Shown here in pieces: positions 1 to 64,000 of a stretch of 64,000 nucleotides of DNA. The stretch covers positions 1 to 64,000 of the forward strand of contig CALYAP010000029.1 in assembly GCA_944393575.1 (NCBI GenBank), written 5' to 3'. The stretch is from an uncultured Clostridia bacterium (lineage in GTDB: Bacteria > Bacillota > Dehalobacteriia > UBA4068). Position 1 is the stretch's first letter; each line of letters begins with the position of its first letter. The notes beneath the pieces were generated by a model. That model worked only from the letters and a program-made list of their open reading frames with translations. It did no database searches and was not told the DNA's origin. The position numbers and the translations under genes are program-made.

Positions 1-31
1 CCAACAGTATTTTCCGCCACCATTTCGCCAT
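1..31 (-). CDS. 5' end of an unidentified gene, cut by the window edge
   Basis: Only the first ten codons are present, reading M-A-K-W-W-R-K-I-L-L. A clear ribosome binding site (AAGGAGG on the minus strand, about positions 40-48) precedes the ATG at 31. It lies downstream of selB on the same strand, about 210 bases after the selB stop. It could belong to the same selenium-related transcript, but ten residues do not allow an identification. The 32-241 interval before it shows no gene; a selenocysteine tRNA, which often follows selB, was looked for and not seen. Confidence 0.6.
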   Translation of the reverse strand, partial: MAKWWRKILL

Positions 32-241
32 GACCTATCCCTCCTTATCTTTGTTTAGCTACTATATATACCAATTAGCGGCTGTTTTTGTTACAACTTG
101 CGACAAAGATAGGGTTTAATTGAAGCACGGGCGCCCGGTAAGCTCTGATGGACGCCTGCTATGGGCATTTTCTTTATTCAATTATTGATGTCATTCTATT
201 GTTGACGCCGGAACTTCGGAGCTGGCGCTGGGCTGGCAGGA

Positions 242-2176
242 TTAATCCGCTGCCTCGCCGCAGAAGCGTTTATCGCCAACGCGAATGGTCAGCTTATGCG
301 CATCAGTATATTCCAGCAGCGCCAAAGCATATTTGCGCGTGGTGCCCAACAGCTCGCGGATATCGCCGGCGGCAAAGCCCTCCTCCTGATTGGCTGCACG
401 CATCCGGCGTAAGGCCTCGGCCGGAGCCTCGCTGGCAAAGTAATAGTCTCCCCCTTTGACCAGACATCCCTGATCCAGCAGATAGCCCAAATATTCGCTG
501 GCCTCAGCTTCCTTGAGCCCCAGGGAAGCTGTCACCTCACTCCACAAAGGCGGGCTAAATAGCTCCTGACTATAAGCGGTCTCGATTTTGGCCAGAACAG
601 CTGCCTGCTGCTCTGTGGGCTGAGCCTGATGCTCCGGCAGCGCCACTGTTACCCCGCGCACTGCCAGCTCGCCCTGCTGCTGCCAATAGGCTAACAGCGC
701 GTTCATCTGTTTAACGCTGAAGCCGGGGAAGAGCTGATTGCGCAGCTCTGCCAGCGGGTAACCGCTACGCAGCGGATGCTGCTGATGGAACTCCGCCAGC
801 TGTCCGCGCAGCAGATAAAGCTTGTCGGCCATCGCTTCCGCGGCGACCCACACCCGCTCGCCATCAATATTGAGCTCCAGCAGCCGTCCCTGGTCGGTCA
901 ATTCAGCCAGCATCGTTGCGGTCTCCTCGCTGGGGGCTTGCGCCAATTTGGCAGCAGCGGACAGATTGAACGGCTTAGCCTCCTTGAGCAGCAGATCAGC
1001 CAACAAGTCGCTGCCGCTGCCTTTGGTACGCGCCTCTAAAGCCTCGATGACCTCAGGGCGGTAACGCTTATGCCGCGGCGGAGCGATATCCAGCACCGTG
1101 CCGCCGCCGATAGTGATCATCGGCGAATAAGAGCGGAAGATCAGCCGGTCGCCCACCAGAGGCGGCAGGGGACTCTCCAGCTCCAGCTGGCAAAAGCACT
1201 CACCTCCAGGAGCTAGCTCTTCGCGGTCGAGCAGATTAGCGCGCGCCAGCACCTCGGAGGTGCCATGATGCACACGCAAGCGTGCCCGCTGAGCCAGGGG
1301 TTTGGCCGTATCCAACAGCCGCAGCGAAATATCGAGGCGGAAGGTCTCACGCAGCAGCCCCGGTTCAGCTACCCAGCCGCCGCGGGGCGAATCCTGCGAA
1401 TCGATGCCGGAGAGATTGACCGCGGTACGCTGTCCGGCCAAAGCACGCTCTACCTTTTCATTATGCACCTGGATGCTGCGGATACGCGCCTCACGGCCGG
1501 CAGGCCACAGTTCTACCCGCTGTCCTTCGCTTAAAGTACCGCTCCACAAGGTGCCGGTGATTACTGTACCAAAGCCGGTCTTGCTGAAGACGCGGTCGAT
1601 CGGCAGCCGCGCATGGCCGGAAATCGGTTTGCGCTGCACCTGCTCGGCGATATCCATCAAACATTGCTTGAGTTCTTCCAGCCCTTGTCCGGTATAGGCA
1701 GAGGTAACGATGATCGGCGCGTCCTTGAGGGTGGTGGGGGCCAAAGTCTCGGCTACCTGTTCCTCGATCATCTCCAGCCATTCCTCATCTACCAGATCAG
1801 CCTTGGTGATAACCGCCACGCCCTTATCGATGCCTAACAGATGGAGGATATGCAAATGCTCAATGGTCTGCGGCATTACGCCCTCATCAGCGGCAATAAT
1901 CAGCATTACCATATCGATACCAGCCACACCGGCCAGCATATTTTTAACGAATTTCTCATGCCCGGGGACATCGATCAGCCCCAGGCGCAGGCCATTGGGC
2001 AGCATCAGCGGCACAAAGCCCGGCACAATGGTCATACCGCGCTTTTTCTCCTCAGGGAGACGGTCAGTATTGATGCCGGTCAAGGCGGCGGTCAGCTCGG
2101 TCTTGCCATGATCGACATGCCCGGCTGTGCCGACGATGATATGTCTGGGGTCGATAAAAGGGGTGTTATCGCTCAT
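242..2176 (-). CDS. selB: Selenocysteine-specific elongation factor SelB
   Basis: SelB is the GTPase that carries Sec-tRNA(Sec) to the ribosome and recognises the SECIS hairpin in selenoprotein mRNAs. The 644-residue product starts its G domain with GTAGHVDHGKT (about residues 16-26), followed by RGMTI (switch), DVPGHEKF (G3) and TKAD (G4). EF-Tu-like beta-barrel domains follow. The C-terminal third has the length expected for the winged-helix SECIS-binding domains. An AGAGGT site precedes the ATG. It lies downstream of selA on the same strand, separated by a DUF3788 gene. Its presence implies that the genome encodes selenoproteins; none is visible in this window. Length and motifs are typical for the family. 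Confidence 0.96.
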   Translation of the reverse strand: MSDNTPFIDPRHIIVGTAGHVDHGKTELTAALTGINTDRLPEEKKRGMTIVPGFVPLMLPNGLRLGLIDVPGHEKFVKNMLAGVAGIDMVMLIIAADEGVMPQTIEHLHILHLLGIDKGVAVITKADLVDEEWLEMIEEQVAETLAPTTLKDAPIIVTSAYTGQGLEELKQCLMDIAEQVQRKPISGHARLPIDRVFSKTGFGTVITGTLWSGTLSEGQRVELWPAGREARIRSIQVHNEKVERALAGQRTAVNLSGIDSQDSPRGGWVAEPGLLRETFRLDISLRLLDTAKPLAQRARLRVHHGTSEVLARANLLDREELAPGGECFCQLELESPLPPLVGDRLIFRSYSPMITIGGGTVLDIAPPRHKRYRPEVIEALEARTKGSGSDLLADLLLKEAKPFNLSAAAKLAQAPSEETATMLAELTDQGRLLELNIDGERVWVAAEAMADKLYLLRGQLAEFHQQHPLRSGYPLAELRNQLFPGFSVKQMNALLAYWQQQGELAVRGVTVALPEHQAQPTEQQAAVLAKIETAYSQELFSPPLWSEVTASLGLKEAEASEYLGYLLDQGCLVKGGDYYFASEAPAEALRRMRAANQEEGFAAGDIRELLGTTRKYALALLEYTDAHKLTIRVGDKRFCGEAAD

Positions 2177-2267
2177 CTGTTTACCTCTGTTTATTATTTA
2201 TTGGTTACTTTTTATTGGTTTTATGTTATAGAAAGAAATCTCTTTATGCCTGTCCTCCGTGTTTATC

Positions 2268-2301
2268 AGCCCCGTAAAAATGCTCTGCATTTTTGCTGGC
2301 T
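2268..2301 (-). terminator. Hairpin after the DUF3788 gene
   Basis: A CAGCC/GGCTG outer stem encloses a perfect AAAAATGC/GCATTTTT stem with a three-base loop. It lies between the DUF3788 stop and the selB start, so it may separate the two transcripts. There is no free U-tract, so the call is tentative. Confidence 0.4.
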
Positions 2302-2334
2302 GGGATAAGCCCAAATGCTTAAAAAAATCCGCAT

Positions 2335-2763
2335 TTATTGATTAAAGCTCTCTTTTCTGTTTGGCTTCCTTTTAATGCTCAACAATCTGATAAAATCATC
2401 AAACAAAGAAGTATCTATTGGCTCAAACATCATCCATTTACCATCATGATAAGTTTGAGTTTCATCATAAATTTTTTGAACTTCCTTTGAGTAATTTTCT
2501 CTATCCTTGGCAAATTTCAAACGTTCATCTTTTCCTAAGATGATCATAAATCCTATACAGTTTTCTCTTGCATATAATGCGCATAGGGTTTTACCGCCTC
2601 GACGGTATTTATATTCATAGGTCCATGCTTTACCGCCTTTATCCCAGAAACACTCCATATCATATTTTTCATCAATTAAAGTGCATAATTTATTCCATAT
2701 CTCATATAAAGATTTGCCAACTAAAGCTGTCATTTGTTCTGCATTAGGTATTATATCAAGCAT
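2335..2763 (-). CDS. DUF3788 family protein
   Basis: The 142-residue product resembles the DUF3788 family, small soluble proteins of unknown function. Recognisable parts are the GGKTLCALYARE strand, the FMIILGKDE strand and a terminal region around YHDGKWMMFEP. AGGGAAGAG lies just upstream of the ATG. The gene sits between selA and selB, which normally adjoin. Its base composition is visibly more AT-rich than both neighbours (AAA/AAT/TTT-rich codons against their GCC/GGC-rich usage), suggesting a later insertion. No link to selenium metabolism can be drawn from the sequence. Confidence 0.8.
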   Translation of the reverse strand: MLDIIPNAEQMTALVGKSLYEIWNKLCTLIDEKYDMECFWDKGGKAWTYEYKYRRGGKTLCALYARENCIGFMIILGKDERLKFAKDRENYSKEVQKIYDETQTYHDGKWMMFEPIDTSLFDDFIRLLSIKRKPNRKESFNQ

Positions 2764-2868
2764 GATAGACTCTTCCCTAAATGATAATTTATTGTTGAGA
2801 TGGCAGCCAACAGCGCTATGGCAGCAATTTTCTTTTTAGCAGCTCTTTCTTTTACCAACGGGCTTCTC

Positions 2869-4263
2869 TTAGAGGGTAAATTTTGCCGCCTGCTCGGCAG
2901 TGGCGCGGGCAGCATCGACAATATCCTCTTCGCTCATGGTTCGGGGGTCGTAAAGCAGCTTATCCTCGCGGATATAGGCCAGCAGTGGCCGGCTGCCGCC
3001 ACGCAGCAGCGCCATCAATTCCTGTGCCTTGGTGGTCAGCGGCGTCAGCTCCACCAAATATGTGGGCAGCTCTATACCGGGCAAGGACCCGCCGCCAGAC
3101 TCGGAATATCCCTGGCGTACCTGGGTGGTATAAAGGCGGTGCTCGGGATCAGCCTTTGCCAGCAGCTGTTCCAGCAGCTCAGCTTTGGCTTTCAGCTCGT
3201 CAAGCGGTGCGGTGAGCATCGAGACCACCGGCACCAGCTGTTGCTCCTCGCCGCGGCGGTAGATGCGCAGGGTAGCTTCCAACGCGGCCAGGGTGAATTT
3301 ATCGACACGCAGCGCACGGGTCAGCGGATTCTTCTTGATCTTGGCGATATACTCACGCCGGCCAAGGATAATACCAGCCTGCGGTCCGCCCAGCAGCTTA
3401 TCGCCGGAACAGGTCACGATATCCGCTCCGGTCGCTACCACGCGCGAGACCAGCGGTTCTTCGCCGATACCCTGCTCAGCCAGAGGGTAGAGGCAACCCG
3501 CACCCAGATCGTCCATCACCGGTATGCCCAAAGGCTTAGCTAGGGCTACCAGGTCGGAGGTAGGTACGCTCTCATGGAAGCCGATGACCTTGAAATTGCT
3601 GGGATGCACCTGCATGATCATGCGGGTCTGCTCGGTGACAGCGTTTTGATAATCACTGAGACGGGTTTTATTGGTAGCGCCGACTTCGATCAGCTCGACG
3701 CCGCTTTTTTTCATGATATCGGGAATGCGGAAGCTCTCGCCGATCTCCACCAGCTGCCCGCGGGAAACTATTGCCTCGCCGCCCTTAGCCAGGGTATCGA
3801 GCACCAGCAGCACTGCGGCGGCATTATTATTGACCACCAGCGCGTCTTCTGCACCGGTGAGGGCGATCAGCAGATCAGCCACATGGTTATAGCGGCTGCC
3901 GCGCTTGCCGGTGGCCAGCGACAGCTCCAGATTGCAGTAGCCGCGCGCTACTGCCGCCATGGTATCGACCGCCTCTGCTGCCAGAGGAGCGCGGCCGAGA
4001 TTAGTATGTAACGGTACGCCGGTGGCATTGATCACCGGGCGCAGGGAAAAGGTGGTCTTGTCAGTATAAATCTCGCGGGTAAAGGAACATGCCAGCTCGA
4101 ACAGCTCTTCTTTATCAGCCTGGGCAAACTGCCCTTCCAGCATAGCATGACGCAGACGGTCAATGCCCTCCTTAGCGCTCTCAGCCAGCAATAGGCTATT
4201 ATAATCCTCATCTTCCAGGGCGAGAATCACCCGGTCTACCTTAGGGATCAGCGATAAATCCAT
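2869..4263 (-). CDS. selA: L-seryl-tRNA(Sec) selenium transferase SelA
   Basis: SelA is a pyridoxal-phosphate enzyme that converts Ser-tRNA(Sec) to Sec-tRNA(Sec) using selenophosphate. The 464-residue product has the N-terminal domain, the INATGVPLHTNLGRAPL signature (about residues 78-94) and the PLP lysine in CSGDKLLGGPQ (K289). A strong AAGGAGG site precedes the ATG. A consensus promoter lies about 100 bases upstream (4364-4392). Together with selB it forms the selenocysteine decoding module; selD and the selC tRNA are not in the window. Length is normal and no damage is seen. Confidence 0.96.
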   Translation of the reverse strand: MDLSLIPKVDRVILALEDEDYNSLLLAESAKEGIDRLRHAMLEGQFAQADKEELFELACSFTREIYTDKTTFSLRPVINATGVPLHTNLGRAPLAAEAVDTMAAVARGYCNLELSLATGKRGSRYNHVADLLIALTGAEDALVVNNNAAAVLLVLDTLAKGGEAIVSRGQLVEIGESFRIPDIMKKSGVELIEVGATNKTRLSDYQNAVTEQTRMIMQVHPSNFKVIGFHESVPTSDLVALAKPLGIPVMDDLGAGCLYPLAEQGIGEEPLVSRVVATGADIVTCSGDKLLGGPQAGIILGRREYIAKIKKNPLTRALRVDKFTLAALEATLRIYRRGEEQQLVPVVSMLTAPLDELKAKAELLEQLLAKADPEHRLYTTQVRQGYSESGGGSLPGIELPTYLVELTPLTTKAQELMALLRGGSRPLLAYIREDKLLYDPRTMSEEDIVDAARATAEQAAKFTL

Positions 4264-4363
4264 GGGTTCCTCCTTCTATGCTCCGATAGGCGTCCCGCCT
4301 ACCGCTTTCTTATCAACAGCAGCCAAAATAACGGCTGCAGCAGCCTTTTATCAACTACCGATT

Positions 4364-4392
4364 ATTATAACACAAGCCTGCGGTCTTGTCAC
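4364..4392 (-). promoter_or_regulatory. Predicted selA promoter
   Basis: On the minus strand a -35 GTGACA (4387-4392) and a perfect -10 TATAAT (4364-4369) are separated by 17 bases. The -35 lies in the loop and stem of the hairpin that follows the upstream acetyltransferase gene, so terminator and promoter overlap. Confidence 0.7.
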
Positions 4393-4399
4393 CGCAGGC
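4376..4399 (-). terminator. Hairpin after the acetyltransferase gene
   Basis: GCCTGCGGT (4376-4384) pairs perfectly with ACCGCAGGC (4391-4399) around a six-base loop, just past the stop of the gene ending at 4410. The following tract is only moderately U-rich. Confidence 0.5.
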
Positions 4400-4409
4400 C
4401 AATAGCGCT

Positions 4410-4943
4410 TTACAGATCGAGCACCGGAGAAGCTTCATTCTCCATATAGAAGATCAGATGCGGCATATCCTCACCATAATAATGTTTGACAAAGCTGCCG
4501 ACCTCATCCATGCCGAGACGCTTGGCCACCTGCTGAGAGGGCAGATTATTATCGCGGACCAGTGCGTAGACTGCTGGAACAAAGAGGGTGGTAAAGGCGT
4601 ATTCGACGCAGCCCTTAGCCGCCTCGGTAGCATAGCCCTGATGCCAGTACTCCTTGCGCAGCAGATACCCGACCTCGAGAACCTCTTCGCCAGCGCAATC
4701 CTGAATGGTGAGGCCGCATTGGCCGATCATCTCGCCGCTCTCCTTCAAAATCATCGCCCAGAGGCCAAAGCCATCGCGCAGATAATTATCTAGCTGTTTA
4801 TCCAGCCATTGATGCGCTTCCTCATCGCTGAAAGCATGGCCATAAGCATACATCACCTCCGGGTCTTGCAGCATCAGACAAAGGGCGGGAAAATCATCCT
4901 CTGTCATCTCCCGCAGGTAGAGGCGCTCTGTTTCTAAAATCAT
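4410..4943 (-). CDS. GNAT family N-acetyltransferase (RimJ/RimL type)
   Basis: The 177-residue protein starts with ILETERLYLREMTEDD, the standard opening of the RimJ/RimL/YdaF acetyltransferase subgroup. It has the acetyl-CoA binding region around RKEYWHQGYATEAAKG (R/Q-x-x-G-x-A type) and a late NLPSQQVAKRLGM motif. Such enzymes transfer an acetyl group from acetyl-CoA to an amine, either on protein N-termini or on small molecules; the substrate cannot be read from sequence. GAGGAGG lies upstream of the ATG. It is an apparent single-gene unit ending in the hairpin at 4376-4399. Confidence 0.88.
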   Translation of the reverse strand: MILETERLYLREMTEDDFPALCLMLQDPEVMYAYGHAFSDEEAHQWLDKQLDNYLRDGFGLWAMILKESGEMIGQCGLTIQDCAGEEVLEVGYLLRKEYWHQGYATEAAKGCVEYAFTTLFVPAVYALVRDNNLPSQQVAKRLGMDEVGSFVKHYYGEDMPHLIFYMENEASPVLDL

Positions 4944-5306
4944 CTTTGGTTCCTCCTCATCATTTACGCTTATCCACCGGCTCTCCCCGGCTCAAAGCGG
5001 CACTATCCCGTTTAATCAGAGGTTCTGCTATTCTAAGCAGTCTGACAGCGATTGTTACTGTTAATAACCGCTGGGGAAAATAACTATTGCTTATATTCGC
5101 CCTTGGGGGCAGCTTTCCCCTGCTGCACGGTTGGCAAAAGCGGATTTTCTACCCCTGCCTGCACAAGACAGGAGCCCAAAGCGGATAAAAAACGCCCGGA
5201 CAAACCGGGCGCTTAAATATCTGCACTTCTTTATCTTTATTAGCTATTTTCTTGAGCTATTTTTCTTACTGTTGTTTATTTTCCTTGCTGCTTAATCACT
5301 GCACTG
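4944..5306. other. Intergenic region, terminator only
   Basis: No gene is supported in this 363-base gap. It holds the terminator of the symporter (5187-5211) and the upstream region of the acetyltransferase gene. Confidence 0.7.
5187..5211 (-). terminator. Rho-independent terminator of the sodium symporter gene
   Basis: On the minus strand CGCCCGG and CCGGGCG (5205-5211 / 5193-5199) pair around a five-base loop and are followed by six U residues (5187-5192). Confidence 0.85.
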
Positions 5307-6842
5307 CTATTTATCATCATGGCGCAGTTGATATTTACGCGCTACTGTGACCTTCTCCTCATAGCAGGCAAAGGACTGCTCGATCTGTTCCTTAGGCAGC
5401 GGCTTGGTCAGCAATGAGACTACGGGGACGATTATCAGGCTCACCAGCATGGTGATGGCGCCGGCATTGATTGCAGAATCGATAAAACCGATGAACATAT
5501 TGGCCACGGTGATACCTACGCCAGTAGCAAAGCTGGCCCAGACTGCCGCACGTGTGGTGCGCTTCCAATAGAGGCCATAGAGGAAAGGCGCCAGGAAAGC
5601 ACCGGAAAGTGCGCCCCAGCTGATGCCCATCAGCTGAGCGATGAAAGTCGGCGGATCGATAGCCAAAATCACCGAGATCAGCAGGAAGACCGCTACCAAT
5701 ACCCGCAGCCAGATCATCTGTTTCTTCTCAGAAAGATCCTTGACCACTGTGCCTTTGATGAAGTCCAGCGTCAAGGTGCTGGCGCTGGTCAGTACTAACG
5801 AAGCCAGGGTGGACATCGAGGCAGAAAGCACCAGCATGATCACTACGCCGATCACGACATCGGGCAGAGTAGAAAGCATCGTCGGAATGATGCTATCATA
5901 GACGATATTACCGGCTGCATCATAGATAGCAGGAGAATCATAGAGACGGGAGAAACCACCAAGGAAGTAAGAACCGCCGGCCACGATCAGGGCGAAGAAG
6001 GTGGAGATGATGGTACCGGTATAAACAGCCTTCTCGCTCTTGATGGCATAAAATTTATGTACCATCTGCGGCAGTCCCCAGGTACCCAGCGAAGTCAGCA
6101 GCACTACACCCAGCAGGTTGAGCGGATCCGGCCCGAAAAAGCTGGTATACGCTCCCGGCTGCCCGGCAGTCACTGCCTCCACGCTCTCGATCTGCGCCAG
6201 CTGGCCGATAGCATCGATAAAACCGCCATTATTGGCGAGCACTGCAGCTATCACCAGCACGATACCGAAGAGCATCACGATGCCCTGGATCAGGTCATTG
6301 ACCGCTGTGGCCATATAGCCGCCCAGCACCACATAGATGCAGGTCAGCACCGCCATACCGATCACGCAATAAATATACGGGATACCAAAAGCCATCTCAA
6401 AGAGGCGGGAAAGCCCATTATAGACCGAAGCGGTATACGGCACCAGAAAGACGAAAACAATAGCTGAGGCCACGACCTTCAGCGCCTGGGAATTATAGCG
6501 GCTGCCAAAGAATTCTGGCATGGTACGCGAGCCCAGATGATTACTCATCACCCGAGTGCGGCGTCCTAGGATCACCCAGGCCAAGAGGCTGCCGATCAGG
6601 GCGTTGCCTAGGCCGATCCAAGTAGAAGCCAGTCCGTATTTGAAGCCGAACTGCCCGGCATAGCCCACAAAAATAACCGCGGAAAAATAGGTGGTTCCGT
6701 AAGCAAAAGCCGTCATCCACGGCCCGATACTCCGCCCGCCCAGCACAAAGCTGTTGACGGAATCAGCCTTCTTGCGGCTGACGATACCCACTATTATCAA
6801 CACGGTGAAAAAAACTACTAGTAAAGCGATTTTGATAAACAT
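5307..6842 (-). CDS. Sodium:solute symporter (SSS family)
   Basis: The 511-residue hydrophobic protein has about 13 predicted membrane segments and the layout of the SSS family (PutP/PanF-like). Features include the early GGRSIGPWMTAFAYGTTYFSA segment, where TM1-TM2 carry the sodium-site region, and SASMSTLASLVLTSAST in the TM8 region, whose Ser/Thr residues help bind sodium in characterised members. It should import an organic solute with sodium. The substrate is not determinable; acids, amino acids, sugars and vitamins are all known in the family. It has its own near-consensus promoter and terminator and is divergent from a ModE-like regulator, a possible controller. Confidence 0.92.
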   Translation of the reverse strand: MFIKIALLVVFFTVLIIVGIVSRKKADSVNSFVLGGRSIGPWMTAFAYGTTYFSAVIFVGYAGQFGFKYGLASTWIGLGNALIGSLLAWVILGRRTRVMSNHLGSRTMPEFFGSRYNSQALKVVASAIVFVFLVPYTASVYNGLSRLFEMAFGIPYIYCVIGMAVLTCIYVVLGGYMATAVNDLIQGIVMLFGIVLVIAAVLANNGGFIDAIGQLAQIESVEAVTAGQPGAYTSFFGPDPLNLLGVVLLTSLGTWGLPQMVHKFYAIKSEKAVYTGTIISTFFALIVAGGSYFLGGFSRLYDSPAIYDAAGNIVYDSIIPTMLSTLPDVVIGVVIMLVLSASMSTLASLVLTSASTLTLDFIKGTVVKDLSEKKQMIWLRVLVAVFLLISVILAIDPPTFIAQLMGISWGALSGAFLAPFLYGLYWKRTTRAAVWASFATGVGITVANMFIGFIDSAINAGAITMLVSLIIVPVVSLLTKPLPKEQIEQSFACYEEKVTVARKYQLRHDDK

Positions 6843-6911
6843 TTTCCTATACCTTCCATTCTACCATTTTACCTGCAGGCAAACACAAGTTTGCTGCTAA
6901 TTACCTGATGA

Positions 6912-6940
6912 ATTTTATCAGATAGAAGGGTTTCTGTCAA
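6912..6940 (-). promoter_or_regulatory. Predicted symporter promoter with operator-like repeat
   Basis: Minus strand: -35 TTGACA (6935-6940), 17-base spacer, -10 TAAAAT (6912-6917). A CTGAT/ATCAG inverted repeat brackets the -10, a likely place for a repressor. The leader is about 70 bases. Confidence 0.7.
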
Positions 6941-7050
6941 TAAAAGCTAATATATTTTAGTAGTGTTGTAAGTTTAGCCAATTTTTAGACAATTTTACCG
7001 GATCAAGATTTAGACCAAAAAAAATGATCCAAGATAGGGGAGGCAAAGTA

Positions 7051-7392
7051 ATGGCAAAAACACTCTCTTTTAAAACGCGACTCACCATGCGTGCAGACGG
7101 GCGGAACGATCCCCATCATGGCTTTGGCAAGGGAATCGAAATGCTTCTCTTGGGCGTGGACAAATATGGCTCGCTGAACAGAGCTGCCAAAGAAATGGGT
7201 ATGGCCTACTCCAAGGCCTGGAATGTCCTACGCCTCAATGAAAGCGAATTCGGCATCAAATTTATCAACCGCAATGGTGCCCATGGCTCTGAGCTAACGC
7301 CGGAGGGACGCGCTTTTCTGGAGCACTATCAGGAAATGGAGTTAGCAGCAGAGCGCGCCGCCCAGGAAGTTTTCGATAAGTATTTCCGCTAA
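7051..7392 (+). CDS. ModE-like winged-helix transcriptional regulator (DNA-binding domain only)
   Basis: The 113-residue protein is a stand-alone LysR/ModE-type winged helix-turn-helix: GSLNRAAKEMGMAYSKAWNVL forms the HTH and SELTPEGRAFLEHY the wing. ModE N-terminal domain proteins regulate molybdate uptake and molybdoenzyme genes; the molybdate-binding (TOBE) domains are absent here. The start at 7051 is chosen because GGGGAGG lies 8 bases upstream, whereas the ATG at 7024 precedes that site. It is divergent from the sodium symporter. Molybdenum-dependent formate dehydrogenases are common selenoproteins, so proximity to selAB may be meaningful, but this is inference. Confidence 0.85.
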   Translation: MAKTLSFKTRLTMRADGRNDPHHGFGKGIEMLLLGVDKYGSLNRAAKEMGMAYSKAWNVLRLNESEFGIKFINRNGAHGSELTPEGRAFLEHYQEMELAAERAAQEVFDKYFR

Positions 7393-7585
7393 AGCAAGAA
7401 TTCGCCAGCCAGGCTAACAAACTAGCAGCATCAGCCCCGTGAAAAACGGCTTGCCGTTACCCCTAATTTTAGTCTACTCTTAGTTATCCTCTACAAAGAA
7501 TAATTCAATCATCAACCAAGAATCATTAAGGAGCAACGCTTTTTAATCAAGAGACAAGAAGCATAACCAAACAAGCAATAATCGC

Positions 7586-7620
7586 AAAAACCGCCTTCCT
7601 CATCAGAAGAAGGCGGTTTT
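7586..7620. terminator. Bidirectional terminator between the ModE-like and rubrerythrin genes
   Basis: CCGCCTTC (7591-7598) pairs with GAAGGCGG (7609-7616), flanked by an A-tract on the left and TTTT on the right. It therefore works for both converging genes. The remaining 7393-7585 stretch shows nothing else. Confidence 0.9.
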
Positions 7621-7664
7621 GCCAGCTTTAAGCTGTATGGGAATAAAGGAAGTTTGATTTCGGT

Positions 7665-8204
7665 TTACCAGCAATCATCCGGTTTGACTTCAAAGAAAGC
7701 CTGAGGATGAGCGCAGACCGGGCAAACAGCCGGAGCGCTGGTGCCAATGTGGAGATGGCCGCAGTTACGGCAGCGCCATACCACTACGTCCTCGCAGACA
7801 AAGACAGCGCCTTTTTCCAACATATCAACAAAAGCGCGATATCTTTCTTCATGGTGCTTTTCGATATCAGCGACCTTTTCAAAGAGGTAAGCGATCTTGT
7901 CAAAGCCCTCTTCTTTAGCGGTCTTGGCAAACTCAGCATACATCTCGGTCCATTCATAATTTTCCCCAGCTGCAGCAGCTTTGAGGTTATCTACAGTGGT
8001 GCCGATACCGTCGTTGATCAGCTTGAACCAAATTTTAGCATGTTCTTTTTCGTTATGGGCGGTTTCGCTGAAGATGGCAGAGATCAGCTCATAGCCTTCT
8101 TTTTTCGCAGCAGAAGCAAAATAATCATACTTATTTCTGGCCATGGACTCGCCAGCAAAAGCGGTGTTCAGGTTAGCTTCAGTCTTACTTCCCTTGAGTT
8201 CCAT
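7665..8204 (-). CDS. rbr: Rubrerythrin
   Basis: Rubrerythrin is a non-haem di-iron peroxidase that removes hydrogen peroxide in anaerobes using electrons from its own rubredoxin centre. The 179-residue product has the ferritin-like four-helix domain with the iron ligands spread through [27 protein letters not shown], the [10 protein letters not shown] helix and [10 protein letters not shown]-terminal rubredoxin domain (CRNCG ... CPVC) follows. The start at 8204 follows AAAGGAGG at the right distance; an upstream in-frame ATG at 8276 lies in the untranslated leader. It has a near-consensus promoter with a long palindrome directly upstream. Confidence 0.96.
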
Positions 8205-8295
8205 AAGTATCCTCCTTTGATAAACAGTATTTGCTATTTTCTTGATGCTAAAAAGCTTAAAACAGTCTTGTTTCAAGCATAAACTTGATACTTAT

Positions 8296-8324
8296 ATCAT
8301 ATATGCAAAATGTTGATTTGTCAA
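8296..8324 (-). promoter_or_regulatory. Predicted rubrerythrin promoter
   Basis: Minus strand: perfect -35 TTGACA (8319-8324), 17-base spacer, -10 TATGAT (8296-8301). It gives a leader of about 85 bases. Confidence 0.8.
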
Positions 8325-8327
8325 TAA

Positions 8328-8360
8328 ATAATAATATTTCTTAATAAGAAATATTATTAT
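8328..8360. repeat. 33-bp AT-rich inverted repeat upstream of the rubrerythrin promoter
   Basis: Two perfect 15-base arms (8328-8342 and 8346-8360) surround a three-base centre, ending three bases before the -35 box. The position suits an activator or a peroxide/metal regulator binding site; the identity of the protein is not known. Confidence 0.75.
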
Positions 8361-8611
8361 TCTCGTTAACCTGATTTTAACCATGAAAAGCGGCTTACCA
8401 GCTAAAAAGATAACGGCATAACAATTTACATCGGTGCAGCACGGATCATCACAAAAGAGATCGACTATTTTTACTTAAAGTCGGATTAAGACGGATTCGC
8501 TCAGAAAATGTTATTTTATTATACAATGAAATATATTGATAAAAAAAGATTTATGCTTTGACAACAACGTATTCTTGCCGGAAAATAGCGAAAACTTCGA
8601 TAAAATCCCCC
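8361..8611. other. Intergenic, no gene seen
   Basis: AT-rich region between the divergent rubrerythrin and zinc-ribbon promoters. A weak reading frame from a TTG at 8536 runs into the zinc-ribbon gene but has no ribosome binding site and starts upstream of the promoter, so it is not taken as the gene start. Confidence 0.6.
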
Positions 8612-8640
8612 TTGCAATTATCGAACAAATGTTCTATAAT
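8612..8640 (+). promoter_or_regulatory. Promoter containing a LexA (SOS) box
   Basis: A -35 TTGCAA (8612-8617) and a perfect -10 TATAAT (8635-8640) are 17 bases apart. The spacer contains CGAACAAATGTTC (8622-8634), which fits the Gram-positive LexA/DinR consensus CGAACN4GTTCG except at its last base (T at 8635). LexA bound here would block RNA polymerase, so the downstream pair should be induced by DNA damage. Confidence 0.8.
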
Positions 8641-8646
8641 AAAAAC

Positions 8647-8790
8647 ATGTTATATATCTGCCAATGCTGTGGCGCCCACTTTAGCAGGCCAGGCTATTAT
8701 TATGAATATCAGGGGGAATGCTTCGGCAACCCTGCTTATGAAACCATCGAGTGCTGTCCTTTTTGCGGCGGCTCTTACGAAGGAGGGTAA
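8647..8790 (+). CDS. Small zinc-ribbon-like protein, SOS-controlled, leaderless
   Basis: The 47-residue product has seven cysteines arranged as C-x-C-C-G near the start and C-C-P-F-C-G-G near the end, a likely zinc-binding ribbon. No function is recognised. The ATG at 8647 lies only six bases after the -10 box, so the transcript should begin at or next to the start codon and have no leader; no ribosome binding site is present. Longer in-frame starts (8536 TTG, 8629 ATG inside the LexA box) are less likely. The gene ends four bases before the next gene, and its 3' end carries that gene's AGGAGG. Confidence 0.65.
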   Translation: MLYICQCCGAHFSRPGYYYEYQGECFGNPAYETIECCPFCGGSYEGG

Positions 8791-8793
8791 GTT

Positions 8794-9249
8794 ATGACCA
8801 ATATCTCTTGGCGCAGAGATGCCAAAAACATACTATATAATTATCCAGAAAACCTACGTTATCTCAAATCTTTAGAACAAGATCTTATCTTTGCCCAATC
8901 ACCACACCGTGAGGTCAGGCGGCGCGGCGGAATATCCGACCCCACGGCAGTCAAGGGAATGATGTTGGATAAAGGGGAAATCAAAGCCTTGAAAGAGCAA
9001 TTAGCAGCAGTAGGGCGGTTGCTGGAACGGCTAGACAGCGCCCGGCGTGATGCCAAATATAAGCGTCTACTGCTGGAAATGGTCTATTTTCGCCGCAGCC
9101 ACAGTCTCTATGGCGCTGCCGCCTATCTGGGAATACCAGAGCGTACCGCTCACCGCTGGAATGCCAAAATACTGCATGCTCTAGCAGAGGAGCTGGGATA
9201 TTTTGACGAGGATGAACAGTCTTATCTACCGCACCATACCCGTCTCTAG
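8794..9249 (+). CDS. Phage late-transcription-regulator-like protein (RinA/ArpU type)
   Basis: The 151-residue protein has the layout of Gram-positive phage late-gene activators of the ArpU/RinA kind. These have an N-terminal helical part with a G-I-S-D-P-T-A motif (about residues 46-52), a coiled middle segment, and a sigma-region-4-like HTH (GAAAYLGIPERTAHRWNAKI, about residues 107-126). Such proteins switch on packaging and structural genes. AAGGAGGG sits in the end of the preceding zinc-ribbon gene, so translation is coupled and expression should follow the SOS promoter. No phage structural or packaging gene is in the window; it may be a remnant or may act on a locus elsewhere. The family call rests on architecture recognised by eye. 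Confidence 0.7.
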   Translation: MTNISWRRDAKNILYNYPENLRYLKSLEQDLIFAQSPHREVRRRGGISDPTAVKGMMLDKGEIKALKEQLAAVGRLLERLDSARRDAKYKRLLLEMVYFRRSHSLYGAAAYLGIPERTAHRWNAKILHALAEELGYFDEDEQSYLPHHTRL

Positions 9250-9409
9250 ATAAGCTCCCAACACCGTTAGCACTGATTAAAATCTCATCAAGGTAATACA
9301 GCCTACATGTTCTGCGGGCTGTGGTGTACAGTAGTCTGCTAAAGAGATTACCGTCCTAAGTAAAATCGAAAAGCAATGTTCCCTTTTAATCAAATTCCAG
9401 AAAAGGGTC

Positions 9410-10024
9410 TTAAAAATCAATAAAAACATCCTGCTCAAACTGCTTAGCTAAGCAGTCATAGAGCTGGGAAAGATACTCGTCTCCGCCGCTATAGCCCAAG
9501 CGGGACAGCAGATTGCAACAGCTCTCATAGCCGTGAACAAAGGAGCAAAGATATTCCCAACGAGCCAGGAGCAAGCAATTATCAACATAATCGGTGACGA
9601 TCGGCAAGTAGATGGAAGTGACTGCATCCATCAGCCGAAGATAGGCATCATGCACTTCTTCAAAACGGTAAAGTTGAACCCGCTGCTCATCAATGGTTGG
9701 CGGATTCTCCATACCCAGCCAATCACTCTCTGTCAACTCTGTTGCTGCCTTAACGGGCTGCTGGAGATAGTTGCGCATCGCTATCGCCATTCCCTGAACC
9801 CAGCAGCGGTGAACAGCAATGGAAAGGACGTTTTCTACCGTATAGCGGAAGTCTTCAAACAGCTCGTGTTTTTCGCTGCCAACACAAAATTGCATCATAT
9901 CGTCCAGCTCCAGCCGCAGCTCATCACGCCGTTTGAACAGCGGCCAGTTATTGCGGAGATAAAAAAAGACCTCTTCCTCACTATTATCAAGCCAACTTTG
10001 CAAATCAGGTGTTAATTTATCCAT
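9410..10024 (-). CDS. Uncharacterised 204-residue protein
   Basis: I do not recognise a family. The product is soluble, acidic, rich in Leu, Tyr, Asp and Glu, and predicted mostly helical. It has no signal peptide, membrane segment or metal motif. A GGAGG site stands about 10 bases before the ATG. It converges on the phage-regulator-like gene and diverges from the small XRE regulator at 10154, whose operator-like palindrome is within 120 bases and could control both. Codon use is less GC-rich than in the core genes. The 9250-9409 gap before it shows only a weak CCCTTTT/AAAAGGG inverted repeat. Confidence 0.7.
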   Translation of the reverse strand: MDKLTPDLQSWLDNSEEEVFFYLRNNWPLFKRRDELRLELDDMMQFCVGSEKHELFEDFRYTVENVLSIAVHRCWVQGMAIAMRNYLQQPVKAATELTESDWLGMENPPTIDEQRVQLYRFEEVHDAYLRLMDAVTSIYLPIVTDYVDNCLLLARWEYLCSFVHGYESCCNLLSRLGYSGGDEYLSQLYDCLAKQFEQDVFIDF

Positions 10025-10128
10025 ATCCCTTGCACCTCCAAAAGCAGCTATTTTAGCAGCAAAAACCTATCGGGACAGACAAAAAACCACATGTGATGTT
10101 GTGTATAACCGCTGGTTCTTTAGATATA

Positions 10129-10143
10129 CTCCTATAATAGGAG
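10129..10143. repeat. 15-bp perfect palindrome at the start of an XRE gene
   Basis: CTCCTATAATAGGAG is a perfect odd palindrome that contains a TATAAT-like -10 and the ribosome binding site (AGGAG) of the gene at 10154. It is a probable autoregulatory operator. Confidence 0.65.
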
Positions 10144-10153
10144 AGATTTAAGC

Positions 10154-10378
10154 ATGGGCCAGCATCAAAAGGAATATGAGTTAATAGGCGCAAATATTTT
10201 ATACTACCGTAAGCAAGCTGGCTTAACACAAGCACAGCTGGCTGAAAAGGTTTCGCTCAGCACCAATCATCTGCAGCGAATAGAAACTGCGGTCTCGGTG
10301 CCTTCATTACCCACGCTCTTGGATATTGCCAAAGCATTGGGGATCACTGTGGACAGACTTTTTATTAGAAATCACTAA
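10154..10378 (+). CDS. Small XRE-family transcriptional regulator
   Basis: The 74-residue protein is a single Cro/C1-type HTH domain: RKQAGLTQAQLAEKVSLSTNHLQRIETAVSVPSLPTLLDIAKALGI is the full five-helix pattern, split here only by normal loops. There is no sensor domain, so it probably acts as a dimeric repressor of its own or nearby genes. GGAGAG precedes the ATG inside the palindrome at 10129-10143. It is divergent from the unknown gene at 9410-10024 and closed by a strong terminator. Confidence 0.85.
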   Translation: MGQHQKEYELIGANILYYRKQAGLTQAQLAEKVSLSTNHLQRIETAVSVPSLPTLLDIAKALGITVDRLFIRNH

Positions 10379-10430
10379 GCAAAAGCATGCTGCAGACCAA
10401 AAGCTACTATAAATATCTTAATCAACAGCT

Positions 10431-10461
10431 ACGGTATCGTCAATAGCGATACCGTTTTTTT
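10431..10461 (+). terminator. Rho-independent terminator of the XRE gene
   Basis: ACGGTATCG (10431-10439) pairs with CGATACCGT (10447-10455), followed by seven T residues. Confidence 0.92.
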
Positions 10462-10489
10462 AACAAAAATAACTGCCACCCCAACTTTC

Positions 10490-10540
10490 TATATGGCTAA
10501 ATAATGGCCATATATTATGGCTATTATATCGGCCATAATA
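10490..10540. promoter_or_regulatory. Two overlapping operator-like inverted repeats
   Basis: TATATGGC (10490-10497) faces GCCATATA (10507-10514) across 9 bases. TATTATGGC (10513-10521) faces GCCATAATA (10532-10540) across 10 bases. The shared TATGGC half-site and similar spacing point to tandem binding sites for a dimeric regulator, probably the HTH protein encoded 30 bases downstream. Confidence 0.7.
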
Positions 10541-10570
10541 AAAAAAGTAAAGGGGATGAGTTGTTAGATC

Positions 10571-10780
10571 ATGATTAGATACGACCCATTATGGACCACT
10601 ATGGCAGCGCAGCGGGTAACAACTTATACTCTCCGGGTCAAGCATGGGATGAGCCACGCTACAGTACAACGGTTACAAAAGAACTTGCCTGTATCTACCC
10701 ACACGCTTAACCGGCTCTGCTGCATTCTTAATTGCCGGCTAGAGGATATTGCCGAATATGTGCCTGACGAACAGAAGTGA
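10571..10780 (+). CDS. Small Cro/C1-type HTH protein (YozG-like)
   Basis: The 69-residue protein matches the minimal Cro/C1-type HTH class typified by YozG: an N-terminal basic helix, GMSHATVQRLQKNLPVSTHTLNRLCCILNC as the HTH core, and a C-terminal LEDIAEYVPDE helix. Such short proteins are common in mobile elements and toxin or immunity control. AGGGGATG lies upstream of the ATG, and two inverted repeats precede it (10490-10540). No partner gene is attached. Confidence 0.8.
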   Translation: MIRYDPLWTTMAAQRVTTYTLRVKHGMSHATVQRLQKNLPVSTHTLNRLCCILNCRLEDIAEYVPDEQK

Positions 10781-11070
10781 GTCAGGATAAATTCACCGCA
10801 AAAAGGAGCCACAGAGATGGCTCTGAACAAAATTTGTGGTGACAGAATATTGAGCTCATTGCTAAAAAATCATGCCTCATCAGCGCCAAATAGCTATCTG
10901 TAATGCATGAAAAGAAAACAGGCGAAAAGGCATTTTATGTCAAGACGGATACCCCTTCCTGACAGAAAAAACCAGATAAAAAGGGGTCTTATCCAACAAT
11001 ATTGTAGCATATTTAAACATGGCATGCAACAAAATAGTAGCATTGCTTTAAAAAAGGAGCTGATGCTACT
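10781..11070. other. Intergenic with hairpin and regulator half-sites
   Basis: Contains nested inverted repeats (TCACC...GGTGA enclosing GAGCCA...TGGCTC, about 10796-10842), possibly the terminator of the gene ending at 10780, and the half-sites described at 11003-11072. A 63-codon frame at 10907 has no ribosome binding site and is not called. Confidence 0.55.
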
Positions 11071-11072
11071 AT
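11003..11072. repeat. Three TAGCAT half-sites around an XRE gene start
   Basis: TGTAGCAT (11003-11010), ATAGTAGCAT (11034-11043) and its exact reverse complement ATGCTACTAT (11063-11072) surround the promoter, ribosome binding site and start codon of the gene at 11071. The last two form a 10-base-arm inverted repeat with AAGGAG in its loop. Confidence 0.65.
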
Positions 11073-11298
11073 GTTTTTTCAGCGGTTGGAAGATCTAAGG
11101 ATCGACGCCGATAAAACACAAGCCGACATCGCCCAAGTGCTTTCCTGCAACAGAGAAGTGTACCGCCGCTATGAAAAAGGCAAATACGAGCTTCCTGTCT
11201 GGGCATTAATCAAATTAGCTAAATATTATCACACCAGCACCGACTATATTTTGGGTTTGACCGATAATCCCAAGCCCTACCGGGAAGCACATAAATAA
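11071..11298 (+). CDS. Small XRE-family regulator
   Basis: The 75-residue protein is a single HTH_3 domain, RIDADKTQADIAQVLSC ... EVYRRYEKGKYELPVWALIKLAKYYHTSTDYILGLTD, a very common class of phage- and element-borne repressors. AAGGAG lies 11 bases before the ATG. The start region is embedded in TAGCAT repeats (11003-11072), which suggests autoregulation. It is the third tiny HTH gene in 1.2 kb, giving this stretch the look of an element remnant or regulatory island. Confidence 0.87.
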   Translation: MFFQRLEDLRIDADKTQADIAQVLSCNREVYRRYEKGKYELPVWALIKLAKYYHTSTDYILGLTDNPKPYREAHK

Positions 11299-11397
11299 CA
11301 CCGAGTACGATAAACAAGGTAAATGCTCTTCCAACCGTCAATCAGACTTGTCTTCCCCGCGGCAAGACCAAGACTAGCGGTTAACAATCAACAACAC

Positions 11398-11424
11398 AAG
11401 AGGCAGCCTAAATGCTGCCTCTTT
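11398..11424 (+). terminator. Terminator-like hairpin after the XRE gene
   Basis: AAGAGGCAGC (11398-11407) pairs perfectly with GCTGCCTCTT (11414-11423) around a six-base loop, with a short T-tract. Confidence 0.7.
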
Positions 11425-11820
11425 GATGTCTGATCGTTTTCCGACAAAAAGCGACAGTCGCCTCTGGGATCTGGAAAAACAAGCTGATATTTGTCAGCTG
11501 GCCGGAGCTGCCACAGCCCCAAAACAGGTAGCGCTGAGAAAGATAATAATCCGCATTAGCAATCATCTTGCCCCCTGTTTTCTCTCTGCAGGCCAAACCG
11601 ACATAAGCCGACAGTACCCTATTCCTCTAGGGTCAAAACGACATCGCCCGACACTGTCTGAGCATTTCCCCTTTTCTCCAGCACTAATCCTGCATTCTCT
11701 GACACTGTCCGATGATTTCGGAGGATATTCGTTCGCATTCAGCGTTATCCTCTATTATCCGAGCTGCTCCATGGCTAGTCGAGATCAGCAGCTGTGGCAA
11801 TATACTTATGCTGTCCCAAC
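11425..11820. other. Intergenic stretch with GACACTGTC copies, no gene seen
   Basis: No convincing coding region. GACACTGTC occurs at 11650-11658 and 11701-11709 and again at 17394-17402, in a similarly odd intergenic region. Several CGACA(C/T) words are scattered here. Confidence 0.5.
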
Positions 11821-11861
11821 AAAAAACTCCTGTCATCAGCTACAAGCCCATGACAGGAGTT
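11821..11861 (-). terminator. Rho-independent terminator of the transporter gene
   Basis: AACTCCTGTCAT (11825-11836) pairs with ATGACAGGAGTT (11850-11861); the minus strand then reads six U residues. Confidence 0.9.
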
Positions 11862-11935
11862 CTCCAAAGTTAAATTACTGTGAAAATCCACATACTGTGG
11901 AAAAGTTTTATACCCAAACCCGTTTAGCGATAAAG

Positions 11936-12550
11936 CTAGTCATTATCCTCTTTGACCAGGTAAACGCCACCAAAGCTCAGCAGTGAGACCACATACTTGA
12001 TAATCAGGTTGGAGAGGAACATCCCTACCAGCACCGAAAAATCATACAAGCCAGTATAAGCGATCAGCAGGAAAACAGCGGTATCGATCGGCACCGAGAT
12101 AGTATTGGAAAGGATAACACGTAGCCATTGCTTGCGGGTACCGTATTTACGCCGCACTGCTGAATAGACCACGGTATCGATCAACTCGGCGATAGTCATC
12201 GCCACCACCGATGCTGCTACCAAGCGCAGCCCCGGGGCCAGCACCAAAGAATATTCAGCCTGGGCACCCACCGTAGGATCTGCCGGCAGCGCGCCAACCA
12301 TCCAGACAAAAGCAAAGAGCAGGATATTGATTCCTGCTGCCAGCCAGATGGTGAAACGGGTGATCTGCGCACCAGTCTTCTTATGCAGCAGGTCGCGCAT
12401 GGTAAAAGTAAACGGATAAAGCAACGCGCCGCCGTCTACCGAGAGGCCGGCGATATTGAGAATACGCAGCGAACCCAGATTGGAAAAGATGATCAGGCTG
12501 ATGTAGCCGGCTGCTGCGGCAATGATTATTTTAAGTCTTTTATTGTCCAT
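11936..12550 (-). CDS. Queuosine precursor transporter (YhhQ/DUF165 family)
   Basis: The 204-residue, six-segment membrane protein matches the queuosine precursor transporter family. Motifs include the FSNLGSLRILNIAGLSVDGGALLYPFTFTMRDLLHK block, AELIDTVVYSAVRR, and RVILSNTISVPIDTAVFLLIAY. Members import queuine or preQ bases for tRNA modification. The ATG at 12550 is taken as the start. A perfect TATAAT -10 lies only six bases upstream (12557-12562), so the mRNA is probably leaderless; a TTG at 12568 would place the -10 inside the gene. No preQ1 riboswitch is possible with this layout. Confidence 0.9.
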   Translation of the reverse strand: MDNKRLKIIIAAAAGYISLIIFSNLGSLRILNIAGLSVDGGALLYPFTFTMRDLLHKKTGAQITRFTIWLAAGINILLFAFVWMVGALPADPTVGAQAEYSLVLAPGLRLVAASVVAMTIAELIDTVVYSAVRRKYGTRKQWLRVILSNTISVPIDTAVFLLIAYTGLYDFSVLVGMFLSNLIIKYVVSLLSFGGVYLVKEDND

Positions 12551-12556
12551 GGCGCT

Positions 12557-12562
12557 ATTATA
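12557..12562 (-). promoter_or_regulatory. -10 box six bases before the transporter ATG
   Basis: TATAAT on the minus strand with a weak TTTTCA -35 at 17 bases. The distance implies transcription starting at or beside the ATG. Confidence 0.55.
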
Positions 12563-12664
12563 GCACAAGCCTATCCTGATGAAAAGAATAAAATTTTGTC
12601 GCCGGCAAGGAAGCAGGAAAAGCTTTCTTAGGCAGCGAACAGATAGGCGAAAGGGGGTCTGAGC

Positions 12665-13138
12665 ATGCAGGAAAGAATGGAAAAATATCAGCTCAGCAAG
12701 GAAGAAATCACTACCGTACTGACAGAGAGCAGCAGCGGAGTACTAGCTACCATCAATAGCGATGGTTCTCCCTATGCCACACCGATTCAATTCGTCTATC
12801 AGGGTGGACGGCTCTATTTTCATGGCAGGAGTGCCGGGCAGAAGCTGGATAATCTGCGTGCCGACGCCAGAGTCAGCTTCACTGCCTATCAGGAGCAAGG
12901 TCTACAGCGCAGTCCGCAGGGTAAGCCATGCGGCACCAACACCTGCTACCGCAGTGTCATCATCAGCGGAACCGCCCGTGAGCTGAGCGATCCCGCTGCT
13001 AAGACCGCAGCATTGGCAGCTATCGTGGCTAAATACACGCCTGAGCTGGCAGGAGTACCCCTACCTGAAACATCAGTGGCCAAAACAGCAGTGATCGAGC
13101 TGACCCCAGATGCTATCACCGGCAAATATTACGGCTAG
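12665..13138 (+). CDS. Pyridoxamine 5'-phosphate oxidase-fold flavoprotein
   Basis: The 157-residue protein has the split-barrel FMN-binding fold of the PPOX/NimA group: GVLATINSDGSPYATPIQFVYQGGRLYFHGRSAGQKLDNLRADARVSF is its typical N-terminal half, interrupted here only by turns. Members bind FMN, F420 or haem, and some confer nitroimidazole resistance. The exact cofactor and substrate are not readable. AAGGGGG lies upstream of the ATG. It is divergent from the transporter gene and single. Confidence 0.85.
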   Translation: MQERMEKYQLSKEEITTVLTESSSGVLATINSDGSPYATPIQFVYQGGRLYFHGRSAGQKLDNLRADARVSFTAYQEQGLQRSPQGKPCGTNTCYRSVIISGTARELSDPAAKTAALAAIVAKYTPELAGVPLPETSVAKTAVIELTPDAITGKYYG

Positions 13139-13646
13139 GCTGCCCCTTCTATCTGGCGGACAGCCCAACTGCGCTATTGATATCTTGAGCCAAGCAACAG
13201 CATCATTCACAAATATCGAATAGACTGAAGCAGTGGGTCAACCAAGCAAACCGGCAGACTGGATAACCGACTAGCTGATAGCTCGTGCAGCTGGAAGCCA
13301 GCAAAGACTTTGCACTATCACAGCTGCTAGCCCATCAAGCCAAATTTCAGCAGCAGTCATCTCCATTTGGCTAAAGCCAGGCACGACTGCCAGCAGCTCT
13401 GGCGGCTGCCGGCATTTCTTCTGCGATAGGAGCTCCTTGGCTGCTAGCCGCTTGCTCTGTAAGAGCAGCTGTTGAGAACAGATATATTAATCAATCCTTG
13501 GCATAACAAACAGCGGGTATGTTTCACGTGAAACATACCCGCTAATATTTACCTTCTTATCAACAGCCGGCAGTAGCAGGCGGCAATGACCCGCTGCTTA
13601 CAGCAGCCCAAAAAGCATTATCCAGTAGCTAAGTTACAGCAATTGA
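13139..13646. other. Intergenic region with a parS site, no gene seen
   Basis: No coding region is supported in about 510 bases. The only clear element is the parS palindrome at 13512-13543. Confidence 0.7.
13512..13543. promoter_or_regulatory. parS site inside a 32-bp perfect palindrome
   Basis: TGTTTCACGTGAAACA (13520-13535) is the exact ParB-binding consensus. The symmetry continues perfectly for eight more bases on each side (13512-13543). It lies about 100 bases past the parB stop. Confidence 0.95.
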
Positions 13647-14525
13647 TCAGCGTTTGCGCTCCGGCAGCAGCTTCTCGATCAGGTTTTCCAGATCGTCCGC
13701 GCTGTGGTAGGAGATCACCAGGCGCCCTTTTTGCAGATCTCCCTGCAAACGTGCTGGCAGCCCCAGGGTGGAGGTAAAACGCTTTTCCAAATCGTGCAGA
13801 TGCGCTGGGTGGGCAAGAGGCTTCCGCTGATTTGGACGCTTTTCTTCGCTCCAGCTCTTGGCCAAAGCCTCGGCCTGGCGGACCGATAGATTGCGTCGGC
13901 AAATCTCCTCAGCCAGACGCGCCTGCAAACGGGAATCGCTCAATGACAGCAATGCCCGGGCATGGCCGGCGCTGAGGCGCCCATCCTCGACCATCTTCTG
14001 ATATTGCGGCGCCAGCTGCAACAGGCGAAGGGTATTGGCCACATAGGGACGGCTCTTGCCGAGACGTTCCGCCAACTGCTCCTGAGTATAACCAAAATTA
14101 TCGATCAGACGGCGGTAAGCCGCGGCCTCCTCCATGGCGGTCAAATTCTCGCGCTGGATATTCTCGATCAGCGAAACCTCAGCCTGTTCAGACTCATTAT
14201 AAGTAGAGATAATGCAGGGCAGCTCGGCTAAAGCTGCCATCTGGGCGGCGCGGAAACGCCGCTCGCCAACGATGATGCGGTAACTGCCATCACCAAGGCT
14301 GGTCACCAGCAATGGCTGCATCACGCCAAATTGGCGGATCGACTCGGCCAGCTCAGACAGCTTATCCTCATCAAAAATCTGGCGCGGTTGATCAGGGTCG
14401 GCCTGCAATTTGCCGATCGGGAGCATCACTATTTTTTGCTGAGGGCTGGTTTCCTCAAAAATCGGCTTATCCGGCATCAGTGCCGAAAGACCACGTCCGA
14501 GAGCCTGTTTTTTCGCCTTTACCAT
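13647..14525 (-). CDS. parB: Chromosome partitioning protein ParB (Spo0J)
   Basis: ParB is a CTP-dependent clamp that loads at parS and spreads to organise the origin for segregation with ParA. The 292-residue product has the GRGLSALMP N-terminus, the CTP-binding ParB-box motifs (PRQIFDEDKLSELAESI, and GERRFRA at about residues 87-93), the central HTH (YTQEQLAERLGKSRPYVANTLRLL) and a C-terminal dimerisation end. AAGGAGG precedes the ATG. It follows parA by 53 bases on the same strand; three parS sites lie within 2.4 kb. Confidence 0.97.
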   Translation of the reverse strand: MVKAKKQALGRGLSALMPDKPIFEETSPQQKIVMLPIGKLQADPDQPRQIFDEDKLSELAESIRQFGVMQPLLVTSLGDGSYRIIVGERRFRAAQMAALAELPCIISTYNESEQAEVSLIENIQRENLTAMEEAAAYRRLIDNFGYTQEQLAERLGKSRPYVANTLRLLQLAPQYQKMVEDGRLSAGHARALLSLSDSRLQARLAEEICRRNLSVRQAEALAKSWSEEKRPNQRKPLAHPAHLHDLEKRFTSTLGLPARLQGDLQKGRLVISYHSADDLENLIEKLLPERKR

Positions 14526-14578
14526 AGAGACCTCCTTAAATTCAGCAGCCGGGCTGCTGGTATTTGCTCGCTATCCCG

Positions 14579-15343
14579 CTACTCCTGGCGGGTAAGAAAT
14601 TCATCAGCCAGAGCCTGGTATTCCACTGCGCCGCGCGATTTCGGATCATAGATAATGCCGGGTAATCCGTGGCTGGGAGCCTCGGACAAGCGCACCGAGC
14701 GGGAAATCTGCGTATCATAGACTTTGCGCCCAAAATAATTACGCGCCTCATCAGCAACCTGCGAAGAAAGATTGGTGCGGGCGTCAAACATGGTCAGCAG
14801 CACCCCTTCGATCTCCAGATCCGGATTGAGGTTTTTGCGGATCATCTCATAAGTATTGAGCAGCTGAGTTACCCCCTCCAGCGCATAGTACTCGCATTGT
14901 AGGGGCAGCAACGCCCGGTCTGCAGCGGAGAGGGCATTGATAGTCAGCAGGCCCAAGGAAGGCGGACAGTCGATGAAAATATAATCATAGCGCTCCTTTT
15001 GTGGGCGAAGTATCTGCCGCAAACGGTTTTCCCGCGAGATCGCCGAAACCAGTTCGACTTCTGCGCCAGCCAGCTGAATGGTAGCAGGGATCAGGTCTAG
15101 CTGCTGATAATCAGTATGGAGCAGCACTGCTTCCAGCGGAGCATCATTGATCAGCAGATCATAAACACAATGCTCGATCTGCCGGCGGTCAATACCCAAT
15201 CCACTGGTGGCATTGCCCTGTGGGTCCAGATCCACCAGCAGGGTATGATGACCGCGCTGCGCTATGGCGGCAGAAAGATTGATGGCAGTGGTGGTCTTGG
15301 CCACACCGCCTTTTTGGTTGACGATAGCGATGATTTTTCCCAT
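14579..15343 (-). CDS. parA: Chromosome partitioning ATPase ParA (Soj)
   Basis: The 254-residue deviant-Walker ATPase begins MGKIIAIVNQKGGVAKTTTAINLSAA, with the KGGVAKTT motif, followed by DLDPQGNATSGLG and IDCPPSLGLLT. It forms ATP-dependent dimers on nucleoid DNA that pull ParB-parS complexes, and in relatives also modulates DnaA. AGGAGGAG precedes the ATG. It is co-directional with parB. A noc gene, found upstream in many Bacilli, is not present. Length is typical. Confidence 0.97.
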   Translation of the reverse strand: MGKIIAIVNQKGGVAKTTTAINLSAAIAQRGHHTLLVDLDPQGNATSGLGIDRRQIEHCVYDLLINDAPLEAVLLHTDYQQLDLIPATIQLAGAEVELVSAISRENRLRQILRPQKERYDYIFIDCPPSLGLLTINALSAADRALLPLQCEYYALEGVTQLLNTYEMIRKNLNPDLEIEGVLLTMFDARTNLSSQVADEARNYFGRKVYDTQISRSVRLSEAPSHGLPGIIYDPKSRGAVEYQALADEFLTRQE

Positions 15344-15662
15344 GAAGCTCCTCCTGATCGTTTCGCTTTTAGTTGTGGCGCACTGAGCAGCCTGCGCTAA
15401 ACTCTTGGCCCTATCAGCCTTCCCCTATATCATACTCCACTATCGGCATTGATGCAAGTAGGCCTACTTTCATCTATCAGAACCGCGGCGATCTTTTTAT
15501 TCTCAACAGCAGGGCGGTCTCTGACATCATGCAGGCAGATAGCCTTCTGTGCAATTTCCACCGACAAAAGGAGGGGCCGTCAGCCATTAGCTGACACATC
15601 ATGCCGCGGCGGCAGAATGCCTGCCAGCTATGGAGACATTGGCAGCAGTCCCCTGCTAAGAT

Positions 15663-15685
15663 AAAAAAGCGCGGGGTACTCCCGC
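15663..15685 (-). terminator. Terminator downstream of rsmG
   Basis: GCGGG (15671-15675) pairs with CCCGC (15681-15685); the minus strand then reads GC and six U residues. It lies about 300 bases past the rsmG stop. Confidence 0.75.
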
Positions 15686-15766
15686 ACCGACGACGAGCTT
15701 CACCCGCCTGAGCAGATTTTTCCTCAAAAGAGCAAGACAAGCAAACGGAAAAAAATAAACTACCGT

Positions 15767-15782
15767 TGTTTCACGTGAAACG
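15767..15782. promoter_or_regulatory. parS site
   Basis: TGTTTCACGTGAAACG matches the parS consensus at 15 of 16 positions. Confidence 0.9.
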
Positions 15783-15835
15783 TTTCCCAACAGCAAACAG
15801 GAATGTTAGCAAAAGCACCCCATCTCGACCATCTC

Positions 15836-15851
15836 TGTTTCACGTGAAACT
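15836..15851. promoter_or_regulatory. parS site
   Basis: TGTTTCACGTGAAACT matches the parS consensus at 15 of 16 positions; it is 69 bases from the neighbouring site. Confidence 0.9.
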
Positions 15852-15981
15852 ATTATCTCGATGCAGAACTGCCAAAAGATGCTCTGAGCAGAGACCATAA
15901 ATATCACGGGCATACATCTAACCCGTCGCTACATGCCTCAGCCGTCGCATAACGGCAAGAGCCCTGTCAAACATCCAGCAG

Positions 15982-16725
15982 CTACAGGGGACGCTTGGTC
16001 GGCATACCGGGACGGCGGGGGTATTTCTCAGGGGTAGGCGCGTTCTTGCGCACCAAGACCACACTGCGCCCTTCACCGGAAAGCGGCAGCTGATAGTAAA
16101 CGACCTGCTCCATGCTGCCGCCCAATAGCTCTACAGCATGCGCGCTGGCAGTCAGCTCCTCCTGCGGATCCGGCCCTTTTAGAGCTATGAACAGCCCGCC
16201 TTCTCGCAACAAAGGCAGGGCGTACTCCGCCAGTACCGCCAAGTCAGCCACTGCGCGGGCTGTCACCAAATGGAAGCTGCCGCGCAAAGCAGGGTCGCGT
16301 CCAGCCTCTTCTGCCCGTAGCGGCAAAGCCTGCAGCCGTTCCAAACCCATCTCTGCTGCGCTGCGTTCCAGGAAGGCCGTTTTTTTCTGCGAGGATTCGA
16401 TCAGCGTGAAAGAAAGCTCTGGATATGCCGCAGCCCAAACCAGCCCGGGGAAACCGCCGCCGCTGCCGATATCAGCCACCTGCCCTGACTGAGGCAGCCA
16501 AGAGCGTACCGCTGCCGCTGCCTGCAGACAATCCAGATAATGCTTCTGCGCTGCGGTCTCAGGATCAGTGATGGCGGTAAGATTGAATTGGCGGTTAGCT
16601 TCGGTTAAAAGCTGCCAATGCAGCGCCAGCTTTTCCGCCAGCCCTGGCTTTAATGGCAACCCTGCCTCCTGCGCCAGTTTTTCGATCAGCTGCTGCAATG
16701 TTGCTTCCTCCCTTTCTTGCATCAT
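15982..16725 (-). CDS. rsmG: 16S rRNA (guanine-N7) methyltransferase RsmG (GidB)
   Basis: RsmG methylates G527 (E. coli numbering) of 16S rRNA with S-adenosylmethionine; loss gives low-level streptomycin resistance. The 247-residue product shows the SAM-binding motif VADIGSGGGFPGL (about residues 83-95), the N-terminal NLTAITDPETAAQKHYLDCL signature and VTARAVADLAVL. The last 20 or so residues (KYPRRPGMPTKRPL) are the usual basic tail. It normally follows mnmG directly, but here a 915-base repeat-like gap separates them. Confidence 0.95.
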   Translation of the reverse strand: MMQEREEATLQQLIEKLAQEAGLPLKPGLAEKLALHWQLLTEANRQFNLTAITDPETAAQKHYLDCLQAAAAVRSWLPQSGQVADIGSGGGFPGLVWAAAYPELSFTLIESSQKKTAFLERSAAEMGLERLQALPLRAEEAGRDPALRGSFHLVTARAVADLAVLAEYALPLLREGGLFIALKGPDPQEELTASAHAVELLGGSMEQVVYYQLPLSGEGRSVVLVRKNAPTPEKYPRRPGMPTKRPL

Positions 16726-17640
16726 TTTTCTATCCTGATGGCTTCTGCTGTTTCCTGCTCTTTTATCTTCTTTTGTCTTTGATAGCAGATACTTTCTCTT
16801 TACCCATTTTTATGCCAATAATCAGGATTTGGCGTTAATTTTTTCATTTTATGGCAATAAAGCACCTTTTCAGCTAATTTACGCTAGTAATCACTAAAAA
16901 ACAAGTTTATCCGTAGTTTTTCTGCTGTTTTCTCTAATAAACATGATTATCCGCTATTTTAAAATAATAGGTAACAAAAAGCGTGATTTTAGCAAATTCT
17001 CTGCTACTAAACAACAATGACCGAGATTCTCAGTGCCATTACGGCATTATCCGTCTGCCTATATTCTTTTTCGACCCTCTCCGCGATTCAACGATAATAA
17101 CCGTTCTTTTAGCCTGTTTTCCGTTGCTGACCGACAGCAACCGCTTTTTATCGCCCCGTTTCATTTCCAACCGCGAAGCTGCGAAAAATTCAGCCAAAAA
17201 TCGCCCCCAAACGCTATTTTGCATAGCTAAGCGGCTTTTTCCGTCAATAACCGTCTTCTGCTGTCAATCAGTGTCATTTTCCGTGAAGATACGAGCCATT
17301 CCCGCAACAAACCGTCAATATTCCGCTTTAACTGAGCTGCTCCGCGCCTTTCCGCGCAGTCACGAGCTTAAACAAGCATCGCCGACACTGTCCGCTACTA
17401 GGAGACAGCTTCCGTCAACAACCGCACTGCCTTGCAAAGAAAAAGCAGCATAGCATACCGCCCGCCAACCGGCAAGAGCCGAGTTTTTACGCCGGTCTCC
17501 GGGGCATTCCGCTCTTATGCGACATTATCTGTGCGGTTCCGTCATCAAGCTATCAAGCAGCTTGTACGAGCTGTTTCGACTGTCATCGGCAATATGCCGA
17601 CCTTTTCCGGCATTGAACGTATCCATTCCGCGCTCTTGCG
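16726..17640. repeat. Long intergenic region with degenerate dispersed repeats
   Basis: No credible gene in 915 bases. The right part carries variants of CCGTCAATAACCG at 17121-17133, 17241-17253, 17312-17325 and 17422-17434, plus GACACTGTC at 17394-17402. The left part (about 16780-17000) repeats AT-rich words like CTAATAAACATGATTATCCGC and CTAGTAATCACT. Frames seen here (for example 16983-17453) have no ribosome binding site and a low-complexity composition. Confidence 0.5.
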
Positions 17641-19518
17641 TCAATGTCCGCGGCTGCGCAGATAGACCAGCAGCACATTGATATCAGCCGGAGAGACGCC
17701 GCTGATCCGGGCAGCCTGTCCTACTGACTGCGGCTGCCGCTTATTGAGCTTCTGGGCTGATTCTACCGACAATCCGCGAATCTGCAAATAATCAGTCCCC
17801 TCCGGCAGGCGTTTGTTTTCCAGGTTGCGAAAACGCTCTACTTGTTCTTCTTGTTTTTTGATATATCCGGCATATTTGAGGCTGATATCCACCTGTTCGG
17901 CAGCCTGTGACTCTAGCGGCTCAGCCGGGGGAAAAGCCTGGCTGACCTGTGCATAATCTAGCTCCGGACGCTGCATCAGCGTGGCCAGATCGCTGCCGGG
18001 AATCGCCTCGATACCAGCGGCGGCAAATTGCTCCTGAGTGGGTTTATAGTTGCGCAAACGCTCTATTTCTGCTTCCACCGCCGCTTTTTTGGCCAAGAAG
18101 CGCTCTGCCCGCTGAGGCGAGATCAGTCCGTATTGCAGCCCTTTTTCTGTCAAACGCAGATCGGCATTATCCTGCCGCAGCAGCAGCCGGTATTCCGAGC
18201 GCGAGGTGAACAGGCGGTAAGGCTCGTCCACTCCCTTGGTTACCAGGTCATCAGCGAGCACACCGATATAAGCGTCAGCGCGCGAAAGGATAAAAGGCGG
18301 CAGGCCCTTCAAAGAAGCAGCAGCATTGATCGCAGCCAGCAGTCCCTGGCCGGCAGCCTCCTCATAACCGCTGGTACCATTGATCTGGCCAGCGCAATAA
18401 AGTCCGTGGATAGCCTTGGTCTCGAGAGTAATTTTGAGCTCCGTGGGGTCGATGCAGTCATATTCGATAGCATAGGCCGGACGGATAATGCGGCAGTGCT
18501 CCAGGCCGGGAATAGTGTGATAAAAAGCAGCCTGCACCTCTTCCGGTAGTGAGGAGCTCATGCCCTGGACATAATACTCATTGCACTGCTCTCCCTCTGG
18601 CTCCAGAAACAACTGATGGCTATCGCGCTCGGAAAAGCGCACCACCTTATCCTCAATGCTGGGACAGTAGCGCGGACCAATACCCTTGATCCGTCCGGAG
18701 TAGAGCGGCGCCCGGTGCAGATTAGCGCGGATGATCTCATGGGTCTGCTCATTGGTATGCGAAAGCCAGCAGGGGATCGAGGGGCGTTGATATTGTCCCG
18801 GCTCTGTGAGGAAGGAAAAAGCCAGCCCCTGATCGCCATCTTGGCGCACGGTTTTACTAAAATCAATCGTCCGGGCATCGAGTCGCGCCGGAGTGCCGGT
18901 CTTGAAACGGGCCATCGGCAAGCCCAGGTCACGCAGGTATTCTCCCAGCGCGCAGGAGGGGGGATAACCGGTAGGGCCGGAGCTTTTTTCATATTCGCCA
19001 ATGATGATCTTGCCGTTAAGATAGGTTCCGGTACAGATGATCACCCGCGGCGCCAGGAAAACTGCTCCCGAAGAGGTAGCACAGCCAATGACGCGGTCTC
19101 CCTCCAGCAGCAGCGCAGAGGCTTCAGCCTGGCGGATATCCAATCCCGGAGTGGTCTCCATCCGCCGGCGCATCGTCCGCTGATAGAGCGATTTATCGAT
19201 CTGCGCACGCAGCGCCCGCACTGCCGGCCCGCGAGAAATATTGAGCATTCTGATCTGGATCAGGCTCTGATCAGTGACCTCAGCCATTGCCCCGCCCAGG
19301 GCGTCGATCTCCCGCACCACCACGCTTTTTGCCGGTCCGCCGATCGCCGGGTTGCAGGGAGCCATGGCGATCGATTCCGGGTTCATGGTGATCAGCACAG
19401 TCGCCATACCCATCCGCGCGGCTGCTAAAGCCGCCTCACAGCCGGCATGACCGCCACCAATCACCGCTACCTGGTATTCTCCAGCAATATATTGATTACT
19501 TCCCAGCTTGATATCCAT
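17641..19518 (-). CDS. mnmG: tRNA uridine-5-carboxymethylaminomethyl modification enzyme MnmG (GidA)
   Basis: MnmG is the FAD-binding partner of MnmE; the complex installs the cmnm5 group on the wobble U34 of several tRNAs using methylenetetrahydrofolate. The 625-residue product has the N-terminal FAD dinucleotide fold [21 protein letters not shown] (split by no gap, about residues 17-37) and the family signatures [21 protein letters not shown] and [16 protein letters not shown]. The helical C-terminus ([17 protein letters not shown]) binds MnmE. GGAG precedes the ATG; mnmE ends 30 bases upstream, so they are cotranscribed. Confidence 0.97.
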
Positions 19519-19548
19519 TTGCTTCTCCGTTTACCCCTAAATGACTGC

Positions 19549-20934
19549 CTATTTGCCGAGGCAGAAGCGGCTGAAAATCTCCTTTAGCACCTCATCAGAA
19601 ACGCTATTGCCGGTGATCTTACCCAGAGCAGAGCAAGCGTTCTCGATATCGATACCAGCCATATCACAAGGGAGATCCTCGTCCAAAGCAGCAATGGCTG
19701 CTTCCAGATGCTGCTGCGCCTCGCGCAGCGCCTCGATATGGCGCAGATTATTGACCAGCGGCGAAACAGCCACCGCATCCAGCTCATCACCGCACTGCTG
19801 ACGGATCGCATCACGCAGCTCATCCATGCCCTGGCCAGTCTTAGCGCTGATAACAATAGAGGGCACGCCGCCGGCTGCTGCTAAATGGGCATTAATCCGG
19901 TCCTGAGAGGCGATGTCCGCTTTATTAAATACCGCCAGCCGCCGCCGTCCCTTGGTCTCGGTAATCAGTTTGCGCTCGCTGCCGGATAAGGGCAGGCTGG
20001 CGTCAATGACCAGCAAAAGCAGCTGAGCCTGTTCCAAGGCGATATAAGAACGCTTGATCCCGATCTTTTCCACCTCATCGGCCTCTTCTTCCGGACGCAA
20101 GCCGGCAGTATCGCAGAGGATGATGGGAATACCGCCGATATTGAGCGGCTCCTCCAGCAGGTCGCGGGTAGTGCCGGGGACACTGGTGACAATCGCCCGG
20201 TCACGCTGCAGCAGCGCATTCATCAGCTTGGATTTACCAGCATTGACAGAGCCCAGCAGGGCGGTACGCACGCCTTCGCGGCAGGAGAGACCTAGCTCTG
20301 CTCCATGTAACAGCTCATCGATGCGCAGCCGCTGCTGATCCAGCAGCTGGATCAGCTCACCATTGCTAGGCGCATCGGCATCTTCGGGGAAATCAACCGC
20401 TACAGTGATCAGCGAAAGAACATGGAGCAACCCCTCTTCGATACTCAACACCTGCTTAGAGAGCACCCCAGCCAACTGTCGTGCCGCCAGGGAAGCAGCA
20501 CGGGGAGTTTTGGCCTCGATCAGGTCGCAGACAGCCTCCGCCTGAGCCAGGTCGATCCGCCCGTTCAAAAAAGCGCGGAGGGTAAATTCTCCCGGTGTGG
20601 CCAGCCGCGCTCCCTCGCGCAGAGTCAGATCAAGCACCGCGTGCATCACCTGCGGTCCGCCATGACATTGCAGTTCTACCACATCTTCGGTAGTAAAAGA
20701 GTGAGGCGCCGGCATGAAGACAGCCATAGCCTGATCCAGAGCAACCTGATGTTCATGGTCGTAGACCTCGCCATAGGCAAGCCTTCTGGGCTCCATGGCT
20801 TCGGCCCCGCCCCGGGGAATAAAAACCCGCTCCAGGATCTGGTGAGCCGCTGGCCCACTAATCCTCACTATGCCAATGCCGCCCCGTCCCATCGGAGTAG
20901 CTATCGCCGCAATAGTATCCTTGCTGGCCTCCAT
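19549..20934 (-). CDS. mnmE: tRNA modification GTPase MnmE (TrmE)
   Basis: The 461-residue potassium-dependent GTPase forms the cmnm5U34-synthesising complex with MnmG. It has the N-terminal folate-binding domain starting DTIAAIATPMGRGGIGIVRISG. The inserted G domain follows with GSVNAGKSKLMNALL (P-loop), DTAGLRPEEEADEVEKIGI (switch II) and NKAD. The C-terminal FCLGK tail carries the conserved cysteine used in the reaction. AGGAGGGATC precedes the ATG. It heads the mnmE-mnmG pair and is separated from jag by a 470-base gap with a terminator. Confidence 0.97.
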   Translation of the reverse strand: MEASKDTIAAIATPMGRGGIGIVRISGPAAHQILERVFIPRGGAEAMEPRRLAYGEVYDHEHQVALDQAMAVFMPAPHSFTTEDVVELQCHGGPQVMHAVLDLTLREGARLATPGEFTLRAFLNGRIDLAQAEAVCDLIEAKTPRAASLAARQLAGVLSKQVLSIEEGLLHVLSLITVAVDFPEDADAPSNGELIQLLDQQRLRIDELLHGAELGLSCREGVRTALLGSVNAGKSKLMNALLQRDRAIVTSVPGTTRDLLEEPLNIGGIPIILCDTAGLRPEEEADEVEKIGIKRSYIALEQAQLLLLVIDASLPLSGSERKLITETKGRRRLAVFNKADIASQDRINAHLAAAGGVPSIVISAKTGQGMDELRDAIRQQCGDELDAVAVSPLVNNLRHIEALREAQQHLEAAIAALDEDLPCDMAGIDIENACSALGKITGNSVSDEVLKEIFSRFCLGK

Positions 20935-21407
20935 CTTGATCCCTCCTTAGGTTTTCTTCATATGTAAAAATAAATATCAGTGCTGAAGCTGCGTATTCCA
21001 GCATCCCTTGCCGCCAGCTGCTACAGGTAAACCTCTACTGGTTATTCTTCAGCAACGGCAATACTCCCCCATAACCGATGTCAGTCTTTTCCTCCTGATA
21101 GGGATTAGACCCATACCCGACAGAGCTATCGACAGACAGCTGCATTCACCATATCGGGAGGCATTAGGCAGACTATTGCTGCCTTTGCCTGGTATACCGT
21201 CATACTTTGGTGATTTTGTCGGCAAGCATCTGCCATTTAGCGACAAAGAAAGGGCGGCCCCGGTGAGCCGCCCCATCGGCGTCTAGCATTACTCTTATAT
21301 TAGCTAAGCGAAACGCTTGTAGCATTCAAAGACCAAACCGGCTCAACTGCAATGAGCAAATAGTCAAGCCGCAGTTAGCCAACCGGCCGCTAATTAGCAA
21401 CCAAAGC
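20935..21407. other. Intergenic between mnmE and jag, terminator only
   Basis: Holds the presumed mnmE promoter region and the terminator of the jag transcript (21252-21273). No gene seen. Confidence 0.7.
21252..21273 (-). terminator. Terminator downstream of jag
   Basis: GGGCGGC (21252-21258) pairs with GCCGCCC (21267-21273); the minus strand continues with a T-rich tract. It separates the rpmH-to-jag transcript from mnmE. Confidence 0.75.
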
Positions 21408-22367
21408 TTACTGGTCGTCGTCAGTATCGTGAGTGATGATCACCTGTGGCAAAGGCTCGCCCCTGCGCTCAGCTTTATGCTGTCCGCCGCCGCGTTTATG
21501 CCGCTTCGGAGTGATGACCACCCGGCGGTATGGTTCCTCGCCATGGCTGGCAGTCTCAACCCGCTTATCGTTTTGCAGAGCGATGTGGACGATACGCCGC
21601 TCATGCGGATTCATCGGCTCCAGCTCTACCCGGCGGCCAGAACGGACCGCCTTATCAGCCATTTTTTTGGCCAGGGCATGCAGGGTCTGCTCGCGGCTCT
21701 CGCGGTAGCCTTCAACATCAAGCACCAGGCGAACCCGCTCGCCACGCTTGCGGTTAACAGCCAGATTGGCCAAATACTGGATGGCGTTGAGGGTCTCGCC
21801 CCGTCTGCCGATCAGCAGTCCCAGCTTTTCGCCGCTCAAAATGATCCAGAGAATACCGTCCTTGATCTCCGTGCGGTATTCCGGGCTAACGCCCAGCTCG
21901 GTGAAGATTGGCTCGACAAAAGAACGAGCCGTCTCAAAGATCTCTATCTCCATCTCGCCGCTGGTGATCTCGATGGCGTGGCTTTCGCGCTTACTTTCGT
22001 TTTTGGCAGCAGCTTTTTCCCCTCCCTTGCGGGATTGGCCTTTTGCCGGTTGCTGCTTAGCAGTCGCCGGTGGCTCCACCACCTCGATAGCTTTGATCTC
22101 CAACTCTGCTGCTGGTTTTTTCTTCTTCTGTTCTACTTTACTTTTCTTTTTGCCAAAGGTGGTAGCAGGCTTAGTCTCTTCCGGCTCCGGCATATCTTCA
22201 ACGGTGATCCGCACCTTAGCATCTTTGTGGCCAAAGCCAAACAAGCCTTTACCGCCGAGTTCCAAAATTTCTATCTCAACGTTTTCAATGGTAGTGCCAG
22301 CCAACATACAGGCATTATCGATAGCCTCGTCAACTGTTTTGCCGCTGGCCTCATAAGTCTTTGCCAT
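21408..22367 (-). CDS. jag: RNA-binding protein Jag/KhpB (SpoIIIJ-associated)
   Basis: The 319-residue product has the Jag_N domain (KTYEASGKTVDEAIDNACMLAG; LGGKGLFGFGHKDAKVRI), a charged Lys/Glu linker (about residues 70-140), a KH domain with LGLLIGRRGETLNAIQYLANLAVNRK, and a C-terminal R3H domain (ELEPMNPHERRIVHIAL). Relatives bind RNA with KhpA and affect cell elongation. The ATG at 22367 follows GGGAGG; the TTG at 22385 is inside the ribosome binding site region and less likely. It lies directly downstream of yidC, as in most Firmicutes. Confidence 0.94.
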   Translation of the reverse strand: MAKTYEASGKTVDEAIDNACMLAGTTIENVEIEILELGGKGLFGFGHKDAKVRITVEDMPEPEETKPATTFGKKKSKVEQKKKKPAAELEIKAIEVVEPPATAKQQPAKGQSRKGGEKAAAKNESKRESHAIEITSGEMEIEIFETARSFVEPIFTELGVSPEYRTEIKDGILWIILSGEKLGLLIGRRGETLNAIQYLANLAVNRKRGERVRLVLDVEGYRESREQTLHALAKKMADKAVRSGRRVELEPMNPHERRIVHIALQNDKRVETASHGEEPYRRVVITPKRHKRGGGQHKAERRGEPLPQVIITHDTDDDQ

Positions 22368-22522
22368 CTTATTATTACCTCCCAAGACAGCTCCACCGCC
22401 GCTGCGCTAGACAGCCATGCAGCAGCTGAGGGGAAGCCGTCTGCTCTTCTTCTCCGGGGTCGGCGCCCAAGCGCCTGGTATCATCATCCAAAGAGAATTT
22501 ATTTTTTGTTATTCCCCTTAGA

Positions 22523-23710
22523 TTATTTTTTGCTATTATTATCCTCAGTATCTGCGGCATTCTTTTTCTTTCTTTGATAATTGGGCTTCTTGATGCCGAA
22601 GATTTCTGGGGCATTCTCTCTTTCTTTGAGATGCTGATAGTATTTGCGCAGCGAGGTCATCTCATGCTCGTTGCCGTAAACATCATAAACCGCCTCTACC
22701 AGCTCTGTCTTGCCGGAGTAGGGGTGTTTCTTTCTCTTTTCGCGGCGTACGGAATAGTTGTTGTCCCGCAGCCATTTGCGGAAGAGCCGCTCTGGATCGG
22801 TCTCATCTTCGCTGAAATCTTCATCTTCATAATAGAGCATTTCCAGCTCTTCCTCGGTCAGTTCCCGGGTATGGCCTTTAGCTTTGTGCCGTTCCTTAGC
22901 CAGTGCTTTGGCAGCGGCTTTTCTCTTTTTACGCGCTTCTTCAGCAGCCTCTTTCTCACGGCGTTTGCGCTCGATAGCCTCCTGGTCAATACGGGTCCAG
23001 CGGCGCAGCAGCGGATAGCTGATAGCAGTACCGATCAGGCCGTAGAAAATCCAGTAGAAGGCCATTATGACAGGGAAATTCATTACGACAAAGAAGAATA
23101 CCACCGGCATGATGATCATCATGATCTTGGTCGTCCGCTCCTTGCGGTTAGGCGTAGTCACCCACTGCTGGAGGAAGGTCGCGCCGGCGGCCAACAAGGG
23201 TAGCAGCCACGGCACCGGGCCGTCGCTGACGATCGTGGCAAGATCATCCCAGATCAGGAAATGGAAATATTCCGGATACACCGGATGGGTAGATCCGGCC
23301 ACACCGAAGGTGCTGATAGTGCTGAAAAGGGCGAAGAGGATCGGGATCTGGATCAACAGCGGCAGACAACCGGCTGTTGGCGAAGCACCATGCTCTTTGT
23401 AGAGAGCCATGATCTTTTCCTGCTGCTTTCTCGGGTCATTAGCATATTGCTTACGGATCTGTTCCATCTCCGGCGCCAGCATCTGCATCTTTCTGCTGGA
23501 ACGCATCTGCTTATTCTGCAAGGGCTGAGTGAGCAGCTTGATGATCAGGGTGAAGATAAAAATCGCCAGTATGTAGCTGGGGATGCCCAGCGTATTGGTT
23601 ACGCCGAACAACCATTCCAAGCAATCGGCGAAAAATTCCAGCACCGCATTCCAGGCGCCGCCTCTCTCACCGCTGGTGGCCAAAATCTGAATTGAAGCTA
23701 GAAAATCCAC
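22523..23710 (-). CDS. yidC: Membrane protein insertase YidC (SpoIIIJ) with long C-terminal tail
   Basis: YidC inserts and folds membrane proteins alone or with SecYEG. The 395-residue product has the 60KD_IMP core: the TM1 region, a cytoplasmic coiled loop with MRSSRKMQMLAPEMEQIRKQY, SPTAGCLPLLIQIPILFALF, and the last TM (VIMAFYWIFYGLIGTAISY). After about residue 240 comes a charged extension of roughly 150 residues, first Lys/Arg/Ala-rich helical, then acidic, then a more folded-looking stretch. Most Gram-positive YidCs end soon after the last TM. The start is GTG at 23710 after GGAGGT. Confidence 0.94.
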   Translation of the reverse strand: MDFLASIQILATSGERGGAWNAVLEFFADCLEWLFGVTNTLGIPSYILAIFIFTLIIKLLTQPLQNKQMRSSRKMQMLAPEMEQIRKQYANDPRKQQEKIMALYKEHGASPTAGCLPLLIQIPILFALFSTISTFGVAGSTHPVYPEYFHFLIWDDLATIVSDGPVPWLLPLLAAGATFLQQWVTTPNRKERTTKIMMIIMPVVFFFVVMNFPVIMAFYWIFYGLIGTAISYPLLRRWTRIDQEAIERKRREKEAAEEARKKRKAAAKALAKERHKAKGHTRELTEEELEMLYYEDEDFSEDETDPERLFRKWLRDNNYSVRREKRKKHPYSGKTELVEAVYDVYGNEHEMTSLRKYYQHLKERENAPEIFGIKKPNYQRKKKNAADTEDNNSKK

Positions 23711-23767
23711 GTTTTTAATACCTCCGGTTTTTCCTTAAACCAAACTATTGCAACACAGCGCAGACCT

Positions 23768-23977
23768 TTAAGGCACTGGGTCGTAGCCCCCTTCATGGAA
23801 GGGATGGCAACGGCAGATCCGCTTGATGCCCAGCCAACCGCCTTTGATGGCCCCATACTTGGTGACCGCCTCCAGCATATACTGCGAGCAGGTCGGGGAA
23901 TAGATGCAGCGGGGCAGAAGCATCGGGGAAATAAATTTTTGATAACCCTTTATCAATAATATCAAGAGCTTTTTCAT
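23768..23977 (-). CDS. yidD: Membrane protein insertion efficiency factor YidD
   Basis: The 69-residue protein matches Yid[34 protein letters not shown] and the C-terminal [17 protein letters not shown], with the conserved cysteines and HP-x-x-x-GG-x-DPVP ending. It is a small amphipathic membrane-associated protein assisting YidC. It lies between rnpA and yidC in the conserved order. Its ribosome binding site is weak, which is common for this gene. The 23978-24203 spacer to rnpA shows nothing else. Confidence 0.93.
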
Positions 23978-24203
23978 TGGTCTACGCCTTTGCTTGACCG
24001 GCTATACGGGCTTGCGTCCGTTGTCATCGAGCCAGGTCGAAGCCTCTTAAAACTGCTGGTAATCGTCGGCGGTTGCTTCTTTAATGATAAGCCTTGCCCG
24101 CCGCTACCGGGGAAATCGTCCTGCCTGGCGCAAAGTCTGCCGCGACAGGAACTCCGCTAGTAATTTGCCTGCTTAGGAAATGGGCCGCTGTCCCAAGACA
24201 GCG

Positions 24204-24644
24204 TTATGCTTGCTGGTCGGATGTGCCGCCATGGGCTTGAGCCTGCACAGTGCTGCTGTTACGGGCCTGCTTTTTGGCGCAGCCTTGTGGCTTGCTGTTA
24301 TGGCCCGGCACCGCAGGAGAGCTGCGCAGCATCTTGGCCATCTGCCGGCTGATCCGCTCAAAACTCTGCTCCAGCGCGGCGCCGCGGATGACGAAAATAT
24401 AATCGCATCCCGGCGGGAACAGCTCCAGCAAAGAGGCGGCAACATGGCGGAAGACCCGCTTGATGCGGTTACGCTCTACCGCATGGCCGAGCTTTTTGGA
24501 AGCAGAAAAGCCGATGCGCACCTCGGTGCTACCCCTGCGCGGAAGGCAATACAGGATAAAAGCTGAGCAGGCGTCATGCCTTCCCCGCGCATAGATGCGG
24601 CTAAAATCGCGCCGCTTTTTGAGACGGTAATTATCCGGCAGCAT
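24204..24644 (-). CDS. rnpA: Ribonuclease P protein component
   Basis: RnpA is the small basic protein cofactor of RNase P, which matures tRNA 5' ends. The 146-residue product has LKKRRDFSRIYARGRH near the start and the RNA-binding RNR motif IGFSASKKLGHAVERNRIKRVFRH (conserved core AVERNRIKR). The C-terminal 30 residues are a Gln/Ser/Lys-rich low-complexity tail beyond the usual fold, making it slightly long. It follows rpmH by about 12 bases, the universal arrangement. Confidence 0.95.
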   Translation of the reverse strand: MLPDNYRLKKRRDFSRIYARGRHDACSAFILYCLPRRGSTEVRIGFSASKKLGHAVERNRIKRVFRHVAASLLELFPPGCDYIFVIRGAALEQSFERISRQMAKMLRSSPAVPGHNSKPQGCAKKQARNSSTVQAQAHGGTSDQQA

Positions 24645-24655
24645 GTCTTTACGCC

Positions 24656-24793
24656 TTAGGCGGAAAGAACTTTTCTACCGCGGGCGCGGCGACGGGCCAG
24701 GACTTTACGTCCGCCTTTGGTGCTCATTCTGGCCATAAAGCCATGAACTCTCTTATGCACTCTTCTCTTGGGTTGATAGGTTCTTTTTACCAT
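24656..24793 (-). CDS. rpmH: 50S ribosomal protein L34
   Basis: The 45-residue product reads as standard L34: it starts [19 protein letters not shown] and continues with [22 protein letters not shown], ending VLSA. AGGAGGAG precedes the ATG at 24793. A perfect consensus promoter (24885-24913) drives it, and it is the first gene of the rpmH-rnpA-yidD-yidC-jag transcript, divergent from dnaA. Confidence 0.97.
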
Positions 24794-24884
24794 GATTGAT
24801 TCTCCTCCTAATTTTCAGGGAAAGCCCTTCAGCGGCCTGACCGCTGATACGGACATAATTCCCGTAGTTTACACTAATAGATGA

Positions 24885-24913
24885 ATTATATCCCAAGTGG
24901 CGGTACTTGTCAA
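24885..24913 (-). promoter_or_regulatory. rpmH promoter
   Basis: Minus strand: TTGACA (24908-24913), 17 bases, TATAAT (24885-24890), a full consensus match. Confidence 0.93.
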
Positions 24914-24987
24914 TCGCAATCTCCGCCTTGTCTGTGGATAACCCGCCTTTTTTGCCTGTTTTGTCTTCTCATGGGCGAAAAAAATTC

Positions 24988-25016
24988 TTGAAAATGTGGA
25001 TAACTTTTGCTATTAT
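24988..25016 (+). promoter_or_regulatory. dnaA promoter with a DnaA box in the spacer
   Basis: TTGAAA (24988-24993), 17-base spacer, TATTAT (25011-25016). The perfect DnaA box at 24995-25003 fills the spacer and another lies just downstream, which suggests autorepression by DnaA. Confidence 0.8.
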
Positions 25017-25184
25017 AATTATTGCATTTAAGTTATCCACAGGAGAAAACAGTGTCATGCTGTCTTTTGCCGGCAGCTTCCCGCACCTGATGCGGTGTTC
25101 CGGCCCCTCCTGCTTGGGGCAAAATATCAGCTGGGGCCGATGTGCCAAAAGCGCGCGGCCTCCCATTCAGAGGGGGTTCATCAG

Positions 25185-26516
25185 GTGGAAGCATTTTGGC
25201 AGGACGCTTTGGCAAAAATCAAAAACGAGGTTCGGGAAACCAGCTATGAGCAATGGTTCTCTCCTGCGACAGTGATTAGGGTCGAGAAGCAGAATGATAC
25301 CGTTTATATCTGCGTAGTCGATAAATTCGCTAAAAACGCTATCGAGACCCTGTATATGCCAATGCTGACCGAAGTGCTGAGCGAAACCCTGGGCGAGGCT
25401 GTTTTCCCTGAAATCATTGATCTTTCTAATGAAAGCGTGCCGGAAAACCGGCCTAGCCCTGCTGCTAAAAAAAGCGACTATGCCGGCGCGCCCTATTTCA
25501 ACCCCCGTTATACCTTTGATTCTTTCGTGGTCGGCAGCTCCAACCGTTTTTCCCATGCCGCGGCGATGGCAGTGGCCGAAAGCCCCAGCCGTACCTATAA
25601 CCCCTTGTTCATCTATGGCGGCAGCGGCCTGGGCAAGACCCATCTGATGCATGCCATCGGCCAGGCGGTGCTGAAAAACTCGCCGGGCAAAAAGGTGGTC
25701 TATGTCAGCTCCGAGGCCTTTACCAACGAATTCATCACCATGCTGCGGGAAAACCGGCTCGACGCCTTCAAGACACGCTACCGCAATACCGATATTCTGC
25801 TGATCGACGATATTCAGTTCCTTACCGAGAAAGACCGCATCCAGGAAGAATTTTTCCATACCTTCAATGCGCTCCATGATGCCGGCAAGCAGATCGTCAT
25901 CAGCTCCGACCGTCCGCCCAAGGAGATCAATCCTCTGGAGGAGCGGCTGCGTTCCCGCTTTGAGTGGGGGCTGATCACCGATATCCAGCCGCCGGACTGG
26001 GAGACCCGCTGCGCCATTTTGCAGCGGAAAGCGCTTTCCGAACATATCAAGGTTGATAATGAAGTCATCTCCTTGATCGCCGATAATATCAAGACCAATA
26101 TCCGCGAGCTGGAGGGCGCGCTCAACAAAGTCATCTATAGCTGCATCATTCACAAGCGCAGCTATGCAGATATGGAATTCGCTAAAGAAGCGCTCAAGGA
26201 GATCTTGGTTCCTGATGCTCCGCCTAAGCTGACCATCAATAATGTGCAGAAGCTGGTGGCTGATTATTATCAGATCAGCATCGAGGATATGAAGGGCAAA
26301 AAGAAAGACCGCTACATCGCCTTTCCCCGCCAGATCGCCATGTTCCTCTGCCGGGAGCTGGTGGGCGCAACCACGCCGCAGATCGGCCGTGATTTTGGCG
26401 GCCGCGACCACACTACAGTGATGTACGCCTGCGAGAAAATCGGCACCGCGCGAAAGACCGATCCGCAGCTGGACCGCTCTTTGAACGATATCGAAAAGAT
26501 GCTGCTTCATAAATAA
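25185..26516 (+). CDS. dnaA: Chromosomal replication initiator DnaA
   Basis: DnaA binds DnaA boxes and, with ATP, opens oriC and loads the helicase. The start is taken as GTG at 25185 because AGGGGG lies 8 bases upstream, giving 443 residues. An in-frame GTG at 25095 lacks such a site. Domain I runs VEAFWQDALAKIKNEVRETSYEQWF. A short linker follows, then the AAA+ domain with YGGSGLGKTH (Walker A, about residues 144-153) and ILLIDDIQFL (Walker B). The C-terminal DNA-binding helix carries GRDHTTVMYACEKI. It is on the plus strand, opposite to recF and dnaN downstream. Confidence 0.97.
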   Translation: MEAFWQDALAKIKNEVRETSYEQWFSPATVIRVEKQNDTVYICVVDKFAKNAIETLYMPMLTEVLSETLGEAVFPEIIDLSNESVPENRPSPAAKKSDYAGAPYFNPRYTFDSFVVGSSNRFSHAAAMAVAESPSRTYNPLFIYGGSGLGKTHLMHAIGQAVLKNSPGKKVVYVSSEAFTNEFITMLRENRLDAFKTRYRNTDILLIDDIQFLTEKDRIQEEFFHTFNALHDAGKQIVISSDRPPKEINPLEERLRSRFEWGLITDIQPPDWETRCAILQRKALSEHIKVDNEVISLIADNIKTNIRELEGALNKVIYSCIIHKRSYADMEFAKEALKEILVPDAPPKLTINNVQKLVADYYQISIEDMKGKKKDRYIAFPRQIAMFLCRELVGATTPQIGRDFGGRDHTTVMYACEKIGTARKTDPQLDRSLNDIEKMLLHK

Positions 26517-26566
26517 GCTACATTATATATATTCTACATTATATACATGATAAATATGCTGCATTT

Positions 26567-26597
26567 ATCCCCACCTTATCAACAGGTGGGGATTTTT
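26567..26597 (+). terminator. dnaA terminator
   Basis: ATCCCCACCT (26567-26576) pairs with AGGTGGGGAT (26584-26593) and ends in a run of T residues. The rest of the 26517-26790 spacer is AT-rich with one ATATCCACA box-like word near 26640. Confidence 0.92.
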
Positions 26598-26790
26598 ATA
26601 CCTCCAGATATTGCTCTTATACCTGTCAAAAACTACTATATATCCACAAAATAAGCGATAAAAAGACTTTTTTCGTCATTATTGACAGGCAGTAATCCAC
26701 ATTTTTTCCCCATCTTTAGCCGCGATACCAGCAATCGCTGCCGTTAGCAGCGGTTTTTGCTTGGGGGAAAGGGAGCAGCGGGAGCAAAAG

Positions 26791-27222
26791 CTATAAGAAA
26801 AATTTCTCGATCTGGGATTCGCCGATGACGGTGATCCCTTTTTCTTTGAGCGCTGCGGCCAGCACGCCGTCGCCCGCCACCAGCGTGGCGGAGAAATTGC
26901 CATCATAAACCTGTCCGCTGCCGCAGGAGGGGCTGCGTTCTTTGAGAATGGCGTAGCGGCACTGGTACAGCTCGGCCAGATGGAGCACCTCAGCAGCTCC
27001 GCGCGCAAAGGCGGCGGTGATATCCCTGCCGCTGCGGTCATAGACTCTCCCCTGGCACAGCTCAGCGGGCTGCCGCGGAGTAGGCAGGCCGCCCATGATC
27101 TCCGGACAGACCGGGATCAGCTGATAATGCTGCTGCAGCTGCGCCAAATGCGGACAAACAGAGGCTTGTCCATCATAGCGGCAATGTACTCCCAGCAGAC
27201 AAGCGCTGATCAGAATATTCAC
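26791..27222 (-). CDS. DUF523 (TudS-like) iron-sulfur protein
   Basis: The 143-residue protein is a complete DUF523 domain: ILISACLLGVHCRYDG, VCPEIMGGLPTPR and ILKERSPSCG with YDG after it. Characterised TudS members are thiouracil desulfurases with a [4Fe-4S] cluster held by three cysteines; the matching residues here are C8, C39 and C100. The function in this organism is inferred from family only. It sits between dnaA and recF, where no such gene is normally found. A second, slightly shifted set of frames overlaps its end but is not coding. The spacer to recF (27223-27374) shows nothing. Confidence 0.9.
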   Translation of the reverse strand: MNILISACLLGVHCRYDGQASVCPHLAQLQQHYQLIPVCPEIMGGLPTPRQPAELCQGRVYDRSGRDITAAFARGAAEVLHLAELYQCRYAILKERSPSCGSGQVYDGNFSATLVAGDGVLAAALKEKGITVIGESQIEKFFL

Positions 27223-27374
27223 CGGCTCTCCCTCCCTATTAACAGACTGCTGCTATCTATAAGCCGTTTTATCTTAAATTAGCTATTAATAGAACCTTTT
27301 TACTAATACCTCTTTATTTTAAACAGCGGTTTTATTTGTGTTCTCTTCTTTTCCCTCTTCTATTAATCACTTAA

Positions 27375-28481
27375 TCACTGCAAATGCGCCACGCCGTCGA
27401 TGGCTTGGACCAGCCATTTAGTGCCCTGGTTGATCGCGGACGGCAGGGTGGCGGCGCTGATAAAGGTCTGCGTTTTGGCCGGCAGCTCCAAAATGCGGCG
27501 GCCGCGCTGATCGTCAAGCTCAGAGAGAGCATCATCAAGCAGCAGCACCGGGTACTCGCCCTTTTCCGCATAAGCCAGCTCCAGCTCAGAAAGCTTCAGC
27601 GAAAGCGCCAGGGTGCGCTGCTGTCCCTGGGAAGCGAAATCGCGCGCCGCATCACCATTGATCAGGATATTGATATCGTCCCGATGCGGGCCGACCAGAG
27701 TAGCGCCGCGCAGCCGCTCAGCGTGGCTGTGCCGCTGCAGCTCGCGCCGGTACAGCTCCGCCAGCTCCGCAGCTGAGGAAAAGCTTTCGCGGCCAGCAAT
27801 ATTGCACTGATAGCGCAGCTCCAGACCCTCGCCTGTGGCCAGATCATCATGGAGCGGCGCAGCTATCTGATTGAGAGCAGCGATGATCTGCTGACGGCGC
27901 AGGCTGATCTGGCTGCCATATTCCACCAGCTGATCATTCCAAACCGCCAAAGTATCCTCATCGGGCATTCTCTCCCAGGCCTTGAGGCAGGCATTGCGTT
28001 GGCGCAGGATATGATTATAATTGACCAGCGTATGACAATAAGCCGGATCGATCTGGGAGATCTGGCGGTTGAGCCAGCGGCGGCGGCAACCGGGACCGCC
28101 TTTGACCAGGTAAATATCCTCCGGCGAAAAAATGACCGTATGAAAAATACCCACGATATCCACCAGACGGCGGCGCGGTTGGCCATTGACTACCCATTTG
28201 CGCTTTTTATCGCGGTTCATCGCCGCTGAAATAGTCAGCCTGCCCTGAGTGGCAGAATAGGCCTCTGCTTCCAGATAAAAATGCTGTTTATTTTTATTGA
28301 TTAAATCCAAATCATCTGTCGTGCGGAAAGAAGAAGCCATTCCCAGATAGGAAATGGCTTCGAGCAGATTAGTCTTTCCCTGGGCATTGGCGCCATAGAT
28401 GATATTGACGCTTTCGTCAAAAAGCGCTTCCTGATGAAGATAATTACGCCAATTTTCCAGTTTCAACCTTTTGATTATCAT
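27375..28481 (-). CDS. recF: DNA replication and repair protein RecF
   Basis: RecF loads RecA at gaps together with RecO and RecR. The 368-residue product starts MIIKRLKLENWRNY, has the Walker A GANAQGKTNLLEAI (about residues 30-43), EDIYLVKGGPGCRRRWLN, the ABC-type signature FASQGQQRTLALSLK and Walker B PVLLLDDALSELD. It starts one base after the dnaN stop, so translation is coupled. The small S4-domain gene (yaaA) often found between them is absent. Orientation is opposite to dnaA. Confidence 0.96.
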   Translation of the reverse strand: MIIKRLKLENWRNYLHQEALFDESVNIIYGANAQGKTNLLEAISYLGMASSFRTTDDLDLINKNKQHFYLEAEAYSATQGRLTISAAMNRDKKRKWVVNGQPRRRLVDIVGIFHTVIFSPEDIYLVKGGPGCRRRWLNRQISQIDPAYCHTLVNYNHILRQRNACLKAWERMPDEDTLAVWNDQLVEYGSQISLRRQQIIAALNQIAAPLHDDLATGEGLELRYQCNIAGRESFSSAAELAELYRRELQRHSHAERLRGATLVGPHRDDINILINGDAARDFASQGQQRTLALSLKLSELELAYAEKGEYPVLLLDDALSELDDQRGRRILELPAKTQTFISAATLPSAINQGTKWLVQAIDGVAHLQ

Positions 28482-28482
28482 C

Positions 28483-29628
28483 TTATTTGCTTACTCTGAC
28501 TGGCAAGACCAGGTAGAGATATTTATTTTCCTTTTCTGCAGCAGCTTCTTCATCATCGGCGGCAGCGGCGATGATGCCAGGGGTAGTAGGGCCGGTAAGG
28601 CTGAAGGTGACCTGATCGTCATCCATCACCCGAAGCGCATCCAGCAGATAGCGGGCATTATAGTTAAGGGTCATCGGTTCGCCGCTGATGACAGCCTCCT
28701 GATTTTCATCAAAGGTACCATCATCAGGCGAGGAAGAATAGATATTGACGCTATGCTCATCTAAACGCAGACGGACGATATTGCCCTTGCCACGGGCGAT
28801 CTCCCGGCTGATCACTGAGGCCAGCTCTAAAGACTCGATCATCCGCAGACGGGAAATAGTCAAAAAGCTGCGGAAAAGCTCCTGATCAGGCAATACTTGA
28901 TGATAATCCGGGAACTGGCCGACGATCAGGCGCGAGGTTACTGAAAGATTGGCGAAGCTGAAAAAGATCTGGCTCTTGCTGACCGTGATGATGATATTAT
29001 CATCGTCATTGTTAGCCAAGCGGGCGATCTCCTGCATCACCTTATTGGGGACGATGACCGTAGCCTTGCCCTGTCCCTGCCAGGTATCATTGCTGACTGC
29101 CAGGCGGTGGGTATCGGTAGCTACCATAGTGATATTATCGCCATCTAGTTCCAGCATAATACCGGTGAAGACCGGTCGCAGCTCATCGGCTGAGGCGGCA
29201 ATGCCGGTCTGGCGCACCATGCGCTTAAAGACGCGTACCGGGATCGTGCCCTGGATATCGCCCTCACGCGGCGGCAGCAGAGGAAATTCTTCAGTAGTAT
29301 AGCAGGGCATAGATATCTGGCCGCGGTCATATTTGATCAGCAGCTGCTCCTGGCCGACAGATTCCAGAGTCAACGGGCCGGATCCTAAACCTTTGGCCAG
29401 CGCGGAAAGCTTACGCCCCGGAGCGACCAGCTCGCCCTCTTCCTCAATGGCGGCATTGATCACACATTCAATAGCTATTTCCAGGTCGGTAGCGCGGAAG
29501 CTGAGCTGATTGCCATGAGCAGAGATCATGATGCCGCTTAATACCGGCAGGGTGTTTTTGGTACTGACAGCTCTTTCCACAGCATTGACCGCATAGAGAA
29601 GATCTTCCCGTAAAAGCTCGATTTTCAT
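28483..29628 (-). CDS. dnaN: DNA polymerase III beta subunit (sliding clamp)
   Basis: The 381-residue product has the three repeated clamp domains, opening MKIELLREDLLYAVNAVERAVSTKNTLPVLSGI and containing LVAPGRKLSALAKGL and RLAVSNDTWQG. It forms the ring that tethers polymerases to DNA. GGAAAG precedes the ATG. About 25 residues before the end there is an acidic Asp/Glu/Ala-rich insert (AAAADDEEAAAEKENK), unusual for the clamp. Upstream, on its 5' side, lies the DnaA-trio unwinding element, in the same relative order as in B. subtilis. Confidence 0.97.
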   Translation of the reverse strand: MKIELLREDLLYAVNAVERAVSTKNTLPVLSGIMISAHGNQLSFRATDLEIAIECVINAAIEEEGELVAPGRKLSALAKGLGSGPLTLESVGQEQLLIKYDRGQISMPCYTTEEFPLLPPREGDIQGTIPVRVFKRMVRQTGIAASADELRPVFTGIMLELDGDNITMVATDTHRLAVSNDTWQGQGKATVIVPNKVMQEIARLANNDDDNIIITVSKSQIFFSFANLSVTSRLIVGQFPDYHQVLPDQELFRSFLTISRLRMIESLELASVISREIARGKGNIVRLRLDEHSVNIYSSSPDDGTFDENQEAVISGEPMTLNYNARYLLDALRVMDDDQVTFSLTGPTTPGIIAAAADDEEAAAEKENKYLYLVLPVRVSK

Positions 29629-29639
29629 AGATAATCTTT

Positions 29640-30435
29640 CCTTTCGCTAAAATTTACGCTTATTGTCAACTTATACTTCTTCATCATAAAAAAGATGATT
29701 GTTGGTCTCTACAGCGATGATAATGTTCAATGGAAGTAAAGCATAAGTTAATTAGGAGTATTAGTATATATAAAATAGTATTAGTAATAGGGGGTGTGGA
29801 TTAAGGGGATAAAGATCGCTTAGCAAAAGTTTTAGTGGTTGTTTGCCAAAAAAATGCTTGTGGAAGAGATAAACAGAGATATCCACAAATTAACAGTGCT
29901 TAACAAAAGGGCAAAAGTTATTAACTTTCTGCCATTTTTTGTATCCAGTTTATCAACAAGCCTTTCCACCGAAAAAGAGGCTTTTTCCAACGCTATTCCC
30001 CAACTTTTCCCCAAAAAAAGAGGGGTGCCCTGTGTATTTCTTTGATAATACCAGTATAAACGATTTTCTCCTAAAAGAAAAGAGGCAGCGGGAAAAAAGT
30101 AGCTGCCAACCCCTGGCTATTTCTCTTTAACTTATGTGTGGATAAGCTTTTTTAGTACTGTTTATTAAAGGGAAAGAAAAGCATCTTTGGTCTGAAAAAG
30201 ACGAAGCAGTAGTTTATCGATGCCACTGATGTTAAAATAAAGGCACAGAATTATTAAAAGTTTATTAAGATTATTTATCAATACAGGAAAAAGATTAAAT
30301 CTATAGAAAAAAGAATAAAGGATAAACTTGGCTCTTTGTTGATAACGCTTGATAATCTATCACTTTAGTTACTATCAGCTGCGGCTGAGTTAACAAGATT
30401 TATCCTGCTAGTTAAATAAAATAAAGGAGAAAACA
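29640..30435. other. Likely oriC: AT-rich region with DnaA boxes
   Basis: About 800 bases without a gene. DnaA-box-like sites: TGTGGATTA (29795), TGTGGAAGA (29859), ATATCCACA (29879), TTATCAACA (29950), perfect TGTGGATAA (30137) and TGTTGATAA (30337). AT-rich tracts and a DnaA-trio element (29764-29803) are present. Genes to the left run mostly on the minus strand and those to the right mostly on the plus strand, as expected around an origin. Confidence 0.8.
29764..29803 (-). other. Basal unwinding element: AT-rich tract, DnaA-trios, GC spacer, DnaA box
   Basis: On the plus strand an ATATATAAAA tract is followed by five trinucleotides TAG-TAT-TAG-TAA-TAG (29776-29790), GGGG (29791-29794) and the box TGTGGATTA (29795-29803). 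Read toward dnaN (minus strand) this is box, C-run, trios, AT-rich DNA: the order of the B. subtilis unwinding region between dnaA and dnaN. Confidence 0.8.
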
Positions 30436-31149
30436 ATGCTCAAGATCAGCCATTTTTCAAAATCATATGATAGCCGCCATAAGGCTGTCGATGATCTCTC
30501 CTTAGAGGTTTGCTCTGGAGATATTTTTGCTTTTATCGGTCATAATGGCGCCGGTAAAACCACTACTCTCAAAGCGGTAGTAGGGATTCTCCCCTTTGAA
30601 GAGGGAACGATCAAAATCGATGATCTGGATATCAATGAATATCCGCTAGAGGTTAAAAAACGCCTCGCCTATATTCCTGATGAACCAAAACTCTATGATA
30701 TGCAGACCGGCGCGCAGTATCTCAATTTTATCGCCGATATTTTTGACGTCAATGCTGTTGACCGGCGGGAGCGGATCGAAAAATATGCTGAGCTGCTGGA
30801 AATCAGAAAAGCACTCAATGATCCGATCAATTCTTATTCTCATGGTATGAAGCAAAAATTGCAGATCATCTCCGCTTTTATCCATAATCCTAAGCTGATG
30901 GTGATGGATGAGCCTTTTGTTGGTTTGGACCCCAAAGCTGCTTTTAGCTTCAAGCAGTTGATGCGCGAATTCTGCGAAAATGGTGGGGCGATTTTCTTCT
31001 CCACCCATGTCTTGGAAGTAGCGGAAAAACTCTGCGATAAAGTAGCGGTGATCAAAGGCGGCAAACTGATCGCCAGCGGCACCATGGATGAGGTCAAGGG
31101 CGATAGCTCGCTGGAAGAAGTCTTTTTGGAGTTAACAGAACATGAATAA
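30436..31149 (+). CDS. ABC transporter ATP-binding protein
   Basis: The 237-residue ATPase has Walker A GHNGAGKTTT (about residues 36-45), a degenerate signature SYSHGMKQKL, Walker B LMVMDEPFVGLDP and the switch FFSTHVLEV. It is of the ABC-2 exporter type (CcmA-like). AAAGGAGAA precedes the ATG. It overlaps the following permease gene by 8 bases, so the two form one exporter. The substrate is unknown. It is the first gene to the right of the predicted oriC. Confidence 0.93.
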   Translation: MLKISHFSKSYDSRHKAVDDLSLEVCSGDIFAFIGHNGAGKTTTLKAVVGILPFEEGTIKIDDLDINEYPLEVKKRLAYIPDEPKLYDMQTGAQYLNFIADIFDVNAVDRRERIEKYAELLEIRKALNDPINSYSHGMKQKLQIISAFIHNPKLMVMDEPFVGLDPKAAFSFKQLMREFCENGGAIFFSTHVLEVAEKLCDKVAVIKGGKLIASGTMDEVKGDSSLEEVFLELTEHE

Positions 31150-32704
31150 ACTAGGCATATTGATCAAAAATTATCTGCTCCTGGCATGGGGCGAAATCAA
31201 ATATAAGAAAAAGAAAGGCGGCCGCACCATCGGCTCACTGGCCTTAATCGTTGTGCTTGGCGCTTTTCTCATTTTTGTCATGGGCAGTTCAGCTGCTGGG
31301 CAAATCTATTCATACCAGCCTTTCGGTATGGCCCATATTGCCTTGGCTTATAGTTTGATGTTGGCTTTAGTGGTCAGCTTGTTGATGGCGATTATGCGCG
31401 GTTCTATGGGTAGCAATACCGCTGATGCTGAGCTTTTGTTATCACTGCCGGTAACACGCCAAACAGTGATCGTGGCCAAGAGCTGTTCCAAATATCTTTT
31501 TGAGCTGTGGCCCATGGTGGTCTTTTTCCTGCCGGCCCTAGTCGTCTATACTGTTATCATGGATAGCGGCATCGGCCTCTTGCTACGCGGCATTCTCTTG
31601 GTATTGATGATCCCGCTGCTTTCGGTCGGCCTTTCCTATATTCTTAACTGGCTGTTTTTCAAGGCCGGCAGCAAGATCAAAAATCCGCAGAATGTAACTA
31701 CAGCGCTGACCATGATCTTTTTAGTGCTGTACCTGGTCTTTGTTTTCACTATCAATAGCGGTGCTGCTACTATGGCGGATATTTCCGAGCTGGAAGAGCA
31801 GTATTATTCCTTTGCGCCGATCGCCTGGGGAACGGAGTTTATGCTCACTGGCTCCATCGTGCAGCTGCTGCTCTTTGCCTGTGTCACGGTACTGCCTTTT
31901 ATTATCGGCGTTTGGCTCTATGCTAGTATCTTCGGCCGCTCTCACCGTACCTGGCATTCGACCAAAACTACTATTGATTACCGGAGCAGAACCCCTTATC
32001 AGGCTCTGCTGAAAAAGGAGATCAGCCGTTATTTCGGCTCCTCGGCCTATTTTATCAATACCGGCTTTGGCATGGTGATGCTGTTGATCTTGACCGTCGT
32101 CATCATTATCGGCAAAAACAGTTTTCTGGCAGAGATCTTGCCTTTCTTAGGCAATCTGGTGCCGGTTATCATTATTCTTTTTGCTTGTTTCTGCATCGCT
32201 ACCTGCTATGTCAGCGCCTGCTCCATTTCTCTGGAGGGGAAAAATTTGTGGATTCTCAAGGTAGCGCCGGTTAGAACTCGCGATATCTTCCTGGCCAAGC
32301 TTACCACTCACCTGGTGGTGACCCTGCCGGTGACCCTCATCTGCTCAATAGTATTGGTGCTGGTATTGGGTCTGCCTGCTGGCCAGGCCTGTCCTGTGAT
32401 CCTGCTGCCCAGCGCCTATTGCCTGCTGACTGGGGTGATGGGTCTGGTGATCAATCTCAAAAACCCCAAGATGGATTGGGATGGTGAAGACAAGGTAGTC
32501 AAACAAAGCACGGCGGCTGTTTTGGGTATGCTCTGCGGCATGTTGCCGGCAGCAATCGTCTTTATCCCCTATTTTGTTTTTCTCCAGGGAATAGTTAGCT
32601 GGACCGCGATTTATCTGATCGCTCTAGCGCTCTTCATCTGCGCAGCGCTGATCATGTGGCTATGGCTCCGTGACCGTGGGGAAGAAATTTTTGAGGCGCT
32701 GTAA
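31142..32704 (+). CDS. ABC-2 type permease
   Basis: The 520-residue protein has about 12 hydrophobic segments and looks like the large Firmicutes ABC-2 permeases encoded after CcmA-like ATPases. It begins with a Lys-rich cytoplasmic patch (IKYKKKKGGR) followed by TM1. A conserved-looking ELLLSLPVTRQTVIVAKS coupling segment follows TM2-TM3, and ISLEGKNLWILKVAPVRTRDI is a second coupling segment in the C-terminal half, suggesting two fused permease halves. The transported substrate cannot be told. A strong terminator follows. Confidence 0.85.
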   Translation: MNKLGILIKNYLLLAWGEIKYKKKKGGRTIGSLALIVVLGAFLIFVMGSSAAGQIYSYQPFGMAHIALAYSLMLALVVSLLMAIMRGSMGSNTADAELLLSLPVTRQTVIVAKSCSKYLFELWPMVVFFLPALVVYTVIMDSGIGLLLRGILLVLMIPLLSVGLSYILNWLFFKAGSKIKNPQNVTTALTMIFLVLYLVFVFTINSGAATMADISELEEQYYSFAPIAWGTEFMLTGSIVQLLLFACVTVLPFIIGVWLYASIFGRSHRTWHSTKTTIDYRSRTPYQALLKKEISRYFGSSAYFINTGFGMVMLLILTVVIIIGKNSFLAEILPFLGNLVPVIIILFACFCIATCYVSACSISLEGKNLWILKVAPVRTRDIFLAKLTTHLVVTLPVTLICSIVLVLVLGLPAGQACPVILLPSAYCLLTGVMGLVINLKNPKMDWDGEDKVVKQSTAAVLGMLCGMLPAAIVFIPYFVFLQGIVSWTAIYLIALALFICAALIMWLWLRDRGEEIFEAL

Positions 32705-32777
32705 GCATCTTTAGCCAAAAAGCGCTCTTTGGCGCTAACAGTAGCCAGAGCGCTAAAAAAGCAGTTATTAGCAGCAA

Positions 32778-32810
32778 AACCCGCTTTCTTGCGACAGGAA
32801 GCGGGTTTTT
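32778..32810 (+). terminator. Terminator of the ABC exporter operon
   Basis: AACCCGCTT (32778-32786) pairs with AAGCGGGTT (32799-32807), extended by two more pairs, and ends in five T residues. Confidence 0.92.
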
Positions 32811-32846
32811 ATTTATCCATAGCGCCAAGAAGGGACAAAAAGAGAC

Positions 32847-32875
32847 TTGCATTAAAGCAGCTATAAATATATAAT
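32847..32875 (+). promoter_or_regulatory. arcA promoter
   Basis: TTGCAT (32847-32852), 17-base spacer, TATAAT (32870-32875); leader of about 100 bases. Confidence 0.8.
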
Positions 32876-32982
32876 GTTATCATACTACAGTAGAACAGCA
32901 GACCCGTCAGCCGGGTTTTGAATAGAAAAAGTGAAGAGTTTAATAAAGAGGCAGACAGCCGTTACCTGGAGGAGGTGCCGGA

Positions 32983-34206
32983 TTGAGCAGCTATGTATGT
33001 GTACGGAGCGAGATCGGCAAGCTGAAAAGGGTAATGCTCCACCGTCCCGGGAAGGAGCTAGAACATTTTACCCCGTCTCAGATGCACGAGATGCTTTTTG
33101 ATGAGATCCCCTGGATCTCGCGGATGCGGGAGGAGCATGACGCTTTTGCTGAGGTATTGCGGCAGGAAGGCGCTCAGGTAGTCTATATTGAGGACTTTCT
33201 GCGCGATATTTTTGCTATCCCAGCAGTAGCGGAAAAATTTGTCGACCATCTGCTTAATACCGAGATCCGTCGCGACCGGCAGGAAAGCAGGCGTTTTCGC
33301 GAGTTGTTTATGACCAGCCGCCCGGAGGTCAAGGCCGCCTTTGCTATCTGCGGCGTTTATCCCCGCGATATCCAAGGCAAGCGGGAGAGCCTGGCGGATT
33401 ATCTGCCGATGGATAAGACCCATTTGCTGAACCCACTGCCGAATATGTATTTTGCCCGCGACCCGGCAGCTGCAGTGGGCACTTCGATGATCCCCAGCTA
33501 TATGTCCACGCCGGCCCGCCACCGCGAGGGTGTGCTGATGAACCTGATTCTCAATCACCATTCCTGCTTTACCGGGACAGTGTTGCTTTATAATACCGAG
33601 CATTATAATATGCCGGTAGAAGGCGGTGATATCCTGGTTCTTTCTGATAAGGTGGTTGCCATCGGCTGTTCGCAGCGGACCAATTTCCATACTGCCGAAT
33701 ATCTTGCCCGCCAGATTCTCAATATGCATTCTACCTTTGAGAGCGTACTAGCAGTTTATCTGCCACCAGAGCGGGCTTTCATGCACTTGGATACGGTGAT
33801 GACCATGGTTCATCATGATGCTTTTGTTATCTATCCGCGGGTGATCGAAGACGTCACCGTGGTGGAGATGAAACGCCATCCTTCGGAAAATGGCCAGCTG
33901 GTCTATAAGCGCCATGATGATCTGCGCTCCGCCCTCTCCAAAGCCCTGGGTATCGGCAGCGTGCGGATGATCCTCTCCGGCGGCGGCGATAGCCGTACCG
34001 CTGCCCGCGAACAGTGGAATGACGGCGCCAACACCCTCTGTGTAGCTCCGGGACGGGTCATCGTCTATAACCGTAATGAAGCTACCAACCGTTGCTTGCG
34101 TCAGGCTGGCATCGAAACCATCGAGATCGAAGGCAGCGAGCTGGTTCGCGGCCGTGGCGGCCCGCGTTGTATGAGCATGACACTGGTCCGGGAAAGCGTT
34201 AAATAA
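32983..34206 (+). CDS. arcA: Arginine deiminase
   Basis: ArcA hydrolyses arginine to citrulline and ammonia, the first step of the ATP-yielding deiminase pathway. The 407-residue product carries the family motifs LHRPGKELEHFTP, LPNMYFARDP, EGGDILVLS, MHLDTVMTM and the catalytic cysteine in GGPRCMSM (C396). The start is TTG at 32983 behind a strong GGAGGAGG site. The partners arcB, arcC and arcD are not adjacent, so downstream steps must be encoded elsewhere, or the enzyme may serve mainly for acid resistance or arginine depletion. A gene for a PaaK-like enzyme follows. Confidence 0.96.
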   Translation: MSSYVCVRSEIGKLKRVMLHRPGKELEHFTPSQMHEMLFDEIPWISRMREEHDAFAEVLRQEGAQVVYIEDFLRDIFAIPAVAEKFVDHLLNTEIRRDRQESRRFRELFMTSRPEVKAAFAICGVYPRDIQGKRESLADYLPMDKTHLLNPLPNMYFARDPAAAVGTSMIPSYMSTPARHREGVLMNLILNHHSCFTGTVLLYNTEHYNMPVEGGDILVLSDKVVAIGCSQRTNFHTAEYLARQILNMHSTFESVLAVYLPPERAFMHLDTVMTMVHHDAFVIYPRVIEDVTVVEMKRHPSENGQLVYKRHDDLRSALSKALGIGSVRMILSGGGDSRTAAREQWNDGANTLCVAPGRVIVYNRNEATNRCLRQAGIETIEIEGSELVRGRGGPRCMSMTLVRESVK

Positions 34207-34306
34207 AGCAGTAACTGCCAAGTAGGCTTTGATCGGCTCAAAAATTTAGAGAATTTTAGTTTATCAGCAAAAGATTTAATAGCAAAGCAAAAAGTAAAGG
34301 AAGCTT

Positions 34307-35671
34307 ATGGATATCATCAAGTTTGGCATCGAAAAGATCCTCTACCCTTTGATGGAGGCTAAACGGGGCAATCATGTCCGCGCTAACACCAAGGTCTTAT
34401 TGGCCTCGGAGCGTTTGTCCCTGCATGATTTGAAATCACTGCGCGAGGAGCGGCTGCGGCGGCTCCTCCTTCATTGCGTGGAGCATGTTCCAGCCTACCG
34501 GCAGTATAAGGAGCTGGTGCCGCAGATCGTGACCGATCCTTTCACTGCCTTAACCAATTTCCCAGTGCTTACCAAAGACGCCTTTCGCATGGATCCAGAG
34601 AGCTTCATCGCTGATGATGCTGACCGTTCGACGCTGATCGCCAATAATTCCGGCGGCAGCAGCGGCCACCCGGTACAGTTTTATATGAACCGTCATACTG
34701 TAGAGTATTATGAAGCCGCCCGTTGGCGTGGGCTGAGCTGGTATGGCATCACTCCCGGCAGCCGCAGCCTGTTGATCTGGGGTAATCCTTTTGAACTGGA
34801 TAAGATGGCGGAGCGGCGTTACCGCCTCACGGAGCGCTACCTGAAAAACCGGCGGATCATCCCGGCTTATGCTCTGGATCCGGCAGCCATGCCTGAGCAT
34901 GTGCGCCTGTTCAATAGCTATCGTCCTGAATATATCTATGGCTATGCCGGGGCGATCGCCCTCTTTGCCCGGCTGATGAAGGAGCAGGGACTCCAGCTCA
35001 AGCACCGGCTGAAGGCAGTCGTTTCTACTTCGGAAACGCTTCAGCCCTGGCAGCGGGAGCTGATGGAAGAAGTCTTCCAGGCGCCGGTGGTCAATGAATA
35101 CGGCGCCCGCGATGGCGGCATTATCGCCTACCAGTGTCCGGAGGGCGGCATGCATCTCTCAGCCGAGAACCTGGTGGCAGAGGTGATCGACCTGCTGACC
35201 GGCGAGCTGCTACCAGCTGGCGAGCGGGGCTTGCTGTTGGTGACAGATCTCAATAATTTCGTTCAGCCGCGTCTGCGCTATCAGCTGGGCGATGAAGTAA
35301 TCATGAGTGATCAGCTGTGTTCCTGCGGCCGGACTCTGCCGCTGCTGGCGGAGGTTTGTGGGCGAGAAGATGATATCTTTGTCACTGCTGACGGACAGTT
35401 TGTTCACGGCGTGGCCTTTGCTAACTGCATCAAGCGTCTGCCGGAGGTGGATGCTTTTCAGATCATCCAGCTCTCGCCGACAGAGGCCAAGGTGCTGCTG
35501 GTGACCAGGGACGGACTGGAACCGCCGGGATTGGACGGGGTCAAGGCTGATTATCAGGCTCTGCTGCCGGGAGCCAAGATCACCTATCAGCTGGTGGATG
35601 CGATCCCTCCCAGCCCTTCCGGCAAGACTCGCTATGCTATCCGCCAGTTCCCCTTGGAAAACACTCGCTGA
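34307..35671 (+). CDS. PaaK/CapK-like adenylate-forming enzyme
   Basis: The 454-residue protein belongs to the phenylacetate-CoA-ligase/CapK branch of AMP-forming enzymes. It has the nucleotide-binding NNSGGSSGHPVQFYMNR (P-loop-like), YGYAGAIALFARLM, VNEYGARDGG (the adenine-site Y/G-A-x-D/E motif), a C-S-C-G knuckle (SCGRTLPLL) and C-terminal SGKTRYAI with the late lysine. Members either make aryl-CoA or act in polysaccharide or natural-product loci on unknown acids; the N-terminus resembles the CapK/CoF branch. It follows arcA by 100 bases. A decayed fragment of a close relative lies at 50.2-50.4 kb. Confidence 0.85.
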   Translation: MDIIKFGIEKILYPLMEAKRGNHVRANTKVLLASERLSLHDLKSLREERLRRLLLHCVEHVPAYRQYKELVPQIVTDPFTALTNFPVLTKDAFRMDPESFIADDADRSTLIANNSGGSSGHPVQFYMNRHTVEYYEAARWRGLSWYGITPGSRSLLIWGNPFELDKMAERRYRLTERYLKNRRIIPAYALDPAAMPEHVRLFNSYRPEYIYGYAGAIALFARLMKEQGLQLKHRLKAVVSTSETLQPWQRELMEEVFQAPVVNEYGARDGGIIAYQCPEGGMHLSAENLVAEVIDLLTGELLPAGERGLLLVTDLNNFVQPRLRYQLGDEVIMSDQLCSCGRTLPLLAEVCGREDDIFVTADGQFVHGVAFANCIKRLPEVDAFQIIQLSPTEAKVLLVTRDGLEPPGLDGVKADYQALLPGAKITYQLVDAIPPSPSGKTRYAIRQFPLENTR

Positions 35672-35691
35672 AAACCAACTCAAAAATAAAA

Positions 35692-35808
35692 CGGCAAGAG
35701 CTTTCACGATAATGCTGCTGTTGCCGTCATCAAAGCCGCTGTCTGATGAGACAGCGGCGCCGACCCCCCAAGCGGGCTGGCTGCTGGCCATTCCTCTGGG
35801 GGTTTTTT
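35692..35808 (+). terminator. Three successive hairpins ending in a T-run
   Basis: ACGGCAA/TTGCCGT, then a perfect GCCGCTGTCT/AGACAGCGGC stem (35735-35758, loop GATG), then a CCCCC.../...GGGGG stem (about 35764-35802) followed by six T residues. The last is a rho-independent terminator for the PaaK-like gene; the other two are unexplained. Confidence 0.8.
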
Positions 35809-35833
35809 ATGCGAAGTTTTTTATGAGAATGGT

Positions 35834-36259
35834 TTATTGCTCTAGTTCTTTGTGCATCCAAATATGCGGGCAGTATTCTTCCAAGAATTCTTCTCCCTTG
35901 GCTGCGTAGCCTTGCTTTTCATAAAAGCCCTTTGCCCGCACCTGCGCTGCCAGGAGCAGCCTGCTGCCTCCCTGCTGGCGGATCTGTTGCTCTGCTTCCC
36001 GCAAAATGGCCGCGCCCAGCGCTTGTCCGCGAAACTCTTTTACTACCGCGATCCGCCCTACCACATAGCCTTGTTGTTCGTCGTCCCAAAAATAGCGGCA
36101 GGTGGCGATTGGCTGCTGCTCATCATAGAGAACGATATGATCGGCCTGTGGATCTATCGCGTCAAATTCATCGACAAACCCCTGCTCCTCCATAAATACT
36201 TTTTGGCGGATCAGCGCAGCGTCCTCTGGCAAAGAGTGATAGGTTTTAAAATGCAGCAT
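35834..36259 (-). CDS. GNAT family N-acetyltransferase (ElaA/YjcF-like)
   Basis: The 141-residue protein has IRQKVFMEEQGFVDEFD near the start, typical of the ElaA/YjcF branch, and the acetyl-CoA motif RIAVVKEFRGQALGAAIL with the V-x-x-x-x-R-x-x-x-x-G/A pattern. AQVRAKGFYEKQGYAAKGEEFLEE follows as the second half. The substrate is unknown. The ATG at 36259 follows AGGGG; an upstream in-frame ATG at 36280 would start inside that region. It converges on the PaaK-like gene. Confidence 0.87.
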   Translation of the reverse strand: MLHFKTYHSLPEDAALIRQKVFMEEQGFVDEFDAIDPQADHIVLYDEQQPIATCRYFWDDEQQGYVVGRIAVVKEFRGQALGAAILREAEQQIRQQGGSRLLLAAQVRAKGFYEKQGYAAKGEEFLEEYCPHIWMHKELEQ

Positions 36260-36562
36260 TAGTCTTTCCCCTCTGGACAAATTCCCACTGTGATGGCAGA
36301 AATTCCCCTTGTTTTCCCGGTAGAGTATTGCTTTTGAAGATCGTTATTTGATCCGATCTGCTGTTTAGATACTAGGAAGCGGCATGGAACATCTCCGCAT
36401 GGGAACTCGTTATTTCCCCATTGGTATGGAAATAAAGGGGATAGAAATAAAGCCATCTTTTTCATAGAGATGAAGTGCTGGCTTTAAAATCTGGTTGACA
36501 AGCAAAAAACAACTCGCATCTATCCCGGTGCTGTTCAAGCTTTTTCGAGAAGCACGCTTTTT
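36260..36562. other. Intergenic, no gene seen
   Basis: About 300 bases between two minus-strand genes. Only a TTATTTCC/GGAAATAA inverted repeat (about 36408-36433) was noted. Confidence 0.6.
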
Positions 36563-36859
36563 CTAGCCCAGCGCTATCCATAGCGCCAGTGCTAGCTGTA
36601 AGCAGAAGATCAGCGGTACCCCGAGGGTGAATTTGCGGCGGCGCGTCTTGTGATGGCATATCCAGATGGCAGCCCAGGCGCCGAGCGAGCCTCCCAGCAC
36701 TGCCAGCAGCAGCAAGGTGCTCTCGGGAATGCGCCAGGCGTGGCGGCGGGCACGCTGTTTATCCACAGCAAAAATGATCAGCGTCAGCAGATTGATCAGC
36801 AGCAGATAGATGGCGAAAGCTGTGATATGTTGGCTGAAAAAAAGCTTGATACTGCTCAC
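36563..36859 (-). CDS. DUF1294 membrane protein
   Basis: The 98-residue protein fits DUF1294: an N-terminal membrane segment, FAVDKQRARRHAWRIPESTLLLLAVLGGSLGAW (the conserved D-K-x-x-A, W-R-I-P-E and G-G-x-x-G motifs), HHKTRRRKF and a C-terminal hydrophobic segment. The function of the family is not known. The start is GTG at 36859, with AGGAGAGG some 15 bases upstream. A cluster of DnaA boxes lies about 230-300 bases upstream and may affect it. Confidence 0.87.
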   Translation of the reverse strand: MSSIKLFFSQHITAFAIYLLLINLLTLIIFAVDKQRARRHAWRIPESTLLLLAVLGGSLGAWAAIWICHHKTRRRKFTLGVPLIFCLQLALALWIALG

Positions 36860-37162
36860 TTCTGCTTTAATACCTCTCCTGAATTATCTATCCTTGACTG
36901 ATACCTGCCCAGAGCTTTTTTATACCTCAAAAGAGCAGCCGTTCCAAGCTGGTCTTTTTTGTTTTTGAGGCTTTTGGCCGGCTGCTTCGGTAGCTAAAAA
37001 AGTATTATTTTTAACTGAGATAGTAAAAGTCGCTATTTGTCAAGTTCTTTTTTTAACACGCTTTTTGTCGAATAATGCCACCTCAAAAGCATTATCCACA
37101 GAGTTATCCACATTATCCACAGGGTAGTATCCACAACAAATTTTCATTAGTGGATAATTTTG
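36860..37162. other. Intergenic region holding a DnaA-box cluster
   Basis: Upstream region of the DUF1294 gene and 3' flank of the large permease gene; see the box cluster at 37092-37157. No gene seen. Confidence 0.75.
37092..37157. promoter_or_regulatory. Cluster of DnaA boxes outside the origin
   Basis: Three perfect TTATCCACA boxes at 37092-37100, 37104-37112 and 37113-37121 (the last two abutting), one GTATCCACA at 37127-37135, and an opposite-strand AGTGGATAA at 37149-37157. Confidence 0.88.
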
Positions 37163-39490
37163 TTATTTGCAAAAATAGCGGACAGTGACGCTCTCTCCGC
37201 CATAGCTGTTGATATAGCAGACATTCAAGAAAGAATTGGTTTCTTGGGGGATAAAGGAATTATAGAGGAACGCATATTCTGAGTAGCTGTTCTGGATCAG
37301 CTCTGCAATATCCTCAGCACCGCGATAGATGGTCTCGCGGTCCTTGCCCTCCGGATAGTAATAGGTAACTGTATCCTCAGTTTTGATCAACTGGTTATTG
37401 AAGGAGACAAAGCCGTTCTCGATGGTTATTTCCGCCGGCCTATTCTCCAGATAGGGTGAGTTATTCACCGCTGGGCCAGAATTTGGCGATTGGTTATTAT
37501 TTTGATTAAAGCCTTGTTCACGGTGCTCGCTGACCTTAATTTCGGTGATAGAATCAAGATCCGGTTGCCAGTATTGCGGCTCGATGTCAAAATCTGTCAG
37601 CAGTTCGATAGTCTGGGTGAAGCTGGCATAAATAGGGTAAGTGAGGGAGATATAACTATCCCGGTGCGTGTGTTTGCTGATCTGCCCCGGATCAGCATTA
37701 TAGACCTGGAAGGTGATAGAGCCGATCGGCAGCTCTTCACGCATGGCAGTGCCGTTGAGCGCTTGCAGCTCCTGACGGTAGACCTGCAGCAGCTCATTGC
37801 AGTCCTTATCCAGGTTGTCGTTAGTGAGAGAATTATCATACTGCTGAATATGTTCCGCTTCAAAGGCTATAGCGCCGGCAAAACGAATCTGCTCCGGAGC
37901 AAAGGAGAACAGCTGGTAGACATTTTGCCGGTAGACGGGATCATTATAGATGACTTCCATCTCATCGGCAATATCGCTGGCCAGGATCTCCTGGGGGAAA
38001 TATTGGCGGGTCACCACACTGCCGTCCTTGAGCAGATAGCGGATAAAAACAGAGGTGGTCTGCGGATAGGCATAATAGTTATTTTCCCAGTAATAGCTGT
38101 TATCGGCCGTATTGCTATTATTATTGATACATTTTTCCGCGATCGAGATCGCTGCCGCGATGCCGCTGGGACTTTCAATTTGCCCCAGCCTGATGCGGCT
38201 GTCAATGGTGACCGATTTGCTGAGATCCGCATATTCACCGGGATTTTCTTCCAGATAGCCAGCGCTGGAATATTCATAATAGCCGGCAGAAACATAGTTG
38301 GTACTGGTGTAGCTATTGAAGCCATCCAGCAGCAGCTCCACTTTAGCCACCTCTTCACTTTTGGGCAGATAAGTATTGTAGCCGCCAACATCGGTGACAA
38401 AGAGAGCGCAGATGCCCATGAACAGCACCATAGTAATGCCCAGCGGAGCCAGTCTTTTCGTGACAGCGCGGAAATCAGCGTGATAGACGATCTCCATCAG
38501 CTGGCTGGCGATAACGCCGCCAAGAAAAGCGCCGATGAAGAACCATAGCCAGGAATTGTTTTGGATATCGCCCATGCTGTGCAGGAACATCCCTGCCATA
38601 GCTGAGCTCAGTACTACCAGCGGATATTTGATAAAGGCGCGGCTTTTGGGAAAGGCCAGCGCTTTGCCGGCGGCCTCAGAGGGCCGGGCCTGGTAGAGAC
38701 GTATTGCCAGCCAGATGAGCAGCGCAGTCAGCAGAAGCATGATCACTGCTTCCAGCCAGCCGATCGCGTATCGATCTCCGTTAAAAAAGAGCGTGGTATA
38801 GCGGGCTACCGGCGAGCTATGGCTGGTTAGGGCCACCCAGTCAGTAGTGCTGAACCAGGTGGGTTGCATTTCTGCACGCAGCCAACGGTAAGAGTTGATT
38901 ACTGCTGGGCCAAAGCTGAGAAAGACGATGGCCAAAATGCCGCTGACCACGCCGTTGCCGCTGAGGATCACTGCAATGACAGTGATGGTGTAGATGAGTA
39001 AAAAGAGCAAGATATTGAGCCCAACTCCGGCCAGCATCGTCGGGATATTGAGCACTGGGAAGAGACCCATCGCAGCTACTACGATGAGCGTGAAAATCAG
39101 GTTGATCAGATAGGGCGCCAGCACCGAGATGGCTCCGGCCAGGTAATTACCCATCAATAGACGTGCTCTGGAGCAGGGCAGGCTATGATAGAGATCGACT
39201 TTGTGGCGGCTATGCATCCAGGTGAAGAAGATCAGCCCCGCAGCAAATGCAGCGATGCAGAAAATCAGGATAGTATTGAAATTATCACCAGCGGAGAAAA
39301 GCTTGGCTATTTCCTGGCTGATCTTTTGCGCCGCTACTGGTTCGCTGCGCCAGGTAGCGAAGAAAGACTGGAAGGTCATTCCGGCATTGATCGGCATGGC
39401 AAAGAGGAAGGCCAGCAGGACGATGGCCGAGAACCACAGTTTCTTACGCAGGTTGAAGCGGATATTATAGGCCAAGATGGGGGAATTCAT
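37163..39490 (-). CDS. Large ABC-2 type permease with extracytoplasmic domain
   Basis: The 775-residue protein starts with a membrane half (about six or more segments up to residue 240, then more to about 360), with the coupling-type segment SRHKVDLYHSLPCSRARLLMGNYLAG. It ends in a Tyr/Asn/Ser-rich soluble region of about 400 residues. The architecture matches large Firmicutes permeases encoded after YtrA-type regulators and CcmA-like ATPases (DUF6449-like). The soluble part has several SYY/NSY runs and is probably outside. It overlaps the preceding ATPase gene by 26 bases. The substrate is unknown; relatives are linked to cell-envelope stress or antimicrobial peptide response. Confidence 0.85.
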   Translation of the reverse strand: MNSPILAYNIRFNLRKKLWFSAIVLLAFLFAMPINAGMTFQSFFATWRSEPVAAQKISQEIAKLFSAGDNFNTILIFCIAAFAAGLIFFTWMHSRHKVDLYHSLPCSRARLLMGNYLAGAISVLAPYLINLIFTLIVVAAMGLFPVLNIPTMLAGVGLNILLFLLIYTITVIAVILSGNGVVSGILAIVFLSFGPAVINSYRWLRAEMQPTWFSTTDWVALTSHSSPVARYTTLFFNGDRYAIGWLEAVIMLLLTALLIWLAIRLYQARPSEAAGKALAFPKSRAFIKYPLVVLSSAMAGMFLHSMGDIQNNSWLWFFIGAFLGGVIASQLMEIVYHADFRAVTKRLAPLGITMVLFMGICALFVTDVGGYNTYLPKSEEVAKVELLLDGFNSYTSTNYVSAGYYEYSSAGYLEENPGEYADLSKSVTIDSRIRLGQIESPSGIAAAISIAEKCINNNSNTADNSYYWENNYYAYPQTTSVFIRYLLKDGSVVTRQYFPQEILASDIADEMEVIYNDPVYRQNVYQLFSFAPEQIRFAGAIAFEAEHIQQYDNSLTNDNLDKDCNELLQVYRQELQALNGTAMREELPIGSITFQVYNADPGQISKHTHRDSYISLTYPIYASFTQTIELLTDFDIEPQYWQPDLDSITEIKVSEHREQGFNQNNNQSPNSGPAVNNSPYLENRPAEITIENGFVSFNNQLIKTEDTVTYYYPEGKDRETIYRGAEDIAELIQNSYSEYAFLYNSFIPQETNSFLNVCYINSYGGESVTVRYFCK

Positions 39491-40364
39491 ACCCTACCAC
39501 CTCCGTTTCGGTGATAAACACTTCTTCCAGCGAGAGCGGCAGCATCTCGATGAAGATCGGGTTGGCGGCCTGGATCTGCTGGAGAATCTGCTCCTCATCG
39601 CCGCGGATAACCATCGTTTGCAGCCGTCCGCTGAATTTATTGCTGATGATATCCAGCGCAGGGAAATCATCTTCACTTTTATTATGGTCAAAAACGACCT
39701 GCAGCTTATGCACGCTGAGCTTCATCTCCTCCAGCTCTTTGGAGAGCAGCAACCCGCCCTTATGTAGCAGACCGACATGGTCGCAGATATCCTCCAGTTC
39801 ACGCAGATTATGCGAGGCGATGATCGGCGTCATTCCGCGGCTAGCCATGGCGTCGGCCATCAGGCTTTTGACCGCCTGACGGATCACCGGATCGAGCCCG
39901 TCGAAGGTCTCATCGCAGATGATATAGGTAGTATTGGCAGCCAGCGCCAGGAAGACTGACAACTGTTTTTTCATGCCCTTGGAAAAGGTATTGACCTTGC
40001 GTTCACAGCCTAGTTCAAAGGTGTGCAGCAGCTGGTTAAAGATTTTTTTGTCGAAGCGGGGATAATAGGCTGCATAAAAAGAACCTTGTTCCCTCGGTGT
40101 GGTGTTGGGGAAGAAGTATTGCTCATCAGCGATATAGAAAATTTCCTGTTTAATGGGGGGATTTTCATAGACCTCTGCCCCATCGACCAGGATAGTTCCC
40201 TCATTAGGGCGCAGAATACCACACATCATGCGTAGAAAAGTGCTTTTCCCCGCGCCATTAGTGCCCAGCAGGCCAAAGGCGCTGCCCTGCTTGATCGTTG
40301 CATCAACATGGTCCACGGCGCAGATATCGCCGAAATATTTAGTGAGCCCTTTGCTCTCAATCAT
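39465..40364 (-). CDS. ABC transporter ATP-binding protein
   Basis: The 299-residue ATPase has GLLGTNGAGKSTFLRMM (Walker A), the signature-like NTFSKGMKKQLSVFLAL, Walker B YIICDETFDGLDP and IIASHNLRELEDICD. It carries a C-terminal extension of about 80 residues typical of YtrB/CcmA-like subunits. The ATG at 40364 is chosen because AAGGAGCG lies upstream and it overlaps the end of the GntR gene; the longer frame from 40412 would start inside that gene. Confidence 0.92.
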   Translation of the reverse strand: MIESKGLTKYFGDICAVDHVDATIKQGSAFGLLGTNGAGKSTFLRMMCGILRPNEGTILVDGAEVYENPPIKQEIFYIADEQYFFPNTTPREQGSFYAAYYPRFDKKIFNQLLHTFELGCERKVNTFSKGMKKQLSVFLALAANTTYIICDETFDGLDPVIRQAVKSLMADAMASRGMTPIIASHNLRELEDICDHVGLLHKGGLLLSKELEEMKLSVHKLQVVFDHNKSEDDFPALDIISNKFSGRLQTMVIRGDEEQILQQIQAANPIFIEMLPLSLEEVFITETEVVGYEFPHLGL

Positions 40365-40755
40365 CTTTTTGATCACGCTCCTTAGCCTTAGCCTCTTGCC
40401 AGGCCTGCTCACAGATACCGATAAAATCGCCTTTGCTCATTCCCAGCGAACGGATCTCCTCCGCTAGCGCCCGCAGCTTATCTGCCAGCCGCTTGAGCGT
40501 TTCCTGCCGCAGGGTATCGGTATTATCAGAAACAAAGCTGCCTCTACCAGGCACAGAATAGATAACGCCCTTAGCCTCCAGCTCACTGTAGGCCTTGGCG
40601 ATGGTATTGGGATTGATGGAGAGCTCCACTGCCAGCGCCCGCACTGAAGGAAGCTGGCTGCCGGGAGAAAGCAGTCCGCGCGCTGCCAGATATTCCACAC
40701 GGTCTACCAACTGACGGTAGATCGGCACTCTCGATTTGTAATCGATAGTAAACAT
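40357..40755 (-). CDS. GntR-family regulator (YtrA type)
   Basis: The 132-residue protein has the YtrA-subfamily GntR winged helix: YKSRVPIYRQLVDRVEYLAARG, GSQLPSVRALAVELSINPNTIAKAYSELEAKGVIYSVPGRGSFV (continuous HTH and wing, split by normal loops), and a short C-terminal helical dimerisation segment without an effector domain. YtrA regulators repress their own ABC operon until cell-wall stress. AGGAGAG precedes the ATG. It heads the operon with the ATPase and permease. Confidence 0.93.
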   Translation of the reverse strand: MFTIDYKSRVPIYRQLVDRVEYLAARGLLSPGSQLPSVRALAVELSINPNTIAKAYSELEAKGVIYSVPGRGSFVSDNTDTLRQETLKRLADKLRALAEEIRSLGMSKGDFIGICEQAWQEAKAKERDQKDD

Positions 40756-41267
40756 AAACTCTTCTCTCCTGCCCGGCCACTGCCCGTTTACCTGCGCTGC
40801 TGTGATGCAGCTATCTACAAGACTGATGGCAGTGGTCTTGGTTCAGCACCGGCGCAGTTGCCTGGAGAATGCTGCCCAAACCGGCTTTGAACCCAAAGGT
40901 AATGATCCCACAAGTTTTATAATAATGTTTTGCTAAAGAAAAGTGCTTTAATAATGACGAATAAAGTTATCTTACAATAAGAAATTTATTTAGGATAATA
41001 AAATTTTAATAAATGAAAAAATGGCCAATAAGATAAAAATTAGCTTTAGCAGCTAAAGATCCTGCTTCTCGCCTATTTTTTATCAATGCCGCTTAGTGTA
41101 CTATTATGACTAATACAGCTAGTGTAGCTTATCTTTAGCGATTTGTCAAGATTATTTCTTGACTAACCTAGACGTTTAGCACTTTATGTCGGAAAAGTAG
41201 AGAATTTGACGCAAATAACCTGCTAAATCAGCCAGGAAAATCTTTCCATAAGAGCGAACACCACAGT
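40756..41267. other. AT-rich intergenic region, no gene seen
   Basis: About 510 bases between divergent genes. Contains a CTTTAG/CTAAAG inverted repeat (41044-41058) and AT-rich tracts; promoters of both flanking genes must lie here, but no strong consensus was found. Confidence 0.6.
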
Positions 41268-42005
41268 ATGAAAACAAAACAGCAAGAGTCAATTACAGCT
41301 GGCCGCCGCGCCGAACAAGAGGAAGCGCTGCGGGTCATCGGGGAAAACGCCGCTGAGATCATCCATGAACTGAAGGCACCTCTATCCAATATCATGGCGT
41401 ACATGCAATTGATAGAAAGGAGGCTGCAAAAGGCAGGAGTGGATACGCAGGATCTGCCCTTTCCTGTCTTGTATCAGGAAATCAAGAGGATGGGTAGTCT
41501 TTGCCAACAGTCTATGGCCCTGATCTCTGCCACGGAGGAGCAGCCAGGACCTTTGGATATGGGCGAGTTATGCAATGGCACCGCTGTCTTGTTCCGGGCG
41601 TTGACCATTGCGCAGGGGATCGATCTGGTGTTGGAGATCCCGAAAGAGCTCGTCTATGTTTTCGCTGATGAAAACCAGCTGCGCCGCTTATTGATCAATC
41701 TGGTGGCCAATGCCGCGCAGGTGCTGCGCGGATACCGGGAAGACGGTCGAATCAAGGTCTCGCTCAAAAACGCGGATGAGGGGCTCGTCCTGATGGTGCA
41801 GGATAACGGCCCAGGCATGGACGCGCAGACCTTGGAAAGGATTTTTGACCGCTTCTATACCACCAAAAAGGATGGCTCTGGCATGGGCTTGCCCATTTGC
41901 GCTCAGATCGCCAAAGACTGCCACGGTACCCTGACTGTTTTCAGTGAAGTAGGACAGGGATCTTCCTTTGTCCTCTGGCTGCCCGCTGCCCAAAAGGCGG
42001 TTTAG
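41268..42005 (+). CDS. Orphan histidine kinase without sensor domain
   Basis: The 245-residue cytoplasmic protein consists of a HisKA dimerisation and phosphoacceptor region (EIIHELKAPLSNIMAYMQLI, H33) and a HATPase_c domain with N box LLINLVANAAQVL, DNGPGMD (G1) and GSGMGLPICAQIA (G2). There is no membrane segment, PAS or HAMP, and no adjacent response regulator. It resembles the catalytic half of sporulation-type or NtrB-like kinases. The ribosome binding site is poor and the upstream 510 bases encode nothing, so a lost N-terminal sensor part is possible. Confidence 0.85.
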   Translation: MKTKQQESITAGRRAEQEEALRVIGENAAEIIHELKAPLSNIMAYMQLIERRLQKAGVDTQDLPFPVLYQEIKRMGSLCQQSMALISATEEQPGPLDMGELCNGTAVLFRALTIAQGIDLVLEIPKELVYVFADENQLRRLLINLVANAAQVLRGYREDGRIKVSLKNADEGLVLMVQDNGPGMDAQTLERIFDRFYTTKKDGSGMGLPICAQIAKDCHGTLTVFSEVGQGSSFVLWLPAAQKAV

Positions 42006-42011
42006 CAACGG

Positions 42012-43409
42012 TCAGCGCAGGCAACGGCTCAGCCTGGCTATGGCCTCGGCTATCCTGTCGCTTTCGATACCCGAGTAATTGATGATCAGGATATGTTCTG
42101 CCCCCTCCCGCTGTTGATGATAGTATTGGGAAAGGCAGGAGATTCTAACCCCTTCCCGCTGGGCACGGCGGATGAGCTCCTCATCCGATAATGTTGTCGC
42201 TAGCTTCATCAGGAAATGCAGCCCCGCATCCTCCTCGGTGATCTCAACCATAGAGGATAACGGGCTTTTTTTGATCGCATCCAGCAGCAGGTCGCGCTGG
42301 CGGTGATAAAAGGTGCGCATCCGGTTGACATGCTTTTCAAAGTAGCCCTGGCTGATAAAAGCGGCCAGGGTATATTGTTCAAAATTAGAAACCGTGCAGG
42401 AATAAAAGCCCAGCTGCTGATAGTAGCTGGCCAGTAGACGCGGCGGCAGTACCATATAGCTGATGCGGATGGTAGAGGCCAGGCTTTTGGTGAAGGTGTT
42501 CATATAGATCACCTTTTCGGTCTGGTCGATGCTTTGCAGCGCAGGGATCGGCTTGCCCAGCAGGCGGAATTCACAGTCATAGTCGTCTTCGATAATATAG
42601 CGCGAGTCATCGCGCGCGGCCCAGCCCAGCAGCTCATAGCGGCGGCTGATCGGCGTGATGATGCCGGTGGGGAAATGATGCGAAGGCGAAGTGTGGAGGA
42701 TTTGTGCTCCGCTGGCTTCCAGCGCCGCCACATCAACGCCGGAGCTGTCGAGCGGCAGATAACAGCATTTAACGCAGTTGCTGGCATAGATCTGGGCGAT
42801 CTTGCGGTAGCCCGGATCCTCCACGGCGAAGATCTTGTCGCGCCCCAGCAGCTGGATCAGTAGGCCATAGAGGTATTCCGTCCCAGCGCCGATGATGATT
42901 TGCTCTGGTGAGACGCTCATACCGCGGAACTGGAAAAGATAATCAGCGATGGCTTCCCGCAGCTCGCGGATACCGCCAGGCGGCGGATTGGTCAGCAGCT
43001 CCTCGCTCTTGCCGGAGATGGTCTCGCGCATCAGTCGCGCCCAGATCGAAAAAGGGAAATTAGCCTGGTTAGTGCTGTTGCTGACAAAGTCGGCGAAATA
43101 ATCCGCCTGCTCCGGAGAGATGACGACTTCTTCCGGCGTTCCGGCTGCTGCGGCCTTGACCTCATTGGTGATATCAGCGACAAAATAACCCTTTTTCGGC
43201 ACAGAATAAAGATACCCTTCCGCCATCAGCTGCTGGTAAGCGTTTTCCACCGTGATGGTGCTGATGCCCAGATTCTTGGCAAAAGCGCGCTTGGAGGGCA
43301 GGCGGGTTCCTGGTGCCAAAACGCCTTTGAGAATATCGTTGCGGATACATTTATAGAGATGTCCGTAAAGCGAATCTGACCCTAAATCAGCAAAAGAATA
43401 AGTCAACAT
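42012..43409 (-). CDS. pdxR: MocR-family regulator PdxR
   Basis: The 465-residue protein is a GntR winged helix (LYGHLYKCIRNDILKGVLAPGTRLPSKRAFAKNLGISTITVENAYQQLMAEGYLYSVPKKGYFV) fused to an aminotransferase-like domain. The PLP lysine is in NTFTKSLASTIRISYM. It lies divergent from pdxS-pdxT, whose transcription PdxR-type regulators control in response to PLP. The ATG at 43409 is preferred because it lies downstream of both operator-like repeats and starts at LTYSFADL; frames from 43436 or 43496 lack ribosome binding sites. The aminotransferase fold senses PLP rather than catalysing. Confidence 0.92.
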   Translation of the reverse strand: MLTYSFADLGSDSLYGHLYKCIRNDILKGVLAPGTRLPSKRAFAKNLGISTITVENAYQQLMAEGYLYSVPKKGYFVADITNEVKAAAAGTPEEVVISPEQADYFADFVSNSTNQANFPFSIWARLMRETISGKSEELLTNPPPGGIRELREAIADYLFQFRGMSVSPEQIIIGAGTEYLYGLLIQLLGRDKIFAVEDPGYRKIAQIYASNCVKCCYLPLDSSGVDVAALEASGAQILHTSPSHHFPTGIITPISRRYELLGWAARDDSRYIIEDDYDCEFRLLGKPIPALQSIDQTEKVIYMNTFTKSLASTIRISYMVLPPRLLASYYQQLGFYSCTVSNFEQYTLAAFISQGYFEKHVNRMRTFYHRQRDLLLDAIKKSPLSSMVEITEEDAGLHFLMKLATTLSDEELIRRAQREGVRISCLSQYYHQQREGAEHILIINYSGIESDRIAEAIARLSRCLR

Positions 43410-43426
43410 TCCCGTTTTAACCGCCA

Positions 43427-43487
43427 ATCTGACCATTCTGATTATTTTTGATTTGGATATTTTAATATGGTCAGATCTGATTATAAT
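43427..43487. promoter_or_regulatory. Candidate PdxR operator and pdxS -10
   Basis: ATCTGACCAT (43427-43436) and its reverse complement ATGGTCAGAT (43467-43476) are 30 bases apart, next to TATAAT (43482-43487) reading toward pdxS. The lack of a good -35 suits an activated promoter. Confidence 0.65.
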
Positions 43488-43659
43488 AGAACCCATCGCT
43501 GTTGTAAAGTCTTTTTTAGGCCAAAGAGCCGGGCTCTGCCCCGACTACAAGCCTCTTCCGGCAGGGCATAAAGGGTTAGGCTGCCGGAGCTGGATGAAGA
43601 AAAAGCAGAAAAGAAAGTAAAACAGGCTATAATGCAGCAGAAGAAAGGATGGAAAAATC

Positions 43660-44535
43660 ATGGAACAAAGCAGATATGAGTTGAATAAGGAATTAGCGCA
43701 GATGCTCAAAGGCGGCGTCATCATGGACGTCACTACTCCGGAGCAGGCTAAAATCGCCGAAGCAGCCGGCGCCTGCGCTGTCATGGCCCTGGAGCGGATC
43801 CCGGCGGATATCCGTGCTGCCGGCGGCGTCTCCCGTATGAGCGATCCCAAGATGATCAAAGGCATTCAGAACGCTGTCTCCATTCCGGTAATGGCTAAAT
43901 GCCGTATCGGTCATTTTGTCGAAGCGCAGATTCTCGAGGCGATCGAGATCGACTACATCGATGAGAGCGAAGTCCTCTCCCCGGCTGATGATATCTATCA
44001 TATTGATAAGACCAAATTTAAGGTGCCTTTTGTCTGTGGTTCGCGCGATCTGGGCGAGGCTCTGCGCCGCATCAATGAGGGCGCATCGATGATCCGTACC
44101 AAGGGCGAGCCCGGCACCGGCGATATCGTCCAGGCTGTCCGCCATATGCGCTTGATGAATGCCGAGATTGCCAAGATAGTCTCCATGCGTGAGGACGAGC
44201 TCTTCAACGAAGCCAAAGAATTGCAGGTCCCTTATGATTTGGTTCTGTACGTACATCAGCATGGCCGTCTGCCGGTGGTCAATTTCGCTGCTGGCGGTGT
44301 CGCTACCCCTGCTGACGCGGCGCTGATGATGCAGCTGGGCGCGGAAGGTGTCTTTGTCGGCTCCGGCATCTTCAAATCAGGCAATCCGGAGAAGCGCGCC
44401 GCCGCTATCGTCAAAGCTGTAACCAATTTTGAGGATAAAGAGATGCTGGCAGCCCTTTCCGAAGATCTGGGCGAGGCGATGGTCGGCATCAATGAGCAGG
44501 AGATCGAGCTGCTGATGGCTGAAAGGGGCAGATAG
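43660..44535 (+). CDS. pdxS: Pyridoxal 5'-phosphate synthase subunit PdxS
   Basis: PdxS makes PLP from ribose 5-phosphate, glyceraldehyde 3-phosphate and ammonia delivered by PdxT. The 291-residue product contains [33 protein letters not shown], the catalytic [14 protein letters not shown] (first lysine), the [15 protein letters not shown] segment (second lysine replaced nearby by an R-D context, typical numbering K149 region), and [24 protein letters not shown] precedes the ATG. It is followed after 2 bases by pdxT. Confidence 0.96.
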
Positions 44536-44537
44536 AG

Positions 44538-45122
44538 ATGCGTATTGCAGTATCAGCAGTCCAGGGCGCTTTTATTGAGCATGAGCAGATGCTGAGCTCC
44601 CTGGGTGTAGAATGTTTTGAGCTGCGCCAACGCGCCGATCTGCTGCGTTCCTTCGACGGTTTAGTGCTGCCGGGCGGCGAGAGCACGGTCCAGGGCAAGC
44701 TCCTGCGAGAGCTGGATATGTTTGATGAGCTGCATCAGCAGATCCGCGCCGGCCTGCCGGTATTGGGTACCTGCGCCGGGCTGATCCTGCTGGCCGAGCA
44801 GCTCAGCAATGACCCGAACGTCTATTTCGGCACCTTGCCAGTGACGGTGCGGCGCAATGCCTATGGCCGTCAGCTGGGCAGTTTCTATGCCGAGGAGAGC
44901 TTCCAGGGACAGGGTGTCGTGCCGATGAAATTCATCCGCGCTCCTTATATCGAGAGCGTGCGCGAGGGAGTGGAGATCATGGCCCGGGTAGAGGGAAATA
45001 TCGTCGCCGTACGCTATCACAATCAGCTGGGCCTGTCCTTCCATCCGGAATTATGCAGCGATACCCGTATTCACCAGCTCTTTTTATCCTTGGTTGGCCA
45101 GGGCAGCAGCTCCGCTGCCTAG
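44538..45122 (+). CDS. pdxT: Pyridoxal 5'-phosphate synthase glutaminase subunit PdxT
   Basis: The 194-residue class I glutaminase supplies ammonia to PdxS. It has IAVSAVQGAFIEHEQML, LVLPGGESTVQGKLL, the nucleophile in LGTCAGLILLA (C79) and the His/Glu pair in LSFHPELCSD. AAGGGG lies before the ATG at the end of pdxS. It completes the DXP-independent vitamin B6 pathway under PdxR. Confidence 0.97.
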   Translation: MRIAVSAVQGAFIEHEQMLSSLGVECFELRQRADLLRSFDGLVLPGGESTVQGKLLRELDMFDELHQQIRAGLPVLGTCAGLILLAEQLSNDPNVYFGTLPVTVRRNAYGRQLGSFYAEESFQGQGVVPMKFIRAPYIESVREGVEIMARVEGNIVAVRYHNQLGLSFHPELCSDTRIHQLFLSLVGQGSSSAA

Positions 45123-45206
45123 CTACGCCAAAAAGCTAAGCTTAAATAAAAAATCATCAGCAAAAAAGAATAGCGTGCGCAAAAACATGATTCAGCCCGC
45201 GAAAAC

Positions 45207-45238
45207 AACCCCGCCTGTTAAAAAAATAGGCGGGGTTT
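45207..45238 (+). terminator. pdxST terminator
   Basis: AACCCCGCCT (45207-45216) pairs with AGGCGGGGTT (45228-45237), short T-tract. Confidence 0.8.
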
Positions 45239-45271
45239 GATTATCCGAGCCCTTTTCCTGGCGGCGGTGCG

Positions 45272-45320
45272 GCATTTGTCGCAAATGCTCGTTGTAAATA
45301 TCGCCTTTTTGGCTTATAAT
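45272..45320 (+). promoter_or_regulatory. MurT-like operon promoter with upstream palindrome
   Basis: TTGTAA (45292-45297), 17-base spacer, TATAAT (45315-45320). The inverted repeat GCATTTG/CAAATGC (45272-45288) ends three bases before the -35, a possible regulator site. Confidence 0.7.
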
Positions 45321-45348
45321 AATAATGACTAATTAAGGAGCGTGAACA

Positions 45349-46740
45349 ATGACCAGGATCAAATTTCTGCTCGCCCTGTGGCTGGCGCGTCTGTGCCGCT
45401 GGGCCATCAACATCGTGGCTCCCGGCCGCGGCACCAATCTGCCGGGACAAATCGCCCTCAAGATCGATCATGGCTTCAATGGCCATTTTGAAGGGCTCGA
45501 TGCCGGCAAGGTGATCTTCATCACCGGCACCAATGGCAAATCCACTACCACCAATTTGCTGGCTGCTATCCTCAAGGAAGCCGGTATTCCGGCTGCAGTT
45601 AATCTAGAAGGCGCTAATCTGGAGGGCGGCGTGGCCGCTACCCTGATGGCCCATTCCACCTTGAAAGGCAAGCTCAAATGCAGATATATCGTGATGGAGA
45701 CCGATGAGCGCTTTTTGCCGGTGATCAGCCGCTCGCTGCCGCCAGCCTGGCTGTGCGTGACCAATATACAAAAAGACCAGGTGCAGCGCAATGGCGAGCC
45801 GGATATCATCTACCGCAAGATCGCCTCGGCTATCACTGAGGATACGGTGCTCTTCCTCAATAATGAGGAGCCCAATGCCGCCTCCTTGTCCCGTCTGGTC
45901 AAACACAGCGTTTTCTATGGGGTGGACGAGCATGCCAAGAGCTTCGTCAAACAGGGCTTCTTTACCACCACCATGCCCTGCCCGGTCTGCGGCGAGCCGA
46001 TCCGCTTTTACCGTTATAATGTCGATAATATCGGCGCGTTCACCTGCACCGGCTGCGGTCTGAAGAGCTCGCCGGCGCCGGCCTACTTTGCTCATAGCAT
46101 CAACTTTGCCGATCACACCTTTGCCGCGGAAGGCCAAACCTATCCGCTGCCCTATGAAGCGCCGTATTTTCTTTATTGCTATATTGCCGCCATTGCTATG
46201 GCCCGGGAGATCGGCATCGCCAAGGAAACCATTGCTGCGGCGCTGGCTCGCTTCGTCAATATCGGCGGACGTCTGGAGACGCTGCATACTGGCGGCAAAA
46301 CTATCCAGTATATCCGCATGAAGCAGGAAAACCCCGAGACTCTGCAGAGCGCACTGGACTATATCTCTCAGGATAAGAGTCCCAAAATCTTCCTGCTCGG
46401 CCTCGATGAGCTGGTTGATTTCCACCCGCATTATACCAATACTTTCTATGCTTTTGACTGCGATTTTGACCAGCTGATCGCTTCTCATGTTGAGCATTAT
46501 ATCTGTTTTTCCGGCACCGTGGCTTATGACGCCGCCAACCGCTTGGTTTACGCCGGCGTACCCAAGGAGCAGATCACTGTGCTGCCAACTAATGACGATG
46601 CGACTATTGTGGCGGAGCTAGCCAAATACTCTTGCCCGAATATCTACCTCATTACCTGGCTTTATAAGTATAAGTCACTGGAAAAATACCTCATCGAACA
46701 CGAGGGTGAAAAAGATAGTACACCCAGCACAGCTGTTTAA
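45349..46740 (+). CDS. MurT-like Mur ligase family protein
   Basis: The 463-residue protein has the MurT architecture: a hydrophobic N-terminus, Mur ligase centre with P-loop TGTNGKST (59-66), a four-cysteine zinc ribbon inserted at C211/C214/C233/C236, and the C-terminal DUF1727 domain. MurT with GatD amidates the D-glutamate of lipid II. Here the C-terminal motif that in standard MurT reads like N-D-N-x-A-D-G-R-D-x-S-W-x-W-D is replaced by LGLDELVDFHPHYTNTFYAFD (about 350-370). The central TN-x-x-R-D-Q-L-D-R is TNIQKDQVQR. ATP binding should be kept; the amidation chemistry is doubtful. AAGGAG precedes the ATG. Confidence 0.88.
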   Translation: MTRIKFLLALWLARLCRWAINIVAPGRGTNLPGQIALKIDHGFNGHFEGLDAGKVIFITGTNGKSTTTNLLAAILKEAGIPAAVNLEGANLEGGVAATLMAHSTLKGKLKCRYIVMETDERFLPVISRSLPPAWLCVTNIQKDQVQRNGEPDIIYRKIASAITEDTVLFLNNEEPNAASLSRLVKHSVFYGVDEHAKSFVKQGFFTTTMPCPVCGEPIRFYRYNVDNIGAFTCTGCGLKSSPAPAYFAHSINFADHTFAAEGQTYPLPYEAPYFLYCYIAAIAMAREIGIAKETIAAALARFVNIGGRLETLHTGGKTIQYIRMKQENPETLQSALDYISQDKSPKIFLLGLDELVDFHPHYTNTFYAFDCDFDQLIASHVEHYICFSGTVAYDAANRLVYAGVPKEQITVLPTNDDATIVAELAKYSCPNIYLITWLYKYKSLEKYLIEHEGEKDSTPSTAV

Positions 46741-46767
46741 ACCTGTGGGGAAAGAAGGAGCGCTGCT

Positions 46768-47514
46768 ATGGCTGATAAAATAACTGTTCTCTGGCTTTAT
46801 CCGGATATCTTGAATCTGCATGGCGACCGGGGCAATCTGATGGCCCTGGAACGTATTGGCAAGCTGATGGAGCTGCCAGTGGAGGTACGCCGGGTGGACA
46901 AGCTCACTGATCCGCTGCCTTTGGATGAGGCGGATCTGCTGGTGCTGACCTCTGGCGAGGTCAAAAATATGCCCCATGTGATCGACGCCCTGCGCCAGGA
47001 GCAGGCTGCGCTGGATGAATATGTAGCGCGCGGCGGATATATCCTGGCTATCGGCACTGCCGGTGCCGTATTGGCCAAGGAGACTGAGCGGCTTGATGGC
47101 ACCAGCTTCGCCGGGCTGTCCCTGCTGCCGATGCGCTGTCAGGAACGCGCCAAAGTTTATGGTGATGATATCTGGTTCTCTCTGTGCGATGATCCGCAGC
47201 TGAAACTGATGGGCAATCAGATCCAGGTCATCGATACCGAGCTGCTGGAGGGCGCGCAGCCCTTAGGCAAGCTGATCTATGGCTATGGCAATGATGGCGC
47301 CGATGATGAGGGCTGCCAGGCCGGGCGGATTATTTTTACCAATACCTTAGGCCCGCTGCTGGTCAAAAATCCCCGTTATACGGAGCGGCTCCTCACTGCC
47401 CTCGCGGCCGATCATGGTCTTGCTCCCGGACGCCAGCTCAGTGCGGAGGATACTGATTATGAGGACCACTCCTATCAGCTGATCGAGCAATTCATCCGCA
47501 AGAAGATGGCCTAG
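46768..47514 (+). CDS. GatD-like protein lacking glutaminase active site
   Basis: The 248-residue protein aligns along its length with GatD class I glutaminases (LYPDILNLHGDRGNLMAL start, YGYGNDGADD, GPLLVKNPRYTERLL). The nucleophile elbow that reads I-C-G-G-Y/F-Q in GatD is IGTAGA here (Gly96 in place of Cys). The catalytic His of Y-L-H-G-P is Leu194 (NTLGP). Glutamine hydrolysis therefore seems impossible. It follows the MurT-like gene by 27 bases with AAGGAG before the ATG, so the pair is cotranscribed and probably forms a complex. A role as ammonia channel, scaffold or regulator is possible. Confidence 0.85.
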   Translation: MADKITVLWLYPDILNLHGDRGNLMALERIGKLMELPVEVRRVDKLTDPLPLDEADLLVLTSGEVKNMPHVIDALRQEQAALDEYVARGGYILAIGTAGAVLAKETERLDGTSFAGLSLLPMRCQERAKVYGDDIWFSLCDDPQLKLMGNQIQVIDTELLEGAQPLGKLIYGYGNDGADDEGCQAGRIIFTNTLGPLLVKNPRYTERLLTALAADHGLAPGRQLSAEDTDYEDHSYQLIEQFIRKKMA

Positions 47515-47847
47515 AGTCACAACAGACCGCTTCATAAGCATCTCTAGCATAAGGTTAGCTTAGGATAAAGATGTTCTGATACAAAGATATCCTAGCTCAA
47601 AGATATTGTGATACAAAATAGCTTGATAGATTGAGGATAAAGATGCCTCAGTCTGGGGAGATTGCCATGAAGTCATGGCATAAAACAGCTAGACTCAAAG
47701 AGCATAGCGATACAATAACCGCATGATGGTAGCAGTAGTGAAGATAGGCATAGCAGATAGCTGATAAAAACAGCCTGCTGCTTGGGCCGGACTGGGCAGC
47801 AAGAACAAGCAGCCTAGCCTGCTATCAGGAGCAGAAAGGGGATACTG
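47515..47847. other. Intergenic with short repeated words, no gene seen
   Basis: About 330 bases with repeated AGGATAAAGATG (about 47563 and 47634) and GATACAAAGATAT-like words, and a GCCATGA/TCATGGC hairpin. It includes the mscS ribosome binding site region at the right end. Confidence 0.5.
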
Positions 47848-48762
47848 ATGGAACAGTTTTGGCAGTCGATCAAGGAGTTTTTTTCCAGCTCTTTTGGTGA
47901 GTTTCTGGTCAGCTTAGCGGTGGCAATATTGGTGCTGGTCATCGGCTGGATACTCATCAAATGGATCCTTAAGCTGCTTTCCCGCAGTAAGCTGTCCAAA
48001 AAAATGGATAAAAGCGCTTTTACTTTTTTCCGCAGCGCTATCTCCATTACGCTCAAGGTGGTGCTGATCCTGACTGCAGCCAGCATCGTCGGTGTGCCCT
48101 CAGCCAGCATCATCGCTCTGATCGGCTCGATCGGCGTGGCTATCGGCCTGGCGTTGCAGGGCAGCCTCAGCAATCTGGCCGGCGGCCTGATGATTTTGAT
48201 TTTTAAACCTTTTGCTGTAGGCGATTATATCCAGCCGCAGGATACCGAAGGCGGTACGGTCAAGGATATCAGCATTTTCTATACCACGCTGCTGACTGTA
48301 GATAACCGCACTATCGTCCTGCCAAATGGTGATCTTTCCAATAAACCGATGGAGAATTATACCAAAATGGACAAGCGCCGTCTGGATATGCGCTTCTCTG
48401 TTGGCTATGATAGCGATATCGAAAAGGTCAAGATGGTGATGCAGAAGGTCATCGACCGTCAGGAGAAACTGCACCGTGAACCAGCGCCTTTTGCCCGCCT
48501 GCGTGAGATGGGCGATAGCGCGCTGATTTTTGAAATGCGCTCCTGGTGCAATACCGATGATTATTGGAGCTGCTATTTTGATATTAATGAGCAGATGAAA
48601 GAAGCTTTTGATGCGGCAGGATTCAATATCCCCTATCCGCAGATGGATGTCCATATGGTGCCGCCCGGCGCACCGACCTCAGCCAGCAACGGTGCTGCCC
48701 CAGCACCCGCAGCAACTGACAGCGTTGCCTCTGCAGAGAGCTCTCAAGGTGATGCAAATTAA
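47848..48762 (+). CDS. mscS: Small-conductance mechanosensitive channel MscS
   Basis: The 304-residue protein has three membrane segments. The pore helix is rich in Gly/Ala (ASIIALIGSIGVAIGLALQGSLSNLAGGLMILIFKPFAVGDYI, in two parts) and the beta and C-terminal cage domains follow, with VLPNGDLSNKPMENYTK. It opens on membrane tension to release solutes under osmotic downshock. The last 30 residues are an Ala/Pro/Ser-rich tail. AAGGGGAT precedes the ATG. It is a single gene with a strong terminator. The window also encodes MscL. Confidence 0.95.
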   Translation: MEQFWQSIKEFFSSSFGEFLVSLAVAILVLVIGWILIKWILKLLSRSKLSKKMDKSAFTFFRSAISITLKVVLILTAASIVGVPSASIIALIGSIGVAIGLALQGSLSNLAGGLMILIFKPFAVGDYIQPQDTEGGTVKDISIFYTTLLTVDNRTIVLPNGDLSNKPMENYTKMDKRRLDMRFSVGYDSDIEKVKMVMQKVIDRQEKLHREPAPFARLREMGDSALIFEMRSWCNTDDYWSCYFDINEQMKEAFDAAGFNIPYPQMDVHMVPPGAPTSASNGAAPAPAATDSVASAESSQGDAN

Positions 48763-48833
48763 GCTATACTGTTGGCGCAGCTGATGCGCGTATTGCCGTA
48801 GCGCTTATCCTAGTGTTTGATTAGCAGTAAAAT

Positions 48834-48866
48834 AATAATACTCCGTCCTAAACGGAGTATTATTTT
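48834..48866. terminator. mscS terminator
   Basis: A 13-base perfect stem (48834-48846 / 48852-48864) with a five-base loop, A-rich before and T-rich after, so it may act for both directions. Confidence 0.88.
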
Positions 48867-48948
48867 AATAACGGCAGGAGACCACTTGTAATAGCAGCAT
48901 AATACCGCTTGATCGCTGCTAAAGAGAGTATTTTGCTATTATCAGCGT

Positions 48949-49620
48949 TTATTTGACTGCCAGGAGATAGCTTTCATCGATGCGGAGAAAAAGCTCGTCC
49001 AGGGGAACGGTACCATTGAGGCAGACGGTGTACCAGTGCTTTTTATTCATATGGTATCCAGGGAAATATTTTTGGTTATCTAGCAGCTTAGCCAGTTTCC
49101 CTGGCTCCATCCGCAGATCGATGATCTCGATATCATCTGTTCCATCCAGCCCGAGCTTGCTGGGATGCACTAACAGCAGAGCGCCATACCATTTGTGAGT
49201 GTCTTGGCGCCGCCAGACTGCATTATGAGGAAATTTGGGCCAGAGAAACTCCAGCTGATCATGGTAGGTAGCATCGATATAGTCAATGACCTTTTGTGCA
49301 TACGTACTGCGGAAAACATCGGGCTCAAAGCATTGTTGGGCTATTTTCTCCAGCAGTTCGTCATGCGCGCTTCTGACCATTCCCACAAACGGGCCGGCTG
49401 TTTCGGCCAGACGGTGCAACAGGTATTCGTCTCCGGATTCCGGGTCGCGGATACAGGTCGTGACCATGCTGTCTGCATCAATGGTGACTGTCATGAGCAG
49501 CTGTGTCTCAGTAAGAGGGTGTTCATAGACATAGGCGCCGTTTTGGTGACGAAAACCAAAGGCCTTGAGCTTATCTGCATTGGCTTTTTTATGCTGGAAA
49601 AGAGCGGCTGTTTCTAACAT
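48949..49620 (-). CDS. MmcQ/YjbR family protein with N-terminal extension
   Basis: The 223-residue protein ends in a YjbR-like (DUF419) domain: FPHNAVWRR, DTHKWYGALLLV, IEIIDLRMEPGKLAKLLDNQKYFPGYHMNKKHWYTVCL (read in pieces) and DESYLLA. This fold resembles a CyaY-like or double-wing DNA-binding domain; the function is unproven. The first 100 residues (ALFQHKKANADKLKAFGFRHQNGAYVYEHPL and on) are an additional beta-rich domain seen in some longer members. AAAGGAT precedes the ATG. It converges on mscS. Confidence 0.85.
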   Translation of the reverse strand: MLETAALFQHKKANADKLKAFGFRHQNGAYVYEHPLTETQLLMTVTIDADSMVTTCIRDPESGDEYLLHRLAETAGPFVGMVRSAHDELLEKIAQQCFEPDVFRSTYAQKVIDYIDATYHDQLEFLWPKFPHNAVWRRQDTHKWYGALLLVHPSKLGLDGTDDIEIIDLRMEPGKLAKLLDNQKYFPGYHMNKKHWYTVCLNGTVPLDELFLRIDESYLLAVK

Positions 49621-49858
49621 GCTTAATTATCCTTTTAATGGGTAATCTTTGTGTGGCTATTTGTAATTTTCGGTTTTGTTTGATAGAGGGGAGCCCTAGA
49701 ACAGAGCTGCCTCTTGATGATAAATCAACTGTTTATTGCTATTACATTATTATAACAAGGAAAGCTTAACCGGACAAGGGCACGGCTTAGCTGCTACCGT
49801 TTCCTTTACGGCTGCTATAATGGCTGTATCTGCCTGGTTATGCTTCAGGAGGTGCCTG

Positions 49859-50125
49859 ATGAAAAAAGTCAAGTCTGTGCAGAGCGATCTGCGCCAGATC
49901 CCCGGGGTAGGCATCCAGACCGAACAGGATCTGCTCCGCCTAGGTTATCCGACCGTGGCTTCACTGCGCGGGGCGGATCCGGAGGAACTCTACCGGCGTG
50001 ATTGTACTCAGCGCGGCTTTACTATTGACCGCTGCCAGCTCTATGTTTATCGTTGCGCCGTCTACTATGCCTCTACTCCAGATCCTGATCCCGAGCTGCT
50101 CCAGTGGTGGAAATGGAAGGATTAG
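49859..50125 (+). CDS. Helix-hairpin-helix protein (Cdd1/pathogenicity-locus type)
   Basis: The 88-residue protein matches the Cdd1 family: VQSDLRQIPGVGIQTEQDLLRLGYPTVASLRGADPEELYRRDC ... DRCQLYVYRCAVYYA, ending in a Trp-rich WWKWKD. It carries an HhH motif (IPGVGIQTEQDLLRLGY) and conserved late cysteines. Family members are annotated as pathogenicity-locus proteins, but no biochemical role is established. The ATG at 49859 follows AGGAGG at the right distance; the longer frame from 49736 has no such site. Confidence 0.85.
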   Translation: MKKVKSVQSDLRQIPGVGIQTEQDLLRLGYPTVASLRGADPEELYRRDCTQRGFTIDRCQLYVYRCAVYYASTPDPDPELLQWWKWKD

Positions 50126-50747
50126 CTCCCGCTGACCGCAGGGTCTTGTTCTGCAAAGGAGCTGCCGTCAAAAATTAAAAAGCCCAAAGACAATGGCCAA
50201 GATCAGCTATCAGCTGGTCTATGGTTTTGTCTAGGCATTGCTCACCTTGCTCTGCTCGTTGGATATCGCTCACAGAAGAGTTGCCGTTACCGCCATATTG
50301 GTTGATGAGTTATCTGAGCAGCATCAGTGGAACAATATCCCGTTGGCAAGGGTTGAGCTGGTATGGCACTACGACCGGCAGCCGCAGTCTGTTGATAAGC
50401 TCATTATTGAGGACAGATCCTGCCTACTGTTGGTGCAGATGAGAAAAATTCTTTGGTTTAAGTTGGCTTAAGGTTGAGATGCTATCATTCTCCTATCAGC
50501 CGGAATCTATGCCGGCGGCGATACTCCCTGCGGCGGCTATTAGCCGAGCCGGGCTTTTGCCGCAGAACTGGTTATGCTTATCCGGCAGCATCTATCTTAT
50601 AGAATATACTAGGCAGAGAGCATATACTAGGCAGAAGCTATCCGCCTGGATTTATCCAACAGGTTGGTATTTTCTCCCGGGCTGGCTAATGGGTAGCGGC
50701 GTCCCAGCTGCTGGTAATATTGCTCAGGAAAGAGAGGAGGGGTACAG
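50126..50747 (+). pseudogene. Decayed region with fragments of a PaaK/CapK-like gene
   Basis: No intact gene. Bases 50341-50396 match 34731-34786 of the PaaK-like gene at about 48 of 56 positions without gaps and translate as R-W-x-G-L-S-W-Y-G-x-T-x-G-S-R-S-L-L-I. Bases 50196-50218 match 35573-35595 (its 3' end) at 22 of 23. The order of the two pieces is reversed relative to the gene. The rest of the stretch is not recognised; the right end holds the promoter and ribosome binding site of the next gene. Confidence 0.6.
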
Positions 50748-51515
50748 ATGTTTTACCCCCGTATCAAATCAGAGATCAGAGAACCCGATCCGCGTGATGA
50801 AGAATTTTATCAGGATAAGCTCTATATACTTGAGCATGTCCGCGACGTGCTGCTGCGCAATATCGAGCAATTACGGCTGGAAAGCGAGGAACAGCAGGGG
50901 CGGGATCCGGTCGATCACTGCAAATCACGCATCAAGTCGGCGCTGAGCATGGAAGAAAAGCTGACCCGCCGCGGCTTGCCGGTTACACTCACCGCTGCCT
51001 TGGAAAATATCCGTGATGCTGTTGGCGTGAGGGTAGTCTGTCCTTTTCTCGATGATGTCTATCTGGTTCGCGATTGGTTGTCCGGCTGTCCAGGTCTGCG
51101 GCTGGTGGAGGAAAAAGACTATATCGCTAACCCCAAGCCCAACGGCTACCGCAGCCTCCATCTGATCGTGGCAGTGCCGGTGCCGATGATCCGCGGCCAC
51201 CAGGAATGTATGGCAGAGATCCAGATCCGTACTCTGGCGATGGATTTCTGGGCAGCGTTGGAGCATCAGCTGAAATATAAACAGCAGATCGGCGATGAGG
51301 AGACCATCGTTGCCGAGCTGAAACGCTGTGCTGATGAGACCTCTTCGACTGATATCAATCTCTTAGCGCTGCGCGAGCTGATCACTGCCGGCAAAGAAGA
51401 GCTGTCTCCGGCAGGAAGCGATAAGCAGCAGCCCGAAATAAAGAAACACAGCGCACTGAGGCCGAGCCTCAAGAGGCGTCACCAATACCGCCATCTCAAA
51501 GAGGCGGTTCACTAG
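50748..51515 (+). CDS. Small alarmone synthetase (GTP pyrophosphokinase family)
   Basis: The 255-residue protein has a single RelA/SpoT-type (p)ppGpp synthetase domain without hydrolase or regulatory domains, as in YjbM/RelQ and YwaC/RelP. Motifs are RIKSALSMEEKL, IRDAVGVRVVC, the GTP-site KDYIANPKPNGYRSLHLIV and AEIQIRTLAMDFWAALEHQLKYK. It should transfer pyrophosphate from ATP to GTP or GDP. The C-terminal 60 residues are basic and low-complexity (KKHSALRPSLKRRHQYRHLK), which is uncommon. GAGGAGGGG precedes the ATG. It lies 29 bases upstream of a response regulator, probably the same transcript. Confidence 0.92.
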   Translation: MFYPRIKSEIREPDPRDEEFYQDKLYILEHVRDVLLRNIEQLRLESEEQQGRDPVDHCKSRIKSALSMEEKLTRRGLPVTLTAALENIRDAVGVRVVCPFLDDVYLVRDWLSGCPGLRLVEEKDYIANPKPNGYRSLHLIVAVPVPMIRGHQECMAEIQIRTLAMDFWAALEHQLKYKQQIGDEETIVAELKRCADETSSTDINLLALRELITAGKEELSPAGSDKQQPEIKKHSALRPSLKRRHQYRHLKEAVH

Positions 51516-51544
51516 GGCGCTGGCAGGAAGGAGCGTAAACAGCG

Positions 51545-52219
51545 ATGCGATTATTATTAGCGGAAGATGAAAAAGAGCTCTCCGCTGCTCTGACAGCGGT
51601 TTTGGAGCATAACCATTATTCGGTCGATGCTGTCTATGACGGACAGGACGCTCTCGACTATGCTCTGACCGAAAACTATGACGGCATTATCCTCGATATC
51701 ATGATGCCTAAAAAGAGCGGATTGGAGGTTTTGGCTGAGCTGCGGCGCAGCAATATCAATACGCCGATTTTGATGCTCACTGCCAAATCAGAGGTCAACG
51801 ACCGGGTGACCGGACTGGATACCGGCGCTGACGATTATCTGACCAAGCCCTTTGCCATGAGCGAGCTGCTGGCGCGGATACGGGCAATGACCCGTCGCCG
51901 CAGCGAGTTTTCTCCCAATGTCCTCTCCATGGGGCGGATCACCCTCAACCGGGCCAATTTTGAGCTCTCCGGCGAGAAGGCCTCTTACCGCCTGGGTAAT
52001 AAGGAATTTCAGATGCTGGAAATGCTGATGTCCAATCCCGGCCGCCTGATCTCCACCGAGCAGTTCATGGAGCGCATCTGGGGGTATGATACCGAGGCCG
52101 AGGTCAGCGTGGTATGGGTTTATATCTCCTATCTGCGTAAAAAGCTGGCAGCTCTTGATGCCGGAGTAGAGATCCGCGCCACCCGCGGCGTAGGCTATAG
52201 TCTGGAGGAATGTCAATGA
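51545..52219 (+). CDS. OmpR-family response regulator
   Basis: The 224-residue protein has a receiver domain (LAEDEKE acidic pair, phosphoacceptor D51 in LDIMMPKKSG, the Thr in LMLTAKSE, K in LTKPFAMSEL) and an OmpR-type winged helix (YRLGNKEFQMLEMLMSNPGRLISTEQFMERIWGYD ... VWVYISYLRKKL). It is the DNA-binding partner of the kinase encoded immediately after it. AAGGAG precedes the ATG. The regulon is not known. Confidence 0.95.
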   Translation: MRLLLAEDEKELSAALTAVLEHNHYSVDAVYDGQDALDYALTENYDGIILDIMMPKKSGLEVLAELRRSNINTPILMLTAKSEVNDRVTGLDTGADDYLTKPFAMSELLARIRAMTRRRSEFSPNVLSMGRITLNRANFELSGEKASYRLGNKEFQMLEMLMSNPGRLISTEQFMERIWGYDTEAEVSVVWVYISYLRKKLAALDAGVEIRATRGVGYSLEECQ

Positions 52220-53454
52220 TCCGCCGTTTGCAGCGTCAATTCGTGGCCATAGCCATGATCTCTTTGCTGTTTATCATCGTGGCGATCGTCGGGGCTATCA
52301 ATGGCTTTAACCTGCGCCAGATCAACAGCACTGCTGACGCTATCCTGGAGCTGCTGGCCAGAAACGGCGGTGTTTTTCCGGACGCCGATTCTTCCGGCCT
52401 GGTCTCTTCTCCTGACAGCGACCTGGTGCTGACCCCGGAGACCCGTTTTGAGACGCGTTATTTTGTGGTCTTTATCAGGGAAGATGGCGAGATCAGCGGC
52501 GTGCTTACTGATAATATCGCCTCTACCACTGTTGAGCAGGCCAGTGAATATGCCCAGCAGGTGCTCAATAGTGGTAAAACCTCCGGATATCTGAAAAACT
52601 TCCGTTATCTGGTGACAGAGAGCGAAACGACCGGTCCGATGATCATTTTCCTTGACCGCCAGGTACAGCTGCGGTCTTTGGAGACGATGATGCAGCTTTC
52701 CTTTACCATCGGCGTGATCGCCCTGCTGGTGATGTTCATTCTGGTCTACTATCTCTCGCGGCGGGCTATCCGCCCGGTGATCGAGAGCGTAGAGAAGCAA
52801 AAGCGCTTCATCACTGACGCGGGTCATGAGCTGAAGACGCCGCTGGCGATCATCTCCGCTGATACCGAGGTCTTGGAGATGAATGGTCAGAATAATGAGT
52901 GGACAGCCAGTATCCGTAATCAGATTAAAAGGCTCAATACTCTGGTGGCTGATCTGCTGACCCTCAGCAAGCTGGAAGAAGGACAGGCTCGCCAATCTTT
53001 CCGCGAGTTCTGCCTCAGTGACGCCGTGATGGAAGCTGCTGAGAGCTTCGACCCGATGGCTGAGGCTCAGGAAAAGCTGCTGGAACTCAATATCACCCCG
53101 GGCATCAATTTGCGCGGTGATGAGACGGCAGTGCGCAAGATGGTCTCGGTGCTGGTGGAAAATGCCATCAAATATACTCTGCCGAACGGTGAGGTCAATG
53201 TCACCCTGGAGCGGCGGGGCAAGTATCCCACCCTGGAAGTGGTCAATCCCACTGACGCCATGCCGGAGGGCGATCTCAATATCCTCTTTGAGCGCTTCTA
53301 CCGGGCTGATGAATCGCGCGCCCGTGGCACCGGCGGCTATGGCGTGGGCCTGTCTATCGCCAAGGCTATTGCTGAGGAGCACCGGGCCAAAATCTCTGCC
53401 CATGCCCTGGATCAGCAGCATATCGCCTTTACTGTGGTCTTTGTCAAATCCTGA
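52216..53454 (+). CDS. Membrane sensor histidine kinase
   Basis: The 412-residue kinase has two membrane segments (about residues 8-30 and 160-180) around a 125-residue outside sensor region. HisKA with ITDAGHELKTPLAIISADTEVLEM (H204) follows, then HATPase_c with N box VLVENAIKY and GYGVGLSIAKAIAEEH (G2). There is no clear HAMP, only a short linker. The ATG at 52216 is chosen because GGAGG lies 7 bases upstream and it overlaps the response regulator stop as ATGA; an ATG at 52210 is too close to that site. The signal is unknown. Confidence 0.93.
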   Translation: MIRRLQRQFVAIAMISLLFIIVAIVGAINGFNLRQINSTADAILELLARNGGVFPDADSSGLVSSPDSDLVLTPETRFETRYFVVFIREDGEISGVLTDNIASTTVEQASEYAQQVLNSGKTSGYLKNFRYLVTESETTGPMIIFLDRQVQLRSLETMMQLSFTIGVIALLVMFILVYYLSRRAIRPVIESVEKQKRFITDAGHELKTPLAIISADTEVLEMNGQNNEWTASIRNQIKRLNTLVADLLTLSKLEEGQARQSFREFCLSDAVMEAAESFDPMAEAQEKLLELNITPGINLRGDETAVRKMVSVLVENAIKYTLPNGEVNVTLERRGKYPTLEVVNPTDAMPEGDLNILFERFYRADESRARGTGGYGVGLSIAKAIAEEHRAKISAHALDQQHIAFTVVFVKS

Positions 53455-53474
53455 ACTTGATCTTTTTCGGCATA

Positions 53475-53505
53475 AAAAGCGGAAAGAGCTGCTCTTTCCG
53501 CTTTT
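53475..53505 (+). terminator. Terminator after the two-component system
   Basis: Fifteen-base complementary arms (53475-53489 / 53491-53505) separated by one base, ending in TTTT. The palindrome is nearly complete and also fits the opposite strand. Confidence 0.85.
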
Positions 53506-53554
53506 CTTGATTTGCTTTTTGGTATATACTAAAGGGAGACAAGGAAGTGATCCG

Positions 53555-54409
53555 ATGAAAACCGGTCTGGTACTTGAGGGCGGCGCGATCCGCACTATTT
53601 TTTCTTCCGGCGCCTGCGATGCCCTGTTGACGAGGGATATCATGTTCGATTATGTGGTCGGCGTTTCTGCCGGCATTGCTTATGGCGTTAGCTATCTTTC
53701 CCGCCAAAGCGGCAGAAACCTCACCATTCTCCAGCGCTATGTTAATGATAAGCGCTATATGGGAGGACGCAATCTGCTGCGTCCCGATAACCGCTCCTAT
53801 TTTGGGCTGGAATTTGCCTATGAGATCATCCCCAATGAGCTGGTGCCTTTTGATTATGAAGCCTTTGCCGCTTTTCCTGGGGAAGCGGAGGCGGTAGTGA
53901 CTAATCTCAATACCGGTCAGGCGGAATATCTGCCTGTGCCCAAGCGCGACGACCATTGGCTGGTGCTGCAGGCCACCTGCGCGCTGCCTTTTCTTTTCCC
54001 CATCTATCATCTCAATGGCCAGCCTTATCTGGACGGCGGTATCGCCGACGGCATTCCCTATCAGCATGCCTTTGATAAGGGCTGCGACCGGGTAGTGGTC
54101 TTTCTCACCCGCGAGCGTTCTTATGTCCGCCGGCCCAAGAAGCTGAGCTATCTTTTTGATGTCTTTTATCATCAATATCCTCAGCTCAAGGAAGTGATGC
54201 TGCGCCGCGCCGAGGGCTATAACGCCTGTAGGGAGCGCCTTTTTGCCCTGGAAAAAGAAGGAAAAGTGCTGATCGTTGAGCCGGAGGATACCCGCGGCTT
54301 TGCGTTGACTGAGCGCGATGTCGATAAAATCAATGCCCTCTATCAGGATGGCTATAATAAGACGCTGACCCGCCTGGATGAGATCAGCCGCTTCATGGCT
54401 GGCGAATAG
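53555..54409 (+). CDS. Patatin-like phospholipase family protein
   Basis: The 284-residue protein has the patatin layout: oxyanion loop GLVLEGGAIR, nucleophile elbow GVSAGIAYG (Ser in G-x-S-x-G), and the catalytic aspartate in YLDGGIADGIPY. It is therefore a Ser-Asp acyl hydrolase, likely acting on phospholipid or other acyl esters; a C-terminal helical part (residues about 190-284) is typical of the bacterial YjjU-like subgroup. The ATG at 53555 follows AAGGAAG. It is single and closed by the terminator at 54441-54475. Confidence 0.92.
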   Translation: MKTGLVLEGGAIRTIFSSGACDALLTRDIMFDYVVGVSAGIAYGVSYLSRQSGRNLTILQRYVNDKRYMGGRNLLRPDNRSYFGLEFAYEIIPNELVPFDYEAFAAFPGEAEAVVTNLNTGQAEYLPVPKRDDHWLVLQATCALPFLFPIYHLNGQPYLDGGIADGIPYQHAFDKGCDRVVVFLTRERSYVRRPKKLSYLFDVFYHQYPQLKEVMLRRAEGYNACRERLFALEKEGKVLIVEPEDTRGFALTERDVDKINALYQDGYNKTLTRLDEISRFMAGE

Positions 54410-54440
54410 ATTGGACGAAACAACTATCATCACTTGCTAA

Positions 54441-54475
54441 AAAGACCGCCATACAGCAATAGTATGGCGGTCTTT
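54441..54475. terminator. Bidirectional terminator between patatin and mscL genes
   Basis: AAAGACCGCCATAC (54441-54454) and GTATGGCGGTCTTT (54462-54475) pair perfectly around a seven-base loop. Confidence 0.93.
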
Positions 54476-54533
54476 AGTATCGGTGTTATTTATTATCTGA
54501 TTAAGGCCGTAAGGCCAAAGCAGCTTGCCGAGT

Positions 54534-54965
54534 TTATTTATTCTGTTCTTTGAGCAGGTCGCGGATCTCTGCCAGCAGCAGCTCCTCTTTAGATGGTTCC
54601 GGTGGCGGCGGGGGAGCAGCTTCTTCTTTTCTATGCAGGCGGTTGATCGCCTTGACAATCAGGAAGATGACAAAAGCCATGATTAGGAAATTGACCACTG
54701 CCTGAATGAAAAGGCCGATATTGATCACTGCTGGTTCAGCGCCGGCAAAAATGGCCGGGATGGTGAATGACCAGGTAGAGAAATCGATACCGCCGATAAA
54801 GAGGCCGATAAACGGCATCAGCACATCATTGACCAGCGAATTGGTGATGGTGGCAAAAGCGCCGCCGATGATAACGCCGACAGCCAGGTCGATGACATTG
54901 CCCCGCATGACGAATTTTTTGAATTCTGCGCGGAAGCCCGCGCTTTTTTCTTTGATGCCCTTCAT
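54534..54965 (-). CDS. mscL: Large-conductance mechanosensitive channel MscL
   Basis: The 143-residue protein shows the MscL layout: amphipathic N-terminus, TM1 with FKKFVMRGNVIDLAVGVIIGGAFATITNSLV, a periplasmic loop and TM2 (VVNFLIMAFVIFLIVKAINRL). A Pro-rich linker (APPPPPEP) and a C-terminal bundle helix (EELLLAEIRDLLKEQ) follow. It is the last-resort tension valve against lysis. AGGAGG precedes the ATG. Its start overlaps the recR stop by four bases, so it is coupled to the dnaX-ybaB-recR transcript, an unusual placement. Confidence 0.97.
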   Translation of the reverse strand: MKGIKEKSAGFRAEFKKFVMRGNVIDLAVGVIIGGAFATITNSLVNDVLMPFIGLFIGGIDFSTWSFTIPAIFAGAEPAVINIGLFIQAVVNFLIMAFVIFLIVKAINRLHRKEEAAPPPPPEPSKEELLLAEIRDLLKEQNK

Positions 54966-55582
54966 TTATCCTCCTGCTCTTTTATTTCCTGGCGGCCGTT
55001 GATCGCCAGCGCCAGAGTGGCCTCATCAGCATAGGCCAGATTGCCGCCTACCGGCATACCGTGAGCGATACGGCTGATCTTGATACCCAGAGGACGGATC
55101 TTTTTGGCCAGATAGAGCGCTGTGGCTTCTCCCTCTACTGTGGGGTTGGTGGCCATGATGATCTCCTTGATGCTGCCGCTGCGCAGACGCTCGCCCAGAC
55201 TTTTCAGGTTGAGCCGTTCCGGACCGATCCCGTCCATCGGCGAGATGGCGCCGCCCAACACATGGTAGACGCCGTTATAACTGTGCGCCCGCTCCATCGA
55301 GATGATATCCGCTACGCTTTCAACAATGCATAGCAGGCTCGCATCACGCGTGCGGTCAGTGCAGATCGAACAGCGGTCAGCATCGGTGAAATTACCGCAA
55401 ACCGGACAGCTATGCACCAGGCTCCTGGCTTCGGTCAGAGCTTCCGCCAGCTCACTGGCGCTGTCCTCCGGAGAGGTCATCAGGTAGAAAGCCAGCCTTT
55501 GCGCTGCTTTAGGCCCCAGCCCGGGCAGACGGGAAAGCTCGTTGATCAGTCTTTGCAGCGGAGCAGGGTATTGGTAAGCCAT
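54962..55582 (-). CDS. recR: Recombination protein RecR
   Basis: The 206-residue protein has the HhH motif LSRLPGLGPKAAQRLAFYL, the C4 zinc finger (CPVCGNFTDADRCSIC), and the Toprim domain (LCIVESVADIISME ... IIMATNPTVEGEATALYLA). A terminal Walker-B-like IARIAHGMPVGGNLAYADEATL-type segment is also present. RecR works with RecO and RecF in gap repair; recF is also in this window. GGAGG precedes the ATG. It lies 12 bases after ybaB. Confidence 0.96.
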   Translation of the reverse strand: MAYQYPAPLQRLINELSRLPGLGPKAAQRLAFYLMTSPEDSASELAEALTEARSLVHSCPVCGNFTDADRCSICTDRTRDASLLCIVESVADIISMERAHSYNGVYHVLGGAISPMDGIGPERLNLKSLGERLRSGSIKEIIMATNPTVEGEATALYLAKKIRPLGIKISRIAHGMPVGGNLAYADEATLALAINGRQEIKEQEDK

Positions 55583-55594
55583 TGCTGCCTCCGC

Positions 55595-55912
55595 TTAAAA
55601 CATACCGCCGGGCAGGCCCATACCGCCGGTGACTGCACCCATCTTCTCGGCAGAAAGAGCAGCCGCAGCTGCCAAAGCATCCTTGACTGCAGCCAAGACC
55701 ATATCTTCCAGCATTTCGGCATCATCAGGATCGATGATCTCCGGATCGATAGAGATGGACAGGATCTCCGAGCTGCCATTGGCCACTACCTTGACCATGC
55801 CGCCGCCGGAGACTCCCTCTACCTCGGTATTACGCAGCTCTTCCTGGACTCGTGCCATATCCTGCTGCATTTTCTGCGCCTGTTTCATCAGTTTTTGCAT
55901 ATTGAATCCCAT
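55595..55912 (-). CDS. YbaB/EbfC family nucleoid-associated protein
   Basis: The 105-residue protein fits YbaB/EbfC: an N-terminal helix MQKLMKQAQKMQQDMARVQEEL, a beta core VSGGGMVKVVANGSSEILSISIDPEII, and a C-terminal helix with an Ala-rich AVKDALAAAAALS. The family forms tweezers-like dimers that bind DNA without strict sequence preference. The tail is rich in Gly and Met. GGAGGAAC precedes the ATG. It is placed between dnaX and recR, the standard arrangement. Confidence 0.94.
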   Translation of the reverse strand: MGFNMQKLMKQAQKMQQDMARVQEELRNTEVEGVSGGGMVKVVANGSSEILSISIDPEIIDPDDAEMLEDMVLAAVKDALAAAAALSAEKMGAVTGGMGLPGGMF

Positions 55913-56061
55913 GCTTGTTCCTCCGTTTTTCTTTATTATTATCCTTATCAGTTATTTTACTAGTACCAGTTGAGGCTAGCCATCTGATGATAGTCTTGTT
56001 TTCTGTTTCTGCGTCCGGCGGCAAGAATCCTTTTTCGCCGCGGTGGTCCGCCAGCATGGCG

Positions 56062-57804
56062 CTAAAAAAGGCTGTCCTGCTTAAGCTCGGCCGGTTGTTC
56101 CTCCTCCGCTGGCGCTTCAGTTGCTGCTGGTTCTTCTTCCTGCTGCGGGGCATAGAAATCGCCGATCTGTCCGCGCAGGCGGGGACGGCAGCCGCAAACG
56201 CTTTCGATCGCGGCAATAACGACGTCCTTCTGCTGCTGATTGCCATGGATATAGCGGTAATCATCGCTGCGGTCAGCGGGGAACTGCAGCAGCAATTCGC
56301 CTTCATCGGTGACTGCGGGGTGGCAGTTCTCGATGCGGAAAAAGGTGCTGGGGTTGAGATTTTCGATCGCCGTCAGCACCAGCTCCCACTGGCTGACTAC
56401 CTGTTCCGCCATTGCTGTTGCGGATGCGGCGGCAGCTTTGCCTTCATTTGCCGCTGGCTTTTGCGGTGCGTCATTAGCAGTTATCCGTTGCTGGGGCTGT
56501 GGCTCCGCCGGGGAGCTGTTCACCGGCTCTGTTGGTGTTTGCGGCTGCACCTGGGGCTTAGAGTCTGTATTTGACGGCGAGGGAGCAGCTTTTGCTGCCC
56601 GCTTGGCTGCTGATGGTTGATTGATTGATCTGGAGCCGGTGCTCCTGGCAGCGGGTGCCGCTGTTGGCGCCGCCGCTGCTCTTGATGCAGCAGTTGGTTG
56701 GCCGCCATTGCCCGGTATTGTCGCAGCTGCCTGCTGGGCCGAGGAGCTGTGTGGCTCCGGCGGCGCGTTGAGCGCGCAGGCGCGGATCATGGCCAGTTCC
56801 AGAGTGATGCGCGGGGAAGCGGCGGTCCGCAGCTTGTTGTCTGCATCAGTCAGCGAGGTCAGCAGATCCAGATAAGCCTGGGCCGGATAGGGAGAGGACT
56901 GGTTGTCCGCCAGCTTAGCCAATAGTTCATCCCGCAGCTCTTCGCAGAGATCGGCCACTGCCTGGCGCAGATCCTTGCCGGAGCTGACCAGCTCCTCTAC
57001 TGCCAGCAGTGCGGAGGGGATATCATGTTCCAGCAGCTGCTGTGCCAGCGCGCTGATGAAACTGTGATCGACGATGCCGAGAATCGCCGTTACCGTATCA
57101 GTAGAGATCGGCCCTTCACTGGCAGCGGCGCATTGGTCGAGCAAGCTGACTGCATCGCGCATACCGCCATCAGCCTTGCGGGCAATCAGCGCTGCGGCGT
57201 CAGCCGCGATCTCGATCTGTTCCTGCTGGGCGATGTAGAGCAGATGTTCTTTGATCTCCTCATCGCTGATGCGGCGGAAATCAAAGCGCTGGCAGCGCGA
57301 GAGAACAGTCATCGGCAGCTTATGCGGCGCTGTGGTGGCGAAGATAAAAATCACATGAGCCGGCGGCTCCTCCAGGGTTTTGAGGATAGCATTGAAAGCG
57401 TCATTGGTCAGCATATGCACTTCGTCGATGATATAGATCTTATAGCGTTCCTGGGCCGGAGCGTATTTGACCCGCTCGCGCAGATCACGGATCTCATCGA
57501 TGCCGCGGTTGGAAGCGCCGTCGATCTCGATGATATCCATGCTCTCGCCATGCAGTGAGCGCTGGCAGGCGGCGCAGCTATTGCAGGGATTGCCGTCCTC
57601 GCGGGGAGAGAGGCAGTTGATGGCCCGCGCCAGGATACGCGCGGTGGAAGTCTTGCCGGTGCCGCGTGGTCCGCAGAAAAGATAAGCGTGGACAAAGCTC
57701 CCCCGGCGGATAGCGGTGGAGAGCACCTTGGCGATATGAGGTTGGCCGACCAGAGCTGAAAAATCATCGGGCCGGTAACGGCGATAGAGTGCGGTATAAG
57801 ACAT
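56062..57804 (-). CDS. dnaX: DNA polymerase III subunit gamma/tau
   Basis: DnaX is the clamp-loader ATPase of the replicase. The 580-residue product begins SYTALYRRYRPDDFSALVGQ and has Walker A GPRGTGKTSTARILARAINC (about residues 45-64), a zinc knuckle with C-N-S-C-x-x-C, Walker B YIIDEVHMLT, and SRCQRFDFRR. The C-terminal part is a low-complexity Ala/Pro/Gln linker (about 375-455) and a tau-like end with QWELVLTAIENLNPSTFF. No clear frameshift slippery site for a gamma form was noticed. AGGAG precedes the ATG. The ybaB, recR and mscL genes follow on the same transcript. Confidence 0.96.
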   Translation of the reverse strand: MSYTALYRRYRPDDFSALVGQPHIAKVLSTAIRRGSFVHAYLFCGPRGTGKTSTARILARAINCLSPREDGNPCNSCAACQRSLHGESMDIIEIDGASNRGIDEIRDLRERVKYAPAQERYKIYIIDEVHMLTNDAFNAILKTLEEPPAHVIFIFATTAPHKLPMTVLSRCQRFDFRRISDEEIKEHLLYIAQQEQIEIAADAAALIARKADGGMRDAVSLLDQCAAASEGPISTDTVTAILGIVDHSFISALAQQLLEHDIPSALLAVEELVSSGKDLRQAVADLCEELRDELLAKLADNQSSPYPAQAYLDLLTSLTDADNKLRTAASPRITLELAMIRACALNAPPEPHSSSAQQAAATIPGNGGQPTAASRAAAAPTAAPAARSTGSRSINQPSAAKRAAKAAPSPSNTDSKPQVQPQTPTEPVNSSPAEPQPQQRITANDAPQKPAANEGKAAAASATAMAEQVVSQWELVLTAIENLNPSTFFRIENCHPAVTDEGELLLQFPADRSDDYRYIHGNQQQKDVVIAAIESVCGCRPRLRGQIGDFYAPQQEEEPAATEAPAEEEQPAELKQDSLF

Positions 57805-57958
57805 AATGGCTCCTGACTGTTTCTTCCCCGCTCAACGATAGCTGCTGTCCAGTGAAAGCAGCGGGCTTTTTCGTACTTTATGTGCAGAAAATAGCATATC
57901 CACCGCTCCTGAGCAATAAGTATGGAGTATCAACAACTTCGCGGTGAGGAGAGAAACC

Positions 57959-58216
57959 ATGGCTATTTGGCAATATTTATTGATTCTGGCAGGGGGACTG
58001 TTACTTGTGTTCGCAGCCTGCATGCTGCCTGGACGTTTTTTCCGTATTTTCGGCACAGTCGCTATCAATGCCGCCAGCGGGTTGGCGCTGCTCTTTGCGC
58101 TCAATCTGATCTTCGGCGAGACTTTTACTTTGCCGCTTAATGCCCTGACCTTGGGCGTCTCCGGAGTTTTGGGCGTGCCGGGAATGGCAACTCTGGCGGT
58201 GATTGCCGCTATTTGA
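57959..58216 (+). CDS. BofA-like pro-sigmaK processing inhibitor family protein
   Basis: The 85-residue membrane protein fits the BofA family: two hydrophobic helices followed by the C-terminal FTLPLNALTLGVSGVLGVPGMATLAVI pattern, whose P-L-N and G-V-P-G are family hallmarks. In B. subtilis BofA inhibits sigma-K activation and lies after recR. Here it is next to dnaX but on the opposite strand. AGGAGAG precedes the ATG at 57959. The presence suggests descent from a spore former and does not prove that this organism sporulates. Confidence 0.87.
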   Translation: MAIWQYLLILAGGLLLVFAACMLPGRFFRIFGTVAINAASGLALLFALNLIFGETFTLPLNALTLGVSGVLGVPGMATLAVIAAI

Positions 58217-58338
58217 GTGCTGCTGTCCCAGGGGTTACCCCTAGCGGCTGTACGGATAAGTGGTTTTAACTGTTTTTTGCCAGTATTCTGGCTGCTAGCA
58301 TGCCCTACAGCAGCGGAATGTAGCGCTGTCTTGACTGC

Positions 58339-59259
58339 TTATGGCGTAGCCTGTCCTGTCAAGGCTTGCCTTGGCTCAATGCCGAGAAAGGCGGCGATCC
58401 GCGCTATTGCTTTGGCCGATTCAGCGGTGGGATAGAGTACATAGGCATGCCACATATATTCCTCTATCAACAGTTCTGCTTCACAGCCGTCCTGAGAAAG
58501 CTTGTTCGCCAACAGCTTGGCATCGTCCAGCAACAGCTCGTCGCCGCCGCAGATGATCAGCGAACGCGGAGTGCCGGAGAGCTGACCATAGAGCGGTGAG
58601 ACTAGCGGGTCTTCAAGATGTCCCGCAGCATACATTGCCGCGTCTTCATGCAGTTTTTGCTCATTGAGCGAGGGGTCGCGGCTTTGGTTCTGCTGATAGG
58701 ATGCGCCGCGCATCAGCAGGTCTACCCAGGGCGAGAGCGCGATGATCGCTTTTGGTTGGGCCATTCCTTTCTGCCGCAGCAGCAGCGAGAGCGCGTAGAG
58801 CAGTCCGCCGCCGGCAGATTCGCCGATCAAGGTGATCTCCTCCGGCGCATAGCCCATTTGCAGCAGCTGCTGATACCCGGCCAGAGCATCGTCCAGCGCA
58901 GCCGGAAAGGGGTTCTCCGGCGCCAGGCGGTAGGCTAAGCAGAAAACGTCAAGATGCAGTTTGCTAGCTAGGCGGCGGCCCATTCCCTGGGCATAATTGA
59001 GGCCCCCGGCAGTATAAGCGCCGCCATGCAGATAGAAGAGGATCTGCCGCTGGTCAGCATTAGCTTTAACGCGGATCAGCGCAGCAGAGCAATGCTCCAG
59101 CTGCTGTGGGGTGGCAGCGACCCGCCGTCCCGCCAGCCAGGAGGCGATGCGGCCCAGCTGGTTTTGGGTTTTACGCGTTGTTGCGATATTCTTTTGCTTA
59201 AGCCTGGGGGTGACCACAGCGAGAACTTTTTTGATCAGGATAGCAGACAGACTGGGCAT
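58339..59259 (-). CDS. Alpha/beta hydrolase (HSL-type esterase/lipase)
   Basis: The 306-residue protein has the hormone-sensitive-lipase family hallmarks: FYLHGGAYTAGGL (oxyanion loop), YRLAPENPFPAALDDALAGYQQL, the nucleophile elbow LIGESAGGGLL, LSPWVDL, GGDELLLDDA (acid) and MWHAYVLYP (histidine). It hydrolyses short acyl esters; the natural substrate is unknown. GGAG precedes the ATG. It starts 18 bases after the proA stop and is probably the last gene of a proB-proA-hydrolase transcript. The 58217-58338 spacer to bofA shows nothing. Confidence 0.92.
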   Translation of the reverse strand: MPSLSAILIKKVLAVVTPRLKQKNIATTRKTQNQLGRIASWLAGRRVAATPQQLEHCSAALIRVKANADQRQILFYLHGGAYTAGGLNYAQGMGRRLASKLHLDVFCLAYRLAPENPFPAALDDALAGYQQLLQMGYAPEEITLIGESAGGGLLYALSLLLRQKGMAQPKAIIALSPWVDLLMRGASYQQNQSRDPSLNEQKLHEDAAMYAAGHLEDPLVSPLYGQLSGTPRSLIICGGDELLLDDAKLLANKLSQDGCEAELLIEEYMWHAYVLYPTAESAKAIARIAAFLGIEPRQALTGQATP

Positions 59260-59277
59260 AGGTACTCCTTGGCCGCT

Positions 59278-60522
59278 CTAACGGATCTGTCCGTTGCCAT
59301 AGATGCGGTATTTGGTCGAGGTCAGCTCACGCAGACCCAGCGGGCCGCGCGCATGCAGCTTCTGGGTGGAGATGCCGATCTCCGCCCCCAGGCCGAATTC
59401 GCCGCCATCAGTAAAGCGGGTAGAAGCATTCCAATAGACAGCGGCCGCATCTACCTCATTGAGAAAACGCTGGGCTTCCTCAGCATCATTGGTAACGATG
59501 CATTCGCTGTGCATGGTGCCGTAACGACGAATGAAATCCATCGCCTCATCAACATCGGCCACGATATGGGCGGCGATGATATAGTCGTTATATTCTTTGC
59601 CCCAGTCTTCTTCAGTAGCTGGTACTGCCTGAGGCAGGATCGCGCAGACTTCCTTGTCACCACGGATCTCCACTTGCTTTTCAGTCAGGCGCGCAGCGAT
59701 GCGGGGCAAAAAGGCGGGAGCGATATCGCGCTGGATCAGCATGCATTCACAGGCATTGCAGACCGAAGGACGCGAGGTTTTGGCATTGTTGATGATCTCC
59801 TCGGCCATCGCCAGATCAGCGCTTTTGGCCACATAGGTGTGGCAGGTACCGGCTCCGGTCTCGATCACCGGCACTGTGGAATTAGCCACTACCGATTGAA
59901 TCAGTCCGCGGCCGCCGCGGGGAATCAGCAGATCGATGTAGCCGTTGAGGCGCATCATCTGATTGGCTGTCTCGCGGTCGGTATCTTCCACCAGGCAGAC
60001 GCAGTCCGCCGGCAGACCCGCCGCAGCGATAGCAGCGCGCATAGTATCGGCAATCGCCTTATTGGAGCGGATCGCTTCCTTGCCGCCGCGCAGGATCACT
60101 GCATTGCCGCTTTTAAGGCACAGCGCCGCTGAGTCAGCTGTGACATTGGGACGGGCCTCATAGATGACGCCGATCACACCCACCGGCACTGAGATTTTCT
60201 CGATCTTCAAGCCATTGGGACGGAGGATCGTCTCCAGTATCCTGCCCAGCGGATCAGGCAGGGCGATCACCTCACGCACGCTTTTGGCAATGCCGCTGAT
60301 GCGTTCTTCAGTCAAGGTCAAGCGGTCCAGCAGCGCTTCGCTCAGTCCTGCCTGGCGTCCGGCAATCAGATCTGCGGCATTTTCCGCGATGATCGTCTCT
60401 GCTTGTTCTTCCAGGGCAGCGGCGATCGCCTCCAGGGCGGCATTTCGCAGCGTCTCTGGGCTGGTAGCTAGTTTCCGTGATGCTTCTTTGGCTCTTTGGC
60501 CAAGAGTGATAAGGTCTGTCAT
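59278..60522 (-). CDS. proA: Glutamate-5-semialdehyde dehydrogenase (gamma-glutamyl phosphate reductase)
   Basis: ProA reduces gamma-glutamyl phosphate with NADPH in proline synthesis. The 414-residue product has the aldehyde-dehydrogenase-like fold with IGVIYEARPNVTADSAALCLKSGNAVILRGGKEA, PRGGRGLI, the catalytic cysteine in VIETGAGTCHTYV, and YNDYIIAAHIV. The start overlaps the proB stop by four bases, so translation is coupled. Length and motifs are normal. Confidence 0.97.
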   Translation of the reverse strand: MTDLITLGQRAKEASRKLATSPETLRNAALEAIAAALEEQAETIIAENAADLIAGRQAGLSEALLDRLTLTEERISGIAKSVREVIALPDPLGRILETILRPNGLKIEKISVPVGVIGVIYEARPNVTADSAALCLKSGNAVILRGGKEAIRSNKAIADTMRAAIAAAGLPADCVCLVEDTDRETANQMMRLNGYIDLLIPRGGRGLIQSVVANSTVPVIETGAGTCHTYVAKSADLAMAEEIINNAKTSRPSVCNACECMLIQRDIAPAFLPRIAARLTEKQVEIRGDKEVCAILPQAVPATEEDWGKEYNDYIIAAHIVADVDEAMDFIRRYGTMHSECIVTNDAEEAQRFLNEVDAAAVYWNASTRFTDGGEFGLGAEIGISTQKLHARGPLGLRELTSTKYRIYGNGQIR

Positions 60523-61304
60523 GGTTTCACCGCCTTGAAATAGGTTCCTATTGGTTCATTATCAAGAATTTTATAGATATTAGCCGCTGGAGTACCGTTG
60601 ATAATATAGGTATCAATCCCGGACTCAGTGGCGATACGGGCTGCATGGAGTTTGGTGACCATTCCACCGGTGCCCAGATGCGTACCAGCGCCACCGGCAT
60701 GGCTTTCCATCTCATCGGTTATCTGTTCCACCGAGGTGATCAGATGTGCTTGGGGGTTGACGGCCGGGTTGTCGTCAAACAGCCCGTCGATATCGGTAAG
60801 AATAATCAGCGTATCTGCACCTACCAGCTTGGCAACAATGGCAGAAAGACAGTCATTATCACCGTAGACGATCTCCTCCACAGCTACGCAGTCGTTTTCA
60901 TTGACGATTGGCACCACATTGAGTTCAAAAAGCTTGGCAAAGGCATTGATCAGGTTGTGCCGGCGTTCATCATCGTCAACATCGCTTTTGGTGATCAGCA
61001 GCTGCCCCACAGGGTAGCCATATTCGCTGAACATGCGGTCATACATGGTCATCAGCTCGCATTGTCCGACAGTAGCTGCTGCCTGACGGCTGAGCGTATC
61101 GCTGGGACGTCCTTTCATTCCCAGCTTGCCTGCGCCGACGCCGATAGCGCCGGAGGTGACCAAAACGGTCTCGATGCCGGAATTCATCAGGTCGGACAGC
61201 ACCTTCACTAGCTCTGACATATGGCGCAGATTGCTTTTGCCATTGGCATAGGTGAGCGTCGAGGTGCCGACTTTAACCACGATGCGGCGTTTTTGTTGCG
61301 ACAT
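60519..61304 (-). CDS. proB: Glutamate 5-kinase
   Basis: ProB phosphorylates glutamate at the gamma position, the first and feedback-controlled step to proline. The 261-residue product is an amino-acid-kinase fold without the PUA domain, the short form. It has VVKVGTSTLT, LVTSGAIGVGAGKLG, PIVNENDCVAVEEI and the DIDGLFDDNP segment. The ATG at 61304 follows AGGAGG; the longer frame from 61364 begins within the promoter. A TTGTCA-17-TAAAAT promoter lies 40 bases upstream. Confidence 0.96.
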   Translation of the reverse strand: MSQQKRRIVVKVGTSTLTYANGKSNLRHMSELVKVLSDLMNSGIETVLVTSGAIGVGAGKLGMKGRPSDTLSRQAAATVGQCELMTMYDRMFSEYGYPVGQLLITKSDVDDDERRHNLINAFAKLFELNVVPIVNENDCVAVEEIVYGDNDCLSAIVAKLVGADTLIILTDIDGLFDDNPAVNPQAHLITSVEQITDEMESHAGGAGTHLGTGGMVTKLHAARIATESGIDTYIINGTPAANIYKILDNEPIGTYFKAVKP

Positions 61305-61342
61305 GAATATCCTCCTCATTGTCTCGATGCATTTATCGTTTA

Positions 61343-61371
61343 ATTTTACCATAAAAAAGCACAAATGACAA
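61343..61371 (-). promoter_or_regulatory. proBA promoter
   Basis: Minus strand: TTGTCA (61366-61371), 17 bases, TAAAAT (61343-61348). Confidence 0.78.
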
Positions 61372-61510
61372 CAGAACAGCGGCTCTGATCGCCGTTTTCG
61401 CAGGGATTATTGTTTTTTTGCGCTGGATCGCCATGGCTGGTAAAAGCACTGTCCGCGCCTGTTGCTCCACAGGATTTAAAATGAGGAAAAACGATTATAT
61501 ATTTTTAGGA

Positions 61511-61539
61511 TAGACAAAAAGGGCAAGTGGTATTATAAT
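61511..61539 (+). promoter_or_regulatory. nifJ promoter
   Basis: TAGACA (61511-61516), 17-base spacer, perfect TATAAT (61534-61539). It predicts a leader of about 235 bases. Confidence 0.82.
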
Positions 61540-61562
61540 AGAGTGGTCTATTTATCGCTTAG

Positions 61563-61749
61563 AATAGTTATAAGCGGACCGAGGCCGCCTGAGCAGTGCT
61601 TGCCCCGGGAGCTAAATAGCGGAGAGACTATGTCCTTCCGGCGCGTCTGGATTATGGAAAGGAGAGACAAGCGGAGCCAGATCTCGGCTTGATCCCAGAC
61701 CCTGCGCCGGATTCCGATATTTAGCTGCCGGAGTGATGCTGTAACTATT
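61563..61749 (+). ncRNA. Candidate structured leader RNA upstream of nifJ
   Basis: Nested complementary segments: AATAGTTA (61563-61570) with TAACTATT (61742-61749), plus adjacent AGC with GCT; AGCTAAATA (near 61610) with TATTTAGCT (near 61720); CCGGCGC with GCGCCGG; GTCTGG with CCAGAC; and a terminal hairpin CAAGCGGAG/CTCGGCTTG with one mismatch. GCGG/CCGC forms a small side hairpin near the 5' end. The whole makes a closed, branched, GC-rich fold ending 33 bases before the ATG. I could not match it to a riboswitch class, 6S RNA, T-box or SRP RNA. Confidence 0.6.
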
Positions 61750-61782
61750 AAAGCAAAATTTCGTGAGGAGGTTTAATAGTCT

Positions 61783-64000
61783 ATGGCGAAAAAGATGAAA
61801 ACAATGGACGGAAATAAAGCCGCAGCTTATGTGTCCTATGCTTTTACTGAAGTAGCGGCTATTTATCCGATTACCCCTAGTTCACCAATGGCTGAAAGCG
61901 TGGACGAATGGGCTGCCCAGGGGCAAAAGAATATTTTTGGCCGCGAGGTTAAGGTCATTGAGATGCAGTCCGAGGCCGGCGCTGCCGGCGCGGTACACGG
62001 CTCGCTTTCCGCGGGCTCTCTGACTACCACCTATACCGCTTCCCAAGGCCTACTGCTGATGATACCTAATATGTATAAGATCGCCGGCGAGCTGCTGCCG
62101 GGCGTGATGCATGTTTCTGCCCGTTCCTTGGCAACACATGCTTTGAATATCTTCGGTGATCATTCCGATGTCATGGCCTGCGCCAATACTGGCTATGCCA
62201 TGCTCTGCTCCGGCTCTGTCCAAGAGGTAATGGATCTGGGCGGCGTGGCTCACTTATCTGCTATCAAAGCCCGCGTGCCGTTCCTCCATTTCTTCGACGG
62301 CTTCCGCACCAGCCATGAGCAGCAGAAGATCGAGGTCATGGATTACGCGGAGTTTGACCGCCTGCTCGACCGCGAGGCTTTGCAGGAATTCCGCAACCGC
62401 GCGCTCAATCCTGAGCACCCGGTGATCCGCGGCACCAATCAGAATCCGGATATCTTCTTCCAGGCCCGTGAGGCTTGCAATCCTTTCTTTGCCGCTGTGC
62501 CGGAAATCGTTGCCGGCTATCTGGCGGAGATCAGCAAAATCACTGGGCGTGATTATCAGCTGTTCAATTATTATGGAGCTCCTGATGCCGAACGGGTCGT
62601 CGTTGCCATGGGCTCGGTCTGCGATACCATCGAGACCGTTGTCGATGAGCTGATGGCCAAGGGCGAGAAAGTCGGTATGGTCAAGGTTCGTCTCTACCGT
62701 CCTTTTGCTACCCAGTATTTCCTGGACTGCCTGCCTAAGACCGTCAAACGCATCGCAGTGATGGACCGCGTGAAAACCCCCGGCGCTCCTGGCGAGCCGC
62801 TGTTTATGGACGTGATGTCCGCTTTCTACGGCAGCGCCAATGCTCCGCTGGTAATCGGCGGCCGCTATGGTCTGGGTTCCAAGGATACTATCCCTGCCGA
62901 TATCGAGGCTGTCTTCACCAATTTGGCGGCTGACCAGCCTAAGCATAATTTCACCATCTCCATCGTGGATGATGTGACCAATCTCTCGCTGCCCCGCCCG
63001 AAGATTCACGATATCCTGCCCAAGGGCACGATTCAGTGCAAATTCTGGGGTCTGGGCTCTGACGGTACGGTTGGCGCCAACAAGCAGGCTGTTGATATTA
63101 TCGGTACTCATACTGATATGCACGCACAGGCTTATTTTGATTATGATAGTAAAAAATCCGGCGGTCTGACCATCTCCCATCTGCGTTTTGGCAATAAGGA
63201 GATCAAAGCCCCGTATCTGATCAACCAGGCGGATTTCATCTCCTGCTCCAATCAGAGCTATATGTATAAATACAATCTGCTCGACGGTCTCAAGGATGGC
63301 GGCACCTTCCTCTTCAATACCACGATGAGCCCGGAAGAGCTGGCCGAGAAAATGCCGGCTGCCATGAAGCGCACCTTGGCTGAAAAACAGGCTAAGTTCT
63401 ATATCATCGATGCCGTCAATATCGCCAAGGATTTAGGCCTGGGCAATCATACTAATATGATCATGCAGGCTGCTTTCTTCAAACTGACCGGCGTTATCCC
63501 TGAGGATACCGCAGTCAGCGCCCTCTATGAGAGCATTGAGCACTCCTATGGCCGCAAGGGTAAGAAAGTAGTTAATATGAATAAAGAAGCGGTTACTGCC
63601 GGTATGAGCAGCTTCCGCGAGGTAGCTGTTCCCGCTGAGTGGGCCACTGCTGCTGATGATGCTGACCAGAGCAAGGATAAAAGCGCTTTCGTCCGCGAAG
63701 TGCTGCGGCCGATGGCCGCCAACCGCGGTAACGATCTGCCGGTCTCGGCCTTCAGCGGCCGCGAGGACGGTACCTTCCCCTCTGGCGGTTCGCAGTATGA
63801 AAAACGCGGCGTAGCTTCCTTTGTTCCCCGCTGGATCAAAGAGAACTGCATCCAGTGCAACCAGTGCTCGCTGGTCTGCCCGCATGCCTCTATCCGTCCG
63901 ATCATCATTGAGGATGGCGCGGATAAGCCCGATACCTTCGCTACGGTCAAGGCCAATGGCAAGGATTTCGCCGGCAAACAATTCCGGATGCAGGTCAGCC
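61783..64000 (+). CDS. nifJ: Pyruvate:ferredoxin (flavodoxin) oxidoreductase, 5' part
   Basis: This fused enzyme converts pyruvate and CoA to acetyl-CoA, CO2 and reduced ferredoxin, central to anaerobic energy metabolism. About 739 residues of an expected roughly 1,170 are present. Domain I holds KTMDGNKAAAYVSYAFTEVAAIYPITPSSPMAE and SLTTTYTASQGLLLMIPNMYKIAGE. Domain II has the transketolase-C-like MGSVCDTIETVVDEL. The gamma-like domain has GLGSDGTVGANKQAVDII. The first [4Fe-4S] ferredoxin motif CIQCNQCSLVCPHA (near 63850) is reached before the window ends; the TPP domain is beyond it. GAGGAGG precedes the ATG. Confidence 0.97.
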   Translation, partial: MAKKMKTMDGNKAAAYVSYAFTEVAAIYPITPSSPMAESVDEWAAQGQKNIFGREVKVIEMQSEAGAAGAVHGSLSAGSLTTTYTASQGLLLMIPNMYKIAGELLPGVMHVSARSLATHALNIFGDHSDVMACANTGYAMLCSGSVQEVMDLGGVAHLSAIKARVPFLHFFDGFRTSHEQQKIEVMDYAEFDRLLDREALQEFRNRALNPEHPVIRGTNQNPDIFFQAREACNPFFAAVPEIVAGYLAEISKITGRDYQLFNYYGAPDAERVVVAMGSVCDTIETVVDELMAKGEKVGMVKVRLYRPFATQYFLDCLPKTVKRIAVMDRVKTPGAPGEPLFMDVMSAFYGSANAPLVIGGRYGLGSKDTIPADIEAVFTNLAADQPKHNFTISIVDDVTNLSLPRPKIHDILPKGTIQCKFWGLGSDGTVGANKQAVDIIGTHTDMHAQAYFDYDSKKSGGLTISHLRFGNKEIKAPYLINQADFISCSNQSYMYKYNLLDGLKDGGTFLFNTTMSPEELAEKMPAAMKRTLAEKQAKFYIIDAVNIAKDLGLGNHTNMIMQAAFFKLTGVIPEDTAVSALYESIEHSYGRKGKKVVNMNKEAVTAGMSSFREVAVPAEWATAADDADQSKDKSAFVREVLRPMAANRGNDLPVSAFSGREDGTFPSGGSQYEKRGVASFVPRWIKENCIQCNQCSLVCPHASIRPIIIEDGADKPDTFATVKANGKDFAGKQFRMQVS

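Follow-up and report, generated by a model that had tools for sequence, protein, structure and literature searches.

Inverted order of an oriC2-like unwinding element, dnaN and recF next to dnaA in an uncultured Clostridia bacterium, and broken origin clusters among its relatives

The DNA analysed here (the window) comprises nucleotides 1–64,000 of a 66,757-bp contig (C29) of G000, a MAG of 78 contigs and 1.67 Mb that is 97% complete. Its closest named relatives carry the labels Peptococcaceae, Clostridia or Bacillota; they are MAGs, some of them from animal gut. Genes were called from open reading frames and NCBIfam profiles, and these calls bear out what the preliminary description had read from the letters: dnaA lies on the plus strand, recF and dnaN downstream of it lie on the minus strand, and a DUF523 gene stands at the joint. 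The full order is rnpA, rpmH (−), dnaA (+), DUF523, recF and dnaN (all −), an 807-bp spacer, and abcA, abcP and arcA (+), with coordinates collected in Table 1. The order rnpA-rpmH-dnaA-dnaN has been described as conserved across Firmicutes. Homologues of the DUF523 gene are found elsewhere in relatives, at unlinked places.

Table 1. Features of the dnaA–dnaN region and its flanks in the window
Feature	Position	Strand	Evidence or remark
rpmH-dnaA spacer, oriC1-like	24795..25184		three perfect TTATCCACA boxes: 24933 (-), 24995 (-), 25033 (+)
dnaA	25185..26516	+	PF00308 E 3.7e-76; TIGR00362 E 8e-165
left joint, dnaA side	26517..26790		hairpin terminator and four one-mismatch DnaA boxes
DUF523 / 2-thiouracil desulfurase-like gene, at left joint	26791..27222	-	PF04463 E 6.7e-46
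recF, in inverted block	27375..28481	-	TIGR00611 346 bits, E 1.4e-103
dnaN, in inverted block	28483..29628	-	TIGR00663 266 bits, E 4.7e-79
origin block (oriC2)	29629..30090	-	GC 0.34; reverse-complement homology to G001 dnaA-dnaN spacer
unwinding element (predicted)	29766..29812	-	degenerate tandem DnaA boxes, C-run, DnaA-trios; reads towards dnaN
right joint, outer origin end to abcA	30091..30435		GC 0.31; one perfect box 30137 (-)
abcA (ABC ATPase)	30436..31149	+	right flank; follows recF immediately in G001
abcP (permease)	31142..32704	+	right flank; after abcA in G001 too
arcA-like arginine deiminase	32983..34206	+	right flank; after abcP in G001 too

The canonical Firmicutes unwinding element lies between dnaA and dnaN, whereas here it is found beyond dnaN. 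A DnaA-trio element with AT-rich DNA had already been proposed at this place, and we searched for it with a 48-position sequence profile trained on 17 standard-order relatives, leaving the window out to avoid circularity. With this profile the element scores E 5e-7 within the window, and it ranks first in the entire 1.67-Mb genome (E 1.4e-5). The second-ranked match in the window covers the box half only, and the dnaA-recF gap holds no noteworthy match to the profile. Upstream of dnaN and on its strand, the element reads TTATCCCCT-TAATCCACA-CCCC-CTATTACTAATACTATTTTATATA, within a dnaN-abcA spacer that reads TTATCCCCTTAATCCACACCCCCTATTACTAATACTATTTTATATATACTAATACT on the same strand. An exact copy of the motif CCTATTACTANTACTAT is present at the element only; shuffled sequences contain on average 0.16 matches per window when up to three mismatches are allowed. 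The GC fraction of 29629–29812 is 0.30 compared with 0.52 for the whole window, and 29629–30435 contains five DnaA boxes with at most one mismatch where 0.17 are expected.

The published search rule for basal unwinding systems asks for at least three DnaA-trios (3'-NAN-5') at most 16 bp from a DnaA box (PMC8287927). By sequence the element conforms to it, with five trios (CTA TTA CTA ATA CTA, or 3'-GAT-AAT-GAT-TAT-GAT-5' on the other strand) that start 4 nt past box TAATCCACA and 13 nt past box TTATCCCCT. Tandem boxes beside the trios, a C-run, at least five trios and AT-rich DNA beyond them are all shared with the characterized systems (PMC6669920, PMC8287927); the predicted element of the window differs in that the near boxes are degenerate. 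The two 9-mer boxes are one and two mismatches from TTATCCACA and directly contiguous, as is the pair in relatives, and they are weaker than those adjoining the trios in G001, a MAG of the same genus (TTATCCCCT and TAATCCACA versus TTATCCCCA and TTATCCACA). On the other side of dnaA, the rpmH-dnaA spacer contains DnaA boxes, as a canonical Firmicutes oriC1 does; three of them are perfect, in an arrangement common to the window, G001 and G002, a further MAG of the genus. The opening site had been estimated to lie about 3 kb from dnaA, which holds for the dnaA stop codon (3.25 kb from the trios) but not for the rpmH-dnaA boxes, which are ~4.7 kb away.

Had all relatives shared the gene order of the window, the inversion would have been ancient and ordinary, as the preliminary description had pointed out. 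This is not what the comparison gives. The standard order is seen in ten other genomes of the family (G001, G005, G006, G007, G008, G009, G013, G015, G017 and, via overlapping contigs, G019) and in all 20 sampled genomes of the class outside it. Among the 29 class genomes that are at least 85% complete and in which both genes were found, dnaN directly follows dnaA on the same strand in 26, and the three exceptions, G000, G004 and G010, all belong to the window's family. Across 20 family genomes the top profile match lies directly upstream of dnaN in 13 (in G019 on the end of the dnaA contig, where it overlaps the dnaN contig), and a weak match in G012 (E 0.14) is also upstream of dnaN. Counting this weak match, 14 of the 15 family genomes with dnaN have one element next to it, the exception being G010; since family members supply 10 of the 17 training rows and so match by construction, the independent tests are G000, G004, G010, G012 and G016. 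No full-length profile match was found in G002, G003, G011, G014 and G018, all of them assemblies without dnaN. We also note three local peculiarities. In G025, which belongs to a different family of the order, the unwinding element (L101:12460-12506) lies right behind dnaA on the strand opposite to dnaN. In G036 (L098) recF is upstream of dnaA on the other strand while dnaA-dnaN is standard. Contig C157 of G019 starts with an apparent Illumina adapter, GTGACTGGAGTTCAGACGTGTGCTCTTCCGATCT (L086:1-50), followed by the overlap with the dnaA-contig end.

The comparison with G001 bears most directly on how the order of the window arose. One G001 contig (C118) runs rnpA-...-dnaA-origin-dnaN, with dnaN cut at codon 110, and another (C165) runs from the C-terminal part of recF through abcA and abcP to the start of arcA. 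Both ancestral junctions, dnaA-origin-dnaN and recF-abcA, are thus seen in G001, on separate contigs broken inside dnaN and recF. They presumably join through dnaN-recF, because recF follows dnaN in the other genomes. In the window the corresponding derived junctions are dnaA|(DUF523)recF and origin|abcA. The origin block aligns with the dnaA-dnaN spacer of G001 only in reverse complement, scoring 230 where shuffles reach at most 87, and this alignment includes the outer motif AAATCGTTTATACTG. The abcP-arcA flank is homologous in the two genomes, including the abcP-arcA spacer. The standard order can be taken as ancestral because G000 and G002 are grouped to the exclusion of G001 in DnaA and Jag trees (support 98/98 and 96/92), and because the order is standard in most family members and in the remainder of the class. 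The intact element has travelled with dnaN. The simplest account, from the gene orders and alignments, would be one local inversion of [origin-dnaN-recF] between dnaA and abcA, as had been suggested from the window by itself; the G001 junctions and the reverse alignment argue for the inversion, whereas a strictly one-step course is, in view of G002, only probable.

An inverted joint in a 78-contig MAG might also have been made by the assembler, especially as origin regions often break: contigs end at dnaA or dnaN in G001, G002, G003 and G019. However, no long inverted repeats flank the block, the best pairs being 14–49 nt at 70–93% identity and none of them pairing both joints. The left joint carries a whole extra gene, the flanks and spacers match G001, and G002, an independently assembled MAG, is also without an origin after dnaA. 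We therefore consider misassembly of the joint unlikely and give it little weight.

A complication for a single inversion comes from G002. There dnaA (+) is followed 550 bp on by abcP (−), the contig ends inside abcP, and the dnaA-abcP interval contains no unwinding element. The breakpoint 3' of dnaA is thus common to the window and G002, with abcP at this place in G002, and because this abcP is reversed, a second rearrangement must have used the same side of dnaA. Furthermore, the window's hairpin segment downstream of dnaA has a homologue in G002, where it lies 3' of abcP. Together with the DUF523 gene at the joint, this could suggest a history of several steps: an inversion including the ABC genes might, for instance, have given a G002-like state, and re-inversion or transposition might have come next, along with the gain of DUF523, the 3' end of dnaA being a repeatedly used breakpoint. 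On the other hand, one inversion is enough to turn the G001 order into that of the window, we found no one-step change that would connect the window state with that of G002 and account for the shared segment as well, and the G002 contig is cut off within abcP. A multi-step history is in our estimate unlikely, though by no means negligible. Neither of the two states could be derived from the other in one step, and a single flip of the origin block is the reading that we carry forward.

The left joint has features of its own. The hairpin at 26567–26593 reads CCCCACC-TTATCAACA-GGTGGGG, its loop being a near DnaA box. It had been claimed that the inversion left only the rpmH-dnaA boxes in place; this is not so, as four further boxes with one mismatch each lie 3' of dnaA (26565–26701). 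We considered whether part of oriC2 had stayed behind dnaA, but this was not borne out: the spacer 3' of dnaA aligns with the window's own origin at shuffle level, and its weak match to the G001 origin is mostly outside boxes and trios. The spacer at 27295–27317 also matches the trios in inverted orientation (78% over 23 nt), which we attribute to chance in AT-rich sequence.

The GC-skew analysis covered the 66.8-kb contig and parts of the relatives' sequences. The skew minimum of the contig is at 27,976, between dnaA and the element. A change-point fit to fourfold sites is flat over ~19–32 kb, and its better fit at 65.5 kb is an end artefact. The skew check that had been proposed therefore agrees with an origin in this region, but does not separate 25 from 30 kb. 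Replication could then start at the rpmH-dnaA spacer (oriC1), the element beyond dnaN being a relic of the ancestral site: a position at 25 kb is allowed by the skew, and the three boxes at 24.93–25.04 kb are perfect whereas those by the trios are degenerate. Nevertheless, box, C-run and trios of the element are all intact, and the genome has no other full-length strong match. The rpmH-dnaA spacer has no noteworthy trio match; the element is also kept in relatives that have lost the link to dnaA. In C. difficile, unwinding occurs at oriC2 and not at oriC1 (PMC7561715). A start at oriC1 is on these grounds improbable, and we choose 29.8 kb as the predicted origin because of the intact element and the C. 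difficile precedent.

The densest cluster of perfect DnaA boxes on the contig is found elsewhere, at 37092–37157, where TTATCCACA-N3-TTATCCACA-TTATCCACA-N6-TATCCACA is followed by an inverted box. The same layout, GTTATyAACA-N3-TTATCCACA-wTATCCACA, could be aligned in 12 of the 20 family genomes. On density and conservation this five-box array might be the real DnaA-dependent origin, but it has no trios, it matches the profile over the box half only (positions 1–20), and the skew has already been rising since ~29 kb. In G001, G003, G004, G009, G016 and G017 arrays of this type precede an orphan AtoS/KinD-like histidine kinase gene, and their distance to the origin is 29 kb in G009 and G017; the histidine kinase gene of the window is at 41268–42005, behind an ABC block. 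An origin at 37.1 kb is hence very improbable, and the array is possibly a site of DnaA titration or replication-coupled control.

We think it likely that the window carries a flipped [oriC2-dnaN-recF] block whose origin is still the working unwinding site, at ~29.7–29.8 kb. A local inversion would have flipped oriC2, with its unwinding element, together with dnaN and recF, so that dnaA now faces recF, with DUF523 at the joint, and the origin faces abcA. DnaA made ~3 kb away would bind the tandem boxes, spread across the C-run to the trios of one strand and open the AT-rich DNA towards dnaN, and replication would leave bidirectionally from ~29.7–29.8 kb. Both this loading scheme and the firing of the predicted origin at this site are what we infer. 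Because the element occupies the outer edge of the flipped block, both dnaN and recF would remain leading-strand genes next to the origin, and dnaA would remain on its former side with its own promoter boxes. For the orientation of replication and transcription the flip would thus be cheap.

The window genus is not the only place where the cluster has come apart: inside the family it is broken in at least four lineages, with one unwinding element kept in each. In G004 (L068/L069, C42) and G016 (L082, C46), which belong to one genus, the order is recG-origin-dnaN-recF, away from the rpmH-dnaA cluster; the upstream gene appears to be recG-like from its C-terminal sequence. dnaA lies 19 kb from the origin in G004 and was not found in the G016 assembly, where the cumulative skew declines up to the origin at 12.5 kb, changes little until ~19 kb and increases thereafter. 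G012 (L078, C144; L077, C52) has rpmH-boxes-element-dnaN, with dnaA mid-way in another contig. In G010 (L251:7030-7600, C45), rpmH, boxes and element are directly beside a gene that reads as argS, and the element is apart from both dnaA (C121) and dnaN (C27, behind rpmE). One tentative reading, which we place near to but short of an even chance, is that the origin has been uncoupled from dnaA repeatedly in this family: by the flip in the window genus, by a move together with dnaN-recF to recG in G004 and G016, by departure of dnaA in G012, and by departure of dnaA as well as dnaN in G010. The adjacency constraint would then be relaxed, with the unwinding element rather than proximity to dnaA defining the origin.

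Compared with the bipartite oriC of B. subtilis and C. difficile, the window has the same left side (rnpA-rpmH and the rpmH-dnaA boxes) and an element read towards dnaN and recF; it differs in that oriC2-dnaN-recF is inverted and the element sits beyond dnaN. Separation of the origin from dnaA by rearrangement is already known from E. coli, where oriC is 44 kb from dnaA (PMC5295017). There, however, the origin left the dnaA-dnaN-recF cluster, whereas in the window it stays with dnaN and recF and is flipped in place, and unlike the E. coli case the flip is so recent that the former order survives in a congener. We found no earlier description of an inversion of the dnaN block in the open-access literature. 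The series of break-ups in the family is more interesting than the flip.

The two-part Firmicutes origin is believed to form a loop across dnaA. Two congeners that differ by one flip, together with the break-ups in at least four lineages, provide natural tests of whether an origin needs to be adjacent to dnaA, and raise the questions of whether the distance, order or orientation of oriC1 and oriC2, or the dosage coupling of dnaA and origin, matter for initiation. If the reading holds, the constraint that ties dnaA to oriC in other Bacillota would be relaxed in this family.
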